The notes under the pieces: model-generated
The model's input: the letters and a program-made list of their open reading frames with translations, nothing else
What the model was told of the DNA's origin: nothing
Databases searched by the model: none
In this document: positions 1 to 64,000 of the stretch, one piece after another
Numbering within the stretch: position 1 is the first letter of the stretch
How the letters are laid out: each line of letters opens with the position of its first letter
Program-made: the position numbers and the translations under genes
DNA from: Mesorhizobium sp. M4B.F.Ca.ET.203.01.1.1
GTDB lineage: Bacteria > Pseudomonadota > Alphaproteobacteria > Rhizobiales > Rhizobiaceae
Direction: 5' to 3'
NCBI RefSeq assembly: GCF_004791025.1
Contig: NZ_SRUO01000001.1
Coordinates: 248,001 to 312,000 of the forward strand
Length of the DNA: 64,000 bases

Positions 1-1041
1 CTTGGGCAGGAAGGACTGGTGGATCTCGCCGATGCCCTTGAGGATGGTCGAGCTCAGGGCATCGTAGTCGACCAGATATTTGAACGCCTGGCGAACCTCC
101 GGCTTGGCGAGGTTCGGGTTCTTCTGGTTGAGGCTGATGTAATAGACCGTGCCCTTGGGCGCGCTGGTGGTGGTGAGGTCGGCGTTCTTGGCGACGGCGT
201 CGAGGTCGTTCGGCTCGAGGTTGCGGGCGACGTCGATATCGCCGGCCTCAAGCGCCAGACGTTGCGCCGCGCTTTCCTTCATGTAGCGGTAGATGACGCG
301 GGCGAGCTTGGCCTTCTCGCCATTGTAGTTGTCGTTGCGCTCCAGAACGACGGCCTCGTTGGCGCGCCATTCACGCAGCTTGAACTGGCCGGAGCCGGCG
401 TAGCCGGTCTTCAGCCAGGCATTGCCGAAATCATTGTCCCATTTGTAGTCGGCGCTGGGGGTGGCGGCGGCGACATGTTCCTTGACCAGCTTGCTGTCGA
501 CGACTGAGGCGACGGTGGCCGACAGGCAGTTCAGGACGAAGCTTGGCGCATAGGCCTTGTCGACCACGAACTGGAAGGTGGTGTCGTCGACGGCCTTGGC
601 CTTTTCGGTGACATTATCGCCGCTGATGCCGAACTGGTTGATGATGAAGGCCGGGCTCTTGTCCAGCTTAATGGCGCGCTCGAAGGAATAGGCGACGTCG
701 GCAGCAGTGATCGGGTTGCCGGAGGCGAACTTCATGCCGGGCTTGAGTTTGAAGGTATAGGTCAAGCCGTCATCGGAAACGGCCCAGCTCTCGGCGAGAT
801 CGCCCTTGACCTTGGAGGTGTCGCTGAGGTCGAGGCGGACAAGCAGATCATAGGTGTTGCCGGTGACCTCGGCGGTCGACAGTTCGAACGCCTCGCCCGG
901 ATCCATGGTGATGATGTCGTCGAACGCGAAACCTTCGACCAGCGTGTCGGCGGGCGTCACGGCGAAGGCGGGCGCGGCGAGCAGCGCAGATATCGCCACA
1001 CCCGCAAGCAAGCTACGCAGAGCAAACTTTTCCAGCATCAT
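1..1041 (-). CDS. ABC transporter substrate-binding protein (family 5, peptide type), C-terminus cut by window edge
   Basis: This is the periplasmic solute receptor of a peptide/nickel/opine-type ABC importer. The reverse-strand frame stays open from a double ATG at 1041/1038 to the window edge, giving 347 residues without the C-terminal part. A signal peptide is evident (basic MLEKFALR, hydrophobic core, AFA-type cleavage near residue 26). It is followed by typical family-5 features: FDDIITMDPGEAFE, an early LAESWAVSDDGLTYTFKLKP stretch and ITAADVAYSFERA. Downstream transporter genes would lie outside the window to the left. The ligand cannot be told from the sequence. Confidence 0.85.
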   Translation of the reverse strand, partial: MMLEKFALRSLLAGVAISALLAAPAFAVTPADTLVEGFAFDDIITMDPGEAFELSTAEVTGNTYDLLVRLDLSDTSKVKGDLAESWAVSDDGLTYTFKLKPGMKFASGNPITAADVAYSFERAIKLDKSPAFIINQFGISGDNVTEKAKAVDDTTFQFVVDKAYAPSFVLNCLSATVASVVDSKLVKEHVAAATPSADYKWDNDFGNAWLKTGYAGSGQFKLREWRANEAVVLERNDNYNGEKAKLARVIYRYMKESAAQRLALEAGDIDVARNLEPNDLDAVAKNADLTTTSAPKGTVYYISLNQKNPNLAKPEVRQAFKYLVDYDALSSTILKGIGEIHQSFLPK

Positions 1042-1297
1042 GGTGATCGTTCCCTGTTCTGTTGGTTGTTGACCTGAGTTCCCGGCTCAGGATTGCGAAA
1101 TTCTTTTCTAGGTCGCGCGTTTTCCGGGCGCTACCGTCCTGTTTTTTGTCCAGTTGGTCAACACCATATCGGGCGGTGCCGAAGCCCGCAACGCGCATTT
1201 GCGGACCTCTCTATTGGACCAGAACGGGTGGTGGCCGGGCGACGCATGAGCCGGCCAATTGGCGCCGCCAAGGGGGAAAATCTTGCTATTTTTGCCG

Positions 1298-2575
1298 CTA
1301 CTTCAGCGCGGCGACCAGGGCGGCGTCGGGGAAGCAGGTGGCGGCGCGACCGTTCTTTGCCTGCCAGTCGCCGATCGAGCGGCGCGTCTTGAAGCCCGGC
1401 AGGCCATCGGCGCTGCCGACGTCGTAGCCCTTGGCCTCCAGCGACCTCTGCAGGGCGGCGATGTCGGAGCGGTGGAGGTCGCCGACCGGCCCCCAGTTTG
1501 CGGTAAAGGTGGCATCCCCCCTGGCGATGCGATCGGCGGCATGACCGATGAACAACGCGTAGAGGTCGCTGGTGTTGTATTGCTTGAGCACATAGAAATT
1601 CGGCGTGACAATGAAAGCCGGTCCGCTGCGGCCGGCCGGCATCAGAAGTAAGCCTTCGGCCTTGAGCTCGCTTGCCTGGAACGCCTTGTTGTCGGCGCGC
1701 CTGATGCCCATCGCCACCCAGTCGGCAATCTTCTTGCCTTGGTCGGGTCCTTCGAGCGAGCAGGATACTTTGGCAGGCACGATCACCTCGGTTCCCCAGC
1801 CGCGGCCCCTGACCCAGCCATAGTGGACGAGATAGTTGGCGATCGAGGCCAGCACATCCGGCGTCGAATTCCAGATGTCGGGCCGGCCGTCGCCGTCGAA
1901 ATCGACGGCATGCTTGAGGAAGGAGGTCGGCATGAATTGCGGCTGGCCGAGCGCGCCGGCCCAGGACGATTTCATCGCGTTGACCGGTGCCAGCCCGCGC
2001 TCGACGATCGCCAATGCCGCCAGCACCTCGGTGCGGAAGAAATCCTTCCTGGTCGACATGAAGGCCTTGGTGCCCAGCACCTCGAAGGCGTCATAGGGCA
2101 TCTTGGCCGCGCCGAAGCCGGTCTCGCGGCCCCAGATCGCCAGAAGCACCTCGCCCGGCACGCCGTAGCGTTTCTCGATCAGCCCCAGCACCCTCGCATT
2201 GGCGCCCTCGCGGGTCCGTCCGCCGGCGGTGACGGCGCGAACGGTCTTCTCGGCGAAATAGGCGCCGGGCGGCCCGAACTCGGCCTGGTGCTGCTTCTCG
2301 GGCGTCGTCGGCTTCTCGCCGGGCATGACGAGGTCGGGCAGCTTCAGGTTCGGCTTCACGCCGATGAAGGCCTCGTCGAAGGTTTTCCTGGAGATGCCCT
2401 TGGCCTTGGCTTCCGGCCAGAGGTCGCTCTGCAGCCAGGAGCGAAACTGGTCGTCGACGGAAGCGGCGCGGGTTGGGAAGGTGAGGAGGAAAATGAACAG
2501 AGCCGCGAAGAGGGAAAGCGCAGCCAGTTTTGAATGTTTGCGTTCTGTCGCGCCCCCCTCTGTCCTGCCGGACAT
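1298..2575 (-). CDS. Lytic murein transglycosylase (MltB/SLT_2 type) with peptidoglycan-binding domain
   Basis: This enzyme is expected to cleave glycan strands of peptidoglycan in the periplasm. After a hydrophobic export segment (LFAALFIFLLTF) comes the SLT_2 fold. It contains AIWGRETGFG with the likely catalytic Glu, then GALGQPQFMPTSFLKHAVDFDGDGRPDIW and IANYLVHYGW. A C-terminal PG_binding_1 segment follows (IAALQRSLEAKGYDVGSADG). The frame runs open upstream to 2725, but that part is translated intergenic repeat. The nearest in-frame ATG before the signal peptide is at 2575 and also lies inside the repeat, so the true start is uncertain. About 425 residues from 2575. Confidence 0.85.
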   Translation of the reverse strand: MSGRTEGGATERKHSKLAALSLFAALFIFLLTFPTRAASVDDQFRSWLQSDLWPEAKAKGISRKTFDEAFIGVKPNLKLPDLVMPGEKPTTPEKQHQAEFGPPGAYFAEKTVRAVTAGGRTREGANARVLGLIEKRYGVPGEVLLAIWGRETGFGAAKMPYDAFEVLGTKAFMSTRKDFFRTEVLAALAIVERGLAPVNAMKSSWAGALGQPQFMPTSFLKHAVDFDGDGRPDIWNSTPDVLASIANYLVHYGWVRGRGWGTEVIVPAKVSCSLEGPDQGKKIADWVAMGIRRADNKAFQASELKAEGLLLMPAGRSGPAFIVTPNFYVLKQYNTSDLYALFIGHAADRIARGDATFTANWGPVGDLHRSDIAALQRSLEAKGYDVGSADGLPGFKTRRSIGDWQAKNGRAATCFPDAALVAALK

Positions 2576-2710
2576 CTCCCCCACTTGGGGGGAGATTGAC
2601 CGTCGCCTTGACTTTCGCCAATCGCCAACGCTGAAGGAAGAACGCCGCGAGCGAAGCTGCCAATCTCCTCCCTTGTGGGGGAGATGTCCGGCAGGACAGA
2701 GGGGGGCGCG
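2549..2710. repeat. Intergenic palindromic repeat, family A, copy 1
   Basis: Two inverted arms, each with a short CCCCCCTCTGTCCTGCC-type end and an inner CTCCCCC..GGGGGAG hairpin, flank a core of about 85 bp that includes TTCGCCAATC. Related copies lie at 23310-23469, 37191-37350 and 50347-50505. This copy overlaps the 5' end of the lytic transglycosylase reading frame and supplies its nearest upstream ATG. Confidence 0.85.
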
Positions 2711-2752
2711 AAGGAATGCTGTCATTTCCAGGCTACCTCCTCGTTGAAGCCC

Positions 2753-3358
2753 TCAAAACGCTGTCCTGGACCTCAGCGCGGCGGCCAGCGTGCCTTCGTC
2801 GAGATAGTCGAGTTCGCCGCCGACCGGAACGCCATGCGCGAGCCTTGTCACCTTGACCTCGAAGCCGGAGAGCTGGTCGGTCAGGTAGTGCGCCGTGGTC
2901 TGGCCTTCGACCGTGGCGTTGACGGCGAGGATCACCTCCTTGACCTCGCCGCCGGCGACGCGGTCGACCAGCGCGCGGATGTTGAGCTGGTCGGGGCCGA
3001 TGCCGTCGAGCGGCGACAGCGTGCCGCCGAGCACGTGGTAGCGCACATTCATCGCCGCCGCGCGCTCCAGCGCCCAGAGGTCGGAGACGTCCTCTACGAC
3101 GATCAGCGTGCCGGCATCGCGGCGCGGATCGGTGCAGATCATGCAGGGGTCGGAGGTGTCGACATTGCCGCAGGTCGAGCAGATGCGCACCTTGTCGACC
3201 GCCTCGCCCATGGCGGCGGCGAGCGGCTCAAGCAGCTGCTCCTTCTTCTTGATCAGATGGAGCGCGGCGCGCCTGGCCGAACGCGGCCCCAACCCCGGCA
3301 CCTTGGCCAGGAGCTGGATCAGGCGTTCGATCTCTGGACCGGCGATTCGTTTCGACAT
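2753..3358 (-). CDS. recR: Recombination mediator protein RecR
   Basis: RecR acts with RecO and RecF to load RecA on single-stranded DNA in gap repair. The 201-residue product has the full family order. An N-terminal HhH region ([20 protein letters not shown]) is followed by a four-cysteine zinc finger ([16 protein letters not shown] near residues 58-73). A Toprim domain comes next ([14 protein letters not shown], then [28 protein letters not shown]). Length matches the family. It lies on the same strand and downstream of dnaX and ybaB, the common bacterial dnaX-ybaB-recR order, here interrupted by a wall hydrolase gene. Confidence 0.97.
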
Positions 3359-3452
3359 CGCACTGATCTAGGATTTTTCAGAGCGGTTTGGAACATGCAC
3401 CAGCGGGAATGATCCGCCATGCTGCCAGGCGGACCATCGATTGCCGGTCAGA

Positions 3453-4457
3453 TCAGTAGGCTTCGAGCGGCCGGCTCTGGCTGACGATCATCGCGCCGAT
3501 GGCATCGGTGTTCTCGGGCGTCGACTGGAAACCCATCGCGGCTTCCTGCGGCGCGCTCGGCACCGAGGTGATGTAGCGGTTGTTCAGGGCGCCGCCGAAA
3601 CGCGAAGCATCCGGCTCCGCCATCGGCTCCTGCATCGCCACCACAACCGGTTTCGCCGCGACGCGGCCCGCCTTCGCCGCAGGCGCAATGGCGGCGGTCA
3701 CATAGGTTTGCTCGGCAGCACCGGCTCGGTTCGTTGCCGTCCGGGCCGCGGACGCGGGCTCCACGGCAGCGGTCATCAAGGCCTGCTTGGCCGGATCCGG
3801 ACGGACAATCGTCTTGACCACCGGCTCGGCGGACGCGACCAGCACCGGGGCGGTGGCAGGCGCCGGCTGCCTTGGCGTGGCCGAGGCCATGGCGATCATC
3901 GGCTCGTCCGGCAGCGGCTGCCAGTTGCGGCCGCGCTTCTCGTAGAAGGCGTTGCCGCCGGCGACCATCGTGTAGTGCATGTTCTTGTAAGGGAAGCGCA
4001 GGCCGGCGGTGTGGAAGAACATGGTGTTCTTCAGCTTGGCGTTGCGCTCGCCCTTGAGCACGGCGTCGGCGGCCTCCTCGACATCGGGCATCGCCCTGGA
4101 ATTCATCGGCCGCGTCATCACGCCGGGGGCGAACTGGCCCCGCTCGCCGACGACCTCGCAGATCGTGCTGCCGTGCTGACCCGAGCGCAGCCGGTTCATG
4201 ACGACCGTGCCGACGGCGATCATGCCGTCGCGGCTCGACCGGTTGGATTCGAAGAACATCGCCCTTTGAAGGCATTCCCTGTCCTTGGGGGTGGCGCCGT
4301 AGGAGCGCGAGCTCAGGAAACTCGGCGTGATGGCATCGGTCAGCTTGGCCACCGACATGCCGTGCGAAGTGGTCTGGCTGCAGCCGGCCAGAAGCAAGGG
4401 GGAAGTGACGATGCCGAGGAACAGCAGCGGCGTCTTCCATCGCGTCGCGATCAACAA
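3453..4457 (-). CDS. SleB-type cell wall hydrolase, lipoprotein
   Basis: A 334-residue predicted lipoprotein of the cell wall hydrolase (Hydrolase_2/SleB) family. The N-terminus WKTPLLFLGIVTSPLLLAGC carries a lipobox. The catalytic-type domain spans roughly residues 55-155, with ECLQRAMFFESNRSSRDGMIAVGTVVMNRL, ICEVVGERGQFAPG and MFFHTAG. The C-terminal 170 residues are low-complexity, Ala/Pro/Val-rich and probably disordered. No ATG fits; the likely start is TTG at 4457 or the adjacent TTG at 4454, behind an AGG-containing purine stretch. Genus-level homologues are annotated only as wall hydrolases; the substrate bond is not shown by the sequence. Confidence 0.85.
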   Translation of the reverse strand: MLIATRWKTPLLFLGIVTSPLLLAGCSQTTSHGMSVAKLTDAITPSFLSSRSYGATPKDRECLQRAMFFESNRSSRDGMIAVGTVVMNRLRSGQHGSTICEVVGERGQFAPGVMTRPMNSRAMPDVEEAADAVLKGERNAKLKNTMFFHTAGLRFPYKNMHYTMVAGGNAFYEKRGRNWQPLPDEPMIAMASATPRQPAPATAPVLVASAEPVVKTIVRPDPAKQALMTAAVEPASAARTATNRAGAAEQTYVTAAIAPAAKAGRVAAKPVVVAMQEPMAEPDASRFGGALNNRYITSVPSAPQEAAMGFQSTPENTDAIGAMIVSQSRPLEAY

Positions 4458-4599
4458 AAAAGCCTCATTTCCAGATGCCAGCCCGCCCCGAGATGTGGCA
4501 AGAATGAGACTCTTAAAGGCAAAAAGATGGCTAAAGGATTAGCATTCGTGCAGCATAGGTAAAACTTTATGAATGGCTGGAAACGACCGCGTGAACAAA

Positions 4600-4629
4600 G
4601 CCGGGGAATGTCTTAACAACTGCCCCGGC
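4600..4629 (-). terminator. Possible terminator downstream of ybaB
   Basis: Seven-base arms GCCGGGG (4600-4606) and CCCCGGC (4623-4629) can pair around a 16-base loop. On the minus strand the stem is followed by CTTTGTT, a weak U-rich tail. The position just after ybaB fits the end of the dnaX-ybaB transcript, but the long loop and poor tail make this tentative. Confidence 0.4.
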
Positions 4630-4671
4630 GCCCGATTTCCGTTCACAATCAATTAACTGGAGGCAGCCGGC

Positions 4672-4995
4672 TCAGAACGGCAATTTCATTCCGGGCGGGA
4701 TCGGCAAGCCTGCCGTGAGCGCCTTGGTCTTTTCCTGCATGACCTGCTCGACCTTATTTTTGGCGTCATTGTGGGCGGCGAGAATGAGGTCCTCGACGAT
4801 CTCGGCCTCATCCTCCTTGAGCAGCGACGGATCGATCTTCAGCACCTTCATCTCGAACTTGCCGGTCAGCGTCACGCTGACCAGACCGCCGCCCGCCTGC
4901 CCGGTGGCTTCGAGCGTAGCGATCTCATCCTGCATGGCCTGGAACTTGGCCTGCATTTCCTTCGCCTTGCCCATCAGGCCGAGAAGATCCTTCAT
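4672..4995 (-). CDS. ybaB: YbaB/EbfC family nucleoid-associated protein
   Basis: A 107-residue small DNA-binding protein of the YbaB/EbfC family, which binds DNA as a dimer. The sequence has the usual layout: an N-terminal helical segment starting [22 protein letters not shown], a beta hairpin ([21 protein letters not shown]), the helix [22 protein letters not shown] and the C-terminal [12 protein letters not shown]. Length matches the family exactly. It lies 75 bp downstream of dnaX on the same strand, the standard bacterial arrangement. An AGAGGA ribosome-binding site sits shortly before the ATG. Confidence 0.97.
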
Positions 4996-5021
4996 CCAAA
5001 TGTCCTCTTCAGTTCATTGTT

Positions 5022-5074
5022 GGAGCATGATCTTGTCCGAAAACCGGTTCCCACTTTTCGGGATCATGCTCTAG
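5022..5074. repeat. Short palindromic repeat (GAGCATGATC type) between dnaX and ybaB
   Basis: Ten-base perfect arms GAGCATGATC (5023-5032) and GATCATGCTC (5062-5071) enclose an inner inverted part (CCGAAAACCGGTT, then CCACTTTTCGG). This is a widespread dispersed element in rhizobia. The outer end supplies the TAG stop codon of dnaX at 5071-5073, so the element is abutted to, and slightly overlaps, the gene. Confidence 0.85.
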
Positions 5075-6870
5075 ATTTCGTCGTCATCCGCCGCCGGATC
5101 GACCGCCAGGTCGGCCTCGGCCTCTTCCACTTCCGGCACGTCCGGAATGCGCACATCGATGATCTTGGCGCCGGGGAAGCGGGCGAGGATGGCGGCGACC
5201 GTCGGGTCGCTCTTGGCATCAAGGAAGGCGATCTCGCGCTTCGTCGTTTCCATCTCCGCCAGCGTCTGCCCGCCATCTTCCTTCGACAGCGAGACCAGCC
5301 AGTTGCGGCCGGTCCAGGCACGCAACTTGGCGGTCAGGTCGTTGAGCAGCATCTTCGGCGCATCTTCGGTCAGGCTGACGTCGAGGCGGCCGGGCTCGAT
5401 GCGCACCAGCCGCACGCAGCGCTTGATCAACACCTTGAAGGCGATGTCGCGATTGGCATCGGCAAGGGCGGCAATGTCGGCCAAGGACTTCACCGGCACG
5501 GCAGGCGTTTCGACGACCGGTTCCGGCGCCGCGACAAAGGCCGCGGGCACGGGCTGCGCCTCGACCAGCCGCATCGTCTGCGCGCCGCCGCCGGCGGACG
5601 GCATGCGCGCCTGCGCCACAGCGCTGGCGCCGCCATTGCCGGGGCTTGCCGGCGCCCCGTTGGCGCGCGGCGCGCCATTCGGAACCGGCGAAGCGCCCTC
5701 CAGCGATTTCAGCGCCTCGTCCAGCGTCGGCAGGTCGGCGGCATGCGCGAGCCGGATCAGCACCATCTCGGCGGCGCTCACCGGCCGGTTCGAAGACTGC
5801 ACTTCGGGGATGCCCTTCAGCAGCATCTGCCATGTCCTGGACAGCACGCGCACCGACAGCGTCCCGGCGAAGTCGCCGCCGCGCCGGCGCTCATCCTCGG
5901 AGAGCGATGCATCGTCGGCAGCCGTCGGCACGAAGCGCAGCCTGGTGACGAGGTGGTTGAATTCGGCAAGGTCGGTGAGCAGCGCGGCCGGATCGGCGCC
6001 GGTGTCGTACTGGGCGCGGAATTCGGCCAGGGCCGCCGCGACGTCGCCCTTCATGACATGCTCGAACAGGTCGACGATGCGGGCGCGGTCGGCGAGGCCG
6101 AGCATGGCGCGCACGGCCTCGGTGCTGACCGTGCCGCTGCCATGGGCGATCGCCTGGTCGAGGATGGAGAGCGAATCGCGCGCCGAGCCTTCGGCGGCGC
6201 GCGCGATCATCGCCAGCGCGTCGTCGTCGACCGAAATGCCCTCCTTGGCGGCGATCGCCGACAGATGCGCGACCAGCGCGCCGGCATCGATGCGCCTCAG
6301 ATCAAAGCGCTGGCAGCGCGACAGGACCGTGATCGGCACCTTGCGGATCTCGGTGGTGGCGAAGATGAATTTGACGTGCGGCGGCGGCTCTTCCAGCGTC
6401 TTCAACAGGCCGTTGAAGGCCTGGGTGGAGAGCATGTGCACTTCGTCGATGATGTAGACCTTGTAGCGGGCCGAGACCGGCGCGTAGCGCACGCGCTCGA
6501 TGATGTCCCTGATGTCGTCGATGCCGGTGTGCGAGGCGGCGTCCATCTCGATGACGTCGACATGGCGGCCCTCCATGATCGCCTGGCAATGCTCGCCTGG
6601 GATCGAAAGATCGACCGAAGGCTGGTCGACGGTGGCGGTCTTGTAGTTCAGTGCCCTGGCCAGGATGCGCGCCGTGGTCGTCTTGCCGACACCGCGCACA
6701 CCGGTCAGCATCCAGGCCTGGGCGATGCGCCCGGAGGCGAAGGCGTTGGTCAGCGTGCGGACCATCGGCTCCTGGCCGATCAGCTCGGAGAAATTCGAGG
6801 GGCGGTATTTGCGGGCCAGAACCCGATAGGCGCCTGCCTTATCCGTCCCCAAGTTTCCGGCTTCGCTCAT
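5071..6870 (-). CDS. dnaX: DNA polymerase III subunit gamma/tau
   Basis: The clamp-loader ATPase subunit of the replicase, 599 residues. It opens with the conserved YRVLARKYRPSNFSELIGQE, then Walker A GVRGVGKTTTARI near residue 60. Next come the Walker B/DEXX region YIIDEVHMLS, sensor 1 FIFATTE and the Arg-finger SRC motif (VLSRCQRFDLRR). Domain III follows with a Pro/Ala-rich linker near residues 385-450, and a tau-type C-terminal domain ends the protein. No obvious slippery heptamer for gamma production was noticed. The stop codon is formed by the adjoining palindromic repeat. It is downstream of the SRP RNA and upstream of ybaB. Confidence 0.97.
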   Translation of the reverse strand: MSEAGNLGTDKAGAYRVLARKYRPSNFSELIGQEPMVRTLTNAFASGRIAQAWMLTGVRGVGKTTTARILARALNYKTATVDQPSVDLSIPGEHCQAIMEGRHVDVIEMDAASHTGIDDIRDIIERVRYAPVSARYKVYIIDEVHMLSTQAFNGLLKTLEEPPPHVKFIFATTEIRKVPITVLSRCQRFDLRRIDAGALVAHLSAIAAKEGISVDDDALAMIARAAEGSARDSLSILDQAIAHGSGTVSTEAVRAMLGLADRARIVDLFEHVMKGDVAAALAEFRAQYDTGADPAALLTDLAEFNHLVTRLRFVPTAADDASLSEDERRRGGDFAGTLSVRVLSRTWQMLLKGIPEVQSSNRPVSAAEMVLIRLAHAADLPTLDEALKSLEGASPVPNGAPRANGAPASPGNGGASAVAQARMPSAGGGAQTMRLVEAQPVPAAFVAAPEPVVETPAVPVKSLADIAALADANRDIAFKVLIKRCVRLVRIEPGRLDVSLTEDAPKMLLNDLTAKLRAWTGRNWLVSLSKEDGGQTLAEMETTKREIAFLDAKSDPTVAAILARFPGAKIIDVRIPDVPEVEEAEADLAVDPAADDDEI

Positions 6871-6978
6871 TCGCCGTCAAAGCTCCCAGGACCACGACGG
6901 AAGGCGGTCCGATACCTGCGCATAGTTTCGCCCGCACGGCTTGGCGCCGTCAATGTCGCGAGAGAAAGGCGAAGAGGC

Positions 6979-7074
6979 GGGAGGCTGGAACAATGACCCG
7001 TTCCGGGCTCGTTAGGGCTGCTTCCTTCCGGACCTGACCCGGTTGGCGAGTGGATCGTCCACCACCAACCTCCC
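6979..7074 (-). ncRNA. ffs: Signal recognition particle RNA, small bacterial (4.5S) type
   Basis: On the minus strand the sequence contains GGTCAGGTCCGGAAGGAAGC, the universally conserved domain IV core with its symmetric and asymmetric loops that binds Ffh. The ends GGGAGG (from 7074) and CCTCCC (to 6979) pair to close a rod of about 96 nt, the usual size for this class. Immediate upstream position to dnaX is common in alphaproteobacteria. End positions are set by the pairing and may be off by a few bases. Confidence 0.95.
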
Positions 7075-7271
7075 GCGCTCCATATCGGCAATTCGGCGAT
7101 GAAATGCAAGGGCAGACCTGATTGAGCAGCCCAAACCGGATGTGCCGCGGGGCAGCAAGACCTTCAAATCCGCAATATCGGCCAATGATTCGCTTGCAGC
7201 CCCATTGCAGCCGCTCTAGCGTTCATGGCTCAAAAGACGCTGCAATGCCCACAAAAGTGAAGGAAACGCCA

Positions 7272-7691
7272 ATGCTGCCGGGCCTCAAGGCCGGATTCAC
7301 GCTCGACGCCAGGCTGGAGGCGGACAGCGAGCAGCTGATGTGGCTCGGCCTGTGCGAACTCAGGCTGATGAACGATTGCCGCTGGCCATGGCTCATCCTG
7401 GTGCCGCAGCGGCCGGGCGTGGAGGAAATCCATGACCTGACGCCGCTCGACCAGGCGATGCTGACCTTCGAGACCAACATGGTGGCGCAAGCGCTGAAGA
7501 AGGCGACAGGCTGCACCAAGATCAATACCGGCGCGCTGGGCAACATCGTGCGCCAGCTGCACATCCATGTCATCGCCCGTTCGGAGGGCGATGCGGCCTG
7601 GCCAGGGCCGGTCTGGGGGCATGGCCTGCGCGAGCCCTACAGCAGTTCCGAGATCCGGCGGTTTGCCGAAACGATCAAGGCGGCGCTATAA
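7272..7691 (+). CDS. HIT family protein with a QxHxH motif
   Basis: A 139-residue histidine-triad-fold protein, a family of nucleotide hydrolases and transferases. The start at 7272 (MLPGLKAGF) is favoured by an AAGGA site eight bases upstream; the frame is open further up to 7122. The body has WPWLILVPQRPGVEEIHDL, the GCTKINTGALGNIVRQLHIHVIAR core and a GPVWG end. In place of the classical HxHxHxx triad the first His is Gln, giving Q-L-H-I-H. The middle nucleophilic His and the last His remain. Substrate is unknown. nudC follows 37 bp downstream on the same strand. Confidence 0.88.
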   Translation: MLPGLKAGFTLDARLEADSEQLMWLGLCELRLMNDCRWPWLILVPQRPGVEEIHDLTPLDQAMLTFETNMVAQALKKATGCTKINTGALGNIVRQLHIHVIARSEGDAAWPGPVWGHGLREPYSSSEIRRFAETIKAAL

Positions 7692-7728
7692 GCTGACCTC
7701 GTGTCCATCCCCGAAGCCCTGAGTCCCC

Positions 7729-8670
7729 ATGACCTTCCGCCTGTTTGACGCGCCCTTGCGGGAGCCGAGCCAATTCGTCGGCTTCGCCGGCAACACGATC
7801 GACCGGCAGTCGGAGACGCGCGCCGACGACTCGGTCGAACAGGCGCTCGCCGATGCCGCGACGCGGCTTCTCTTGATGCATGGCGGCCGGCTCTACCTGA
7901 AACTCGACGGCGACAGCTTCGACCCCTGGTTCGCGGCACCGGAAAGCCAGCCGTTCAAGGTCTCGCTCGACCAGGGTGTGCTGCTCGGCTTTTCCGACGC
8001 CGGCCCGGTGCTGGCGGTGCCGGCGGGCATCGAGCCGGAAGAGCTTCCCGAGACCGTCAAAGCGATCGACTACCGCTCCGTCTACATGCAGGGCCTGATC
8101 GACGAGGCGGCGGCCGGCGCTCTGGCGCAAGGGGCGGCTCTTCTTGCCTGGCATGCCAGCCACGCCTTCTGCTCGAAATGCGGCAACCGTTCGGAAATGC
8201 GCGCCGGCGGCTACAGGCGGCACTGCCCGGCCTGCGGCACCGATCACTTCCCGCGCACCGATCCGGTGGCGATCATGCTGACGGTGACGGCGGACAAATG
8301 CCTGCTCGGGCGCGGCCGGCATTTTGGGCCCGGCATGTATTCAGCACTTGCCGGCTTCATCGAGCCCGGCGAAACGATCGAGGCGGCGGTGCGCCGCGAA
8401 ACGCTGGAGGAGGCCGGCATCCGGCTCGGCCGCGTCGTCTACCACGCCAGCCAACCCTGGCCGTTCCCCTATTCGCTGATGATCGGCTGCTTCGGCGAGC
8501 CGCTCAACGACGACATCCAGGCCGATCTCAACGAGCTGGAGGACTGCCGCTGGTTCTCGCGCGACGAGGTGCGCCTGATGCTCGACAGGACGCATGCCGA
8601 TGGCTTGATCACGCCGCCCAAGGGGGCTATCGCGCATCACCTCATCCGCGCCTGGGTCGACAGCGAATAG
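7729..8670 (+). CDS. nudC: NADH/NAD+ diphosphatase (NudC family Nudix hydrolase)
   Basis: Hydrolyses NADH or NAD+ to NMN(H) and AMP, and members of this family also act on NAD-capped RNA. The 313-residue product shows the family order. An N-terminal domain is followed by a four-Cys zinc ribbon (CSKCGN near 148 and CPACGTDHFPRTDP near 165). The Nudix box comes next (GFIEPGETIEAAVRRETLEE with the REx2EE ending), then the NudC signature SQPWPFPYS just behind it. A Dabb protein gene follows after 10 bp, so the two are probably cotranscribed. Confidence 0.95.
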   Translation: MTFRLFDAPLREPSQFVGFAGNTIDRQSETRADDSVEQALADAATRLLLMHGGRLYLKLDGDSFDPWFAAPESQPFKVSLDQGVLLGFSDAGPVLAVPAGIEPEELPETVKAIDYRSVYMQGLIDEAAAGALAQGAALLAWHASHAFCSKCGNRSEMRAGGYRRHCPACGTDHFPRTDPVAIMLTVTADKCLLGRGRHFGPGMYSALAGFIEPGETIEAAVRRETLEEAGIRLGRVVYHASQPWPFPYSLMIGCFGEPLNDDIQADLNELEDCRWFSRDEVRLMLDRTHADGLITPPKGAIAHHLIRAWVDSE

Positions 8671-8680
8671 GAGCAGAAGA

Positions 8681-8983
8681 ATGATCCGTCACACCGTTGT
8701 GTTCACGCTGAAGCATCCCTTGCAGTCGCTGGAAACGAAGCGCTTCCTGCACGACGCCAAAAAGATCCTCACCGGGATCAAGGGCGTCACGCATTTCGAG
8801 CAGTTGCGGCAGGTGAGCCCGAAGAACGACTACCAGTTCGGCTTCTCGATGGAGTTCGCCGACCAGGCGGCCTATACCCGCTACAACGAACATCCCGACC
8901 ATGTCGCCTTCGTCCGCGACCGCTGGGTGCCCGAGGTCGAGAAATTTCTCGAAATCGATTATGTGCCGCTTGGCTTTGGCTGA
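8681..8983 (+). CDS. Dabb (stress-response alpha/beta barrel) domain protein
   Basis: A 100-residue protein that consists of a single ferredoxin-like Dabb domain. It starts MIRHTVVFTLKHP and contains GVTHFEQLRQVSPKNDYQFGF, then YNEHPDHVAFVRDRWVPEVEKF near the end. These proteins form small dimeric barrels; some are enzymes or haem- or polyketide-binding, many have no known role. It sits 10 bp after nudC with its own GCAGAAG purine stretch, which suggests one transcript. No function can be assigned from sequence. Confidence 0.88.
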   Translation: MIRHTVVFTLKHPLQSLETKRFLHDAKKILTGIKGVTHFEQLRQVSPKNDYQFGFSMEFADQAAYTRYNEHPDHVAFVRDRWVPEVEKFLEIDYVPLGFG

Positions 8984-9032
8984 GATTGGATCGAGCGCCA
9001 ACGTCTGAGATTAGCCCGGACCTTCATGAGGT

Positions 9033-9142
9033 CGTCATCCCAGGGCGGAGCGACGCACCAAAGGGCAGCGCTCGACTGTAACGGCATGGATCCTCGGGTC
9101 TGCGTGCGTCGCTTCGCTCCTTGCTTCGCCCGTGGATGACGA
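9033..9142. repeat. GTCATCC...GGATGAC inverted repeat (family C), copy 1
   Basis: The outer arms CGTCATCC and GGATGACG are inverted around about 95 bp that includes GGCGGAGCGACGC and, inverted, GCGTCGCTTCGCTCC. A shorter relative lies at 57561-57619. It lies between the convergent Dabb and pheA genes, where it could act as a bidirectional transcript end. Confidence 0.7.
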
Positions 9143-9174
9143 AGCGTCTCGCCTGACCTCGCAGGCGCAGCCAG

Positions 9175-10038
9175 CTAATCCGCGACCTTCCACTGCTCGC
9201 GCGACGCGCTTGCCGGATAGACGCCGAGGATGCGCATCTCGCGCGAGAAGAAGCGCAGCTCGTCGAGCGCCATCTTGACCAGCGGATCGTCCGGATGGCC
9301 CTCGATGTCGGCGTAGAACAGCGTCGCGGTGAAGGCGCCGAGCTGGTAGCTCTCCAGCTTGGTCATGTTGATGCCGTTGGTGGCGAAGCCACCCATCGCC
9401 TTGTAGAGCGCGGCCGGCACGTTGCGGACGCGGAAGATGAAGGTGGTCATCATCTTGGCATCGGCAGACGGCCGCTCGGCCCACTGCTTGTTCTTGGTCA
9501 AAACGACGAAGCGGGTGACGTTGGAGTCGGTGTCCTCGACGTTCTTCTCGATGATGTCGAGGCCGTAAAGCTCGGCGGCGAGCGCCGGCGCCAGCGCCGC
9601 CATGGTGCGATCCTTGACCTCGGAGACCATCTTCGCCGAGCCGGCCGTGTCGCCGGCGACCACCGGCTTCCAGCCATTCTTGCGGATGTATTTGCGGCAC
9701 TGGCCGAGCGCATGAATGTGGCTGTGCACGGTCTTGATCTCTTCGCGCTTCACCCCCGGCAGCACCATCAGCTGGAAATGGATCGGCAGGAAATATTCGC
9801 CGACGATGTGCAGCTTCGATTCCGGCAGCAGGTGATGGATGTCGGCGACGCGCCCGGCAATCGTGTTCTCGATCGGGATCATGGCGAGCTCGGCCTTGCC
9901 GGTCTCGACCGCGTTGAAGGCATCCTCGAAGGTCGGGCACGGCAACGGCTCCATCGACGGGAACATGTTGCGGCAGGCGGTGTCGGAATTGGCGCCCGGC
10001 TCGCCCTGGAAGGATATTCTGTTGGTCTTTTCAGGCAT
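9175..10038 (-). CDS. pheA: Prephenate dehydratase
   Basis: Converts prephenate to phenylpyruvate in phenylalanine synthesis. The 287-residue monofunctional form lacks a chorismate mutase domain. The catalytic part has ISFQGEPGANSDTACRNMFP, IPIENTIAGRVADIHHLL and NVTRFVVLTKN, which contains the conserved TRF motif. The C-terminal ACT domain binds phenylalanine for feedback control: TTFIFRVRNVPAALYKAMGG, then NMTKLESYQLGAFTATLFYADIEG with the ESRP-like motif altered to ESYQ. The start at 10038 gives MPEKTNRISF; longer frames have no family support. It lies 10 bp behind kdsB on the same strand, so an operon is likely. Confidence 0.96.
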   Translation of the reverse strand: MPEKTNRISFQGEPGANSDTACRNMFPSMEPLPCPTFEDAFNAVETGKAELAMIPIENTIAGRVADIHHLLPESKLHIVGEYFLPIHFQLMVLPGVKREEIKTVHSHIHALGQCRKYIRKNGWKPVVAGDTAGSAKMVSEVKDRTMAALAPALAAELYGLDIIEKNVEDTDSNVTRFVVLTKNKQWAERPSADAKMMTTFIFRVRNVPAALYKAMGGFATNGINMTKLESYQLGAFTATLFYADIEGHPDDPLVKMALDELRFFSREMRILGVYPASASREQWKVAD

Positions 10039-10048
10039 GCCCAATATC

Positions 10049-10777
10049 TCAGTTTGAAAGGATTTCCCTGGCGCGCTCCAGGTCGTCGGGCGTGTCGACG
10101 CCGAGCGGCACGGACTGCACGATCTCGGCATCGATGCGCATGCCGGCCTCTAGCGCCCGCAGCTGTTCCAGCCGCTCGCGTCGTTCCAGCGGCGACGGCT
10201 TCAGCGCGACGAAGCGCTCGAGCGCGGCTCGCCGATAGGCGTAGAGGCCGATATGGTGATAGAGCGGCCCCTCGCCCCAGGGGGCGGTGGCGCGGGTGAA
10301 ATAGAGCGCCCTGAGCCGTGTCGCAGACAGCGGCGAACCGACGATCTTGACGACGTTCGGATTGGTCTTCTCCTCGTCGCGGACGATCTCGACGCCGAGC
10401 GTGGCGATGTCGACCGATTTATCCTCGAGCGGCCTCAGCGACGCGCCGATGATCTGGGGATCGATGGTCGGCAGGTCGCCCTGCACGTTAACGATGGTTT
10501 CGACCTTTTTCTCCGGATCGAGCGCATTCAGCGCCTCGAAAATACGGTCGGAGCCGGACTGGTGATCGTCACACGTCATCACGGCCTCAAAGCCGTGCGC
10601 GCGCACCGCTTCCGCCACCGCCTCGGTGTCTGTCGCCACCACGACCCGGCCAAGCCCGGCCTCGGCGCCGCGGCGGGCGACATGGACGATCATCGGCGCG
10701 CCAGAAATGTCGGCCAGCGGCTTGCCCGGCAGGCGGGTCGAGGCCATGCGGGCCGGGATAAGGATGAGCGTGGACAT
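10049..10777 (-). CDS. kdsB: 3-deoxy-manno-octulosonate cytidylyltransferase
   Basis: Activates Kdo with CTP to CMP-Kdo for lipopolysaccharide core synthesis. The 242-residue form starts at the ATG at 10777 ([20 protein letters not shown]), which matches the family N-terminus. A GTG 54 bp upstream also keeps the frame but adds non-family sequence. The nucleotide-binding motif [39 protein letters not shown] and [11 protein letters not shown] are all present. The pairing with pheA is common in Hyphomicrobiales. It is divergent from cycM. Confidence 0.96.
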
Positions 10778-10971
10778 CGGTGCGACGGGGCGTTGGAAAA
10801 GGGGGCTGGCGAAAGTGGCAAAAGGTCTCACTGGAAGCGCCCTTATAGGTGTTGCAACGCCGGAGCAAAAGACCTAGTTTCCGCCCGATTTGACCGGCCT
10901 GAGAGGTCGGTTCGGGATACCGACGGACGGAGTGGACGGATCGGTCCGCCGGAAAAGGGAGCAAGGGGCGT

Positions 10972-11616
10972 ATGGATTCCAACGAAGTCAACAAGCTGCT
11001 CGCCGGTCTCCTTGGCACCGTCTTCGTCGTCTTTTCGGTCGGCATCGTGTCCGACGCACTGTTTGCCTCGCCCGCACCCGAGAAGCCCGGCTTCGCCATT
11101 GAGGCGGCAGAGCCCGCCGAAGGTGGCCCGGCCGCCCCGGCCGCTGAAGCCAAGCCGATCGCCGACCTGCTCGCCACCGCCAATGTCGAGGCGGGCGCGG
11201 CCGTGTTCAAGAAATGCCAGGCCTGCCATTCCGGCGAGAAGGGCGGCCCGAACAAGGTCGGCCCCGATCTCTGGGACATCGTCGACCGTCCCGTCGCCGA
11301 GCATGAGGGCTTCGCCTATTCGGCCGGCATGAAGGATTTTTCCAAGGGCGGCGCCGAGAAGTGGACCTACGACAACCTCAACCACTTCATCACTTCGCCG
11401 AAGAAGTTCGTGAAGGGCACGGCGATGGGTTTTGCCGGCCTGCCGAAGGACGAGGACCGTGCCAACGTGATCGCCTATCTGCGCACGCTGTCGGACAGCC
11501 CCAAGCCGTTGCCGGCGCCGGGCGCTGCGGCCGAAGCCAAGCCTGCTGAAGGTGCCGCGCCGGCCAAGCCGGCCGAGGGCGCAGCCCCCGCCAAGCCGGC
11601 GGCACCCGCTCAATAA
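10972..11616 (+). CDS. cycM: Membrane-anchored cytochrome c (CycM type)
   Basis: A class I c-type cytochrome that carries electrons in the periplasm, tethered to the inner membrane. The 214-residue protein has an uncleaved N-terminal helix ([22 protein letters not shown]). An acidic Ala/Pro linker, the haem-attachment site CQACH near residue 80 and [10 protein letters not shown] follow. The axial Met is probably in [11 protein letters not shown]. The C-terminal 35 residues are Ala/Lys/Pro repeats (AEGAAPAKP twice). This architecture matches the rhizobial cycM gene product that feeds the aa3 oxidase. A strong terminator follows directly. Confidence 0.93.
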
Positions 11617-11638
11617 ACAATTTGTCATAACACATCCT

Positions 11639-11669
11639 CAGAAAAGCCGGGTTCGTCCCGGCTTTTCTG
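11639..11669 (+). terminator. Rho-independent terminator after cycM
   Basis: A perfect 13-bp stem with a five-base TTCGT loop: the left arm spans 11639-11651 (ending AAAAGCCGGG), the right arm 11657-11669 (CCCGGCTTTTCTG). The right arm itself contains a T run. It begins 23 bp after the cycM stop and can also work in the reverse direction. Confidence 0.9.
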
Positions 11670-11772
11670 TTAGGAAAACCGCATGTGTGGCGACAAAGCC
11701 TGCGCATTGCGGTTTTCACGGTCGTCAAATGATCTAGATTGCCGGTGGGGATTGTTCGCTAGAGGAGAACGC

Positions 11773-13650
11773 ATGACGGTTGGCCGAACTGTTCTCAAAT
11801 CCGCACTGATCGCGGCCGCCCTTGCTGGCAGCCTGCAGGCCGGCTTCGCGGATGAATGGCGCACCACCTCCTCGCTGATCGGCGACTCCAAATACGGCGA
11901 CAACTTCCAGCACTACGATTACGTCAATCCGGACGCGCCGAAGGGCGGCACCTACAATTCCGTCGTTCTCGGCACCTTCGACAGCTTCAACCCCTACATC
12001 GTGCAGGGCTCGCCGGCCGCGGGGCTGGTCGGCTTCGGTGGCGGGCTGCTCTACGACACGCTGATGGAGCAGTCGACCGACGAAGGCAGCACCAGCCATC
12101 CGCTGATCGCGGACGCTTACAAATATCCGGCCGACTATTCCTCGGCGACCTACCGGCTGGACCCGAGGGCAAGATGGCATGACGGCCAGCCGATCACCAC
12201 CGACGACGTGATCTGGTCGTTCCAGGTGCTGAAGGCCAACAGCCCGCAATACAGCCGCTATTTCGAGAACGTTACCGACGCCGTCGCCATCTCGGACCGC
12301 GAGGTCGAGTTCCATTTCAACCAGAAGGGCAATCGCGAGCTGCCGAAGATCATCGGCGACCTCGCCGTGCTGCCGAAGCACTGGTGGGAAGGCACCGACG
12401 CCAACGGCAAGAAGCGCGATGTCACCAGACCGACGCTGGAACCGCCGCTCGGCTCGGCCGCCTACAAGATCGCCAGCTTCAAGCCGGGTTCGGAAATCGT
12501 CTGGCAGCGCGTGCCGGACTATTGGGCCGCCAAGCTGCCGGTGAAGATCGGCCGCGAGAATTTCGATACGCAGCGTTTCACCTACATCCTCGATGACAAT
12601 GCCGCCTGGCAGGCCTTCACAAAAGGCGGACTTGACGACATCAAGCCGGAAAACAGCTCGAAGCGCTGGAAGACGTTCTATAATTTCCCGGCGATCCAGG
12701 CCGGCGACGTCATCAAACAGGAGTTCAAGACCACCTCACCCGAGCCGATGCAGGCCTTCATGCTGAACCAGCGGCGTCCCCTGTTTGGGGATCGCCTGGT
12801 GCGCGAGGGACTGACCTATCCGTTCGATTTCGAGACGATGAACCGCACGCTTTTCTATGGTTTCAACACCCGCACGCAGAGCTATTTCCAGGGCACGGAA
12901 CTGGCATCCAGCGGCCTGCCGCAGGGCAAGGAGCTGGAAATCCTGGAAAAGTACCGCGACAAGCTGCCATCCGAGCTCTTCACGCAGGAATTCAAGCTGC
13001 CGGTCTATGATACCCCTCAGGCCGAGCGGAAATATCTGAAGCAGGCGGTCGAGCTGTTCGCCAAGGCCGGCTGGGTCATCAAGGGCGGCAAGATGGTGAA
13101 TGCCAAGACCGGCGCGCCATTCAAATTCGAGATCCTCGGCTGGAACGATACCGACCAGGTCATCGCCAGTCCCTGGATCGCCAATCTGCGTAAGATCGGT
13201 GTCGATGCGACGCTGCGCATCATCGACCAGACCCAGTATGTCAACCGCGTCAACAATTTCGATTACGACGTCATCATAGGTCAGCTCGGGCAGTCTGAAT
13301 CGCCCGGCAACGAGCAGCGCGACTTCTGGAGCTCGAAGGCCGCCGACAAGCCTGGGTCGCGCAACTATGCCGGCATCAAAGATCCGGTCGTCGACGCGCT
13401 CGTCGACCGCATCATCTTCGCCACCGACCGCGACGACCTCGTCGCCGCCACCCACGCGCTCGACCGGGTGCTGCTGTGGAACTTCTATGTGGTGCCGCAA
13501 TACTACCGCGCCGTGCTGTGGCTCGCCTACTGGAACAAGTTCGGCATCCCGGAAAAGCAGCCGACCTATAGCGGCGCCGACCAGAGTTCCTGGTGGATCG
13601 ACCCGGCGAAGGAAAAGGCGCTGGCCGCCAAATACAAGAGCAGCAATTGA
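11773..13650 (+). CDS. Extracellular peptide-binding protein, YejA-like (first of two)
   Basis: Periplasmic receptor for the YejBEF importer encoded downstream. The 625-residue, family-5 binding protein starts at 11773 behind a strong GAGGAGA site. It has a cleavable signal peptide (RTVLKSALIAAALAGSLQAGFA). The mature start is WRTTSSLIGDSKYGDNFQHYDYVNPDAPKGG, typical of YejA. RWHDGQPITTDDVIWSF, PLGSAAYKIASFKPGSEIVW and MLNQRRPLFGD are further family marks. In Sinorhizobium the related YejABEF system imports antimicrobial plant peptides; the ligand here is inferred only by family. The stop overlaps the next start by one base (TGATG). Confidence 0.92.
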   Translation: MTVGRTVLKSALIAAALAGSLQAGFADEWRTTSSLIGDSKYGDNFQHYDYVNPDAPKGGTYNSVVLGTFDSFNPYIVQGSPAAGLVGFGGGLLYDTLMEQSTDEGSTSHPLIADAYKYPADYSSATYRLDPRARWHDGQPITTDDVIWSFQVLKANSPQYSRYFENVTDAVAISDREVEFHFNQKGNRELPKIIGDLAVLPKHWWEGTDANGKKRDVTRPTLEPPLGSAAYKIASFKPGSEIVWQRVPDYWAAKLPVKIGRENFDTQRFTYILDDNAAWQAFTKGGLDDIKPENSSKRWKTFYNFPAIQAGDVIKQEFKTTSPEPMQAFMLNQRRPLFGDRLVREGLTYPFDFETMNRTLFYGFNTRTQSYFQGTELASSGLPQGKELEILEKYRDKLPSELFTQEFKLPVYDTPQAERKYLKQAVELFAKAGWVIKGGKMVNAKTGAPFKFEILGWNDTDQVIASPWIANLRKIGVDATLRIIDQTQYVNRVNNFDYDVIIGQLGQSESPGNEQRDFWSSKAADKPGSRNYAGIKDPVVDALVDRIIFATDRDDLVAATHALDRVLLWNFYVVPQYYRAVLWLAYWNKFGIPEKQPTYSGADQSSWWIDPAKEKALAAKYKSSN

Positions 13651-15533
13651 TGGGTCGACAACCGACGATGGCGCTCTCCCGCCGCGATGTCCTGGCGCTC
13701 GGCGCCGCCGCCACGGCCGCCGCGCTATTACCCGGCCGCGCCTTCGCCGCCACTCCGACGGGCGTGAAACTGCACGGACTGTCGGCGTTCGGCGACTTGA
13801 AATACAAACCCGACTTCACGCATTTCGGCTACGTCAATCCGGACGCGCCGAAAGGCGGCCAGATGAATTTCGCGCCGCCGAACGCCACCCTGAATCAGAG
13901 TTTCCTGACGTTCAACACGTTGAACTCCCTGGTGCTGAAGGGGGATTCGCCACCGCGAACCGAACTCTGTTTCGATTCGCTGATGACAAGCGCGCTCGAT
14001 GAACCGGACGCGGTCTATGGCCTGCTTGCCGAGACCGTCACCTTGTCGCCGGACCGCAACGGCTTCCGCTTCAACCTGCGGCCGCAAGCGCGCTTTCACG
14101 ACGGTTCGCCGCTCACCGCCGCCGACGTAGCCTTCGCCTTGAAGCTCTACAAGGAGGCCGGCCATCCGAATCTTTCCCAGCCGCTGCGGTTCATGACGGA
14201 CGCGATCGCCCCGGATCCCGTCACCCTGGACTTGACCTTCAACGGCGAACAGTCCGCGCAGAACATCCTCTCGGTCGTCGCGATGCCGATCGTGTCCAAG
14301 GCCTTTTACACCGCCAATCAATTCGATGCCTCGACGATGACGCCGCCACTGAGTTCCGGACCATACAGACTGGGACGCGTGGTGGCCGGACAAAGCGTCG
14401 AGTATGACCGCGTCGCCGACTATTGGGGTCGCGATCTCGCCGTGAACCGTGGTCTCAACAATTTCGATCGCATCCGCATCGACTTTTACCTCGACCGCCA
14501 GGCGGCGTTCGAGGCCTTCAAGAAGGGCGACACGCATTTTCGCGAGGAGTTCACCTCGCGGGTATGGGCAACCGGTTATGATTTTCCGGCGCTCAAGGAC
14601 GGCAGGGTCGTCAAACGGGAATTTCCCGGCGAGAAGACACCCGACATGCAGTCCGTCGCGCTGAACCAGCGCCGTCCGCAATTCCGCGATGTTCGCGTGA
14701 GACTGGCGATCGCCAATTGCTTCGACTTCGAATGGACCAGGCGCGCCCTGTTTTTCGGTTCCTACGAGCGTTCGCAATCGAATTTCGAACGCTCGGACTA
14801 CAAGGCCGAGGGTCTGCCCTCGCCTGAGGAATTGGCCTTGCTGGAACCGTTCCGGGCCGAGTTGCCGCCAGAAACCTTCGGCGAGCCGGTCATGCAGCCT
14901 GTATCCGACGGTTCGGGCCGCGACCGCAAACTGCTCGGCAAGGCCTCGACGCTGCTTGCCGAAGCCGGCTGGAAGCGGACGGGCGACTTCGTCGTCAATG
15001 AAAAGGGCGAGCGCCTGCGTGTGGAAATGCTGGCCGAAGATGATGGCATCGTCCGTCTCTTGACCAAATGGTCCGAGAACATGAAGGCTATCGGGATCGA
15101 CGCGTCGATCCGGCAGGTCGATTCGACACAATATGAACAGCGGCAGAGTGATTTCGACTTCGATTTCAACCTTCTCCATTGGTCGATCGGGGCAACGCCC
15201 ACTGCCGATGGACTGGAGATGCTCTACGATTCCCGAATGGCGAAAACGCCGGGGCAGCGCAACTATCCGGGCACCGAAAGCAAGGCCATCGACGCGCTGA
15301 TCGTGGCCGCAGGCAAGGCGAAAACCAGAACGGAACTCGTCACGGCGCTGAGGGCGCTCGACCGGGTCTTGCGCGCGCGGCTAGACTGGATTCCAACATA
15401 TTATCTCGCGAATCACCGCGTCGCCTATTGGGACATGTTCGGCTTTCCGGAACAGAAACCCGATTTCGGCTTTCCGGTCGAAACGCTGTGGTGGGTCGAC
15501 AAGGGCAAGGCGGCAAAGATTGGCAAAGGGTGA
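13650..15533 (+). CDS. Extracellular peptide-binding protein, YejA-like (second of two, Tat signal)
   Basis: A 627-residue paralogue of the preceding protein. It shares the GDLKYKPDFTHFGYVNPDAPKGG opening (compare GDSKYGDNFQHYDYVNPDAPKGG) and the LNQRRPQFRDVR segment. Unlike its neighbour it has a twin-arginine signal (SRRDVLALGAAATAAALLPG), so it is probably exported folded. The start at 13650 overlaps the preceding stop codon; an alternative ATG at 13668 (MALSRRDVL) is also plausible. Two different binding proteins for a single permease set suggest a broadened ligand range. Confidence 0.9.
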   Translation: MGRQPTMALSRRDVLALGAAATAAALLPGRAFAATPTGVKLHGLSAFGDLKYKPDFTHFGYVNPDAPKGGQMNFAPPNATLNQSFLTFNTLNSLVLKGDSPPRTELCFDSLMTSALDEPDAVYGLLAETVTLSPDRNGFRFNLRPQARFHDGSPLTAADVAFALKLYKEAGHPNLSQPLRFMTDAIAPDPVTLDLTFNGEQSAQNILSVVAMPIVSKAFYTANQFDASTMTPPLSSGPYRLGRVVAGQSVEYDRVADYWGRDLAVNRGLNNFDRIRIDFYLDRQAAFEAFKKGDTHFREEFTSRVWATGYDFPALKDGRVVKREFPGEKTPDMQSVALNQRRPQFRDVRVRLAIANCFDFEWTRRALFFGSYERSQSNFERSDYKAEGLPSPEELALLEPFRAELPPETFGEPVMQPVSDGSGRDRKLLGKASTLLAEAGWKRTGDFVVNEKGERLRVEMLAEDDGIVRLLTKWSENMKAIGIDASIRQVDSTQYEQRQSDFDFDFNLLHWSIGATPTADGLEMLYDSRMAKTPGQRNYPGTESKAIDALIVAAGKAKTRTELVTALRALDRVLRARLDWIPTYYLANHRVAYWDMFGFPEQKPDFGFPVETLWWVDKGKAAKIGKG

Positions 15534-15550
15534 ATTTCTTGCGGGCGTTG

Positions 15551-15732
15551 GCGCCGCCCCTCACCTGCCTGCCGGCATCCTCTCCCCGTATGGTAACGGG
15601 GAGAGGGAGGCCTTCACCAATGGTTTCGCCAATCGCAAGCGTCGCAGCGAAAGCGCCGAGATTGGGGCCAGCCCCTTTCTCCCCGTCTCTATACGGGGAG
15701 AAATGTCCGGCAGGACAATGAGGGGCGGCGCC
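15551..15732. repeat. Intergenic palindromic repeat, family B, copy 1
   Basis: Outer ends CGCCGCCCCTCA and TGAGGGGCGGCG are inverted, with inner hairpins CTCTCCCCGTA..ACGGGGAGAG on the left and TTCTCCCCGT..ACGGGGAGAA on the right around a core with TTTCGCCAATC. A relative lies at 52160-52312. It sits between the second binding-protein gene and yejB. Confidence 0.8.
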
Positions 15733-15812
15733 GGCGTCGACAATTGGTCTGAAGCGACTGCCTTGGCGACGCTTTCAGGTACGGCGGGCCTACTCAAGAA
15801 GGACGATGCCTG

Positions 15813-16913
15813 ATGGGCGCCTATATACTGCGCCGCATCCTGTTGATGATCCCGACGTTGTTCGGCATCATGGCGATTTCCTTCGCCGTCATCCAGTTCG
15901 CCCCCGGCGGGCCGGTCGAGCAGGTCATCGCCAGGCTCACCCACCAGGGCGGCACCGACCGCCTGGGCGGCGGCGGTGGCGATGCCGGCGGCGGTGGCGG
16001 CAATGTCGATGTCGCCGGCGACGTCAGCTCGAAATATCGCGGCGCGCAAGGGCTCGATCCGGAATTCATCAAGAAGCTGGAAAAGCAGTTCGGCTTCGAC
16101 AAGCCGCCGCTCGAGCGCTTCGGCATGATGCTGTGGAACTACGCCCGCTTCGATTTCGGCGACAGCTATTTCCGCGACATCTCGGTGCTCAAGCTGATCC
16201 TGGAAAAGATGCCGGTGTCGATCTCGATCGGCCTGTGGATCACGCTTCTGTCCTACCTGATCTCGATTCCGCTCGGCATCCGCAAGGCGGTCAAGGACGG
16301 CTCGGCCTTCGACGTCTGGACCAGCGGCGTGGTCATCGTCGGCTACGCCATTCCCGGCTTCCTGTTCGGCATCCTGTTGATGGTGCTGTTTGCCGGCGGC
16401 TCGTTCTGGGACTGGTTTCCGCTGCGCGGCATCGTCTCGGACAATTGGGACCAGCTCTCCTGGCCGGACAAGATCGTCGACTATTTCTGGCACATGACCT
16501 TGCCGCTGACGGCGCTGGTGCTGTCAGCCTTCGCCACGACGACGCTGCTGACCAAGAACTCCTTCCTTGAAGAAATCCGCAAGCAGTATGTGGTGACGGC
16601 GCGCGCCAAGGGCCTGTCGGAGCGCAAGGTGCTCTACGGCCACGTCTTCCGCAACGCCATGCTGATCGTCATCGCAGGCTTTCCCGGCGCCTTCATCTCG
16701 GCCTTCTTCACCGGGTCGCTGTTGATCGAGAACATCTTCTCGCTCGACGGGCTCGGCCTGCTCGGCTTCAAGTCCGTCGTCGACCGCGACTATCCGGTGG
16801 TGTTTGCCAACCTCTACATCTTCTCGCTGCTCGGCCTGTTCATCAATCTTCTGTCCGACCTCATCTACACATGGGTCGATCCGCGCATCGATTTCGAGCG
16901 GAGGGACGTCTGA
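15813..16913 (+). CDS. yejB: Oligopeptide ABC transporter permease, YejB-like
   Basis: One of two inner-membrane permeases of the peptide importer; 366 residues. The N-terminus [34 protein letters not shown] is the classic first membrane span of DppB-type permeases. A Gly-rich insert (near residues 50-70) and the [25 protein letters not shown] segment are typical of YejB. The EAA-type cytoplasmic loop is seen in [23 protein letters not shown]. The end [11 protein letters not shown] is standard. The stop and the following ATG overlap by one base. Confidence 0.94.
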
Positions 16914-18052
16914 TGGCGGAAGCCGCTGCCGCAACGACGCCCGCCCGCATCGCCCGCCCCTGGCTGTCGCCGCTCAACCAGCGGCGCCTGCAGAACTTCA
17001 AGTCGAACCGGCGCGGCTTCTGGTCGTTGTGGATCTTTCTCATCCTGTTCGTGCTGTCGCTGTTTTCCGAGTTCATCGCCAACGACAAGCCGATCATCGC
17101 CTCCTACAAGGGCGAGATCCTGTTTCCGGTGCTGGTCGCCTATCCGGAAGAGAAATTCGGCGGCTTCTATGCCGTGACCGATTATCGCGACCCCGTCATC
17201 CAAGACGAGATCAACGCCAATGGCTGGATGATCTGGCCACCGGTGCGCTACTCCTACCAGACGGTCAACAACGCCATTCCCGAGGCGGCTCCGACCAAGC
17301 CGTCCTGGCTCTACGACAAGAAGACGCTCTGCAACCAATACCCGCAAGGCGCGGCCGACCCGAACTGCTCGGTCGGCAACTGGAACTGGCTGGGCACCGA
17401 CGACCAGGCGCGGGACGTGCTGGCGCGGCTGATCTACGGCTTCAGGATATCCGTCCTGTTCGGCCTGATCCTGACCGTGGGATCGTCGCTGATCGGCGTG
17501 GCGGCCGGCGCCATGCAGGGCTATTTCGGCGGCTGGACGGACCTTCTGTTCCAGCGCTTCATCGAGATCTGGTCGGCAATCCCGGTGCTCTATCTGCTCC
17601 TCATCGTCGCCGCCATCTTGCCGCCCGGCTTCTTCATCCTGCTCGGCCTGATGCTCTTGTTCTCCTGGGTGGCGCTGGTTGGCGTGGTCAGGGCCGAGTT
17701 CCTGCGCGCCCGCAACTTCGAATATGTCAACGCCGCGCGCGCCCTCGGCGTGCCCAACCGCACGATCATGTTCCGGCACCTGTTGCCCAACGCCATGGTG
17801 GCGACGCTGACCTTCCTGCCCTTCCTGCTCTCCGGCTCGATCTCGACGCTGACCTCGCTCGACTATCTCGGCTTCGGCCTGCCGCCGGGCTCGGCCTCGC
17901 TCGGCGAAATGCTTAAGCAGGCGCAGCGTAACCTCAACGCGCCGTGGCTCGGCATTTCCGCCTTCATCGTCATCTCGCTGATGCTGTCGCTGCTGGTTTT
18001 CGTCGGCGAGGCGACGCGCGACGCCTTCGATCCGCGCAAGACGTTCAAATGA
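16913..18052 (+). CDS. yejE: Oligopeptide ABC transporter permease, YejE-like
   Basis: Second permease, 379 residues, with the long periplasmic insertion after the first membrane helix that marks YejE (FPVLVAYPEEKFGGFYAVTDYRDP, then SVGNWNWLGTDDQARDVLARL). The EAA loop is VNAARALGVPNRTIMFRHLLPNA. The C-terminus [11 protein letters not shown] is typical of this family. Start at 16913 (MAEAAAATT) overlaps the yejB stop; the stop overlaps the yejF start in an ATGA, indicating translational coupling. Confidence 0.94.
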   Translation: MAEAAAATTPARIARPWLSPLNQRRLQNFKSNRRGFWSLWIFLILFVLSLFSEFIANDKPIIASYKGEILFPVLVAYPEEKFGGFYAVTDYRDPVIQDEINANGWMIWPPVRYSYQTVNNAIPEAAPTKPSWLYDKKTLCNQYPQGAADPNCSVGNWNWLGTDDQARDVLARLIYGFRISVLFGLILTVGSSLIGVAAGAMQGYFGGWTDLLFQRFIEIWSAIPVLYLLLIVAAILPPGFFILLGLMLLFSWVALVGVVRAEFLRARNFEYVNAARALGVPNRTIMFRHLLPNAMVATLTFLPFLLSGSISTLTSLDYLGFGLPPGSASLGEMLKQAQRNLNAPWLGISAFIVISLMLSLLVFVGEATRDAFDPRKTFK

Positions 18053-19677
18053 GCGAGCCCCTGCTTTCCGTCCGCGATTTCAGCGTCGCCTTCGCGCAAG
18101 GCGGCAAGCAGTCGCTGGCCGTCGACCACATCTCCTTCGACATCGCCAAGGGCGAGACGGTGGCGCTGGTCGGGGAGTCCGGTTCCGGCAAGTCGGTCTC
18201 GGCGCTGTCGGTGCTGAAGCTCCTGCCCTACCCGACGGCCAGCCACCCGTCCGGACGGATTCTGTTCCAGGGCGCCGACCTGTTGGCCATGGACGAGAAA
18301 GCGCTGAGGCGCGTGCGCGGCAACAAGATCACCATGATCTTCCAGGAGCCGATGACCTCGCTCAATCCGCTGCACACAATCGAGCAGCAGGTCGTCGAGG
18401 TGCTGAAGCTGCACCAGGGGCTCGGCGACAGGCAGGCTCGAGCGCGCACGCTGGAACTGCTCAACGAGGTCGGCATACGCGACCCGGAAAAGAGGCTCGA
18501 CGCCTATCCGCACCAGCTTTCCGGCGGCCAGCGCCAGCGTGTCATGATCGCCATGGCGCTGGCCAACGAGCCGGAGCTTCTGATCGCCGACGAGCCGACG
18601 ACGGCGCTCGACGTCACCGTGCAGGCGCAGATCCTCGAGCTGCTTGCGAAGCTCAAGGCCCGCAAGGGCATGTCGATGCTGTTCATCACCCATGATCTCG
18701 GCATCGTCAGGAAGATCGCCGACCGCGTCTGCGTGATGACCAAGGGCAAGATCGTCGAGAGCGGCCCGACCAAGGACATCTTCGCCAATCCGCAGCATGC
18801 CTATACCAAGCACCTGCTGGCGGCCGAGCCGAAAGGCAAGCCGCCGGCTGCGAATACCGACGCCAGGGCGGTGATGATGGGCAAGGACATCAAGGTCTGG
18901 TTCCCGATCAAGCGCGGCTTCTTCCGCCGCACCGTCGACAATGTGAAGGCGGTGGACGGGATCGACGTCACCGTGCGGGCCGGCCAGACGCTCGGCGTCG
19001 TCGGCGAATCCGGCTCGGGCAAGACGACGCTTGGGCTGGCGCTTGCCAGGATGATCTCGTCGACCGGAACCATCCAGTTCGACGGGCGCGACATCAACCA
19101 GCTCTCCTTCAATGCCATGCGGCCGCTCAGGCGCGAGCTGCAGATCGTTTTCCAGGACCCGTTCGGCTCGCTCAGCCCGCGCATGTCGATCGCCGAGATC
19201 ATCGAGGAAGGACTGAGGATCCACGAGCCGAAGCTCACGCCCGACCAGCGCGACGACAAGGTCGTCGACGTGCTGAAGGAGGTCGGGCTCGATCCCGAGA
19301 CGCGCAACCGCTATCCGCACGAATTCTCCGGCGGCCAGCGCCAGCGCGTGGCCATCGCCCGCGCCATGGTGCTCAACCCGCGCTTCGTCATGCTGGACGA
19401 GCCGACCTCGGCGCTCGACATGAGCGTGCAGGCGCAGGTCGTCGACCTCCTGCGCAGCCTGCAGGCCAAGCACGATCTCGCCTATCTGTTCATCAGCCAC
19501 GACCTGAAAGTCATCCGCGCGCTTGCCAACGACGTCATCGTCATGCGCAATGGCCAGATCGTCGAAGCCGGGCCTTCCGAACAGATTTTTGGCAGCCCGC
19601 AAACCGACTATACTCGGGCACTGATCTCGGCCGCGTTCCGGATCGAGACGGCGCCGACCGGCGTGGTCAGCGAATAG
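18049..19677 (+). CDS. yejF: Oligopeptide ABC transporter ATPase, YejF-like (two ATPase domains fused)
   Basis: Energises the Yej importer. The 542-residue protein holds two complete ABC ATPase domains in tandem. Domain 1 has Walker A GESGSGKS, signature LSGGQRQRV and Walker [13 protein letters not shown]. Domain 2 has Walker A GESGSGKT, signature FSGGQRQRV and Walker [13 protein letters not shown]. Both domains carry the peptide-transporter C-terminal extension (HAYTKHLL and TDYTRALI). Start at 18049 is set by the ATGA overlap with yejE. It completes the yejA-A-B-E-F set. Confidence 0.96.
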
Positions 19678-19694
19678 GCAGGGCCAAAGCTGAA

Positions 19695-20660
19695 ATGACA
19701 GGGAAGAAAAATCCGCACATGGAAAAAGGCCGCGTCCTGCTTGCCGTCACCGGCTTTCATCCGCAGCGCTGGCGCGAGCTGCTCTCGGCCCAGCGCGAGG
19801 TGGTGCTGGAGCCGGACGGCGCCAGCGATCCCTCGATTACCTATGCGGTGGTGTGGAAGCAGAAGGCCAACCTGCTTTCGTCCCTGCCCAATCTGCGCGC
19901 CATCTTCTCGATCGGCGCCGGCGTCGACCATATCTTCGCCGATCCCGGCCTGCCCGACGTGCCGATCGTCAAGGTGGTCGCCGACAACCTCACCCAATAC
20001 ATGACCGAGTATGTGGTCTGGCGCGTGCTCGACCATCACCGCCAGGGCATGCTCTATCAAGCGCAGCAGAAGAAGAAGACCTGGCACGAACCGCCGCAGC
20101 GGCCGGCCGGCGACATCTCGGTCGGCATCATGGGGCTCGGCAATCTCGGCCGCGCGGCGGCGTCGGTGCTGTTGTCGCTGGGCTTCGCGGTCAATGGCTG
20201 GTCGCGGACGGAGCGGCCGATGAAAGGTGTTTCCACCTATGCGGGCGAGGTCGGGCTGATCCCTTTCCTCAACGCCACCGACATATTGGTGGTGCTGCTG
20301 CCGCTGACGGCCCAGACACAAGGCATCGTCAACTACAGTCTTCTGAAGGAACTGCGCAAGCGCAACGGCCTCGGCGGCTCGGTGCTGATCAATGCCGGAC
20401 GCGGACGCCTGCAGAAGGATGCCGACATCCTGCGCGCGCTGGAGGACGGCACGCTGAAGGAGGCGAGCCTCGACGTGTTCGAGGTCGAGCCGTTGCCGAA
20501 GACCAGCCCGCTATGGGCGCATCCGAAGGTGTTCGTGACGCCGCATGCGGCGGCGACCTCCGATCCTGTGCATCTGGTGCCGATCATGCTGCGGCAGATG
20601 GCGGCTTACGAGCGCGGCGAGAAGCTCGACAATATCGTCGACCGCGAGGCCGGATACTAG
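19695..20660 (+). CDS. Glyoxylate/hydroxypyruvate reductase A-like D-2-hydroxyacid dehydrogenase
   Basis: A 321-residue NAD(P)H-dependent reductase of the GhrA branch, expected to reduce glyoxylate or hydroxypyruvate. The NAD-binding motif is VGIMGLGNLGRAAASVLLSLG; ILVVLLPLTAQTQGIVN, LINAGRGRLQKDADILRALE with the catalytic Arg, and LDVFEVEPLPKTSPLWAHPKVFVTPHAAA with the Glu and His follow. It starts 17 bp after yejF, close enough for cotranscription, though a functional link to peptide import is not evident. An alternative start is ATG at 19719 (MEKGRVLL). Confidence 0.9.
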   Translation: MTGKKNPHMEKGRVLLAVTGFHPQRWRELLSAQREVVLEPDGASDPSITYAVVWKQKANLLSSLPNLRAIFSIGAGVDHIFADPGLPDVPIVKVVADNLTQYMTEYVVWRVLDHHRQGMLYQAQQKKKTWHEPPQRPAGDISVGIMGLGNLGRAAASVLLSLGFAVNGWSRTERPMKGVSTYAGEVGLIPFLNATDILVVLLPLTAQTQGIVNYSLLKELRKRNGLGGSVLINAGRGRLQKDADILRALEDGTLKEASLDVFEVEPLPKTSPLWAHPKVFVTPHAAATSDPVHLVPIMLRQMAAYERGEKLDNIVDREAGY

Positions 20661-20761
20661 AGCGGTTCAGCGTTTCATGAATCGCCGAACCGCTCTATCT
20701 ATTTGTTTCTACGCAATTCCGGACGGAAAACCGTTACACACTTTTCCTGGAATTGCTCTAA
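20661..20761. repeat. Rhizobial RIME-like intergenic mosaic element
   Basis: Two inverted-repeat modules in series. One is AGAGCGGTTC..CCGAACCGCTCT. The other is CAATTCCGGACGGAAAACCG with ACTTTTCCTGGAATTG. The element fills the gap between the dehydrogenase and the small lipoprotein gene, which are convergent. The type resembles the RIME elements described in Rhizobium; that identity is from memory of the pattern. Confidence 0.7.
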
Positions 20762-20765
20762 ATCC

Positions 20766-21140
20766 TCAAGACGGCTTCGAGCCGGGCAGCTCGAACTTGT
20801 TCTTCTTTTTCGGCTGGCCGCAGTCGCGGCGCTCGATCGACCGGTTCATGGCGTCGATCTGGCCGCTTGCCCTGTCGCTGTCGCGCGTCGCCTTGGAGCG
20901 CATGTCGGGCGTGAACGGACCGAAACCCATGGCCGGGTTGGAGAAGGTCGTCTTGGCGGTCGTCGGCAGGTGATTTTGCTCGGCCAGCCCATTGCGCTGG
21001 GCAATCAGCTGATCGCACGGCACGCTGTCATATTGCAGCGAGGACTGAACGTCCTCGTCCTGGCGTTCCGCCATCGAGGTGCCGCCGACGCAGCCGGCCA
21101 TTGCCAGGCACGAGGCCAAGGCCATCATGTTCCAGCGCAT
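20766..21140 (-). CDS. Small uncharacterised lipoprotein
   Basis: A 124-residue predicted lipoprotein starting at 21140 behind a GAGAGGG site. The signal MRWNMMALASCLAMAGC ends in a lipobox Cys. The mature part is polar, with YDSVPCDQLIAQRNGLAEQ, a GFGPFTPDMRSKATRDSDRASGQ segment, and a basic tail CGQPKKKNKFELPGSKPS. Three further Cys residues could include a disulphide. No known domain recognised. Reading open further upstream of the ATG is non-coding character. Convergent with the dehydrogenase gene and downstream of a methyltransferase. Confidence 0.75.
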   Translation of the reverse strand: MRWNMMALASCLAMAGCVGGTSMAERQDEDVQSSLQYDSVPCDQLIAQRNGLAEQNHLPTTAKTTFSNPAMGFGPFTPDMRSKATRDSDRASGQIDAMNRSIERRDCGQPKKKNKFELPGSKPS

Positions 21141-21222
21141 GGTGTCCCTCTCTTTCTGTGTCCGCCCCGTACAACCCCGACACGAGATTCGGGCTTTTTC
21201 GCAGCAGGAACCTGGCGCAGGT

Positions 21223-22155
21223 TCACGACGTCGACGATTTCCCCGCCACCACGGCGAGGCCATCGATCGGCTCGTGGCGGTCGTGGCGGACGATCGTGCT
21301 GTCCAGCGACAAGATCGAAAAGCCGCTGGCGGCCAGAACGCCCCGCACGTAGCCTTGCGAATGCGCATAGCGGCGGGACGGGCGCAGCGCGAAACCGTTG
21401 CCGCCGCCCAGTTCTCCATCAGCCAGCGTCTCGACGGAGAAGGCAAACAATCCATCCTCGGAAAGCATGCCGGCGACGGTGCTCACAATGCCTTCGAGCG
21501 CGCCGACATAGATGAACACGTCGGCCGCCACCACCAGATCGGCCTTCGGGCCGGCAAACGCAAAGTCCTGCAGGTCGGCCTTGACGAGCCGGTCGTAAAT
21601 GCCCTTGGCCCGCGCCTGCTTCAGCATGGCCGCCGAGATGTCGCAGCCCTCCAGCCGGTCGGCGATCGGCCGCAGCCTTTCGCCCATCAGGCCGGTGCCG
21701 CAGCCGAGGTCGACCGCCAGAGAGAAGCGGCCCGGCCGGACCGATCGAATGGCGTGATCGAGGAATTCTGGCATCCGGTAGCCGAGCTTGCCGACGAGCG
21801 ACTCCTCAAAGGTAGCTGCATACTGGTCGAACAGGGTCTCGACGAAGGCGCTGGGCGGGGCTGCCGCAGCCGGCGCCTTGCCGATTAGTTGCAGCTTCAG
21901 CGCGGCGCCCAGCCGGTCCGCAGGCTCCAGCCGCATCGCCATCGCCCAGGCCTGCGCGGCCTGCTCGGGCTGGCCGGCGGCTTCCTGCATCTCGCCGAGG
22001 CGGAACCAGCCGGCCGACCATTGCGGCGCCAGCTCGAGCGCGCCGAGCAGCAGCTCCGCCGCAGCAGTGGGATCGCCGGAGGCGCCGAGCATCTCGGCGA
22101 AGTCGGCGCGGCGGTCGGCGGTCAGGTCGCCGGACGAGGCCTGGAACGGTTTCAT
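21223..22155 (-). CDS. TPR-containing class I SAM-dependent methyltransferase
   Basis: A 310-residue protein with N-terminal tetratricopeptide repeats (residues 15-85: AAAELLLGALELAPQWSAGW, then AAQAWAMAMRLEPAD). A class I methyltransferase domain follows. Motif I is LAVDLGCGTGLMGERL; post-I acidic residue in EGCDISAAMLKQARAKG; motif IV ADLVVAADVFIYVGAL; motif VI near GLFAFSVET. The same arrangement occurs in conserved alphaproteobacterial proteins annotated only as methyltransferases. The substrate is unknown. Confidence 0.87.
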   Translation of the reverse strand: MKPFQASSGDLTADRRADFAEMLGASGDPTAAAELLLGALELAPQWSAGWFRLGEMQEAAGQPEQAAQAWAMAMRLEPADRLGAALKLQLIGKAPAAAAPPSAFVETLFDQYAATFEESLVGKLGYRMPEFLDHAIRSVRPGRFSLAVDLGCGTGLMGERLRPIADRLEGCDISAAMLKQARAKGIYDRLVKADLQDFAFAGPKADLVVAADVFIYVGALEGIVSTVAGMLSEDGLFAFSVETLADGELGGGNGFALRPSRRYAHSQGYVRGVLAASGFSILSLDSTIVRHDRHEPIDGLAVVAGKSSTS

Positions 22156-22261
22156 GGTGCAAGGATCCCACCGGCGATCGGACCGGCGACTGGCTGTAGG
22201 ATGAGTCAGCAGTCTCTGGCAACAGGCTTCCCGCGCCGGATTTAGCCACTATCTTGAAGCC

Positions 22262-23272
22262 ATGCGCGCCAGCGACCTGCTCAAGCCCCGCCCCGAGGGC
22301 CTCTACTGCCCGCCCGGCGATTTCTTCATCGACCCGGTGCGGCCGGTGGCCCGCGCGCTGATCACGCACGGCCATTCCGACCATGCGCGCTCCGGCCACG
22401 GCTCGGTGCTCGCGACCCGGCAGACGCTCGACATCATGGCGTTGCGTTATGGCGAGGATTTTGCCGGGGCCACGCAGGCCGCCGTCCTCGGCGAGACGAT
22501 CGACCTCAACGGCGTGTCGGTCAGCTTTCATCCGGCGGGCCATGTGCTGGGCTCGGCGCAGATCGCAGTCGAGCATCGGGGCATGCGCATCGTCGCTTCC
22601 GGCGACTACAAGCGCCAGAAGGACGCCACCTGCCAGCCGTTCGAGCCGATCCCTTGCGACATCTTCATCACCGAGGCGACGTTCGGCCTGCCGGTGTTCC
22701 GCCATCCGCCGGACACCGAGGAAATCGTCCGGCTGCTGAAATCGGCGGCGCAGTTTCCGGAGCGCTCGCACCTGATCGGCGCCTATGCGCTCGGCAAGGC
22801 ACAGCGCGTCATGCGGCTCTTGCGCGACTGCGGCTACGACAGGCCGATCTATATCCATGGCGCGCTGGCGAAGCTCAGCGAATATTACCAGAGCCAGGGC
22901 ATCGACCTCGGGCAGCTCGACCCAGCAACGGTCGACAGCGGCGGCAAGGACGATTTCGCGGGCGCCATCGTCGTCGGTCCGCCGGCGGCCTTCGCCGACC
23001 GCTGGGCGCGGCGATTTCCCGACCCGATCTCCTGCTTCGCCTCGGGCTGGATGCGCATCCGCCAGCGCGCCAAGCAGGGCGGCGTCGAACTGCCGCTGAT
23101 CATCTCCGACCATGCCGACTGGGACGAGCTGACCGCCACGATCAAGGAGACGGGTGCTGCGGAAATCTGGGTGACCCACGGCCGCGAGGAAGCGCTGGTG
23201 CGCTGGTGCGAGCTGGAAGGCATCGCAGCGCGGCCGCTGCATCTGGTGGGCTATGAGGACGAGGGCGATTGA
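22262..23272 (+). CDS. Ligase-associated DNA exonuclease (metallo-beta-lactamase fold)
   Basis: A 336-residue MBL/beta-CASP-type nuclease of the group encoded beside ATP-dependent DNA ligases in many bacteria. The metal site motif is ALITHGHSDHARSGH. Later ligands are in SFHPAGHVLGSAQI, IVASGDYKRQ and LPLIISDHADWDEL, and IWVTHGREEAL is near the end. The ATP-dependent ligase gene follows in the same direction, separated only by a family A repeat, which supports a DNA end-processing role with the ligase. Confidence 0.92.
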   Translation: MRASDLLKPRPEGLYCPPGDFFIDPVRPVARALITHGHSDHARSGHGSVLATRQTLDIMALRYGEDFAGATQAAVLGETIDLNGVSVSFHPAGHVLGSAQIAVEHRGMRIVASGDYKRQKDATCQPFEPIPCDIFITEATFGLPVFRHPPDTEEIVRLLKSAAQFPERSHLIGAYALGKAQRVMRLLRDCGYDRPIYIHGALAKLSEYYQSQGIDLGQLDPATVDSGGKDDFAGAIVVGPPAAFADRWARRFPDPISCFASGWMRIRQRAKQGGVELPLIISDHADWDELTATIKETGAAEIWVTHGREEALVRWCELEGIAARPLHLVGYEDEGD

Positions 23273-23309
23273 ACGTGACTGAGCCAATCCTCGATGCAGC
23301 GCCCTACGG

Positions 23310-23469
23310 CGCCCCCCTCTGGCCTGCCGGCCATCTCCCCCACTTGGGGGGAGATCAGATGTCACGCCGACCTTCGCCAATCACCGACGTTGCAGGAGAT
23401 GAGCCGGCAGCCGAACTGCTGATCTCCCCCCTTGTGGGGGAGATGTCCGGCAGGACAGAGGGGGGCGCC
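23310..23469. repeat. Intergenic palindromic repeat, family A, copy 2
   Basis: The left arm begins CGCCCCCCTCTGGCCTGCC with an inner CTCCCCCACTTGGGGGGAG hairpin. The right arm ends GTCCGGCAGGACAGAGGGGG. It lies between the exonuclease and ligase genes, which would otherwise form a tight operon. Confidence 0.85.
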
Positions 23470-23501
23470 ACAGAACGAGACGCTGCCCCATTGGCGCCCC
23501 C

Positions 23502-25100
23502 ATGAACCGCTTCGCCGAGCTCCTCGACCGCCTCGTGCTGACGCCGTCGCGCAACGGCAAGCTGACGCTGCTGACCGACTATTTCCGCAGCGTCGAAGAC
23601 CCGGACCGTGGGCTGGCGCTGGCCGCGATCACCGGGGACCTGTCGATCGCGGCGGTGAAGCCGGCGATGCTGCGGGCGCTGGTGGTCGAGCGCATGGACC
23701 CGGTGCTGTTCGGCTATTCCTACGACTATGTCGGCGACCTCGCCGAGACGGTGTCGCTGGTCTGGCCGCAAGCGCCCGGAAATATCCCGAACCACGCGCC
23801 GACGCTGGCCGAGGTGGTCGGCAAGCTGCAGGCGGCGAGCCGCTCCGACGGTCCGAAGGTGCTGGCGAGGCTGCTCGACAGCGCCAGCATCTCGGCGCGC
23901 TTCGCCATCATCAAGCTCGTCACCGGCGGCCTGCGCATCGGCGTTTCGGCGCGGCTTGCCAAACAGGCGCTGGCCGATCTCGGCCAGGTCGACGTCACCG
24001 AAATCGAGGAGCTGTGGCACGGGCTGACGCCGCCCTACACCTCGCTGTTCGCCTGGCTGGAGGGCAAGGCCGGCAAGCCCGAACGGACCGCGCTGGCGCT
24101 GTTCAGTCCGGTGATGCTGGCCAATCCGGTCGGCGACGGCGATCTCGAAAAGCTCGACCCGGCCGACTACGCGGCCGAATGGAAATGGGACGGCATCCGC
24201 GTCCAGGCGGTGTGCGAAGGCGGCATCCGCCGGCTCTATTCGCGCACCGGCGACGACGTCTCCGGCGCCTTTCCCGACCTCGCCGCGGCGATGGATTTCT
24301 CCGCCGCGCTCGACGGCGAATTGCTGGTCGGCGATCCGCGTGAAGCGACAGGTACCTTTTCCGACCTGCAGCAGCGGCTGAACCGCAAGAGCGTGTCGTC
24401 GAAAATACAGCAGCAATACCCGGCCTTCATGCGTTGCTACGATGCGCTGCACATCGGCGGCGAGGATTTGCGCGCCCTACCTTTGCGCGAAAGACGGGAT
24501 CGCCTCGAAGCCTTCATCGGCACGCTCGATCCAAGCCGCTTCGACCTCTCGCCGCTGGTCGAATTCCCCGACTGGCAGGCGCTGGAAGAGCTTCGCCAGG
24601 CGCCGCCGCATCCGATCATCGAAGGGGTGATGCTGAAGCGCTGGGATTCGCCCTATCTCGCCGGCCGGCCGAAGGGTCCGTGGTTCAAATGGAAGCGCGA
24701 TCCGCACACGGTCGACGCGGTGCTGATGTATGCGCAGCGCGGCCATGGCAAGCGCTCGAGTTTCTACTCCGATTACACCTTCGGCGTCTGGTCGGGCCCG
24801 GAAGGCGCGGAAGAGCTGGTGCCGGTCGGCAAGGCCTATTTCGGCTTCACCGACGAGGAGCTGAAGCAGATCGACAAATATGTCCGCGACAACACTGTCG
24901 AGCGCTTCGGCCCGGTGCGCTCGGTTCGCGCCGACCGCGACAACGGCCTTGTGCTGGAGGTGGCGTTCGAGGGGCTCAACCGCTCGACCCGACACAAATC
25001 GGGCGTCGCCATGCGTTTTCCGCGTATTTCACGGCTGCGCTGGGACAAGCCGGCGGCCGAGGCGGACCGCATTGAGACGCTGCAGGCGTTGCTGGATTAG
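23502..25100 (+). CDS. ATP-dependent DNA ligase
   Basis: A 532-residue ligase of the bacterial cluster associated with MBL exonuclease and Lhr-type helicase. An N-terminal DNA-binding region (GDLSIAAVKPAMLRALVVERMDP) precedes the catalytic core. The nucleotidyl-lysine motif I is AEWKWDGIRVQAV; motif III FSAALDGELLVG; motif IV near IEGVMLKRWDSPYLAGRPKG; motif V WFKWKRDPHTVDAVLMYAQ. A C-terminal OB fold includes LVLEVAFEGLNRSTRHKSG. It probably functions in repair with the upstream nuclease. The helicase and phosphoesterase partners seen in other genomes are not adjacent here. Confidence 0.94.
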   Translation: MNRFAELLDRLVLTPSRNGKLTLLTDYFRSVEDPDRGLALAAITGDLSIAAVKPAMLRALVVERMDPVLFGYSYDYVGDLAETVSLVWPQAPGNIPNHAPTLAEVVGKLQAASRSDGPKVLARLLDSASISARFAIIKLVTGGLRIGVSARLAKQALADLGQVDVTEIEELWHGLTPPYTSLFAWLEGKAGKPERTALALFSPVMLANPVGDGDLEKLDPADYAAEWKWDGIRVQAVCEGGIRRLYSRTGDDVSGAFPDLAAAMDFSAALDGELLVGDPREATGTFSDLQQRLNRKSVSSKIQQQYPAFMRCYDALHIGGEDLRALPLRERRDRLEAFIGTLDPSRFDLSPLVEFPDWQALEELRQAPPHPIIEGVMLKRWDSPYLAGRPKGPWFKWKRDPHTVDAVLMYAQRGHGKRSSFYSDYTFGVWSGPEGAEELVPVGKAYFGFTDEELKQIDKYVRDNTVERFGPVRSVRADRDNGLVLEVAFEGLNRSTRHKSGVAMRFPRISRLRWDKPAAEADRIETLQALLD

Positions 25101-25111
25101 GAAATCCGACG

Positions 25112-26299
25112 CTACTGCGCGATCGAGACGCGGACCTCGTAGATATCGACCGACTTGCCCTGCTTGTCGAAGTCGGAGTTGATGGCAATGGTGCCGGCCG
25201 CGCCCGGCTGCTTGTCCGGGAACTGCACGTCGAACAGATATTCGTTGCGCTCGTGACCGACGGCATAGCGCTTGCGGCCGCAATCGCCGAGCTCGCCGAA
25301 ATTGCAGTCGACCGAGATCTGCGTCTCCTTGCCCTCTTCCGAGCGGGCGACGATGTCGAACATGGCATGCTTGCCGACGAGCTTTTCCAGCACGCCCTGG
25401 CCGACGTCGAAGGCGATGGCCGAACCGGAAGCGCCGGAGCGGATGCGCAGGAACGAGCCGGTGTCGTCCTGCATCACCTCGGCCTTGGCGTCGGCGGGCG
25501 CCGCGACATGGGTCGGGTCGGCCGGTGAGAAGACACTGATCCAGTCGCGCTGCTGCGCGGCCTCGCCCTGTTTTTCCGGCGACCCGGCAGGCGGCTCGGC
25601 CGCCTCGTCGTCCTCGACCGTCGGCGGCGCCTGGGGCGGGCCGGTGTCGAGTTCGGCCGCGGTCTTGAAGACGCCGGTCTGCTTGGCGAAATAGAGCCCG
25701 ATGCCGGCGGCGGCCAGCAGCGTCACGCCGAGGAAGATTGCCGTCAGCGGCAGGCGACGTCCCCTGATCCGCCGCTCGTCGCGATCCGGCGCCACCTCCG
25801 CCTCGCCGTCTTCCGCCGCGGCGGATGCCGGCGAATCGAGCGTCGGCGCATCGGGAAGGTCGCCGGGCATGATGTCGGGGACGACTGGCAGCACGCGCGA
25901 GCGTGGCGCATCGGAAGCTGAAGGCTGAACCGGGCCATCGACCACGATCGCCGGCGACGGCTGAGCGGGCGCGGCTTGCGTCGGCGGTTCCACTGTGGGC
26001 GCCGGCGCGGCGGTCTCGGCCGACACGGCGATTTCAGGGGCAACCGCCGCCGCCGTGTCACTGTCGTCCAGCGCGGCGACATCGGGGACCGCCGGCAGGA
26101 ACTCCGATTCGATCTCGGCGATCTTGGCCTGCACCGCCTTGCGGCGCTTGATGGCCATTTCCACGGTCACGTTCGGATTGGCCTGCAGCACGCGGTCGAG
26201 CGCGGCAAAGGCCGAGCGATAGACCCGCTCGCGAAAGACGCGGTCCTCGGCATTGCCCTTCTCGAAGGCGTTGCGGATCGCTTTTTCGATCGCGTCCAA
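25112..26299 (-). CDS. Uncharacterised single-span membrane protein
   Basis: A 395-residue protein with no recognised family. An N-terminal helical region (EKAIRNAFEKGNAEDRVFRERVYRSAFAALDRVL) leads into a Pro/Ala-rich acidic stretch (residues 70-175). A basic patch RIRGRR precedes one membrane helix near 183-205 (AIFLGVTLLAAAGIGLYFA). A periplasmic domain of about 155 residues follows, with two Cys in VDCNFGELGDCGRKRYAVG and a beta-rich end (EYLFDVQFPDKQP). The start is TTG at 26299, supported by a GAGGG site seven bases before it. Convergent with the DNA ligase gene. Confidence 0.75.
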   Translation of the reverse strand: MDAIEKAIRNAFEKGNAEDRVFRERVYRSAFAALDRVLQANPNVTVEMAIKRRKAVQAKIAEIESEFLPAVPDVAALDDSDTAAAVAPEIAVSAETAAPAPTVEPPTQAAPAQPSPAIVVDGPVQPSASDAPRSRVLPVVPDIMPGDLPDAPTLDSPASAAAEDGEAEVAPDRDERRIRGRRLPLTAIFLGVTLLAAAGIGLYFAKQTGVFKTAAELDTGPPQAPPTVEDDEAAEPPAGSPEKQGEAAQQRDWISVFSPADPTHVAAPADAKAEVMQDDTGSFLRIRSGASGSAIAFDVGQGVLEKLVGKHAMFDIVARSEEGKETQISVDCNFGELGDCGRKRYAVGHERNEYLFDVQFPDKQPGAAGTIAINSDFDKQGKSVDIYEVRVSIAQ

Positions 26300-26653
26300 G
26301 CCAAATCCCTCTGCACATTCCTGCCATGATCGTTAGCGGCAGGCGGCCAATCAATCAACGGGCCGGCGGCCGCATTCTGCGCGGCGCAACCGGACAAACC
26401 GGATTTCGGCGGTTTTTTTCAAGGAAATCAATCTATTTCGCCGAGGCGGTCTCGCACCAGCCGCCAAGCGCCGTGCTTCGGACCGGCGTCGCATTGCTCC
26501 TGCGGCTGCTTTGAGGCAAGCCCGGAGCCGGCGCGAATTGCCAGTTCCGGCCCGAATTCGCGGTTGCTTATTTGAATTCGCCGCAAGCCATCTTGAATTC
26601 GCGGCGGGTTGAGTCTATCACGCAGCCCATCTTGGAGGCCTAGCGCTTCCCGG
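26300..26653. other. Intergenic region with a 20-21 bp periodic GAATTCG motif upstream of tRNA-Thr
   Basis: No gene is evident. GAATTCG occurs at 26554, 26574 and 26595, with a related GAATTG at 26535, so the copies are spaced about two helical turns apart. Bases 26635-26653, directly before the tRNA, reappear at 29873-29891 before the broken tRNA copy. Confidence 0.6.
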
Positions 26654-26729
26654 GCCGCTTTAGCTCAGTTGGTAGAGCACATCATTCGTAATGATGGGGT
26701 CGCGTGTTCGAGTCACGCAAGCGGCACCA
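26654..26729 (+). tRNA. tRNA-Thr (anticodon CGT)
   Basis: A complete 76-nt cloverleaf. The acceptor GCCGCTT pairs with AAGCGGC; the D arm has AGCTCAGTTGGTAGAGC; the anticodon stem CATCA/TGATG carries the loop TTCGTAA with anticodon CGT. The T arm GCGTG-TTCGAGT-CACGC is perfect, and CCA is encoded at 26727-26729. A degraded second copy lies at 29892-29956. Confidence 0.97.
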
Positions 26730-27087
26730 GTTCCTCTGCTGAAATGCTTTATTTCCAAGAGGATACACAGGAGCGCGGTGGCATTCCAACCAACCGAAAA
26801 TCCGCCTCGGATGACTTCGTTGGCAGGTCGGGTCGTGTCTCCATTTTGAAATCTGGCCGTTGTCTCGCCAGCTTTCCCAGCCATCCGGTGCAGACGCTGC
26901 TGAGGTTTGAGCGATCTCTGGCGACGATGGCCGATACAAAAGCACCGCCACGGTGGCGTCAGCCGGTTACACAGAGCGGGAAATATCTCCGGCCTTCTGG
27001 GCGTGGTGCGTCAGCGTCCCAGGGATAGGCAAGGTCAAGCTGCGTTCCGCATCGGCGAAGGGCGGAGGACTGGGAGAGATGGGAACC
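26730..27087 (+). other. Region between tRNA-Thr and the adenylate cyclase gene
   Basis: No convincing gene. The cyclase frame is open upstream to a GTG at 26953, but that part shows no family similarity. The region probably belongs to the integrated segment that starts at the tRNA 3' end. Confidence 0.5.
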
Positions 27088-28911
27088 ATGCGCGCGGCGC
27101 GTCTGGAAGTCGGCAGGACATGGACGGGAGGCGGTCCGCGTGCGGACGCCTGGCCGACGGGTGCAACGACCACGCAGCGTCACCTCGCGGCGATCCTAGC
27201 TTGCGACGTGGTCGGCTATTCGCGCCTGACGGAACGCGATGAGCGAGGCACGCTCGAACGGCTGAAAATCTACCGCAAGGATCTCCTCGAACCACTGGTC
27301 TCCGAGCACCGGGGTCGGATCGTCAAGCGCACCGGCGACGGCATGCTGTGCGAGTTCGCCAGCGTCGTCAACGCAGTGAACGCGGCGATCGCGATCCAGC
27401 AGGCCGTGGCGGACCGCGAGGCGGAGACGGCCGAGGACGAGCGGATTCACTTGCGCATCGGCGTCAATCTCGGCGACGTGGTCTGCGAGGAGGACGGCGA
27501 CCTCTACGGCGACGGGGTCAACATCGCCGCCCGCCTCGAAGGCATCGCCGATCCCGGCACCGTGGTCGTCTCGGGTACCGCCTACGACCACCTTCAGGGC
27601 AAGCTCGACTGCGGCTTCACGCCGCTCGGCGAGCTGCGTCTGAAGAACATCGAGCGGCCCGTGCGCGCCTACCGCGTCGAGACTGACGCCAGCGCCGCGG
27701 TGGCTGCACCGCCTCCCTTGCCCGAGAGACCCTCGATCGCAGTCCTGCCTTTCACCAACATGAGCGGCGACCCCGACCAGGAATACTTCGCCGACGGGCT
27801 GGTCGAGGACATCATCACCGGATTGAGCCGGGTGAATTCCTTCTTCGTGATCGCCCGCAATTCGTCCTTCACCTACAAGGGCCGGGCGGTGGACCTGCGC
27901 CAGGTCGGGCGCGAGCTGGGCGTCCGCTACGTGCTCGAGGGCAGCATCCGCAGAGCAGGATCGCGGGTGCGCATCAGTGGGCAGTTGGTGGACGCGATCA
28001 GCGGACACCATATCTGGACCGACCGTTTCGAGGGCGACCTGAGCGACATCTTCGACCTGCAGGACAAGGTGACCGAGAGCGTCGTCGGCGCTGTCGAGCC
28101 GAGCATCCGGCTGGAGGAGATCAAGCAGGCGCGCATGAAGCCGACCGACTACATAAGCGCCTACGACCTCTACCTTCGCGCGCTGCCGCGCTTCTACAGC
28201 ATGACGCGCGAAGGCTTTGCCGACGTGCGCCGGCTCACCAACGAGGCGCTCAGCATCGACCCCGGCTTCAACCTGGCGAAAGGACTCGGCGCCTATATCC
28301 GCAGCCTGTCCGTGAGCCAGTGCTGGCATGAGCCGGACGATACCCGCGTCGCCGCGCGCATGGCGCGCGAGGTGCTGGCGGAAGCGCGCGACGACCCCAC
28401 GAGCCTGCGCTTCGCCGCGCAGGTGATCGCCTACAGCGCGAAAGAATACGAGATGGCGCTGCGCACGATCGAACGATCCCTGCTGCTCAACCCCAATTCG
28501 GCGCAGGGCCATACGGGTTGCGGCTGGGTGAACGCGCATTCCAGCCGCCCGCTCGTCGCGATCGAGCACTTTCACAGGGCGATGCGGCTGAGCCCGGTCG
28601 ATCCCGAGAAGGGCATCGCGCTCTCCGGCATCGGCATGAGCTACCTGATGCTCGAGCGCTACGAGGAAGCGCTGGCATGGGGAGAACGCGCGCTGCACGA
28701 GATGCCGAACTACGGCTCGTCGCACCGGGTGGTTATCATGGCGCTGGTCAAACTGAACCGGCTTCACGAGGCGCAGGCGGCGGCGCGGCGGCTGATGGAG
28801 GCTTTCCCGACATACACGCTCACCCGGCAGAGGCAGATCAACCCGTGGCTGGACAAGGTGTTCGCCGAGCGTTACGTCGAGGCGCTGAGCATCGCCGGCG
28901 TGCCGGAGTGA
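27088..28911 (+). CDS. Adenylate/guanylate cyclase with TolB-like and TPR domains
   Basis: A 607-residue class III nucleotide cyclase of the type multiplied in rhizobia. The start at 27088 is chosen because GGGAGAG lies nine bases before it; ATG 27079 is an alternative. The cyclase domain has the first metal Asp in AAILACDVVGYSRL, the second in VKRTGDGMLCEF, and the GVNIAARLEG motif with the transition-state Asn and Arg, so it should be active. A FlgO/TolB-like stretch follows (IAVLPFTNMSGDPDQEYFADGL, YVLEGSIRRAG, GHHIWTDRFEG). The C-terminal 200 residues are helical TPR-like repeats. No membrane span is visible. It lies within the tRNA-linked accessory patch. Confidence 0.9.
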   Translation: MRAARLEVGRTWTGGGPRADAWPTGATTTQRHLAAILACDVVGYSRLTERDERGTLERLKIYRKDLLEPLVSEHRGRIVKRTGDGMLCEFASVVNAVNAAIAIQQAVADREAETAEDERIHLRIGVNLGDVVCEEDGDLYGDGVNIAARLEGIADPGTVVVSGTAYDHLQGKLDCGFTPLGELRLKNIERPVRAYRVETDASAAVAAPPPLPERPSIAVLPFTNMSGDPDQEYFADGLVEDIITGLSRVNSFFVIARNSSFTYKGRAVDLRQVGRELGVRYVLEGSIRRAGSRVRISGQLVDAISGHHIWTDRFEGDLSDIFDLQDKVTESVVGAVEPSIRLEEIKQARMKPTDYISAYDLYLRALPRFYSMTREGFADVRRLTNEALSIDPGFNLAKGLGAYIRSLSVSQCWHEPDDTRVAARMAREVLAEARDDPTSLRFAAQVIAYSAKEYEMALRTIERSLLLNPNSAQGHTGCGWVNAHSSRPLVAIEHFHRAMRLSPVDPEKGIALSGIGMSYLMLERYEEALAWGERALHEMPNYGSSHRVVIMALVKLNRLHEAQAAARRLMEAFPTYTLTRQRQINPWLDKVFAERYVEALSIAGVPE

Positions 28912-28955
28912 TCGTCGCGGCTGCAAGGATGCGCTCTCCCGCGCGTCACGCCGCC

Positions 28956-29024
28956 AAGTCAGACAGCGTGCCGCAGGTCCGGGTCCTTGTCGAAAAGGTC
29001 TCGGGACGCGAGGCAAATGCATAG
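28956..29024 (+). pseudogene. 3' fragment of a pyridoxamine-phosphate-oxidase-like gene
   Basis: In-frame translation KSDSVPQVRVLVEKVSGREANA followed by TAG closely matches the C-terminus of the intact gene at 29279-29725 (LSDSLPHVFFRILVEQVSGREATE). Only the last 22 or so codons remain, about 50 bp after the cyclase stop. It indicates that a second copy of the downstream gene once lay here. Confidence 0.7.
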
Positions 29025-29278
29025 GCTGTGTGGATCGCCGGCCCGAGCGATCCAGCTTTTCGCGCCTAACCCTGCGATCATCACCGAAGCGGCAGTCGAA
29101 ACGCCCGCGCGGTTTCCAACGCGGGCGCTGCCGATCGGTGCGGTTTGGCACGGCATTCGCCCCATAACGAATTTGATCCATAGCAGTGAGCGAGGACGTA
29201 TCCTGCGCTAATATCGGCAAGAACCGATCGGCAGAAATTCGCGAGGCCGAAGCCGGCTGAAAAAGGGAGGTCACACAG

Positions 29279-29725
29279 ATGATGATCCGCACGCTCTCCA
29301 CCCTGGAATGCACGAAAATGCTGGCGGCCAACCGCACCGGACATTTGGCTTGCGCGAAGGACGGACAACCCTATGTCGTGCCTTTCAACTACGCCTATGC
29401 CGACAGCCACCTCTATGCCTTCTCGCTGTTGGGCAAGAAGGTCGACTGGATGCGGGAGAATCCCCTGGTGTGCGCCCAGGTGCAGGAACACACGCAGGGG
29501 CGCGGCTGGAAAAGCGTGATCGTCGAGGGCCGCTATGAGGAACTGCCGGACCGGATCGGCCACAAGGTTCAACGCGACCGTGCCTGGGCAGTGCTGAGCA
29601 AGCACGCGGGCTGGTGGGAGCCCGGCGCGCTCAAGCCTGTCACGCCTCCTCTTTCAGATAGCCTGCCGCATGTCTTTTTCCGGATCCTCGTCGAGCAGGT
29701 CTCGGGACGGGAGGCAACTGAATAG
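29279..29725 (+). CDS. Pyridoxamine 5'-phosphate oxidase family (FMN-binding split barrel) protein
   Basis: A 148-residue flavin-binding split-barrel protein, starting behind a GGGAGG site. The domain opens with LSTLECTKMLAANRTGHLACAKDGQPYVVPFNYAYAD and continues with YAFSLLGKKVDWMRENPLVCAQVQE and WKSVIVEGRYEELPD. This layout is that of small stress-linked PPOX-family proteins rather than the biosynthetic enzyme PdxH. Cofactor and substrate are unknown. A fragment of a second copy lies upstream at 28956-29024, and remnants of integration lie directly downstream. Confidence 0.87.
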   Translation: MMIRTLSTLECTKMLAANRTGHLACAKDGQPYVVPFNYAYADSHLYAFSLLGKKVDWMRENPLVCAQVQEHTQGRGWKSVIVEGRYEELPDRIGHKVQRDRAWAVLSKHAGWWEPGALKPVTPPLSDSLPHVFFRILVEQVSGREATE

Positions 29726-29762
29726 CCAGCGTCCACGGCAGCAACCGGAGCATCTCCGGAGC

Positions 29763-29874
29763 CTATCCGCCCAGCGTCGCCACCGTCTTCAGCGCGCCAT
29801 CCAGCATGTCGCCCTTCTCGTCCTTCAGCGCCGCCTCGCGCAGGCGGCGGATCCAGTCGGCGGCATCGCCGCGA
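29763..29874 (-). pseudogene. Displaced 3' fragment of an iorB-type gene
   Basis: About 112 bp match the 3' end of the intact oxidoreductase gene at 31322-31430 in the same orientation, including the stop codon. The encoded end is ALKTVATLGG versus ALKTVATLG in the intact gene. Several silent differences show it is not a fresh copy. At its inner end the match stops abruptly and joins the sequence that precedes the tRNA-Thr. Confidence 0.85.
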
Positions 29875-29891
29875 GGCCTAGCGCTTCCCGG

Positions 29892-29956
29892 GCCGCTTCA
29901 GCTAAGTTGGTAGGACATCATGGGGGTCGCGTGTTCGAGTCACGCAAGCGGCACCA
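29892..29956 (+). pseudogene. Degenerate tRNA-Thr copy lacking the anticodon arm
   Basis: The acceptor strands GCCGCTT and AAGCGGC, the T arm and the encoded CCA are identical to the tRNA-Thr at 26654. About 11 bases of the anticodon stem-loop are missing and the D arm has changes (AGCTAAGTTGG). It cannot fold as a functional tRNA. The 19 bases before it are also shared with the intact locus. Confidence 0.9.
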
Positions 29957-30244
29957 GTTTCCCCTCCAATCGAAATTGTACCACCGCGGCGCGTCAAGCC
30001 GTATTTGGCGACGTCAATGTTGTGAAGTCTTGGCCCGCTCACAGCGGTCAATGCCAGAATCCATCAGACCGCATGTCGACTACAAATCTTCATCTTCGCA
30101 AACATCCGTTGGCATATTAGTATCGAATATTAGATTACTCTAATTTAGCTGCATATACTTCAAGTTACTAGTTTCAAACAACTACAACTTCTGCGTTCAA
30201 TGTTAATTATTGTCTTTCATAGTGACATCCATATGGAGTCACAC
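29957..30244 (+). other. AT-rich region upstream of the PAP2 gene
   Basis: No gene seen. From about 30100 the base composition falls well below that of the neighbourhood, with runs such as CGAATATTAGATTACTC. This fits foreign DNA and probably contains the promoter of the PAP2 gene. Confidence 0.5.
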
Positions 30245-31204
30245 ATGAGCGACATCTCGGCATCAAGGTACATTCTGAGCGGATTGACGGCTTTTTCCTA
30301 TGTCGTCGTCTATTCACTCGCGTCAGCACTCGGCCTGAAAGTCGAAAACGTTCTGGGCGTCCCTGAAGCTCTTTTGCTCGTTGCGGCCATCGTGGCGAGT
30401 GCCAGCCTTCTGAACAGGGCACCTCTGTTCAGGGCCGCACTGGAAAATTTTCTTTACGGGACGCTGCTCGTTTTCCCGATCACAATCGCGGTCTATCTCG
30501 CCGCACGCTCGAACGTGCCTTGGGCCGACGAAGAGCTGCGGCAGATGGATCAGGCGCTGGGCATCAACTGGCCAGCCTTGATCGCTTTCGTGGACAGCCG
30601 AAAAAATCTCTCATTCGTCCTGAACATCGCCTACAGAAGCTTCCATTTCCAGCTCCTGATTCTGCCCTTTATGTTGGCATCGACCGGGCATGTCCTGCGG
30701 TCGTATCAGATGACAATTGCGTATGCCGTCATCTGCTTCGTTTCCTGCGTCATTTCTATCTGGTACCCAGCGCTAGGCACCTACAGTGTCTACCATATGG
30801 ACCCCAGCAATCTAAAATACATCGACGGAAAGCTGGCGACCGTCTTCCTTGATGAACTGATTGGGATCCATTCAAATTCCAACTTTGTTTTCGATTTTGG
30901 GCGAGCCGAAGGGATCATGACTTTCCCTTCCGTCCACGCCGCCATTGCGGCCCTCTGTGCATGGGCCGCGTGGGATGCGAAATGGCTCCGCTACCCCATG
31001 CTCCTCCTGAACATACTGATGCCAGCTTCCGCCGCCATCGTATCGAACCACTACGTGGTGGACGTCATCGCCGGCATAGGGGTCGCCGGGTTTTGTATTT
31101 CAGCGGTGTCGTTCGTTACCCGACCGAGGCGTTCGGCAATTGGCTCGCGCCCGCAAGGCCTCAACGCTCTACCCGTTCCGTCAATCTCCGACATATCTGC
31201 GTGA
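30245..31204 (+). CDS. PAP2 superfamily membrane phosphatase
   Basis: A 319-residue multi-span membrane protein of the PAP2 phosphatase group. Start at 30245 (MSDISASRYIL) is chosen because GGAG lies six bases upstream. At least six hydrophobic helices are visible. Catalytic motifs are FPSVHAAIAAL (PSxH with the active His) and SNHYVVDVIAG (final His and Asp). The spacing resembles the inositol-phosphoceramide-synthase-like PAP2 branch. Codon use is less GC-biased than in its neighbours, a sign of transfer. The last 25 residues (after VTRPRRSAIG) may be read into unrelated sequence that belongs to an antisense remnant. Confidence 0.87.
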   Translation: MSDISASRYILSGLTAFSYVVVYSLASALGLKVENVLGVPEALLLVAAIVASASLLNRAPLFRAALENFLYGTLLVFPITIAVYLAARSNVPWADEELRQMDQALGINWPALIAFVDSRKNLSFVLNIAYRSFHFQLLILPFMLASTGHVLRSYQMTIAYAVICFVSCVISIWYPALGTYSVYHMDPSNLKYIDGKLATVFLDELIGIHSNSNFVFDFGRAEGIMTFPSVHAAIAALCAWAAWDAKWLRYPMLLLNILMPASAAIVSNHYVVDVIAGIGVAGFCISAVSFVTRPRRSAIGSRPQGLNALPVPSISDISA

Positions 31205-31295
31205 TCTCGGCCCCGGCCATCTCCCAAAGTGCCAAGAACCGTTCCTTGGAACCCGCATTGCCGTCTTGGCGAGCCGCAATCCACGATTTCCAAAG
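31161..31295 (-). pseudogene. Possible truncated gene 3' end, antisense to the PAP2 terminus
   Basis: Minus-strand translation gives a credible helical protein end, KSWIAARQDGNAGSKERFLA followed by LWEMAGAEITQICRRLTERVER and a stop. The upstream part of that frame runs into the iorB gene as noise. It may be the remnant of a gene truncated when the accessory patch formed. The family is not recognised. Confidence 0.35.
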
Positions 31296-31321
31296 GCGCG
31301 GCTGCAGCCTTGCTGTCCCCC

Positions 31322-32890
31322 CTATCCCAGCGTCGCGACCGTCTTCAGCGCGCCATCCAGCATGTCGCCCTTCTCGTCCTTCAGCGCGGCTTCGCGCAGG
31401 CGGCGGATCCAGTCGGCGGCATCGTCGCGGCCCTTCAGCATATCGAGCGCTGAGAGCACGCGGTCGAATTTCGACTGCGCGCGGGCGTGGGTGTCGCTGT
31501 AGCCCTTGATCAGCCGGCGGCAGTTCAGGATTTCCGTGCCAAGCGCGTAATCTTCGCGGGCGTGGGCGAGCGCCAGTTCGTACCAGCGTTCCAGATGCTC
31601 GACCTCGACTTTGTGGCGCAGCAGGCTGCGGCGCCAGCGGCGCAGGCCGCCAATGACCCACAGCATGGCGAAGCCGGTGAAACTGTCGGTGCGGATGTGG
31701 CGGCCGCGATTGATGCGGCGGTCGAGGAAAGCGGCAAGCTTCGGCCTGTCCTCGATATAGCTGCCCAGCCCGGCTGGCAGCGTACCGCAGAATTCCTCGA
31801 TGCGCGGATGGAAGTACTCGGTCACCTGCAAGACCGTTCCGTCCTTGACGCCGACCTCCTTGCGCACGCGCCTGTCGCGGGTTGAACGGGTCTTCAGATC
31901 GGCGACGCGGATCATGTCGTCGTAGCACATGGCGTTGGCGAGATGTTTCGCCGCGGATATCGACAGCGCGTAGGCGTGTTCCGGGCCATCCAGCGCGACG
32001 GCCTTGTCCAGCCGGTCGAGATATTCGCCGCCATAGGCGATGTCCTGGTAGTCGACGACCTTTTTCAGGCCGCGTTCGGCCATGTCGCGCACCGGCTCTG
32101 GCAAGGCACCCACGCGGGCGGCCAGCTCCTGCCAGCCCTTCAGCAAGATTTCCGGTCCACGGACCTTCGCCATTGACTTGGCTTCGGTGACGGCATGTTT
32201 CGCCGCCTGCTCGCCTGCCGGTGCAGCCGCGATGCCGCGCGCGCGATCGTAAGCGGCGGCGAAGGCGGCGAGGCTGGCCTTGACGCCGCGGCCGCCGGCG
32301 CCGATCGCCTGCTCATAGTTCTCGCGCGCAAAGGGCAGCGCATCGGAACCGGCCAGCGCGCCGAGCAGGCTTGCCGAAATCATGGTGCCGTTCTCGGCGG
32401 CGATCTTTTCCATGTCGAAGGCGATGAATCGCCTGGCCGCGGCTTGCGCCGTCGCGTGCACCTTCTCCGACGAGGCGCGGCCGTCGCCCGGCTCGATCTT
32501 TTCCGACACCGCGGCAATGCGATGCGAGGAGGCGATCAGCGTCGTGCGCTCGGGCGTCACGAATCCCCTGATGATGGCGCGGCCGGCTTCCATCAGCTCG
32601 GCGGCGATCAATATGTCGACGTCGCCCTGCGAGGGCGACAGCGCGAAGACCGGCAGCCGGCCGGTGTCGCGGGCCATCTCGATGTAATAGATCGTAGCAC
32701 CCGTGCGCTGGGCGACGCCTGCCACCGAGGTCGACTGGGCGATGTAGCCACTGCGCTCGGCGACATCGGTGATCCAGTCGGCGAGCACGCCGCCGCCCTG
32801 GCCGCCGACGGCGAGCACGGCGAGCTTTATCACCCGCTCGTCGTCAGAGGCGCCCGCCTTCGGGCGCAGCGCTGCGTTGTGATCAAGCAT
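31322..32890 (-). CDS. Indolepyruvate ferredoxin oxidoreductase beta-type subunit with DUF6537-like C-terminus
   Basis: Partner of the upstream alpha-type subunit in oxidative decarboxylation of indolepyruvate or another arylpyruvate to its acyl-CoA. The 522-residue protein opens with the gamma/KorC-like domain (LAVLAVGGQGGGVLADWITDVAERSGY, then STSVAGVAQRTGATIYYIEM). About 320 helical residues of the extension usual in proteobacterial IorB-type proteins follow. Start at 32890 (MLDHNAAL) overlaps the alpha-subunit stop by eight bases, so translation is coupled. The last 37 codons are duplicated at 29763-29874. Confidence 0.88.
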   Translation of the reverse strand: MLDHNAALRPKAGASDDERVIKLAVLAVGGQGGGVLADWITDVAERSGYIAQSTSVAGVAQRTGATIYYIEMARDTGRLPVFALSPSQGDVDILIAAELMEAGRAIIRGFVTPERTTLIASSHRIAAVSEKIEPGDGRASSEKVHATAQAAARRFIAFDMEKIAAENGTMISASLLGALAGSDALPFARENYEQAIGAGGRGVKASLAAFAAAYDRARGIAAAPAGEQAAKHAVTEAKSMAKVRGPEILLKGWQELAARVGALPEPVRDMAERGLKKVVDYQDIAYGGEYLDRLDKAVALDGPEHAYALSISAAKHLANAMCYDDMIRVADLKTRSTRDRRVRKEVGVKDGTVLQVTEYFHPRIEEFCGTLPAGLGSYIEDRPKLAAFLDRRINRGRHIRTDSFTGFAMLWVIGGLRRWRRSLLRHKVEVEHLERWYELALAHAREDYALGTEILNCRRLIKGYSDTHARAQSKFDRVLSALDMLKGRDDAADWIRRLREAALKDEKGDMLDGALKTVATLG

Positions 32891-35036
32891 CGGCAAACAC
32901 CAGCCGGCGGCTTTCACGGCGGCGCTGCAGACGCCCGATCACCGCACGCCGCGCGCTTTCGAGGAAACGGTCCCAGCGGCCGGGATTGTGGACGACATCG
33001 GCGCGGTAGAAGGACGGGCAGAGCACGGCGGCGTCCGCCACCTCGCCGCAATTGCCGCAGCCGACGCAATTCTGGTCGATCGATGCCACCGGATCGTCGC
33101 GCAGCGGGTCGTCGAGCGATTTGACTGACAGCGAGGGGCAGCCCGAGAGCCGCATGCAGGCGTGGTCGCCGGTGCAGATGTCCTCGTCGACGCCGAACTT
33201 CGGCTTGACGATGCGCTCGCCGCCCTTGATCGCCTTGTCGACCAGCGGCTTCTCGCGGCGCTGGCGGTTCAGCATGCATTCGGACGACGCAACGATGACT
33301 TTCGGCCCCTTCTCCTCGGTCGTCAGCGCCTCCCGCAGCGTCGCCTGCATCTTGCCGACATCGTAGGTGCGGTCGATATGGCGCAGCCATTTGACGCCCA
33401 TGCCCTTCACCGCCTCGGTGATCGGATGTTTTGTGGATTTGGTGCGGTTCGAGGCGCGCGAGGACAGGATGTCTTGGCCGCCGGTGGCGGCCGAGTAGAA
33501 ATTGTCGACGATGACGATGACGCCGTCGTTCTTGTTGAACACCGCATTGCCGATCGAGGAGGTCAGGCCGTTGTGCCAGAAGCCGCCGTCGCCGACGAAG
33601 GAGATCGAGCGGCGTTTTGCTTCAGGCGAATTGAACGCCGAAGCCGAGGCCGGCCCCAGCCCGTAACCCATGGTGGTGGCGCCAAGCTCGAAGGGCGGCA
33701 TGATCGAGAACAGATGGCAGCCGATGTCGGAGGCGATGTGGTGCTTGCCGAGTTCCTGCTCGACCAGCCTGGTCGCGGCGAAGATCGGCCGTTCCGGGCA
33801 GCCGATGCAGAAGCCAGGCGGGCGACCGGGAACGACATTAATCAGGTCGGTCGTATCGACGCCTTCGCCCGATTTGTTCGGCGCCCTCACCTCGCCCGGC
33901 AACAGATGCGGAGCGTTCGCGCGCAGGAAGGAGCCGATGCCGTCGAGCATGACCTGGCCGGTATATTCGCCGGCCATCGGCAAATGCTCCTTGCCGACCA
34001 GCCTGGTGCCGCGGCCGGCCTTGTGCAGCATGGCGGCAAAAGCCTGTTCGATGTAGTTGGGCTGGCCTTCCTCGACGACCAGCACCGCTTGCTTGCCCTC
34101 GCAGAAAGCGAGGAACTCGTCGTCGACAAGCGGATAGACGGCGTTCAGCACATAGAGCGACACGTCGGTGTCGCCATAGGTGTCGGCGAGGCCGAGCCGC
34201 TGCAGCGCGCGGATGACCGAATTGTACATGCCGCCCTGCATGACGATGCCGACGGAGCCATGATCGGAGCCGAAGATCTCGTTGATCTTGCGGCTCCTGA
34301 TGAAATCGACCGCCGCCGGCCAGCGCTTCGCCACCTTCTCCTTCTCATGCAGGAAGGAGGCGGGCGGCAGCACGATGCGGCCGGTGTCGCGGCGCGGCGC
34401 TTCCAGCGCATCGGCCACCGACATTGGCGGCCGCTTGTTGTCCTTGGCAACAAAATGGCCGTGGACGTGGCAGCAGCGGATGCGCACCTGCAGCATGACC
34501 GGCGTGTTGGAGGCTTCCGACAGCTCGAAGCCGTCCTCGACCGCCTTGACGATCGAGGGCAGGTTCGGGCGCGGGTCGAGCAGCCAGACCTGGCTCTTCA
34601 TGGCGAAGGCGTGGCTGCGCTCCTGCATAATGGAGGAGCCCTCGCCATAGTCCTCGCCGACGATGATCAGCGCGCCGCCGGTGACGCCGCCGGACGCCAG
34701 ATTGGCCAGCGCATCGGAAGCGACATTGGTGCCGACCGTCGACTTGAAGGTGGCGGCACCGCGGATCGGGTAGTGCACGGAGGCCGCAAGCATGGCGGTG
34801 GCGGTGGCTTCCGAGGCACTCGCCTCGAAATGCACGCCGAGTTCTCCGAGAATGTCCTGCGCGTCGGCGAGCACGTCCATCAAATGGCTGATCGGCGCAC
34901 CCTGGTAGCCGCCGACATAGCCGACGCCGCATTGCAGCAGCGCCTTGGTGATGGCGAGAATGCCCTCGCCGGCAAACTCCTGGCCGGCGCCGAGGCGGAG
35001 CTTCTCGACTTCCTTGGCAAAAGACCGTTCGGCCAT
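32883..35036 (-). CDS. iorA: Indolepyruvate ferredoxin oxidoreductase alpha-type subunit
   Basis: The ThDP- and iron-sulphur-binding subunit, 717 residues, behind a perfect AAGGAGG site. The N-terminal pyrimidine-binding domain holds ATAMLAASVHYPIRGAATFKS. The ThDP site is seen in FVGDGGFWHNGLTSSIGNAVFNKNDG and DNFYSAATGGQD. A C-terminal ferredoxin-like domain has CTGDHACMRLSGCP and CVGCGNCGEVADAAVLCP. In the first cluster the usual second Cys is Asp. It converts an arylpyruvate, ferredoxin and CoA to aryl-acetyl-CoA. It lies in a five-gene minus-strand unit behind a MarR gene. Confidence 0.92.
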   Translation of the reverse strand: MAERSFAKEVEKLRLGAGQEFAGEGILAITKALLQCGVGYVGGYQGAPISHLMDVLADAQDILGELGVHFEASASEATATAMLAASVHYPIRGAATFKSTVGTNVASDALANLASGGVTGGALIIVGEDYGEGSSIMQERSHAFAMKSQVWLLDPRPNLPSIVKAVEDGFELSEASNTPVMLQVRIRCCHVHGHFVAKDNKRPPMSVADALEAPRRDTGRIVLPPASFLHEKEKVAKRWPAAVDFIRSRKINEIFGSDHGSVGIVMQGGMYNSVIRALQRLGLADTYGDTDVSLYVLNAVYPLVDDEFLAFCEGKQAVLVVEEGQPNYIEQAFAAMLHKAGRGTRLVGKEHLPMAGEYTGQVMLDGIGSFLRANAPHLLPGEVRAPNKSGEGVDTTDLINVVPGRPPGFCIGCPERPIFAATRLVEQELGKHHIASDIGCHLFSIMPPFELGATTMGYGLGPASASAFNSPEAKRRSISFVGDGGFWHNGLTSSIGNAVFNKNDGVIVIVDNFYSAATGGQDILSSRASNRTKSTKHPITEAVKGMGVKWLRHIDRTYDVGKMQATLREALTTEEKGPKVIVASSECMLNRQRREKPLVDKAIKGGERIVKPKFGVDEDICTGDHACMRLSGCPSLSVKSLDDPLRDDPVASIDQNCVGCGNCGEVADAAVLCPSFYRADVVHNPGRWDRFLESARRAVIGRLQRRRESRRLVFADA

Positions 35037-35080
35037 GGTGGCCTCCTTCCGTTGCCGCCGGCATCCGGCGGCGCGTACGT

Positions 35081-35563
35081 CTAGATGTCGTGCTTGCGGA
35101 TGTTCTTGAGCATCTTCTGCAGTATGGCGATCAGGGCCGCGTATTCGGCGTCGTCGACGCCGTCGAACATGGCCTCGAAGGCATCGTGCATGGCCGGCCA
35201 GGCGCGGGTGAACAGAGCCCGGCCGTCATCGGTCAGGAACACATGGCGGAAGCGGCTGTCGGAGACACCCTGCTCGCGCCGCACCAGGCCCTGCCCCTCC
35301 AGCGTGTCGAGCGTCCGACTCAAGGTCGACTGCTCGATCACCGTGTAGACCGAGAGGTCATTGACGGTGACGCCGTCGGTCACCGACAGCACGGCCAGCG
35401 TGCGGACCTGCGGAATGGTCAGGCCCTGCTTGCGGAAATCCTCGCGCAGCGTGGCGTTGTAGCGGCCCATGATGCGGTTCATCAGGTAGGGCGCGAATTG
35501 CTGCAGGCCGATCTCGCCCAGGGTCGAGATGCGCTGGCGCTTCTGCTGGACCTTCTCCTCCAT
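35081..35563 (-). CDS. MarR family transcriptional regulator
   Basis: A 160-residue winged-helix regulator. The DNA-binding core is IPQVRTLAVLSVTDGVTVNDLSVYTVIEQSTLSRTLDTLEGQGLVRRE. The wing contains the DxRxR-type signature (VSDSRFRHVFLTDDG). Its start codon overlaps the stop of the FAD oxidoreductase gene by one base (TGATG). It likely controls the divergent promoters around 38237-38355, with an aromatic ligand as inducer; both points are inferences from context. Confidence 0.92.
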   Translation of the reverse strand: MEEKVQQKRQRISTLGEIGLQQFAPYLMNRIMGRYNATLREDFRKQGLTIPQVRTLAVLSVTDGVTVNDLSVYTVIEQSTLSRTLDTLEGQGLVRREQGVSDSRFRHVFLTDDGRALFTRAWPAMHDAFEAMFDGVDDAEYAALIAILQKMLKNIRKHDI

Positions 35564-37134
35564 CACAGCCTCCCCGCCAGCAGGAAGCCGGAGCCGCCGC
35601 CAAGCCCGGCGCCGGGATGGGTGGAGGCGCCGATGTGGTAGAGGTTCTTGATGGCGGTCGCATGGTTGCGGCTTGCCTTGAACGGCCGCCACAGGAAGGC
35701 CTGGTCGATGGTCGACGAGCCGCCATAGGGATCGCCGCCGACCAGGTTGATGTTCATCGCTTCGAGGTCGGCCGGCGAATAGGCACGACGCGCGATCACA
35801 CTGCCGCTGAAGCCGTCGATGTGGTTGGCGAGGATCGCTTCGACGCGGTCGGCATAGGCCTCGCGCAACTCGGCGGTCCATTGCCCGTCCGCCGGAGCCG
35901 CGAGCTTGCCGGCGGCATCGCCCTTGATGTGGCGCGGCGACTCGGGCAGCTGCAGCCAGAGGATCGCCTTGCCCGCCGGGCAACGCGACGGATCGAGCGC
36001 GTGCGGCTGGCCGACGCAGATGGTCGGCACTTCCGGCAGCAGGCCGCGCAGCGCTTCGTTGCAGGCTTTGGAGACGCCGTCGAGGCCGGGCGTCAGATGC
36101 AGCAACGCCACCTTGTCCAGCCCCTCGCCGCGCCAGGCCGGCGGCTTGTCGAGTGCATAGTGGATCTGGAAGTTGCCCTTGCCGTAGCGATATTCGCGCG
36201 TCGCATCGACGTCGCGCTTTGGGGCAGCGTCGCCGAGCAGGCGGCCATAAAGCTGGGTCGGCGTGACCGAGCAGATGACGCTCTTTTTCGCGTGCACTGT
36301 TTCGCCAGAGGCCAGCCGCACACCGGTGGCGCGGCCGCCTTCGAGGATGATGGAGGCGACGTCCGCGTCGGTGGAGATCACGCCGCCGCGCTCCTTGATC
36401 AGCGCCTCGAAGGCGGCGAGCAGGTTTTTCGCGCCGCCCTTGACGATCGGCGCGCCGGCAGCCTCCAGCGCAAACGCAATGACCTTGGCGATCTGACCGG
36501 AAAAGGCGTCTTCCGGCCCGAGGCCGGCATGCAGCACCCAGGGCGCCCAGAGCGCACGGATCGTCTCGGATGTGTAGGCCGTCTCCAGCCAGCCGCGCGC
36601 CGGCGCCAGCGCCTCGCCGAGGAAGGCGGCGAGGTTGCGCGGCCCGCGCCGCCAGGCTTCGCCGGTGAGCAGCTTGGTCGTCGGATAGGACCACAAGGCG
36701 CCGCCGAGCAGGCCGAACAGCAGGCCGGCATTGCGCTCGACGCCGCCGACATCGTTGCCGTGGCGGACGCCGTCGCCCGAGGCGACCTTGTTGAGCGCCG
36801 CGATGTTGGCGGCGCGGTCGGTGCTGAGCACGGCATGGCTGCCGTCGGGCCTCAGGACGCCGGTCGGGGTCGCGGTGTGGCAGAACTCCAGCCCATGCCG
36901 CGCCAGGTCCTTGCCAAGTGCGGCAAAGGCCGGCGAGGTGATGAACAGCACGAAGGTGGTCGCCATCACGTCATGGACGAAGCCGGGCGCGGTGATCTCT
37001 TCGGTGCGCATGCAGCCGCCGATGCGGTCGTTGCGCTCGAGCACGAGCACATTCGCCCCCTTGCCGCCCAGCATCGCCGCACAGACGAGAGCGTTGATGC
37101 CGCTGCCGACGATGATGTGATCGGGGGCGTTCAT
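35563..37134 (-). CDS. FAD-dependent oxidoreductase, phytoene-desaturase-like (first of two)
   Basis: A 523-residue flavoprotein of the CrtI/PYROXD2-like group. The dinucleotide motif is HIIVGSGINALVCAAMLGGKGANVLVLERNDRIGGCMRTEE. The C-terminal FAD-binding segment is ASTHPGAGLGGGSGFLLAGRL. Other members act as desaturases, isomerases or oxidases, so the reaction cannot be given. A second, clearly related protein is encoded divergently at 38356-39930 (shared GxNLVGGD..GS and THPGAG/TWPGAG motifs). Placement with a cyclase and arylpyruvate oxidoreductase suggests action on an indolic or aromatic intermediate. Confidence 0.88.
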   Translation of the reverse strand: MNAPDHIIVGSGINALVCAAMLGGKGANVLVLERNDRIGGCMRTEEITAPGFVHDVMATTFVLFITSPAFAALGKDLARHGLEFCHTATPTGVLRPDGSHAVLSTDRAANIAALNKVASGDGVRHGNDVGGVERNAGLLFGLLGGALWSYPTTKLLTGEAWRRGPRNLAAFLGEALAPARGWLETAYTSETIRALWAPWVLHAGLGPEDAFSGQIAKVIAFALEAAGAPIVKGGAKNLLAAFEALIKERGGVISTDADVASIILEGGRATGVRLASGETVHAKKSVICSVTPTQLYGRLLGDAAPKRDVDATREYRYGKGNFQIHYALDKPPAWRGEGLDKVALLHLTPGLDGVSKACNEALRGLLPEVPTICVGQPHALDPSRCPAGKAILWLQLPESPRHIKGDAAGKLAAPADGQWTAELREAYADRVEAILANHIDGFSGSVIARRAYSPADLEAMNINLVGGDPYGGSSTIDQAFLWRPFKASRNHATAIKNLYHIGASTHPGAGLGGGSGFLLAGRL

Positions 37135-37190
37135 TGGATGCTCCCGGGTGCTGGCAGTTGAAGGTCAATCGCGCAAAGCCGCGTTCCTTC

Positions 37191-37350
37191 GCGCCCCCCT
37201 CTGCCCTGCCGGGCATCTCCCCCACAAGGGGGGGGATCAGCTTGCATCACGGCTTTCGCCAATTGTCCTCGTTGCAGGGTTGAGCGGGGCGCCGAAACTG
37301 CCAATCTCCCCCCAAGTGGGGGAGATGTCCGGCAGGACAGAGCGGCGCGC
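37191..37350. repeat. Intergenic palindromic repeat, family A, copy 3
   Basis: The left arm begins GCGCCCCCCTCTGCCCTGCC, with CTCCCCCACAAGGGGGGG inside. The right arm ends GTCCGGCAGGACAGAGCGG. It separates the cyclase and FAD oxidoreductase genes of one minus-strand unit; the remainder of the 310-bp gap (37135-37444) shows no gene. Confidence 0.85.
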
Positions 37351-37444
37351 CGCAGAGCGCTGACGCTCCAAGACGGCCGTCTCGACTTCATCATCACGAC
37401 ATTGCCTGCGAGCATGATCTTCTCCCGAAGACCGCCACCTCGCC

Positions 37445-38236
37445 CTATTTGCCCGGCACCAGCGCCAGGGCGCGGATCGGGCTGCCGGTGCCGTGCTCGA
37501 TCTTGAGCGGCGCGGCGATCAGGATCGCGCCTTTCGGCGGCAGCTGGTCGAGGTTGCAGAGGCTGGCCAGACCATAGCGGTTGGCCTTGTGCATCAGCGT
37601 GTGCGCCGGGAACGGCGGCTCCATGCCGCCGGCCTTGCCGGCATCGGTGCCGATGGTCTCCGAGCCCCAGCCCTTGATGTCCTTGCTTATCAGGAACTGG
37701 ATGGCTTCCGCCGTCGGGCCGGGCGTGTGCGGGCCGGTCTCGTTGGCGTTGAGGAACTCGGCCTCCGAGCCGTTGCGCTTGTACCAGTCGGTGCGCATCA
37801 CCACCCACTCGCCGGGATTGATGGCGCCATGCTTGGCTTCCCAGGCCTTGATGTGGTCGACGGTGAGAAGGAAATCGTGGTCGGCGGCCGATTCCTTCGA
37901 GCAGTCGATGACGTTGACCGGGCCGACGAAATTCTGCGCCGGAATGGTGTCGGTGGCGCCGTCCGGATAGTCCTTGCCGGTGATCCAGTGCTGCGGCGCA
38001 TCGAAATGCGTGCCCGAATGCTCGCCGAGCTTCAGCCAGTTCCAGGCCCACCACGGCCCGTTCTTGTCATATTTGGAGATGGCGTGGATCTCGACCTTCG
38101 GCGTGTCGACGGCGAGCTCCGGCGGCAGCTTGATCAGCGGCGTGTTCGGCCCGAGCGGCGCCGACAGGTCGACCACGCGGATGGCGCCCGAAAGCAGCTG
38201 GCCGGCGACCTCGCCTAGGAGTTTTTGCGTGTCCAT
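37445..38236 (-). CDS. Cyclase-family hydrolase (kynurenine formamidase / isatin hydrolase type)
   Basis: A 263-residue metal-dependent hydrolase. The family metal-binding motif HxGTHxDxPxH is intact in GEHSGTHFDAPQHW. RVVDLSAPLGPNTPLIKLP at the start and WVVMRTDWYKR with HKANRYGLASLCNLDQLPPKGAILIAAPLKI near the end are typical. Characterised relatives open N-formylkynurenine or isatin (to isatinate). Next to an indolepyruvate oxidoreductase and an anthranilate-type CoA pathway, isatin or a formylated aniline is a plausible substrate, but this is inference. Confidence 0.88.
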   Translation of the reverse strand: MDTQKLLGEVAGQLLSGAIRVVDLSAPLGPNTPLIKLPPELAVDTPKVEIHAISKYDKNGPWWAWNWLKLGEHSGTHFDAPQHWITGKDYPDGATDTIPAQNFVGPVNVIDCSKESAADHDFLLTVDHIKAWEAKHGAINPGEWVVMRTDWYKRNGSEAEFLNANETGPHTPGPTAEAIQFLISKDIKGWGSETIGTDAGKAGGMEPPFPAHTLMHKANRYGLASLCNLDQLPPKGAILIAAPLKIEHGTGSPIRALALVPGK

Positions 38237-38355
38237 GGTCTCAGTTCCCTCTTTGTCGATGAAGATCGAGGCTCGTTGCGGCCCTTAATATCCTACTAGA
38301 CGAAAACATATGCATCTGCAATTATCTTTAAGCATAAAGCATTTTGGGGCGAGGC
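38237..38355. promoter_or_regulatory. Divergent promoter region of the aromatic gene cluster
   Basis: The 119-bp gap between two divergent genes is AT-rich from 38288 to 38345. It contains the inverted repeat CTTTA-AGCA-TAAAG (38326-38339) and the direct repeat GCATAAAGCAT next to it. A MarR-type site is expected here given the MarR gene in the leftward unit. The exact operator is not established. Confidence 0.45.
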
Positions 38356-39930
38356 GTGAGCGAGTTCGACGCCATCTTTGTCGGGGCGGGCCACAACAGT
38401 TTGGCATGCGCCGCGCATCTGGCGCGCAAAGGCTGGAAAACGGCCGTTTTTGAACGCAGTGCAGCAATCGGCGGCGCGGTGCAGACCCGCGAATTCACCT
38501 TACCCGGCTTCCGCCACGATTTCGGCGCGATGAATCTGAGCCTGTTCGCGGGCTCGGCCTTCCACCGGAAATATGCAAATGAATTGAAAAACCACGGGCT
38601 GGAATTCGCTCCGGTGGCGGACTGTTTCGCCAGCGCCTTCCCGGACGGCAAATGGTTCGGCGTCAGCAACGACCTGGAGAAGACCGCCGCGCGGCTGGCC
38701 GCCTTCTCCGCAGCGGACGCCGATACATGGCGGCGTCTTGTCGCCGCCTTTCCGGGCGAAGCCGAGCATCTGTTCCGGGTTTTGGGCTCGCCGATGAGCG
38801 CCCGCGCGCTGGCCGGCACGGCCTGGAAGCTCTGGCGCAAGAAGGGCATCGCCGGCGCGCTCGACACCGGCCGGCTGCTGCTCTCCTCGCCGCGCGCGTG
38901 GCTGGAAGAAAACTTCGAGACGCCGCATGTGCGCGCGACGCTCGCCGCCTGGGGCATGCATCTCGACTTCGCGCCCGACATCGCCGGCGGCGCCGTGTTC
39001 CCCTATCTGGAATCGATGGCCAACCAGAGTTTCGGCATGGTGCTGGGCAGGGGCGGCGCCGACACCATGATCCGCGCGCTTGCCGGCATGGTGACGGCGG
39101 CTGGCGGCAAGATCGCAACCGGCGCCGAGGTCGCCGAGATCACGGTCGCCGGCGGCCGGGCGACAGGCGTGCGGCTCGCGTCCGGGGATTTCCACGTCGC
39201 CAGCAAGGCAGTGATTGCCGGCGTCGCGCCGAAGGCGCTGCCGGGCAAGCTTCTGCCCGACGGTTCGGGCGATGCCGGCTTCGACGCGGCGATGAAGAAA
39301 TTCCGTTACGCGCCAGGCACGATGATGATCCACCTGGCGCTGGACGACCTGCCCGACTGGAGCGCCGGGGCCGAGCTGCGTCAGTTCGCCTATGTGCATC
39401 TTTCGCCCTCACTCGACGCCATGTCGCGCACCTACCAGCAGGCGACAGCGGGCATGCTGCCGGACCAGCCGGTGCTGGTCGTCGGTCAGCCGACGGCCGT
39501 CGATCCGTCCCGCGCGCCAGCAGGCAAGCATGTGCTGTGGGTGCAGGTGCGCATGCTGCCGGCCGGAATCCTCGGCGACGCGGCCGGCAGGATCGAGCCT
39601 GGTCCGTGGGACGCGATCAAGGACGCCTATGCCGAGCGCGTGCTCGAGATCATCGAGAGTTACGCGCCGGGCCTGCGCCAAAAAATCCTCGGCCGCGCCG
39701 TCTTCTCGCCGCTCGATCTCGAGCGCGAGAATCCGAACCTCGTCGGCGGCGACCAGGTCTGCGGCAGCCATCATCTGGCGCAGAATTTTCTCTTCCGCCC
39801 GGCCCGTGGCTACGCCGGCTGGAACACGCCGGTCTCAAACCTCTACCTCACCGGCGCCGCGACATGGCCCGGCGCCGGCACCGGTGCCGCCTCGGGCTTC
39901 ATGCTCGCTGAACAGCTAGGCGGGAGGTAG
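38356..39930 (+). CDS. FAD-dependent oxidoreductase, phytoene-desaturase-like (second of two)
   Basis: A 524-residue relative of the protein encoded at 35563-37134. The FAD motif is FDAIFVGAGHNSLACAAHLARKGWKTAVFERSAAIGGAVQTRE. The end has LYLTGAATWPGAGTGAASGFMLAEQL. Start is either GTG at 38356 (then SEFDAIFVG) or TTG at 38344; neither has a clean ribosome-binding site. Substrate unknown. First gene of the rightward unit and followed after 112 bp by a complete ABC importer operon. Confidence 0.86.
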   Translation: MSEFDAIFVGAGHNSLACAAHLARKGWKTAVFERSAAIGGAVQTREFTLPGFRHDFGAMNLSLFAGSAFHRKYANELKNHGLEFAPVADCFASAFPDGKWFGVSNDLEKTAARLAAFSAADADTWRRLVAAFPGEAEHLFRVLGSPMSARALAGTAWKLWRKKGIAGALDTGRLLLSSPRAWLEENFETPHVRATLAAWGMHLDFAPDIAGGAVFPYLESMANQSFGMVLGRGGADTMIRALAGMVTAAGGKIATGAEVAEITVAGGRATGVRLASGDFHVASKAVIAGVAPKALPGKLLPDGSGDAGFDAAMKKFRYAPGTMMIHLALDDLPDWSAGAELRQFAYVHLSPSLDAMSRTYQQATAGMLPDQPVLVVGQPTAVDPSRAPAGKHVLWVQVRMLPAGILGDAAGRIEPGPWDAIKDAYAERVLEIIESYAPGLRQKILGRAVFSPLDLERENPNLVGGDQVCGSHHLAQNFLFRPARGYAGWNTPVSNLYLTGAATWPGAGTGAASGFMLAEQLGGR

Positions 39931-40042
39931 GAGCGACGATCTTTCCGGGATGCAGGGGGCAAGGCGCGGTTGCCCAAGGAGCCTGAACCCAACGATCGAA
40001 TGAGAATGCCGCGCGAAGAAACACAACCACAGGGGAACGACC

Positions 40043-41569
40043 ATGACCATCAACAGACGTGACTTGCTCGGATACGGCGCGGCGGCGATCGGCGCGACCG
40101 CGCTCGGCCTGCCGAAGGCAGCCAAGGCGGCGGGAGAACTGACCATCGCCTACAACGTCAATTTGCCGTCCTGGGACCCGACGACCGGGCCTTCGGCCGT
40201 CAACCCGACGATCCAGGGTCTCTACCAGTCGGTGTTCGACCAGTTCATCCCGCAGAAGCCCGACCTTTCCTTCACGCCCGGCCTGCTCACCGAATGGGGC
40301 TGGAACGAGGACCGCACCAAGGTGACGATGACAGTGCGCGAGGGCGTGAAGTGGCATGACGGCTCGCCGTTCACGCCTGAGGACGTGGTCTGGTCGCTGC
40401 AGCGGGCCGGCGACGAGAAGACCGGCAACCCGATCCAGTTCGTCTGGAAGAACGTCAACAACTTCAAGATCGACGGCAACAAGATCACCGGCGACGTCGT
40501 GCAGTTCGACCCGGTCTATTTCAAATGGATGTCGTTCCTGACCGGCTACATCATGCCGAAGGCCTATTACGAGAAGGTCGGCGCCGAAGGGTTCGAGAAG
40601 GCGCCGATCGGCACCGGCCCGTACATGGTCGACAAGTTCGAGCGCAACGCCTTCCTGCGGCTCAAGGCCAATCCGAACTACTGGGGCGCCAAGCCGGCCT
40701 TCGAGAACGTGACGATCAAGTTCGTCACCGACGCGGCGAGCCGCGTTGCCGAGATCGAGTCCGGTTCCTCGCAGGTGACGCTCGAGATCCCCTATGAGGA
40801 ATATGACCGGCTGATCACCAAGGACGGGCTCGCGGGCTCGATCAAGAACGTCTCCGACATCGGCATGATCTTCTTCAACGACATCGAGGCGATGCTGGAC
40901 AAGAACGTCCGCCAGGCGGCGGTGATGGCGGTGGACAAGGAGCTGCTTGTCAAGCGGCTGCTGCGCGGCCACGGCCAGCCGATCGCCACGCTGGAGACGC
41001 CGGAATACACGGCCTTCGATGCCTCGATCAAGGTCGAGCACAATCCGGAAAAGGCGAAAGAACTGCTCGCCGCTTCCGGCTTTTCGCCGGAGAAGCCGGT
41101 CAAGTTCACGATCCAGACGACCAAGGGCTTCAAGCCCAAGGATTATGAGATGATCCAGGCCATCGTCGGCATGTGGCGCAAGGTCGGCATCGAGGCGACG
41201 ATCGAGGTCTACGAGATCGCCAAGCACTATGAGCTGCGCGCCGCCGACAAGCTGGCGCCGGCGGCCTTCTACAACTGGGGCAACGCGATCGGCGATCCGA
41301 CGACGTCGACCGGCTTTGCCATGTACGGCCCGAGCCCGCATTCGGTCTGGGACAGCAAGGACCTGATCGACATGATCAACCCGCTGTGGGGCGAGAAGGA
41401 CGAGGCCAAGCGCATCGCCGGCTGGAAGGCGGTCGACAAGTACATCGCCGAGCAGGCCTATGTGCTGCCGCTGATCCAGTATGCGCAGCCGATCGTGCAC
41501 GCCAAGGGTGTCAATGTGGTGCAGCACGTGTCGGGTGCCTTGCTGCCGGCGCTGATGACCCCGGCCTGA
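40043..41569 (+). CDS. ABC transporter substrate-binding protein (family 5, Tat-exported)
   Basis: A 508-residue periplasmic receptor with a twin-arginine signal (INRRDLLGYGAAAIGATALG). The family core is visible in GLLTEWGWNEDRTKVTMTVREGVKWHDGSPFTPEDVVWSLQ, PIGTGPYMVDKFE and FAMYGPSPHSVWDSKDLIDM. It has its own AGGGGA ribosome-binding site. The following permease and ATPase genes complete an importer. The location in the aromatic cluster suggests uptake of an aromatic or indolic compound, although most family members bind peptides, nickel or opines. Confidence 0.92.
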   Translation: MTINRRDLLGYGAAAIGATALGLPKAAKAAGELTIAYNVNLPSWDPTTGPSAVNPTIQGLYQSVFDQFIPQKPDLSFTPGLLTEWGWNEDRTKVTMTVREGVKWHDGSPFTPEDVVWSLQRAGDEKTGNPIQFVWKNVNNFKIDGNKITGDVVQFDPVYFKWMSFLTGYIMPKAYYEKVGAEGFEKAPIGTGPYMVDKFERNAFLRLKANPNYWGAKPAFENVTIKFVTDAASRVAEIESGSSQVTLEIPYEEYDRLITKDGLAGSIKNVSDIGMIFFNDIEAMLDKNVRQAAVMAVDKELLVKRLLRGHGQPIATLETPEYTAFDASIKVEHNPEKAKELLAASGFSPEKPVKFTIQTTKGFKPKDYEMIQAIVGMWRKVGIEATIEVYEIAKHYELRAADKLAPAAFYNWGNAIGDPTTSTGFAMYGPSPHSVWDSKDLIDMINPLWGEKDEAKRIAGWKAVDKYIAEQAYVLPLIQYAQPIVHAKGVNVVQHVSGALLPALMTPA

Positions 41570-41588
41570 TCATCGGCCTTGGATTGCC

Positions 41589-41619
41589 GCGCGCCGTCGC
41601 GAAGACGGCGCGCATTTTT
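41589..41619 (+). terminator. Intra-operon terminator/attenuator after the binding-protein gene
   Basis: A 10-bp perfect stem GCGCGCCGTC (41589-41598) / GACGGCGCGC (41604-41613) with a five-base loop is followed by ATTTTTT. It ends just 20 bp before the first permease gene. Partial termination here would give more binding protein than membrane components. Confidence 0.88.
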
Positions 41620-41639
41620 TCATCCGGGCATACAGGCTG

Positions 41640-42647
41640 ATGCTGCTGCAAAGATTCCTCGTTCGTCTGCTGACGATGCTGGTCACGCTGTTCGGCGTGG
41701 CTGTGGTCGTCTTCGTCGTCATCCGGGTGGCGCCCGGTGATCCGATCGCGATGATGCTGCCGCCCGGCGCCAGCGATGACGATATCGCGCGGCTGCGGGC
41801 GCTCTACGGGCTCGACAAGACCATCGTGCAGCAGTTCTTCATCTGGCTCGGCGGCGTCCTGCGCGGCGATTTCGGCACCTCGATATCGCTGCGGCAGGAT
41901 GTGCTGGGGCTGGTCTTCGACCGGCTGCCGGCGACGCTGGAGCTTGCGACCGTGGCGCTTCTGATGGCGGTGGCCATCGGCGGCACGGCGGCGATCCTTG
42001 GGGCGCGCGAGCGCGGCACGGCGTTCGAGGCCGGCATCGACATCGCCAGCGGCACGGCGCTCTCCATCCCCGATTTCCTGTGGGGGCTGGTGCTGATCCT
42101 GCTGTTCGGCGTGCTTGTCCCGGTCTTCGACATTTCCGGCCGGGTGTCGCCGCAACTCGACCTGCCCTTCGTCACCCAGTTCTATCTCGTCGAGAGCTTG
42201 CTTCGGCTTCGCTTCGATCTCACCTGGGACCTGCTCAAGCACATGCTGATGCCGGCCGTGGCGCTGGCGCTGCCGCTGGCCGCGATCATCGCGCAATTGC
42301 TGAAACAGTCGCTGAAGGAAGTACTCGACCTCGACTATGTCGTGCTGGCGCGCGTGAAGGGCTTTTCGGAGACGCAGGTCATCCTGCGCGAAGCGCTGAA
42401 GAACGCGGCGCTGCCGACGTTGACGCTGGTCGGCGTGCAGTTCACCTTCCTGATCGGCGGCACCGTCATCGTCGAGCGGCTGTTCTCCTACGAGGGCCTC
42501 GGCAACATGGCGATCGACGCCGTCATCAACCGCGACCTGCCGCTGATCCAGGGCATCGTGCTGGTCTTTGCGCTGCTCTTCGTGCTGATCAATCTCGCCG
42601 TCGACATGATGTACGCGCTGCTTAATCCGAGGCTGCGCCATGGATGA
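41640..42647 (+). CDS. ABC transporter permease (DppB type)
   Basis: A 335-residue inner-membrane permease. The N-terminus LLQRFLVRLLTMLVTLFGVAVVVFVVIRVAPGDP is diagnostic for the DppB/OppB branch. The EAA loop is VLARVKGFSETQVILREALKNAALP and the end is DMMYALLNPRLRHG. It lies 26 bp behind an attenuator hairpin and overlaps the next gene by eight bases. Confidence 0.94.
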   Translation: MLLQRFLVRLLTMLVTLFGVAVVVFVVIRVAPGDPIAMMLPPGASDDDIARLRALYGLDKTIVQQFFIWLGGVLRGDFGTSISLRQDVLGLVFDRLPATLELATVALLMAVAIGGTAAILGARERGTAFEAGIDIASGTALSIPDFLWGLVLILLFGVLVPVFDISGRVSPQLDLPFVTQFYLVESLLRLRFDLTWDLLKHMLMPAVALALPLAAIIAQLLKQSLKEVLDLDYVVLARVKGFSETQVILREALKNAALPTLTLVGVQFTFLIGGTVIVERLFSYEGLGNMAIDAVINRDLPLIQGIVLVFALLFVLINLAVDMMYALLNPRLRHG

Positions 42648-43488
42648 CGCCCGCATCTCCCGAAGCGGATCGAGCCCGAGGCTTTGGCTGGCCGGCGGCT
42701 GGCTGCTGCTCGCGCTGCTGGCGGCAGTCCTTGCGCCGCTGATCGCGCCGCAGGACCCGTTGGCGCAGGACTTGATGCTGGAGCGCCTGCCGCCCTTCTG
42801 GCTGGACGGCGCCGAGCCCGGCTATTGGCTGGGCACCGACAGCCTCGGCCGCGATCTGCTCTCACGATTGATCTTCGGCGGCCGCATCGCCTTCATCGTC
42901 GCCTTCGCCGCCGCTTCGGCCGCTTGCGTGGTCGGCTCGGCACTGGGGCTGATTGCCGGCTATTTTGGCGGCTGGGCCGATCGCATCATCTCGCGCATCG
43001 TCGACATCTGGATGGCCTTCCCGCCGGTGCTGTTCGCCATCCTTCTGGTGGCGGTGCTGGGCACCGGCCTCAGCTCCGTCATCATCGCCATCGCCGTCAT
43101 CGACTGGACGCGCTTCTGCCGGGTCATCCGCGCCGAGGCGATGGGCCAGGCGCGCATGGACTATGTCGAAAGCGCGCGCATCGCCGGCTATGGCCGTATC
43201 GGCATCATGCTGCGCGAGGTGTTGCCCAACGTGCTGCCGTCGATCGTCGCGCTGCTGTCGCTGGAGATGGGCATCGCCGTCATCGTCGAGGCGATCCTGT
43301 CCTTCGTCAACCTGTCGATCTCGACCGACGATCCGACCTGGGGCGGCATCATCGCCGAAGGCCGGCTGTCGATCCACCAGGCCTGGTGGGTGCTGGTGTT
43401 TCCGCTGATCACGCTGATCCTCACCGTGCTGTCCTTCAGCCAGTTCGGCGAAGCGCTGAAGGCGCGTTTCGATCCGGTGCTGCGATGA
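42640..43488 (+). CDS. ABC transporter permease (DppC type)
   Basis: A 282-residue second permease. The periplasmic motif YWLGTDSLGRDLLSRLIFGGRIAF and the EAA loop VESARIAGYGRIGIMLREVLPNVLP are typical, and the C-terminus [13 protein letters not shown] closes the family pattern. The start overlaps the stop of the preceding permease by eight bases; the stop overlaps the first ATPase start (ATGA). Confidence 0.94.
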   Translation: MDDARISRSGSSPRLWLAGGWLLLALLAAVLAPLIAPQDPLAQDLMLERLPPFWLDGAEPGYWLGTDSLGRDLLSRLIFGGRIAFIVAFAAASAACVVGSALGLIAGYFGGWADRIISRIVDIWMAFPPVLFAILLVAVLGTGLSSVIIAIAVIDWTRFCRVIRAEAMGQARMDYVESARIAGYGRIGIMLREVLPNVLPSIVALLSLEMGIAVIVEAILSFVNLSISTDDPTWGGIIAEGRLSIHQAWWVLVFPLITLILTVLSFSQFGEALKARFDPVLR

Positions 43489-44366
43489 GCGCGGCCTGTC
43501 TCGACATCCGCTCGCTCAGCGCCGTGCTGCCCAACGGCCAGCGCGTGCTGCGCTCGGTGTCGCTGTCCGTCCAGCCGGGCGAGGTGCGCGCGCTGGTCGG
43601 CGAAAGCGGCGCCGGCAAGACGATGATCGGCAAGGCGGTGCTCGGCGTGCTGCCGACCAGCGTGCGCGTCGTCGACGGCGACATGCTGCTGGAAGGCGAG
43701 GATCTCGGCGCCCTGCAGCCCAAGGCGCGGCGCAATTTGATCGGCGCCCGCACGGCGCTGATCCCGCAGGATCCGCTGACCGCGCTCAACCCGTCGCGCC
43801 GCATCGGCCCGCAGATGACCGACAGGCTGGTCCGCATCCTCGGCTGGAGCGGCGAGCGAGCCGACAGCCGCATCCGCCAGTTGCTCGACGAGGTGCAGAT
43901 ACGCGACCCCGAGCGCGTGCTGAAAAGCTATCCGCACGAACTGTCCGGCGGCATGCGCCAGCGCGTGCTTATCGCGGCAGCCTTCGCCGCCGAGCCGAGG
44001 CTGATTGTCGCCGACGAGCCGACGACGGCGCTCGACGTGACGGTGCAGAAGCAGATCCTGCGGCTGATCGCGCAGCTGCAGCGCGACCACGGCACGGCGA
44101 TCCTGTTCGTCACCCACGACCTCGGCGTCGTCGCCAAGATCAGCCAGAAAGTGTCGGTGCTCTATGCCGGCAAGGTGGTCGAGGAAGCCGACACCGCCGA
44201 GCTCTTCGCAGCACCCCGGCATCCGTACACACGGGCGCTGATCGCGGCGACGCCGCGCTACACGGACCCCTACGCATCGCTGAAGCCGGTGGACGAAACG
44301 GTGCTCGCCGGGCTGGCAGCGGAGATCGCTGCCGCCGACCAGTCCTGGAGGCCAGGCCATGGCTGA
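43485..44366 (+). CDS. ABC transporter ATP-binding protein (DppD type)
   Basis: A 293-residue ATPase. Walker [10 protein letters not shown]-loop [13 protein letters not shown], signature LSGGMRQRV, Walker [13 protein letters not shown] and switch His in FVTHDLG are all present. The C-terminal oligopeptide extension includes [15 protein letters not shown]. Start at 43485 follows from the ATGA overlap; the stop overlaps the following start by eight bases. Confidence 0.95.
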
Positions 44367-45189
44367 GCCGCTGTTTTCCGTGCGCGGGTTGAAGGTGGCG
44401 CTGCCCGACATGACGCGCAAGCCGCTGATCGGCCGCGCGCCACTGGCCGAAATCCTGAAAGGGCTGGATTTCGACCTGCCGAAGGGATCGGTGACTGGCA
44501 TTGTCGGCGAGTCCGGGTCGGGCAAGTCGACGCTCGGCCGTACCCTGGTGCGGCTGCTGGAGCCGAGCGCCGGCTCGATCAGCTTCGAAGGCCGCGACAT
44601 CAGCAATCTGTCGGAAGCCGAACTGAGGCCGCTGCGTCGCGACCTGCAGATGATCTTCCAGGACCCGATGTCGTCGCTCAACCCGCGCCATACGATCTTC
44701 AACATCATCGCCGCGCCGCTGAGGCAGAACGGCCTCGGCGACAGGCTGAAGGAACGCGTGGCGGAAGCGCTGCAGCGGGTCGGCCTGCCGCAGAATTTCG
44801 CCAGCCGTTACCGCCACCAGCTCTCGGGCGGCCAGCGCCAGCGCGTCGGCATCGCGCGAGCGCTGGCGCTGTCGCCGAAATTCGTGCTGGCCGACGAGAT
44901 CGTCTCCGGCCTCGACGTGTCGACGCAGGCGCAGATCCTGACTCTGCTGGAAAAACTGGCGGCCGAAATGGGGCTGACGGTAGCCTTCATCAGCCACGAT
45001 CTGTCGGTGATAAGGCGGCTCTGCCAGCAGGTCATCGTCATGCGCGAGGGCAGGATCGTCGAGGCCAGCGCCACCGATGCGCTGTTCGAAAATCCGAAGC
45101 AGGCCTACACCCGCGATCTGCTCGCCGCCATCCCGCTGCCCGAGATCGATCCGGACTGGCTGCGACCGCCCGAAAAGGCTTCGGCATAG
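44359..45189 (+). CDS. ABC transporter ATP-binding protein (DppF type)
   Basis: A 276-residue second ATPase of the same importer. Walker [10 protein letters not shown]-loop MIFQDPMSSLNPRH, signature LSGGQRQRV, Walker B FVLADEIVSGLD with an unusual Ile-Val for Pro-Thr, and FISHDLS are seen. KQAYTRDLLAAIPLPE ends the domain. It is the last gene of the tightly overlapping importer unit. Confidence 0.95.
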   Translation: MAEPLFSVRGLKVALPDMTRKPLIGRAPLAEILKGLDFDLPKGSVTGIVGESGSGKSTLGRTLVRLLEPSAGSISFEGRDISNLSEAELRPLRRDLQMIFQDPMSSLNPRHTIFNIIAAPLRQNGLGDRLKERVAEALQRVGLPQNFASRYRHQLSGGQRQRVGIARALALSPKFVLADEIVSGLDVSTQAQILTLLEKLAAEMGLTVAFISHDLSVIRRLCQQVIVMREGRIVEASATDALFENPKQAYTRDLLAAIPLPEIDPDWLRPPEKASA

Positions 45190-45258
45190 ACCTCTCCGCA
45201 CGCCGAACAGCGGGCCTCGGATGTGCGTCTTCAGGTCAGCCCGCGAATGGAGGGTGAC

Positions 45259-45858
45259 ATGAACTTCGCAAAGCGCGGCGCGCTGCTTGCCGCAATCCTG
45301 CTCGGCTCAATGGGAGCGGCCGCGGCAGATTCGATCCCCGGCATGCGCGGCCACGACCACACAGGCATCACCGTGCCCGACATGAAGCAGGCCGTCGATT
45401 TCTTCACCAATGTCGTCGGCTGCAAGAAGGCGATGGCGTTCGGCCCGTTCGCCGACGACAAGGGCACGTTCATGCAGGATCTGCTCGGTGTCGACCCGAA
45501 GGCGGTGATCGAGGAGATCACGCAGATCCGCTGCGGCTACGGATCGAACATCGAGCTGTTCAAATACACCGCGCCCGACCAGAAGGACCTGACGCCGAAG
45601 AACAGCGACATCGGCGGCTTCCACATCGCCCTCTATGTCGACGACGTCGCCGCCGCGAAGGCCTACCTCGACGGCAAGGGCGTCAAGACGCGCATGGGGC
45701 CGCTGCCGGTCAAGGAAGGGCCGGCCGCCGGCCAGACCATCCTCTATTTCCAGGCGCCCTGGGGGCTGCAGCTCGAAGCGATCAGCTATCCCGACGGCAT
45801 GGCCTACGAGAAAGGCGCCGAGACGGTGCTGTGGAGCCCGAAGGATCCGGCCAAGTGA
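45259..45858 (+). CDS. Secreted VOC-superfamily (glyoxalase/dioxygenase fold) protein
   Basis: A 199-residue protein with one vicinal-oxygen-chelate domain. Start at 45259 (MNFAKRGALLAA) has GGAGGG upstream. An N-terminal signal peptide (ALLAAILLGSMGAAAA) indicates export, which is unusual for this fold. The domain shows HDHTGITVPDMKQAVDFFTNVVG, GGFHIALYVDDVAAAKAYLDGKG and TILYFQAPWGLQLEAISYP. Candidate metal ligands are His, Glu and a late Glu. It lies between the importer and the aminobenzoyl-CoA-type genes; a role on an imported aromatic is possible but unproven. Confidence 0.82.
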   Translation: MNFAKRGALLAAILLGSMGAAAADSIPGMRGHDHTGITVPDMKQAVDFFTNVVGCKKAMAFGPFADDKGTFMQDLLGVDPKAVIEEITQIRCGYGSNIELFKYTAPDQKDLTPKNSDIGGFHIALYVDDVAAAKAYLDGKGVKTRMGPLPVKEGPAAGQTILYFQAPWGLQLEAISYPDGMAYEKGAETVLWSPKDPAK

Positions 45859-45885
45859 CCGATCCGCAGGGCGCGCAGGCAATTA

Positions 45886-45911
45886 TTCAATCATGAAACT
45901 TCAAGCTTGAA
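45886..45911. promoter_or_regulatory. Two tandem TTCAA-type palindromes upstream of the monooxygenase/reductase gene
   Basis: TTCAATCATGAA (45886-45897) and TTCAAGCTTGAA (45900-45911) lie 14 bp apart centre to centre. The second is a perfect 12-bp palindrome and the first keeps TTCA/TGAA arms. They sit about 80 bp before the catabolic operon that contains a MarR gene, so they are good candidates for its operator. Confidence 0.6.
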
Positions 45912-45986
45912 ATAATTTCGCTTCGGCGCGATACTAGGAACCGGGACCGCCGTAGCGGCCCCGGAAGCGAAGAGGAGATCGCAGGC

Positions 45987-48281
45987 ATGAAGGTTGCGGT
46001 TCTCGGCGGCGGGCCGGCCGGGCTCTACTTTGCCATCTCGATGAAGCTGCGCGACGCCGGCCATGAGGTGACGGTGTTCGAGCGCAACCGCGCCGACGAC
46101 ACGTTCGGCTGGGGCGTGGTGCTGTCGGCCGAGACGCTCGATAACCTCAGCCGCAACGATCCGGTCAGCGCGGTCTGGATCAAGAAGCATTTCGCCTATT
46201 GGGACGATATCGCCGTCATCCATGACGGCGTGCGCACCGTCTCCTCCGGCCACGGCTTCTGCGGCATCGGCCGCAAGCGGCTCCTGATCCTCTTGCAGCG
46301 GCGGGCACACGAGCTCGGCATCAAGCTGCAGTTCGAAACCGATATCGCCGACCCCAGGCCGTTCATGGAAACGCACGATCTGGTGGTGGCGGCGGACGGG
46401 CTGAACTCGAAAGCGCGCGGCGCCTTCGCCGAAATCTTCAAGCCCGATATCGACACCCGCAAATGCAAATTCGTGTGGCTGGGCACGAACCAGAAGTTCG
46501 ACGACGCCTTCACCTTCATCTTCGAGAAGACGGAGCATGGCTGGGTGTGGGCACACGCCTACCAGTTCGACAGCGAGACCGCGACCTTCATCGTCGAATG
46601 CAGCGAGCAGACTTGGGATCGCTTCGGCTTCGGCGCGATGTCGCAGCAGGAATCGATCGCGGTCTGCGAACGCATCTTCGCCAAGCATCTCGGCGGCCAT
46701 GCGCTGATGACCAACGCCAACCACATCAGAGGCTCGGCCTGGATCAACTTCCCGCGCGTGCTGTGCGAGCGCTGGTCCTACAAGAACCTGGCGCTGATGG
46801 GCGATGCGGCGGCATCGGCGCATTTCTCGATCGGCTCCGGTACCAAGCTCGCGCTGGAAAGCGCCGTAGCGCTGGCCGACTATGTCGAGTCCGAGCCCGA
46901 CCTCGAGGCGGCATTCCGCAAGTACGAAGACGCGCGGCGCACCGAGGTGCTCAAACTGCAGTCGGCGGCGCGCAACTCGCTGGAATGGTTCGAGGAGGTC
47001 GAGCGCTATCTCGGCCTCGATCCGGTGCAGTTCAACTATTCGCTGCTCACCCGCTCGCAACGCATAAGCCACGAGAATCTTAGGTTGCGCGACGCCGAGT
47101 GGCTGGGTGGCGCCGAAGAATGGTTCCAGCGCCAGGCGGGCGCCGGCGGCAACAGGCAGCGCCGGGCGCCGATGTTCGCGCCATTCAAGCTACGCGACAT
47201 GGCGCTCAACAACCGCATCGTCGTGTCGCCGATGGCGCAGTACAAGGCCGTCGACGGCTGCCCGACCGACTGGCATTTTTCGCACTACGCCGAGCGCGCC
47301 AAGGGTGGCGCCGGGCTGCTATACATCGAGATGACCTGCGTCAGCCCCGAAGGGCGCATCACGCCCGGCTGCCCAGGCTTTTACGCGCCCGAACATGAGG
47401 CGGCCTGGAAGCGGCTGGTCGACTTCGTCCACATCGAGACCGAGGCAAAAATCTGCGCCCAGATCGGCCATTCCGGCGCCAAGGGCTCGACCCGCGTCGG
47501 CTGGCAGGGAACGGACGTGCCGCTGCCCTCAGGCAACTGGCCGGTGATGGCGCCGTCGGCCGTGGCGTGGTCACCCGAGAACCAGGTGCCGAAGGCGATG
47601 GATCGCGCCGACATGGACAGGGTGCGCGGTGAGTTCGTCGGCTCTGCCGAGATGGCAGCCCGCTGCGGCTTCGACATGCTGGAAATCCATGCCGCGCATG
47701 GCTACCTGCTCTCCTCCTTCATCACGCCGCTGACCAACCGGCGCACCGACAACTATGGCGGTTCGCTGGAGAACCGCATGCGCTATCCGCTGGAAGTCTT
47801 CCGCGCGGTGCGCGCCGTGTGGCCGGCGGAAAAGCCGATCTCGATGCGCATCTCGGCCAATGACTGGGTCGGCATCGAGGGTGTCACCCCATCCGACGCG
47901 GTCGAGATCGCAAAACTGCTGCATGAGGCCGGCGTCGACCTTTGCGACGTGTCGGCCGGGCAGACCTCGATCGCGGCAAAACCCGTCTACGGCCGCATGT
48001 TCCAGACACCGTTCTCCGACCGCATCCGCAACGAGGTCGGCATGGCGACGATGGCGGTCGGCAACATCTACGAGCCGGACCATGCCAATTCGATCCTGAT
48101 GGCGGGCCGTGCCGATCTGGTGGCGCTGGCCCGGCCGCATCTCACCGATCCCTACTGGACGCTGCATGCGGCGGTGGCGCTCGGCGACCGCGGCGTCAAA
48201 TGGCCGGATCCCTATTTGCCTGGCCGCGACCAGCTCTACCGGCTGGCCGAGCGAGAGGCGGCCGCGGGGCTGAAAGTATGA
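45987..48281 (+). CDS. Two-domain FAD monooxygenase / Old Yellow Enzyme fusion, 2-aminobenzoyl-CoA monooxygenase/reductase type
   Basis: A 764-residue fusion. Residues 1-370 form an aromatic flavin hydroxylase: [45 protein letters not shown], and [25 protein letters not shown]. From about residue 390 an Old Yellow Enzyme domain follows: [23 protein letters not shown], then [20 protein letters not shown] and [16 protein letters not shown]. The characterised enzyme of this architecture in Azoarcus hydroxylates and then reduces 2-aminobenzoyl-CoA; database names also use salicylyl-CoA 5-hydroxylase. Start has AGGAGA upstream. The following genes encode beta-oxidation-like enzymes, which agrees with that role. 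Confidence 0.9.
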
Positions 48282-49051
48282 GCGCGGCTCAAGCAATCGC
48301 CGGCAGGCACGCGCTGGTCACTGGCGGCGGCTCAGGCGTCGGCAGAGCCATCGCACTGGCGCTGGCGGAAGCGGGCGCCAACGTCACCATTTGCGGGCGG
48401 CGCGAGGCGGCGCTTGCCGAAGTCGCGAAGGAGAATGATCGCATCTTTGGCCTCGCTGCCGATGTCACGAACGAAGCCGAGATGACGGACGCCTACCAAA
48501 AGGCGGAGGCCGCACGCGGGCCGGTGGACATCGTCGTCGCCAATGCCGGCATGGCCGGCAGCGCGCCGGCGCACAAGACCTCGCTCGCTGACTGGCAGCG
48601 CACGCTCGACGTCAACCTCACCGGCGCCTTCCTGACGGTGAAGCCGGCGCTGGCCGGCATGCTGGCGCGCAAGTCGGGACGCATCGTCTTCGTCGCTTCG
48701 ACTGCCGGGCTGAAGGGCTACGCCTACGTGGCCCCTTACGTCGCGGCCAAGCACGGCGTCGTCGGCCTGATGCGGGCGCTCGCGGCCGAAACCGCCAAGT
48801 CCGGCGTCACCGTCAATGCCGTCTGCCCGGGCTTCGTCGACACGGAGATGCTGGAGCAGTCCATCCAGCGCATCGTCGACAAGACCGGCCGGGCTGCCGA
48901 TGAAGCACGCGCAAGCCTTGCGGCGACGAACCCGCAAGGGCGCTTCATCCAGCCTGAAGAGGTCGCCGAAGCGGTGTTGTGGCTGTGCGGCGACGCCGCC
49001 CGCTCGATCACCGGACAGGCGATCTCGGTTTCGGGAGGCGAGACATGGTAG
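48278..49051 (+). CDS. Short-chain dehydrogenase/reductase
   Basis: A 257-residue SDR. The cofactor motif is [25 protein letters not shown] is in [10 protein letters not shown], and the catalytic Ser-Tyr-Lys set is in [24 protein letters not shown]. The GEMs of 3-hydroxyacyl-CoA dehydrogenase-like SDRs fit a beta-oxidation step on the ring-derived acyl-CoA. The start overlaps the preceding stop (ATGA), and the stop overlaps the MarR start. Confidence 0.92.
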
Positions 49052-49515
49052 CCGGTCCGCTGCCCACGCACTCCGGTCCCGGCAAGGACAGGCTGCGCCT
49101 GTGGATCAGGCTGCTGCGCGCCTCGCGCACGATCGAGGCCGAACTGCGCGAACGGCTGAAGACGGAATTCAACACCACGCTGCCGCGCTTCGACGTGATG
49201 GCGGCGCTCTACCGGTCGCCCGAAGGCATGCTGATGAGCGACCTGTCGCGCTTCCTGCTGGTGTCGAACGGCAATGTCACCGGCATCGTCGACCGGCTGG
49301 TGTCGGAAGGGCTGGTGACGCGGGCGCGCCGCAACGGCGACCGCCGCACCTCGATGGTGCGGCTGACCGAGGACGGCTCGAAGGCATTCGCGGAGATCGC
49401 CACCGCGCATGAGAATTGGGTCGGCGAACTGCTCGGCAACGTCAGTGAGGAAGAGGCGCGCCGGCTGACCGGCATGCTGACTTCGTTCCGCAGCAATTGG
49501 GAGGGACGCGAATGA
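49045..49515 (+). CDS. MarR family transcriptional regulator (in the aminobenzoyl-CoA-type operon)
   Basis: A 156-residue regulator starting at 49045, seven bases inside the end of the SDR gene. The winged helix comprises [63 protein letters not shown]. Regulators of CoA-dependent aromatic pathways often respond to the aryl-CoA intermediate. Its position inside the operon and the tandem palindromes at 45886-45911 suggest autoregulation, inferred rather than shown. Confidence 0.93.
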
Positions 49516-50324
49516 GCGCCATGGCCAATCTCAAGCCCAAGCATTTTCTCTGGGATGTCGAAGGCAAGGTCGCCAGGGTCCGGCTCGACCGCCCCGAGCG
49601 CAAGAACCCGCTGACCTTCGACAGCTATGCCGAATTGCGCGACACGTTTCGAGATCTCGTCTATGCCGACGATGTCGACGCCGTGGTGTTCCTGCCCAAT
49701 GGCGGTAATTTCTGCTCGGGCGGCGATGTCCACGACATCATCGGTCCACTGGTCAAGATGGACATGAAGGCGCTGCTCGCCTTCACCCGCATGACCGGTG
49801 ACTTCGTCAAGGCGATGCTCAACTGCGGCAAGCCGATCATTTCCGCTGTCGACGGCGTGGCGGTCGGCGCCGGCGCCATCATCGCCATGGCCTCCGACAT
49901 CCGCATCGCCACGCCGGAAGCCAAGACCGCCTTCCTGTTCACCCGCGTCGGTCTTGCCGGCTGCGACATGGGCGCCTGCGCGATCCTGCCGCGCATCATC
50001 GGCCATGGCCGCGCCGCGGAGCTGCTCTACACCGGCCGCACCATGAGCGCGGCCGAAGGCGAGCGCTGGGGTTTTTACAACCGGCTGGTGGAGCCGACCG
50101 CGCTCGAGGCCGACGCACTCGACCTAGCGGCACGCATCGTCTCCGGCCCGACCTTCGCGCACGGCATCACCAAGACGCAGCTCAACCAGGAATGGTCGAT
50201 GGGGCTCGACCAGGCGATCGAGGCGGAAGCGCAGGCGCAGGCGATCTGCATGCAGACCGGCGATTTCGAGCGGGCGTACAAGGCGTTCGTGGCGAAGGAA
50301 AAGCCGGTGTTCGAGGGGAATTAG
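49512..50324 (+). CDS. Enoyl-CoA hydratase/isomerase family protein
   Basis: A 270-residue crotonase-fold enzyme. The first oxyanion-hole segment is [18 protein letters not shown]. The second is [34 protein letters not shown], and the [17 protein letters not shown] segment contains the region of the catalytic Glu, here Asp-Met-Gly-Ala. [22 protein letters not shown] is typical. It probably hydrates or isomerises a ring-cleavage acyl-CoA. Start overlaps the MarR stop (ATGA). Confidence 0.9.
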
Positions 50325-50346
50325 CGATGAATGGTTTTCGCCCAGG

Positions 50347-50505
50347 CACCCCCCTCTGGCCTGCCAGCCATCTCCCCCGCAAGGGGGGAGATTGGCTGCC
50401 TCCACGCCGCCGCCCATCCTGCAATGCCGGTGATTGGCGAAAGCATAGCTTTCAGCTGATCTCCCCCCTTGCGGGGGAGGTGTCCGGCAGGACAGAGGGG
50501 GGTGT
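50347..50505. repeat. Intergenic palindromic repeat, family A, copy 4
   Basis: The left arm begins CCCCCCTCTGGCCTGCCAGCC with CTCCCCCGCAAGGGGGGAG. The right arm ends GTCCGGCAGGACAGAGGGGG. It is inserted between the enoyl-CoA hydratase and acyl-CoA dehydrogenase genes of what seems a single pathway operon. Confidence 0.85.
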
Positions 50506-50534
50506 GAAGGAACGCGACGCAGGAGGCTTTCGCT

Positions 50535-51683
50535 ATGCCTGACCGTTCCTTCCTCAACTGGCCCTTCTTCGAGGAGCGCCATCGCCAGCTCGCCGACCAG
50601 CTCGACGCCTGGTGCGCGAAGAACCTGCCGGTCGACCATCACGATGTCGACGCCGCCTGCCGGGAGCTGGTGGCCAAGCTCGGCCGTGACGGTTGGCTGA
50701 AGCCGACGGCGCTCGACACGGACAATCCCGGACCGCTCGACGTGCGCACGCTCTGCATCACGCGCGAGACGCTGGCCCGCCACGACGGGTTGGCCGACTT
50801 TTCCTTTGCCATGCAGGGGCTCGGCACCGGCGCGCTCAGCCTGTTCGGCACGCCGGACCAACAGCATTGGCTGGACCAGACGCGGGCCGGCAAGGCGATC
50901 TCGGCCTTCGCGCTGTCGGAGCCGCGCTCCGGATCGGACGTCGCCAACATGGAAATGACGGCCACGCGCGACGGCGACGATTATCTGCTGACCGGCGAGA
51001 AGACCTGGATCTCCAATGGCGGCATCGCCGATCTCTACATCGTCTTCGCCCGCACCGGCGAGGCGCCTGGCGCCAAGGGGATTTCGGCCTTCATCGTGCC
51101 GGCCGAGACCGAAGGCCTGAGCATTGCCGAACGGCTGGAGACGATCGCTCCGCACCCGCTGGCGCGGCTGTCATTCGACAACGCCCGCGTCCCCGCTTCC
51201 GCGCTGATCGGCAAGCCCGGTGACGGCTTTCGCATCGCCATGTCGGTGCTCGACGTGTTCCGCTCGACCGTGGGTGCCGCGGCACTCGGTTTTGCCCGTC
51301 GTGCCCTGGACGAGAGCGTCAGTCGCGCCGCAGAGCGCGAACTGTTCGGCGCGCCGATGGCGGACCTGCAGATGGTGCAGGGCCACATCGCCGACATGGC
51401 GCTGGACGTCGACGCCGCGGCGCTTCTCGTCTACCGCGCCGCCTGGACCAAGGACATGGGCGCCCCCCGCGTCACCCGCGAGGCGGCGATGGCGAAGCTG
51501 TTCGCCACCGACCGCGCGCAGGAAGTGATCGACACGGCCGTGCAGCTGCATGGCGGCGACGGGGTACGCAAGGATCACATCGTCGAAAGCCTCTATCGCG
51601 AGATCCGTGCGCTGCGCATCTATGAAGGCGCATCCGACGTGCAGAAGGTGGTGATCGCGCGGCAAGTGATGGGAGCGGCGTGA
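50535..51683 (+). CDS. Acyl-CoA dehydrogenase
   Basis: A 382-residue FAD-dependent dehydrogenase. The family segments [51 protein letters not shown] and [41 protein letters not shown] are intact. The Glu of IYEGASD is the expected catalytic base. In the aminobenzoyl-CoA-type pathway it would introduce a double bond into the non-aromatic acyl-CoA. The gene is probably still cotranscribed with the upstream ones despite the intervening repeat. Confidence 0.94.
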
Positions 51684-51732
51684 AATTGGTCCATGCCCTG
51701 CAAACCGCATTTGAATTAGGGGGAGTCTAGTC

Positions 51733-52128
51733 ATGCACACCATCCTGCAGCCGGAAGGCTGGGCAAAGCCCATCGGATACGCCAACGGCGTCGCCGCGCG
51801 CGGCCGGCTGGTGTTCGTCGGCGGCCAGGTCGGCTGGAACGCCGAGTGCCGTTTCGAGACCGACGATTTCGCTGGCCAGGTGCGCCAGACGCTGGCCAAC
51901 ATCGTCGCGGTGCTGGCGGAAGCGGGCGGCGAGCCGCATCACATCACTTCGATGACCTGGTATTTCACCGACAAGGCCGAGTATCTCGCCAACCTCAAGG
52001 GGATCGGCGAGGCCTACCGCGCGGTCATCGGCCGACACTTCCCGGCCATGGCCGCCATGCAGGTGATGGCGCTGGTCGAGGACCGCGCCAAGGTGGAGAT
52101 CCAGGCGACGGCGGTCATACCGGAGTGA
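51733..52128 (+). CDS. Rid family (YjgF/YER057c/UK114) protein lacking the usual Arg
   Basis: A 131-residue protein of the Rid fold, which forms trimers. VFVGGQVGWNAECRFETDDFAGQVRQTLANIVAVLAEAGG and VEIQATAVIPE match the family. The conserved PxR segment reads FPAMAAMQVMALVED, with Met where RidA has its substrate-binding Arg. It therefore belongs to an atypical Rid subgroup. In this operon it may hydrolyse or bind an enamine or imine made from 2-aminobenzoyl-CoA. A GGGGGAG site precedes the ATG. Confidence 0.9.
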   Translation: MHTILQPEGWAKPIGYANGVAARGRLVFVGGQVGWNAECRFETDDFAGQVRQTLANIVAVLAEAGGEPHHITSMTWYFTDKAEYLANLKGIGEAYRAVIGRHFPAMAAMQVMALVEDRAKVEIQATAVIPE

Positions 52129-52159
52129 ATTGCGCCAAGTCGACAGGCGCGCCGAAAAC

Positions 52160-52312
52160 TCGCCTCTCCCCGTATAGTGACGGGGAGAGGGGTGCTGTCG
52201 CCGGCGGTTTCGCCACTGACCAACGTTGCGGGATGGGCGCCTAGCTTGCGACCGCTCCCTTCTTCCCGTCATTATACGGGGAGAAGGTGCCGGCAGGCGG
52301 ATGAGGGGCAGC
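52160..52312. repeat. Intergenic palindromic repeat, family B, copy 2
   Basis: Hairpin arms GCCTCTCCCCGTA..ACGGGGAGAGG and TTCTTCCCGTCA..ACGGGGAGAA flank a core with GGTTTCGCCA; the end is GGATGAGGGGCAGCG. A relative of the copy at 15551-15732. Together with the operator at 52397 it fills the 351-bp gap before the GntR gene. Confidence 0.8.
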
Positions 52313-52396
52313 GCTGTCGTTTGAAGGCATAGGCCCGATTCGATCAGAGATCATCGCCTTGACTATTCGAACAGCCGCTTGGCTCTAAACACAAAC

Positions 52397-52414
52397 TGTG
52401 ATCAGATGATCACG
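52397..52414. promoter_or_regulatory. Predicted GntR/FCD operator upstream of the regulator gene
   Basis: TGTGATCA-GA-TGATCACG forms an inverted repeat with 8-base arms, one mismatch at the outer base. It lies 66 bp before the GntR start. The same sequence recurs, perfect, at 53339-53358 before the first structural gene, so autoregulation is likely. Confidence 0.75.
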
Positions 52415-52479
52415 CTTGCTTCGGCGGGCGCACTCGGCATCGCACATAGCTTCTGCCGGCATCTGAGGAAAGCAAAACC

Positions 52480-53208
52480 GTGGCTCTGGGCTTCGAACCC
52501 GTATCGGGACGCATCACCGTCCAGGATGGCGTCTACCAACAGCTCCGCCATGCCTTGATGGTCGGCAGCTTCGATCCGGGACAGGTGCTGACAATCGCCG
52601 CGCTGGCCGAGGCGTTCGGCACCTCGAACATGCCGGTGCGCGAGGCCTTGCGGCGGCTGGCGGCGGAGAACGCGCTGGAGATCTCGCAGAACGGCTCGGC
52701 CTGCGTGCCCGTCGTCACGCGGGCGCGGCTCGACGACCTCTGCCGTGCCCGCCTGGCGGTCGAAGGGCTGGCGGCCGAGCTCGGCGCGCCGCGCCTGACG
52801 GCGGTCGAGATCGCCAGCCTGCAGCGTATCACCGATGACCAGCAGGCGATCGGCCGCGACGGCAGCATCTTCGAGCTGATCGCCAAGAACCAGCAGTTCC
52901 ATTTCATCATTTACCGCGCCTCAGGCTCGGACGTGCTGTTTCAATTGATCGAAACGCTGTGGCTGCGCTTCGGCCCCTATATGCGGCTGTTGTCCAACCA
53001 CGTGGCGCCGCTGATGCGCGCCGGAACCATGGAACCGTCCGGCCGGCATATCGCGATCATCGCCGCGCTGAAGGACAAGGACTTTGCCCGCGCCCGCGAC
53101 GAGGTGGTGGCCGACATCACGGCGACCCAGATGACGCTGCGCGCCATCTGCCCCGATGTGCCAGAGCCCAAGACGGTCGACTTCACCGGTTTCGGCAAAG
53201 CTTCCTGA
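52480..53208 (+). CDS. GntR family regulator, FCD (FadR) subfamily
   Basis: A 242-residue regulator. The N-terminal winged helix has QQLRHALMVGSFDPGQVLTIAALAEAFGTSNMPVREALRRLAAENALE. The C-terminal FCD ligand-binding domain contains RLAVEGLAAELGAPRLTAVEIASL, NQQFHFIIYRASG and RHIAIIAALKDKDFARARDEV with likely metal-binding His. Start is GTG at 52480, eight bases after GAGGAAAG. Expected to bind the TGTGATCA-type palindromes before itself and before the following aminotransferase gene. Confidence 0.93.
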   Translation: MALGFEPVSGRITVQDGVYQQLRHALMVGSFDPGQVLTIAALAEAFGTSNMPVREALRRLAAENALEISQNGSACVPVVTRARLDDLCRARLAVEGLAAELGAPRLTAVEIASLQRITDDQQAIGRDGSIFELIAKNQQFHFIIYRASGSDVLFQLIETLWLRFGPYMRLLSNHVAPLMRAGTMEPSGRHIAIIAALKDKDFARARDEVVADITATQMTLRAICPDVPEPKTVDFTGFGKAS

Positions 53209-53338
53209 TCTTCCTCAGCTTGGGCTGACCCAAAGACCGAGAAGGTCCTGTCGCGGCCGCGCTGGACCAAAGCAATCGGCTGCTTTTTGGCACCTTTCCG
53301 TTTTTCTTTAGCCTTAAAGGATTGATCCTCGCTCCGTT

Positions 53339-53358
53339 TTGTGATCACATGATCACAA
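53339..53358. promoter_or_regulatory. Predicted GntR/FCD operator upstream of the aminotransferase gene
   Basis: A perfect inverted repeat with 9-base arms TTGTGATCA and TGATCACAA separated by CA. It ends 17 bp before the ATG of the next gene, where bound repressor would block transcription or elongation. Confidence 0.85.
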
Positions 53359-53374
53359 GGGAGCGAGACAGAAG

Positions 53375-54514
53375 ATGTCCGGCTATTTTCTCTACCACTC
53401 GATCGGCACTTTCCCCGGCAAAGCCGAGCGGATGGCTGCCGCGCTGGCGGACTTCTCCGGCATCTGGTCGGCGGAAGACGATGGCCAGTGGCCGGCGGCG
53501 CTCGCCGCGCGGCAGCGCTTCATCGATGCCTGGATCCGGCTGATCGAAGCACCACACGGCACGCTCACCACGGCCGAGAATGTCACCGCCGCGCTCTACA
53601 GCCTGATCGGCGCCTTGCCCTCCGAGCGTCTGGCGGGAAAGCGCCTGCTGGTTGCCGCCGACTGTTTTCCGAGCCTGCATTTCCTGCTGGCAGGCTTGGC
53701 CCAACGTTTCAATTTCACGCTCGACACCGTGCCGCTCAGGCCTGGCGAAAGCTGGGTGCGCGACGAGGATTTCGTCGCCCGCTGGCAAGAGGATGTCGGG
53801 CTGGCGCTCATCACCTTCGTGACCTCGACGGCCTCGCACCGCTGCGACGTGGCGAAGCTCGCGGCGCATGGCCGGGCGATGGGCAGCATCGTCGGCGTCG
53901 ACATCACGCAAGGGGTCGGCGTCGTGCCATTTTCCGTTGCCGCGACGCCGGTCGATTTCGTCGTCTCGACCTCGCTCAAATGGCTGTGCGGCGCCTCCGG
54001 CGCCGGCATTTTGCAAGTCGCGCCCGACCTTCTTTCGACATGCCGGCCGGAGCTGCGCGGCTGGTTCAGCCAGCCGAATCCATTCTCCTGGGATCTCGAC
54101 GCTTTCAGTTACGCAAGCGACGCGCGCCGCTTCGACCACGGCACGCCGGCGATCCTGGCCAGCGTCGCCTCGCTGCCCGGCCTGCAATGGCTGGAGGGAA
54201 CCGGCATCGACGCCATCCGCGCGCAGAACGCGGCGCATGTCGGGCGCATCATCGACGCCGCGATGAGCAATGGCTGGACGATCCGCTCGCCGCTCGATGC
54301 GGAGAAACGCGGCGGCAGCGTGATGATCGGCCTGCCGCAAGGGGTCGAGACGGCGAAGCTCGTTGCGAAGCTGCGCGACGAGCAACTTTACTGCGACGCG
54401 CGCGGCACGACGCTCAGGCTGTCGCCCGGCATGGTCACGACGAGCGCGGCGGTCGATGCGCTGATCGCGCGGCTGCGGGAGCTGATCGGCTCGCGCCAGC
54501 GCCTCGCATCCTGA
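53375..54514 (+). CDS. Class V aminotransferase-fold PLP enzyme (kynureninase-like)
   Basis: A 379-residue fold-type I PLP enzyme. The Asp that pairs with the PLP ring nitrogen is D176 in VGVDITQG, and the Schiff-base Lys is K202 in STSLKWLCGASG. TTAENVTAALYSLIGALP and RFDHGTPAILASVASLPGL match the kynureninase/class V group, but a specific reaction is not evident. First structural gene behind a GntR operator, followed by an amino-acid-type importer and a second class V enzyme, so it likely acts on an imported amino compound. Confidence 0.87.
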   Translation: MSGYFLYHSIGTFPGKAERMAAALADFSGIWSAEDDGQWPAALAARQRFIDAWIRLIEAPHGTLTTAENVTAALYSLIGALPSERLAGKRLLVAADCFPSLHFLLAGLAQRFNFTLDTVPLRPGESWVRDEDFVARWQEDVGLALITFVTSTASHRCDVAKLAAHGRAMGSIVGVDITQGVGVVPFSVAATPVDFVVSTSLKWLCGASGAGILQVAPDLLSTCRPELRGWFSQPNPFSWDLDAFSYASDARRFDHGTPAILASVASLPGLQWLEGTGIDAIRAQNAAHVGRIIDAAMSNGWTIRSPLDAEKRGGSVMIGLPQGVETAKLVAKLRDEQLYCDARGTTLRLSPGMVTTSAAVDALIARLRELIGSRQRLAS

Positions 54515-54614
54515 TTTCAGGCGCCGCCTCGCCTGCGGCGTCCGGGAGCTGGACGCCGAAAGGGGCGGAAGAGGAAATGCGCCACGCGAAGTGGCCGAAC
54601 CAGAGGGAAGCAAC

Positions 54615-55400
54615 ATGTTCAAACGTCTAGGACTGATTGGCGTGGTCATCGCTGCCAGCGTCGCCTTCGCCGCGCCCGCCTTCGCCGACAAGATCATGGT
54701 CGGCGCCTACCCGGCCAACCCGCCATGGGAATACAAGACCGATTCCGGCGGCTTCGAGGGTTTTGAGGTCGATGTCGCCAACGACGTCGCCAAGCGCATC
54801 GGCGCCGAGGTCGAGTTCCAGGATCTCGGCTTCCAGGCGCTGTTCGCGGCGACCGCTTCCGGCCGCATCGACTTTGCCGTGTCGTCGATCTCGATCACCA
54901 AGGAGCGCCTGCAGAACCAGGGCTTCACCCAGGCCTATTACGACAGCGACGGCACCATCGTCGGCAAGGCGGACTCGACCATCAAGTCGCTCGACGACTT
55001 GAAAGGCAAGACCATAGGCGTCATCGCCGGCTCGACCGGCGAGGCCTATATGAAGGAGAACGCCGGCAAGCTCGGCGTCGCCGAAACCAAGAGCTACAAC
55101 GCCCAGCAGGACCTGCTGCTCGACGTGCAGAACGGCCGCATCGACGGCGGCGCCGGCGAGCTCGCCGGCTTCCTGTTCGCCATCAAGCAGATGCCGGCGC
55201 TGAAGATCCTGGTGCGCATTCCGACCGGCGAGCGCTTCGCCATGATGACCAAGAAGGGCCACCCGCTGCTCGAAAAGGTCAATGACGCCATCACCGCGAT
55301 GAAGAAGGACGGCACGATGGCCGCGATCCACAAGAAGTGGTTCGGCGTCGATCCGGAAGCCGGCACCAGCACGGTGACGCCGGGGCCGATCCCGCAATAG
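54615..55400 (+). CDS. Amino-acid ABC transporter substrate-binding protein (family 3)
   Basis: A 261-residue periplasmic receptor. Start at 54615 (MFKRLGLIG) has GAGGGAAG upstream. Signal peptide: VVIAASVAFAAPAFA. The mature part has MVGAYPANPPWEYKTDSGGFEGFEVDVANDVAKRIG, RIDFAVSSISITKERLQNQGFTQAYY and KKDGTMAAIHKKWFG. This family binds polar amino acids or opines. The binding Arg/Asp pair cannot be assigned reliably here. Confidence 0.93.
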   Translation: MFKRLGLIGVVIAASVAFAAPAFADKIMVGAYPANPPWEYKTDSGGFEGFEVDVANDVAKRIGAEVEFQDLGFQALFAATASGRIDFAVSSISITKERLQNQGFTQAYYDSDGTIVGKADSTIKSLDDLKGKTIGVIAGSTGEAYMKENAGKLGVAETKSYNAQQDLLLDVQNGRIDGGAGELAGFLFAIKQMPALKILVRIPTGERFAMMTKKGHPLLEKVNDAITAMKKDGTMAAIHKKWFGVDPEAGTSTVTPGPIPQ

Positions 55401-55422
55401 GGCCAGCAGTCGCAAACTCGCA

Positions 55423-55452
55423 CGAGAGCGCCGGTCACGGCCGGCGCTCTCG
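55423..55452 (+). terminator. Hairpin between binding-protein and permease genes
   Basis: A perfect 12-bp stem: left arm CGAGAGCGCCGG (55423-55434), right arm CCGGCGCTCTCG (55441-55452), loop TCACGG. No T run follows, so it is more likely an mRNA-stabilising or attenuating hairpin than a full terminator. Confidence 0.6.
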
Positions 55453-55506
55453 CTTCGACCATTCGGATCCGCCTGCGCGGCGGGCCGCGTCTAACGGGTG
55501 ACGCCG

Positions 55507-56184
55507 ATGGAGCTGATCGACACCTTCTTCAACTGGGGCATCCTCGTCCGATCGTTTCCGATCCTCATCCGCGGGCTCGGCAACACCATCCTGCTCGGCT
55601 GCGCCGCAATCGTCTTCGGCACCATTGCCGGGCTGGCGATCTGCCTGATGCGGCTCTATGCGCCGAAGCCGCTGAGGCGGCTGGCGATCCTCTACATCGA
55701 CATCTTCCGCGCGCTGCCGATCCTGGTGGTGCTGATCCTGATCTATTACGCCCTGCCCTTCGTCGGCATCCGCCTGTCGTCCTTCGTGTCGGCGGCCCTT
55801 GCGTTGTCATTGGTGCTTGCCGCCTTCACGGCGGAAGTCTGCCGCGCCGGCATCGAGAACATTCCCAAGGGCCAGTTCGAGGCTGCCGCAGCGCTCGGCC
55901 TGCCGTTCTGGGTCGCCATGCGCAAGGTGATCCTGCCGCAGGCGATCCGGGTCGTCATCCCGCCGCTGACCAGCAACTGCGTCTCGGTGTTCAAGGACAC
56001 CGCGCTGGCCTCAGTGGTGGCGATGCCCGACCTTCTGAAGCAGGCCACCGACGCGCAGGCGCTGATGGCCAATCCGACGCCGCTGATCGGCGCCGCAATC
56101 ATCTATCTCGCCTTCCTGTGGCCGCTGGTGCGGCTGGTCGGCTACCTCGAAGAGCGCGGCAAGGCCCGGTCCGGCGCGCACTGA
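55507..56184 (+). CDS. Amino-acid ABC transporter permease (HisMQ type)
   Basis: A 225-residue permease starting at ATG 55507 ([18 protein letters not shown]); a GTG at 55498 is an alternative. The first span ([24 protein letters not shown]), [18 protein letters not shown] and the EAA loop [33 protein letters not shown] are typical. It ends [14 protein letters not shown]. Only one permease and no ATPase gene occur in this unit, so the ATPase must come from elsewhere or the permease acts as a homodimer with a shared ATPase. Confidence 0.93.
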
Positions 56185-56224
56185 TCCCACCTTGAACGAC
56201 ATCGATACACTGAAGGAGACGTCC

Positions 56225-57505
56225 GTGAACCAACACCATATCTCGAAGGCGCAGGACGCCGCCGCTTCGTTCCCGGTGGAAAAGATCCGCGCCATGTTCC
56301 CGGCGCTCAGCCAAGCGGGCGAGTTCATCTTCATGGACAATGCCGCCGGCGCGCAGATCCCGCAAAGCGTGCTCGACGCGGTGACCAACCATCTGGTCGG
56401 GCACAATGTGCAGCGCGGCGGCCGTTATGGCCGCAGCGTCACCGTCGACCGGTCGGTCGCCGAGGCGCGCGACAGCGTGGCGCTTTTGATCAACGCCTAC
56501 AGTCCGTCGGAAATCTGCTTCGGCATGAACGCCACCTCGTTCATCCGCCTGGTCAGCCTCGGCATCGGCCAGATGCTTTCGGAACGCGACGAGATCGTCG
56601 TCACCGACATGGACCATGACGCCAACATCGCCACATGGCTGGCGCTGGAGCAGGCCGGCGCCAGGTTCAAATGGTGGCGCATGCGCGAGGACGGCAATCT
56701 GCATGTCGACGATCTCAAGCCGCTGCTGTCGGAGCGCACCCGCCTCGTCGCCTGCACGGTGACCGCGCATTCGATCGGCTCGATCGTCGATGTCGCCTCG
56801 GTGGCGAAGATCGCGCATGCGGCGGGCGCCGAGGTGTTCCTCGACTGCGTGCATTACGGCCCGCACGGTCTGATCGACGTGCAGGCCTGGGACTGCGACT
56901 ACCTCGTCTGCTCCGGCTACAAGAATTTCTCGCCGCATATGGGCTTTCTCTGGGGCCGCTTCGAGACGCTGAAGCGGCTGCCGACCTTCCGCGAGGATTT
57001 CATCCCCGACGAGCCGCCCTACAAGGTCGAGGCCGGCACCTTCATCTACGAGAACGTCTCCGGCATGGACGCGGCGGTGCGTTATCTGGAATCGGTCGGC
57101 CGCAATTTCCTGGCCGAGAACAACCGCTCGCGCCGCGACAACATCGTTGCCGGCATGAACGCCATCCGCGATTACGAGCTGATGCTGGCGCGCGAGATGC
57201 TGAAGGTGCTCAAAGACTGCGGCGCCACCATCTACGGCGTCGCCGACGAAGCGCGCCTGCATGAGCGGGTGCCGACCTTCTGCTTCAACATCGGCAAGCT
57301 GTCGCCGCAGCGGATCGTCGAGGAGATGGCCGAGCTGCAGATCGGCATCCGCGACGGCCACATGTACGCGCCACGGCTGATGAAGCGGCTCAACCTGTCG
57401 ATGGACAGCGGCGCCATCCGCGCCTCGCTGGTGCACTACAACACGGTTGAGGAAGTGCACAAATTCGGCGAGGCGCTGCGCGCGATTATCGCCAAGCTGT
57501 CGTGA
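56225..57505 (+). CDS. Cysteine-desulfurase-like class V PLP enzyme
   Basis: A 426-residue fold-type I PLP enzyme related to the SufS/CsdA-like family. Start GTG at 56225 is preceded by AAGGAG; a TTG at 56192 also keeps frame. [45 protein letters not shown]207 in [13 protein letters not shown] and the PLP Lys K233 in [13 protein letters not shown] are seen. Members of this subgroup often lack desulfurase activity, so aminotransferase, lyase or epimerase chemistry is equally possible. Last gene of the GntR-controlled unit. Confidence 0.87.
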
Positions 57506-57560
57506 TCTGACGACCTTTGATCCGAGCCTGCGCAGGTCATCGGGAGGGGCTACCTCCGCG

Positions 57561-57619
57561 TCGTCATCCATAGGCGGAGCAAGGAGCGAAGCGACGCGGC
57601 GCAGACCGAGGATGACGAA
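57561..57619. repeat. GTCATCC...GGATGAC inverted repeat (family C), copy 2
   Basis: CGTCATCC and GGATGACG arms enclose GGCGGAGCAAGGAGCGAAGCGACGC. A shorter version of the copy at 9033-9142, again between convergent genes. Confidence 0.7.
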
Positions 57620-57626
57620 GGGACGT

Positions 57627-58453
<827 letters not shown>

Positions 58454-58457
<4 letters not shown>

Positions 58458-59317
58458 GAGGCGGCTCCGGTACTTGCCCCCTGGGGCGCCGGTTCGAACA
58501 GCATGTCGGAGACGGTCGGCAAGCGGTCGCCGACGGCGTTCTCCGGCAGCGCCGAGAGCAGCGCGCGCGTGTAGTTGCTCTTCGGGCTCTCGAACAGCGA
58601 CAGCACGTCGGCCTCTTCCATCTTGCGGCCCTTGTACTGGACAATGACGCGGTCGGCGGTCTCGGCCACCACGCCCATATTGTGGGTGATCATGATCAGG
58701 CCCATGCCATATTTGGCCTGCAACGAGACCAGCAGGTCGAGGATCTGCTTCTGGATGGTGACGTCGAGCGCCGTGGTCGGCTCGTCGGCGATCAAGAGCT
58801 TCGGATTGCAGGCAATGGCAATCGCGATCATGACGCGCTGGCACTGGCCGCCCGACATCTGGTGCGGGAAGGAGTTCAGCCGCTCCGCCGGCTCGGGAAT
58901 GCCGACCTGCTTCAGGAGTTCGATGGCGCGCGCCCGGCGCTGCGCCCGGTCCATGCCCATATGGAAGCGCAGCACTTCCTCGATCTGGAAACCGATGGTG
59001 AAGCACGGATTGAGGCTGGCCATCGGCTCCTGGAAGATCATCGACATGTCCTTGCCGACGATCTTGCGCCGCTCGGCAGGACTGAGCTTCAGGAGATCAC
59101 GGCCGGCGAAACTCATGCGATCCGCGGTGACGGTGGCCGTCCAGGGCAGCAGCCCCATCACCGCCAGCATCGACACCGACTTGCCGGAGCCGGATTCGCC
59201 GACGATCGCCAGCACCTCGCGCTCGTCGACATGGAGCGAGACGCCGTCGACGGCGCGGAACGGACCCGATGCGGTCTGGAATTCGACGACGAGATTCTGG
59301 ATGTCGAGCAGCGCCAT
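58454..59317 (-). CDS. dppD: Dipeptide ABC transporter ATP-binding protein DppD
   Basis: A 287-residue ATPase. Walker [10 protein letters not shown]-loop MIFQEPMASLNPCF, signature MSGGQCQRV with a Cys in place of the more common Arg, Walker [13 protein letters not shown] and MITHNMG are seen. ATG at 59317 is preferred over the GTG just before it because AGGAGG lies five bases upstream. It overlaps the dppC stop by one base (TGATG). Confidence 0.95.
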
Positions 59318-60228
59318 CACGACCTCCTGAGCTTGGGATCGAGCGCGTCGCGCAGGCCGTCACCGATCAGGTTGATGGCAAGCACCGTGATCAGGATGGC
59401 AAGACCGGGGAAGGTCACCACCCACCAGGCGCGCAGGATGAACTCGCGCGCCGAGGCGAGCATGGTGCCCCATTCGGGCGTCGGCGGCTGGGCGCCGAGG
59501 CCGAGGAAGCCGAGGGCGGCGGCTTCGAGGATGGCGTTGGAGAACGACAGCGTGCCCTGGACGATCAGCGGCGCCAGGCAGTTCGGCAGGATGGTGGCGA
59601 GCATCAGCCGGAGATGGCCCGCGCCGGCGACCTTGGCGGCCACGACATACTCACGGCTTTTCTCGGCCATCACCGCGGCGCGCACCAGGCGGGCGAAATG
59701 CGGCTGCAGCACGAGCGAGATCGCCAGCATCGCATTGAACAGGCCGGGGCCGAGGATGGTGACCAGCACCAGCGCCAAAAGCAGCGACGGGAAGGCGAGG
59801 ATCAAGTCCATGACGCGCATGATCGCGACGTCGACCCAGCCACGGAAGTAGCCGGCCAGCAGGCCGAGCGTGATGCCGCCGGTGAGCGCCAAAGTCACCA
59901 CCACCGCGCCGATCAGCAGCGAGAAGCGCGCGCCGTAGAGCAGGCGCGAGAGGATATCGCGGCCGACCGCATCGGTGCCGAGCAGATACTGGGCGCTGCC
60001 GCCGGCCTGCCAGGCCGGAGGCCTCAGAAACGCGGTCTTGTCCTGGACGTCGGGCGCATAGGGCGCGAGCAGTGGCGCGAAGAGCGCCGCCAGAACCAGG
60101 AGGATGAAGACGAACAGGCCGATGACGGCGCCGCGGTTCACCGAGAAATAGTGCCAGAAGGTCCTGAAGCCGGTGAGGCGGTCCGGGCTGCCGCTGGCCA
60201 TCGGGGCGATTTCGGTCGACTGGCTCAT
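59317..60228 (-). CDS. dppC: Dipeptide ABC transporter permease DppC
   Basis: A 303-residue permease. YLLGTDAVGRDILSRLLYGARFSLLIG, the EAA loop VVAAKVAGAGHLRLMLATILPNCLAP and the final GDGLRDALDPKLRRS are typical. Start at 60228 overlaps the dppB stop by one base; the stop overlaps the dppD start likewise. Confidence 0.95.
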   Translation of the reverse strand: MSQSTEIAPMASGSPDRLTGFRTFWHYFSVNRGAVIGLFVFILLVLAALFAPLLAPYAPDVQDKTAFLRPPAWQAGGSAQYLLGTDAVGRDILSRLLYGARFSLLIGAVVVTLALTGGITLGLLAGYFRGWVDVAIMRVMDLILAFPSLLLALVLVTILGPGLFNAMLAISLVLQPHFARLVRAAVMAEKSREYVVAAKVAGAGHLRLMLATILPNCLAPLIVQGTLSFSNAILEAAALGFLGLGAQPPTPEWGTMLASAREFILRAWWVVTFPGLAILITVLAINLIGDGLRDALDPKLRRS

Positions 60229-61235
60229 CACGCGGCCCTGATGCGCGGGTTGATGACGGCATAGAGCACGTCGACGATCAGGTTCACGGCCATGACGATG
60301 AGGGCGATCAAAAGTAAGCCTGACTGCACGACGACGTAGTCGCGCTTGAAGATGGAATCGACCATCCACTTGCCGATGCCCGGCCAGGCGAAGATCGTCT
60401 CGGTGAGGATGGCGCCGGCAAGCAGCGTGCCGACCTGCAGGCCGATGGTGGTGACCACCGGGATCAGCGCGTTGCGCAAGGCATGCACGCCGATAACCCG
60501 CGCCGACGACAGGCCCTTGGCGCGCGCAGTGCGGACATAGTCCTCGCCCAGCACCTCGAGCATGGCCGAGCGCGTCTGGCGGGCGATCACCGCCAGCGGG
60601 ATGGTGCCGAGCACGATCGCCGGCAGCACGAGGTGACTCAGCGCCGAGCGGAAGGCATCCCATTTGCCGTAGAGGATGCTGTCGATGGTCATGAAACCGG
60701 TGATCGGCTTGAAGAAGAACTGCAGGCCCATGCGGCCGGAGACCGGCGTCCAGCCGAGATAGCCGGAAAAGAAGATGATCAGCAGCAGGCCCCACCAGAA
60801 GATCGGCATCGAATAGCCGACAAGGGCTGTGCCCATCAGCGACTGGTCGAACCACGAGCCGCGCTTGACGGCCGCGAAGATGCCGGCCGGGATGCCGAGC
60901 ACCATGGCGAAGATCATGGCGAAGAACGACAGTTCCAGCGTTGCCGGGAAGAGCGTCTTGAACTCCTCGATAACCGGCCGCTTGGACGAGATGGAAACGC
61001 CGAAATCGCCGGTGGCGACCTCGCCGACATAGCGCGCATATTGCTGCCAGATCGGCAGATTGTAGCCGAACTGTTCCTTGAGCTCTTCATAGCGCGCGGG
61101 CGTCACGCCATGCTCGCCGGCCATGGCGAGGATGGGATCGCCGGGCAGCAGCCTGACGAAGGCGAAGGCACAGATGGTGATGCCGACCAGCGTCGGGATC
61201 AGAAGTGCGATTTTGTTGAGAAGATATCGGAGCAT
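60228..61235 (-). CDS. dppB: Dipeptide ABC transporter permease DppB
   Basis: A 335-residue permease with the canonical opening MLRYLLNKIALLIPTLVGITICAFAFVRLLPGDPI. The EAA loop is [26 protein letters not shown] and the C-terminus DVLYAVINPRIRAA. The ATG lies only 5 bp beyond the T-run side of an attenuator hairpin and no clear Shine-Dalgarno is seen, so translation may depend on readthrough structure. Confidence 0.95.
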   Translation of the reverse strand: MLRYLLNKIALLIPTLVGITICAFAFVRLLPGDPILAMAGEHGVTPARYEELKEQFGYNLPIWQQYARYVGEVATGDFGVSISSKRPVIEEFKTLFPATLELSFFAMIFAMVLGIPAGIFAAVKRGSWFDQSLMGTALVGYSMPIFWWGLLLIIFFSGYLGWTPVSGRMGLQFFFKPITGFMTIDSILYGKWDAFRSALSHLVLPAIVLGTIPLAVIARQTRSAMLEVLGEDYVRTARAKGLSSARVIGVHALRNALIPVVTTIGLQVGTLLAGAILTETIFAWPGIGKWMVDSIFKRDYVVVQSGLLLIALIVMAVNLIVDVLYAVINPRIRAA

Positions 61236-61239
61236 CTTG

Positions 61240-61270
61240 AAAAAAGGGGCGGCGCCGAACGGCGCCGCCC
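61240..61270 (-). terminator. Intra-operon terminator/attenuator between dppA and dppB
   Basis: On the minus strand a perfect 10-bp stem GGGCGGCGCC / GGCGCCGCCC (61270-61261 and 61256-61247) with a GTTC loop is followed by a C and six T. It starts 11 bp after the dppA stop and would reduce permease and ATPase expression relative to dppA. Confidence 0.9.
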
Positions 61271-61281
61271 GCTCTAGAGTT

Positions 61282-62880
61282 CTATTCGGCCTTGTCGGTG
61301 CCGTCGAAGCGGTGGATGCCGAGCGGGTCCATCATGAAGCCGCTGACATTCTTGCGCACGACCGCATAGACCTGGCTGTGCGCCAGAAGGAAGGCCGGGG
61401 CCTGCTTCTGGAAAACAACCTGCGCCTGCTCGTAGAGCTTGGTGCGCTCGGCCAGGTCGCTGGTCTTCTTGGCCTTCTGGATCAGGTCCTCGAAGTCCTT
61501 GTCGCACCAGCTGGAGTAGTTCGACACGCCAATCGCCGAGCAGGCGAAAAGGGTGGCGAAGAAGTTGTCCGGATCGCCATTGTCACCGGTCCAGCCGATC
61601 TGGAAGGCGCCGGGGCGTTCCTTCTTCTTGCCTTCCTCGCGGTACTTGGTCCACTCGTAGTTGACGATCTCGGCCTTGACGCCGACCTTGGCCCAGTCGG
61701 CCTGGATCAGCTCGGCGGCGCGCTGGAAGTTCGGGTTGTACGGGCGAACGCGGTCGGAAGCCCAGAGCTGGATTTCCTTCAGCCCGGCGTCGGCCAGCAC
61801 TTTCTTGGCGGCTTCCGGATCATAGGAATCGAACTTCACGTCCTTGTTCCACGACCACATGGTCGGCGGGATCAGGTTCTGGGCAGCCGTGGCGCCGGCG
61901 TCCTGGAACAGCGACTTGATCAGCGCTTCCCGGTCGATCGCCTGGTTGAGCGCGTGGCGAACCTCGGGCTTGTCCAGCGGCGGGATCGTCGTGTTGTAGC
62001 TCATGTAGCCGATGTTAAGGCCGGCCTGGTCGAGCAGGGTGACGTCCTGGTTGGCCTTGATCGTGCCGATGTCGGCGGGGTTCGGATAGGGCGCGACGTC
62101 GCATTCGCCGGCCAGCACCTTCTGGATGCGCGCGGTGGCATCGGGCGTGATGGCGAAGACGAGATCGTCGATCTTTTCCTTGCCCTTGAAGTAATCCGGG
62201 TTGGCCGCGTAGCGGATGACCGAATCCAGCTGGTAGTCGACGAACTGGAACGGACCGGTGCCGATCGGCTTGGTCGAGAAGTCGGCCATCTTGCCGTCCT
62301 TCGCGAGCTGGTCGGCATATTCCTTCGACACGATCGAGGCGAAATCCATGCCGAGATTGGCCAGCATCGGCGCGTTCGGCTCGGTCAGCGTCAGCTTGAC
62401 GGTCAGGTCATCGACCTTTTCCCACTTGGCGACGTATTTCGGCATGTCCATGCCGGTGTAGTAGTCCCAGGTCAGGTTCGGCAGATACTTCTCGCCGTTC
62501 CAGGGGTTTTCCTTGTTGAACTGGCGATCGAAGGAGAAGACGACGTCGTCGGCGTTGAGGTCGCGGGTCGGCTTGAAATAGTCAGTGGTCTGAAACTTCA
62601 CGCCCGGATGCAGGTGGAAAGTATAGACCAGGCCGTCGTCCGAGATTTCCCACTTGTCGGCGAGGCCGGGCTCGATCTCGGTGCCGCCATGCTTGAATTC
62701 GACAAGGCGCGAATAGACCGTGCGCGAAGAAGCGTCGAAATCGTTACCGCCCGTCGTCGTACCCGGGTCGAAATTGGCCGGCGATGCTTCCGAGCAATAG
62801 ACCAGCGTCTTGGCGTTGGCCACGCCACTGAGGACGCTTGCAGCCAGCAACGCGGCTGCAAAAGTCAGTTTCTTTTTCAT
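61282..62880 (-). CDS. dppA: Dipeptide ABC transporter substrate-binding protein DppA
   Basis: A 532-residue periplasmic receptor. Start at 62880 has GGGAG upstream. Signal peptide MKKKLTFAAALLAASVLSGVANA. The mature part begins KTLVYCSEASPANFDPGTTTGGNDFDASSRTVYSRLVEF, as in DppA proteins with the early Cys; KPIGTGPFQFVDYQLDSVIRYAANPDYF and YSSWCDKDFEDLIQKA with the paired late Cys follow. It binds di- or tripeptides and possibly haem or aminolaevulinate in other species. First gene of dppABCDF. Confidence 0.95.
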   Translation of the reverse strand: MKKKLTFAAALLAASVLSGVANAKTLVYCSEASPANFDPGTTTGGNDFDASSRTVYSRLVEFKHGGTEIEPGLADKWEISDDGLVYTFHLHPGVKFQTTDYFKPTRDLNADDVVFSFDRQFNKENPWNGEKYLPNLTWDYYTGMDMPKYVAKWEKVDDLTVKLTLTEPNAPMLANLGMDFASIVSKEYADQLAKDGKMADFSTKPIGTGPFQFVDYQLDSVIRYAANPDYFKGKEKIDDLVFAITPDATARIQKVLAGECDVAPYPNPADIGTIKANQDVTLLDQAGLNIGYMSYNTTIPPLDKPEVRHALNQAIDREALIKSLFQDAGATAAQNLIPPTMWSWNKDVKFDSYDPEAAKKVLADAGLKEIQLWASDRVRPYNPNFQRAAELIQADWAKVGVKAEIVNYEWTKYREEGKKKERPGAFQIGWTGDNGDPDNFFATLFACSAIGVSNYSSWCDKDFEDLIQKAKKTSDLAERTKLYEQAQVVFQKQAPAFLLAHSQVYAVVRKNVSGFMMDPLGIHRFDGTDKAE

Positions 62881-63349
62881 TGAGCACTCCCTGATGTTCT
62901 GCCAAGCCCCTCTAGCAGGCTCGCGAAGCGCGCATATAAGCACCGTTTTTCTGGCTTTGGAACACCCCGTTTGCGTACCCCATGGGAAGCAGGAAAAGAA
63001 TCCGAAATCTCCTAAAATGCCGAAAGAAATTAGCATGATTTTCCGCTCACGTTAATGTTAACGATCGCATTTTTTTATTGATCGGCGCCTTCGCGAAATC
63101 GGCGCGGCGCGGCTTCCTTCGCGCGGGCCGCTGTTCGGGAAGCTGCGTTCCGGGCGCGGGAGGACGGAAGGATTTCGACGGCAAATCTTTGGGCTTCTGC
63201 CGCAAGGGCAAGACTTGCACGGCCAAGGATAGTCGCAATACATAGACGGCACGCCGGATTTCTTGAGGAATCCGCAACCATTGCGGCGGAGGACGCTTCT
63301 GTCATTCAGAGGCGGCGCGGCACGAGTGAACGACGACGGGAGGGACAGG
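62881..63349. other. Divergent intergenic region between dppA and the acyl-CoA ligase gene
   Basis: No gene supported. It contains the near-perfect palindrome CGTTAA-TG-TTAACG (63050-63063) in an AT-rich stretch, a candidate operator or promoter element. The part from 63070 to 63300 is GC-rich without clear features. Confidence 0.5.
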
Positions 63350-64000
63350 GTGGCGAAGGCAGCGAAAACCACGGCTCCGGCCAAGACGAAGGCCGCGTCA
63401 AAGCCGGCCGCCGGGTCCGGCAAGACGGCGCCTGCGGCCAAGGCGAAGGCGGCCACCCCCGTGAAGCCCGCCGCAAAAGCCCCGGCCAAGGCCGCCGCGG
63501 GAAAGGCCGCCAACCCTGCCACAACGAAAACTCCTGTCGCGACGAAAACTCCAGCCGCGGCCAAGCCGGTGCCGGCCAAATCCGCTGCGAAAAAGCCCGC
63601 TGCCGCAAAGCCGGCCGCGAAGGCAGTTCCGACAAAGGCGGTCCCGCCAAAGCCGGCCGTGAAACCGGCGCCGGCCAAGAGGTTGCCGAAGGCGCTGACG
63701 GAGCTTGCCGCCGGCCTGCCGGAAAAACCGTGGCTGTCGAGCTACTCGAAGAACATGCCAGCCGAGATCGGGCCCTTGCCCTACGGCTCGATCGGCGACT
63801 TCCTGGTCGGCGCCTGCAAGCAGTTTGCCGGCCAGCCGGCCTTCGTCTGCATGGGCAAGGCCATCACCTATGCCGAGCTCGAGCAGCAGTCGGCCGCCTT
63901 CGGCGCCTATCTGCAGTCGAAGGGCCTGCAGAAGGGGGCGCGCGTGGCGCTGATGATGCCCAACGTGCTGCAATACCCGGTGGCGATGATGGCGGTGCTT
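63350..64000 (+). CDS. Long-chain acyl-CoA ligase (AMP-binding) with Lys/Ala/Pro-rich N-terminal tail, cut by window edge
   Basis: The first 217 residues of a FadD-like enzyme that activates fatty acids to acyl-CoA. Start is GTG at 63350 behind GGGAGGG. The catalytic part begins near residue 115 with LTELAAGLPEKPWLSSYSKNMPAEIGPLPYGSIGDFL and ITYAELEQQSAAFGAYLQSKGLQKGARVALMMPNVLQYPVAMMAVL, a family match. Before it lies a low-complexity tail of about 110 residues made of KPAAK, TKTPVATKTP and similar units, like histone H1 or AlgP. The adenylation motifs lie beyond the window. Confidence 0.88.
   Translation, partial: MAKAAKTTAPAKTKAASKPAAGSGKTAPAAKAKAATPVKPAAKAPAKAAAGKAANPATTKTPVATKTPAAAKPVPAKSAAKKPAAAKPAAKAVPTKAVPPKPAVKPAPAKRLPKALTELAAGLPEKPWLSSYSKNMPAEIGPLPYGSIGDFLVGACKQFAGQPAFVCMGKAITYAELEQQSAAFGAYLQSKGLQKGARVALMMPNVLQYPVAMMAVL

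Follow-up and report, generated by a model that had tools for sequence, protein, structure and literature searches.

A tRNA-Thr direct repeat in a Mesorhizobium genome: a probable recombination seam joining two versions of a gene-content hotspot rather than an integrase scar

Elements can become stacked at one chromosomal site by the tandem accretion of integrative elements and CIMEs, which proceeds through att sites and an integrase. The locus described here resembled such accretion in that elements were stacked at a shared chromosomal site, but its borders were the ends of chromosomal genes. Homology-facilitated illegitimate recombination was reportedly described by de Vries and Wackernagel in 2002 in naturally transformed Acinetobacter. 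One homologous anchor together with one non-homologous join would, by analogy, yield the outcome found here, although the microhomology at the present join was minimal (about 1 base). In Mesorhizobium itself, the IME IMEMsp.M2A.F.02-2 (40,024 bp) adjoins a tRNA-Thr gene, as stated in the available portion of its description (PMC8627217). Compared at the level of tRNA-Thr rather than of the isoacceptor, our locus was similar to the IMEs in that portion, with strain-variable accessory DNA beside the tRNA gene. Unlike them, it contained no visible integrase, and its repeat comprised the whole tRNA, the leader, and the end of the oxidoreductase-like gene IORb instead of a 3' att core. A head-to-tail seam at which a tRNA gene is copied or the promoter context is altered also marks large tandem duplications involving a tRNA gene (PMC7661048) and the pneumococcal patAB duplication (PMC4432121), so far as the excerpts of these two papers go, but the inner genes here were not common to both units. 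Among open-access papers, none was found that described this seam or the cyclase unit.

The window, i.e. the whole 64-kb stretch of DNA that was analysed, lay within a 727-kb contig of the 6.9-Mb draft genome under study (G000). A 3.1-kb segment carrying a cyclase gene and a PPOX-like gene was flanked by an intact and a broken copy of tRNA-Thr(CGT) (Table 1). The first-pass annotation had described a repeat of the tRNA with its upstream bases, a second copy without most of the anticodon arm, the two genes in between, and the lack of an integrase, and each of these observations was borne out. Comparison of 26000-33000 with the window by blastn aligned 26635-26732 with 29873-29959 at 84.7% identity over 98 columns (E 1.4e-25), a similarity far beyond chance. 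The repeat consisted of the 19-nt leader GAGGCCTAGCGCTTCCCGG, identical before both copies, the full tRNA, and 3 nt, and was not limited to the 3' part of the tRNA that would form an att core. The tRNA body measured 76 nt in the first copy and 65 nt in the second, in which 11 nt net were missing around the anticodon arm. The second copy failed as a functional tRNA gene, with an anticodon arm that was lost or could not be folded: the intact copy was the only tRNA that ARAGORN found in the window, and in 26500-31400 Rfam RF00005 likewise reported no second one, even with the threshold relaxed to E <= 1. The 98-bp tRNA stretch had no hit when genome_contigs was scanned for exact matches. Upstream of the first leader and outside the repeat, the promoter-like boxes TTGAAT (26593) and TATCAC (26616) were read by eye; they rest on this reading because a stricter sigma-70 scan found nothing at the tRNA (26300-31400 contained one promoter-like site, and shuffled sequences averaged 1.0). 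A Pfam scan of six ORFs in and around the segment, two of them inside it, gave no match to an integrase family and assigned PF00211 and TPR domains to the cyclase gene.

Table 1. Positions of the features of the locus in the window and of the integrase matches beside the same tRNA in four relatives
Feature	Position	Strand	Evidence or remark
HYP, conserved gene, resident left border of the hotspot	25112-26299	-	no Pfam match at E <= 0.001; kept in relatives
19-nt leader of tRNA-Thr, same in both copies	26635-26653	+	sequence comparison
tRNA-Thr(CGT), intact	26654-26729	+	ARAGORN, Rfam; sole full-identity match found in genome
Cyclase unit, conserved flanks	26926-28950	+	gene 26953-28911, adenylate/guanylate cyclase and TPR
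Remnant, 3' end of PPOX-like gene	28931-29024	+	74% to 29625-29725
PPOX-like gene (Pyridox_ox_2, PF12900)	29279-29725	+	Pfam; PPOX adjoins IORb end in relatives
IORb', copy of the last ~103 bp of IORb	29770-29872	-	right border of version 1 of the interval
Second 19-nt leader, fused to IORb'	29873-29891	+	seam between 29872 and 29873
Broken tRNA-Thr copy (tRNA'), 65 nt, anticodon arm lost	29892-29956	+	missed by ARAGORN and Rfam
PAP2_3 superfamily gene of version 2	30200-31204	+	Pfam; colinear with G147
IORb (POR and DUF6537), oxidoreductase-like, resident right border of the hotspot	31322-32917	-	Pfam
PF00589 match, G008	C9:80541-80969	opposite to tRNA	
PF00589 match, G014	C444:32492-32971	opposite to tRNA	
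PF00589 match, G095	C19:160531-160950	opposite to tRNA	
PF00589 match, G099	C22:337261-337773	opposite to tRNA	

A second repeat, absent from the first-pass annotation, was found directly before the broken copy. The stretch 29770-29873 was a 96% copy of 31326-31429, the 3' end of IORb (blastn, 104 columns, E 1.7e-43), and ran without a gap into the leader that precedes the second tRNA copy. The order of the locus was therefore tRNA, cyclase, PPOX, IORb' (version 1), followed by tRNA', PAP2, IORb (version 2). At this “seam”, the right end of a unit was joined to its left end, as in a tandem duplication, with about 1 shared base at the join as seen after later divergence. The inner sequence was not common to both intervals: self-comparison of 26000-33000 by blastn (E <= 1e-3) showed only the two borders and the pair formed by the PPOX 3' remnant and its counterpart, which was located wholly inside the first interval. 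Among 146 genomes of the genus, G000 included, the full 191-bp seam was matched in G000 itself only, and the 9 other genomes that matched the query at E <= 1e-40 matched the IORb part only. Full scoring was applied to the best 5 candidates of each genome, so this search could have overlooked a diverged seam elsewhere.

The interval bounded by tRNA-Thr(CGT) and the 3' end of IORb acts in Mesorhizobium as a hotspot of variable gene content. It was read downstream of the tRNA in 76 relatives, and the IORb end lay inside the fetched stretch in 43 of them; for the remaining 33, the stretch ended less than 6 kb from the tRNA in 5, and at least 12 kb was read in 28 without finding it. Interval lengths ranged from 122 bp in G122 to about 16 kb in G169 when measured from its first tRNA copy (the interval value of 1203 for G169 was measured from its second). 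The first-pass annotation had proposed looking for an empty site in a related genome, and G122, the closest of the 76 relatives, provided one, with the tRNA, 122 bp, and IORb. The next closest, G147, contained PAP2 only between the tRNA and IORb and was colinear with the second half of the locus (29873-31218, 78% over 1376 columns). The amino acid identity of HYP to that of G000 was 95% in G122, 93% in G147, and 83% in the next of the 76 relatives. Of the 43 fully covered relatives, 14 had PPOX in the interval, adjoining IORb as in version 1 in 13 of these 14, and 6 had the cyclase. Both genes occurred in the gene order of version 1 in three (G098, G120, and G162), with about 7 kb extra between them. 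Second tRNA copies of nearly full length with part of the leader were found in G086 and G169, and extra pieces of the IORb end in the interval of 7 of the 76 relatives (G011, G071, G079, G081, G091, G128, and G161), so copies of the borders recur at the hotspot. These border-fragment counts are enriched and do not give a random rate because many of the 20 added genomes were picked for second tRNA matches.

The flanks and trees bore on where the two versions came from. Similarity to G122 and G147 spanned the leader and the tRNA and ended after the tRNA, a pattern that would fit a homologous anchor there: identity to G122 was 94-100% in 26541-26720 and 55% in 26721-26780, just past the tRNA. The left flank was uneven against G122 (77% in 26421-26480 and 55% in 26481-26540), and over 26299-26640 identity was 85% to G122, 81% to G147, and 69% to the next best full-length match. 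In a tree of IORb and IORa from 32 genomes, G000 paired with G122 (100/99), and G147 joined this pair (100/99). In the tree of PPOX and IORb' from 15 genomes, of moderate support overall, G000 paired with G015 (94/94) in a clade with G152, G131, G034, G023, and G162 (96/96). The ratio of PPOX to IORb distances to G000 had a mean of 1.01 (range 0.73-1.29; 1.07 for other pairs); with PPOX distances thus proportional to IORb distances, no recent donor was seen. The short IORb' (103 bp) could not be placed: it had 100 matches to G152 and 99 to the resident IORb, a nearly equal similarity. The sequences just 3' of the two tRNA copies differed, the first matching G008 and the second G147. Version 2 may have a history of its own, since PAP2 of G147 was 77% identical where IORb was 93% identical. 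The flanks and trees fit an import of version 1, by way of the tRNA, into a chromosome that carried version 2.

The locus is thus best explained as two versions of the hotspot placed head to tail, which probably arose by recombination in the tRNA and a non-homologous join. Version 1 is of the kind found in other species groups, and version 2 is of the kind found in G147. Our confidence is high in the presence of two versions and moderate in the exact recombination route. In the proposed route, version 1 DNA would have arrived from another Mesorhizobium and recombined with the resident chromosome through the nearly identical tRNA and leader (about 98 bp), while its other end, inside IORb, would have been attached by a non-homologous join to the leader, 19 nt ahead of the resident tRNA. 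The incoming tRNA would then have captured the resident promoter, and the resident tRNA, displaced 3.2 kb downstream and cut off from this promoter, would have decayed. An integrase would not be required for this step, though integrases use the same tRNA in relatives. The same seam would also result from a variant in which a tandem duplication came first and the content of one copy was replaced later. Counted against this explanation were the absence of version 1 in its exact form from every sampled genome, the uneven left flank, the lack of a visible recent donor, the similar closeness of IORb' to G152 and to the resident IORb, the greater divergence of PAP2 than of IORb in G147, the moderate support of the PPOX tree, the near absence of microhomology at the join, and the cyclase of G000, which grouped apart from the other tRNA-Thr copies in the cyclase tree. 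The finding is real, yet mostly ordinary genome plasticity. It offers a clean case in which a direct repeat of a tRNA, usually taken as an att scar, looks like a seam between two hotspot versions, and it would illustrate the in situ replacement of a single-copy tRNA gene, with a dead copy left behind. The test is simple and transferable to other tRNA repeats: is the 5' leader repeated, and is the opposite border gene copied beside it?

The first-pass annotation had read the direct repeats as att scars, that is, site-specific integration into the 3' end of tRNA-Thr with the repeats as attL and attR and a later loss of the integrase. Integrases do act at this tRNA. Nine relatives with second tRNA copies or fragments were checked for PF00589, and integrase islands were found in at least four of them (G008, G014, G095, and G099), with the tyrosine recombinase matches 0.8-1.0 kb inside the distal 3' fragment of the tRNA; a degenerate integrase was present near the tRNA in G015. 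A genome search that contributed to locating the islands scored 5-6 candidates per genome in full. The cyclase was also bracketed by the tRNA and a 3' fragment of it in G019, G079, and G162. The hotspot is therefore a genuine integrase target, yet the repeat in the window differs in shape. The expectation of integrase-bearing elements at the same tRNA was accordingly correct, but their repeats were not those of the window: they comprised 49-56 nt of the 3' part, from tRNA position 23-31 to the 3' end, whereas in the window the 5' half and the 19-nt leader were repeated as well, preceded by the IORb end. The same annotation had named relatives with the cyclase and PPOX genes at this place, but without a tRNA duplication, as evidence against att scars, and such relatives exist: no second tRNA copy or fragment was detected in G098 and G120 at E <= 1e-3. 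Site-specific integration is disfavoured on these grounds and appears very unlikely.

Tandem duplication of one ancestral interval with reciprocal gene loss afterwards, the cyclase and PPOX being kept in one copy and PAP2 in the other, would account for the exact form of the seam, and the near-complete second tRNA copies with partial leaders in G086 and G169 are in its favour. However, the two intervals shared no DNA detectable at E <= 1e-3 beyond their borders, and the DNA just downstream of each tRNA copy had its own match. An ancestor with all of the genes would also need several parallel losses because the site is empty in G122 and contains just PAP2 in G147, and we consider this explanation rather unlikely. 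The assembly, a draft of 327 contigs, could in principle have joined two versions of the chromosome, either because the culture was mixed or at a repeat. But the seam was located inside the 727-kb contig, sequence differences amounted to 15% between the tRNA copies and 4% between IORb' and IORb, and the genome was scored as 100% complete with 0.07% contamination, which leaves an artefact extremely unlikely. Compared with these alternatives, the head-to-tail arrangement of two hotspot versions remains our preferred reading.

The cyclase itself was widespread, with orthologues (about 89% amino acid identity or more) in at least 57 of the 146 genomes. In relatives, the unit consisted of one gene of about 2.4 kb with fairly sharp ends; compared with it, the unit of G000 was shorter or diverged at both ends. 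The 48 of the 57 loci that were compared formed 16 groups by shared flanks, six of them associated with tRNA genes as judged with an incomplete library of 31 tRNA kinds. These were the groups at tRNA-Thr (10 loci), tRNA-Ser (6 loci, with the full gene beside the cyclase in G002 and G099), tRNA-Leu (G063 and G008), and tRNA-Arg (G028), a group of two with a tRNA-Arg 3' fragment in G088, and a group of twelve with tRNA-Lys fragments on both sides in G122 and G147. By rough arithmetic, this association exceeds chance given the 49 tRNA matches in the 6.9-Mb genome. When ten genes next to the cyclase, drawn from five further sites, were compared with Pfam (E <= 1e-5), none proved to be a recombinase, and three of the ten matched no family. 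Strong direct repeats around the cyclase were few, at 5 of the 48 loci (E < 1e-7; G000, G019, G079, G162, and G100), with one more at 8e-4 in G121, and 5 of 143 control pairs reached E < 1e-3, so these repeats do not establish att sites as a general feature of the unit. Matches of 75-80% to one 81-nt tRNA-Ala-like ARAGORN call beside the cyclase were set aside as probably spurious. The cyclase might be a mobile one-gene unit without its own recombinase that prefers tRNA genes (Thr, Lys, Arg, Ser, and Leu) and is presumably moved in trans by the integrases of other elements, but we regard this idea as tentative and on balance doubtful. If it is true, the mobile cyclase and the stacking of borders would provide an integrase-light route for the growth of tRNA hotspots and the formation of tRNA pseudogenes, and the wandering unit would be a lead on the spread of signalling genes among rhizobia. 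In the cyclase tree, whose bootstrap was not fully settled, G162 at tRNA-Thr nested with G063 and G008 at tRNA-Leu (100/100), and the cyclases of G162 and G063 were about 1% apart while located at different tRNAs.

Among the 48 Mesorhizobium loci compared, the cyclase unit was found in 16 flank contexts, and six of these were associated with a tRNA (Thr, Ser, Leu, Arg twice, and Lys). The cyclase gene formed a one-gene unit of about 2.4 kb in these loci. No recombinase was seen beside the cyclase among the ten neighboring genes at five other sites scanned with Pfam (E ≤ 1e-5). At the site in the Mesorhizobium genome G100 where the unit was bracketed by direct repeats, no tRNA was found.

Features at the cyclase and tRNA-Thr loci
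Feature	Locus	Position	Remarks
Cyclase unit	window	26926-28950	
170-bp direct repeats	L133 (G100)	2453-2622 and 5379-5548	91% identical; cyclase unit between
PPOX-like 3' end, remnant	window	28931-29024	between cyclase and intact PPOX gene
tRNA-Thr 3' fragment and truncated IORb end, 37 bp apart	L175 (G091)	about 6064-6330	tRNA-forward orientation

The PPOX-like remnant matched 29625-29725 of the window at 74% and points to either a deletion or an older copy of PPOX at the join that follows the cyclase. The pair of tRNA-Thr and oxidoreductase-like (IORb) fragments in the Mesorhizobium genome G091 looks like the relic of an empty-type site, moved aside by later insertions.

Near-full-length second tRNA-Thr copies lay about 14.9 kb (L166, genome G169) and 1.9 kb (L167, genome G086) downstream of the first copy; in front of each stood the same gene end and part of the leader, including the -10-like box.
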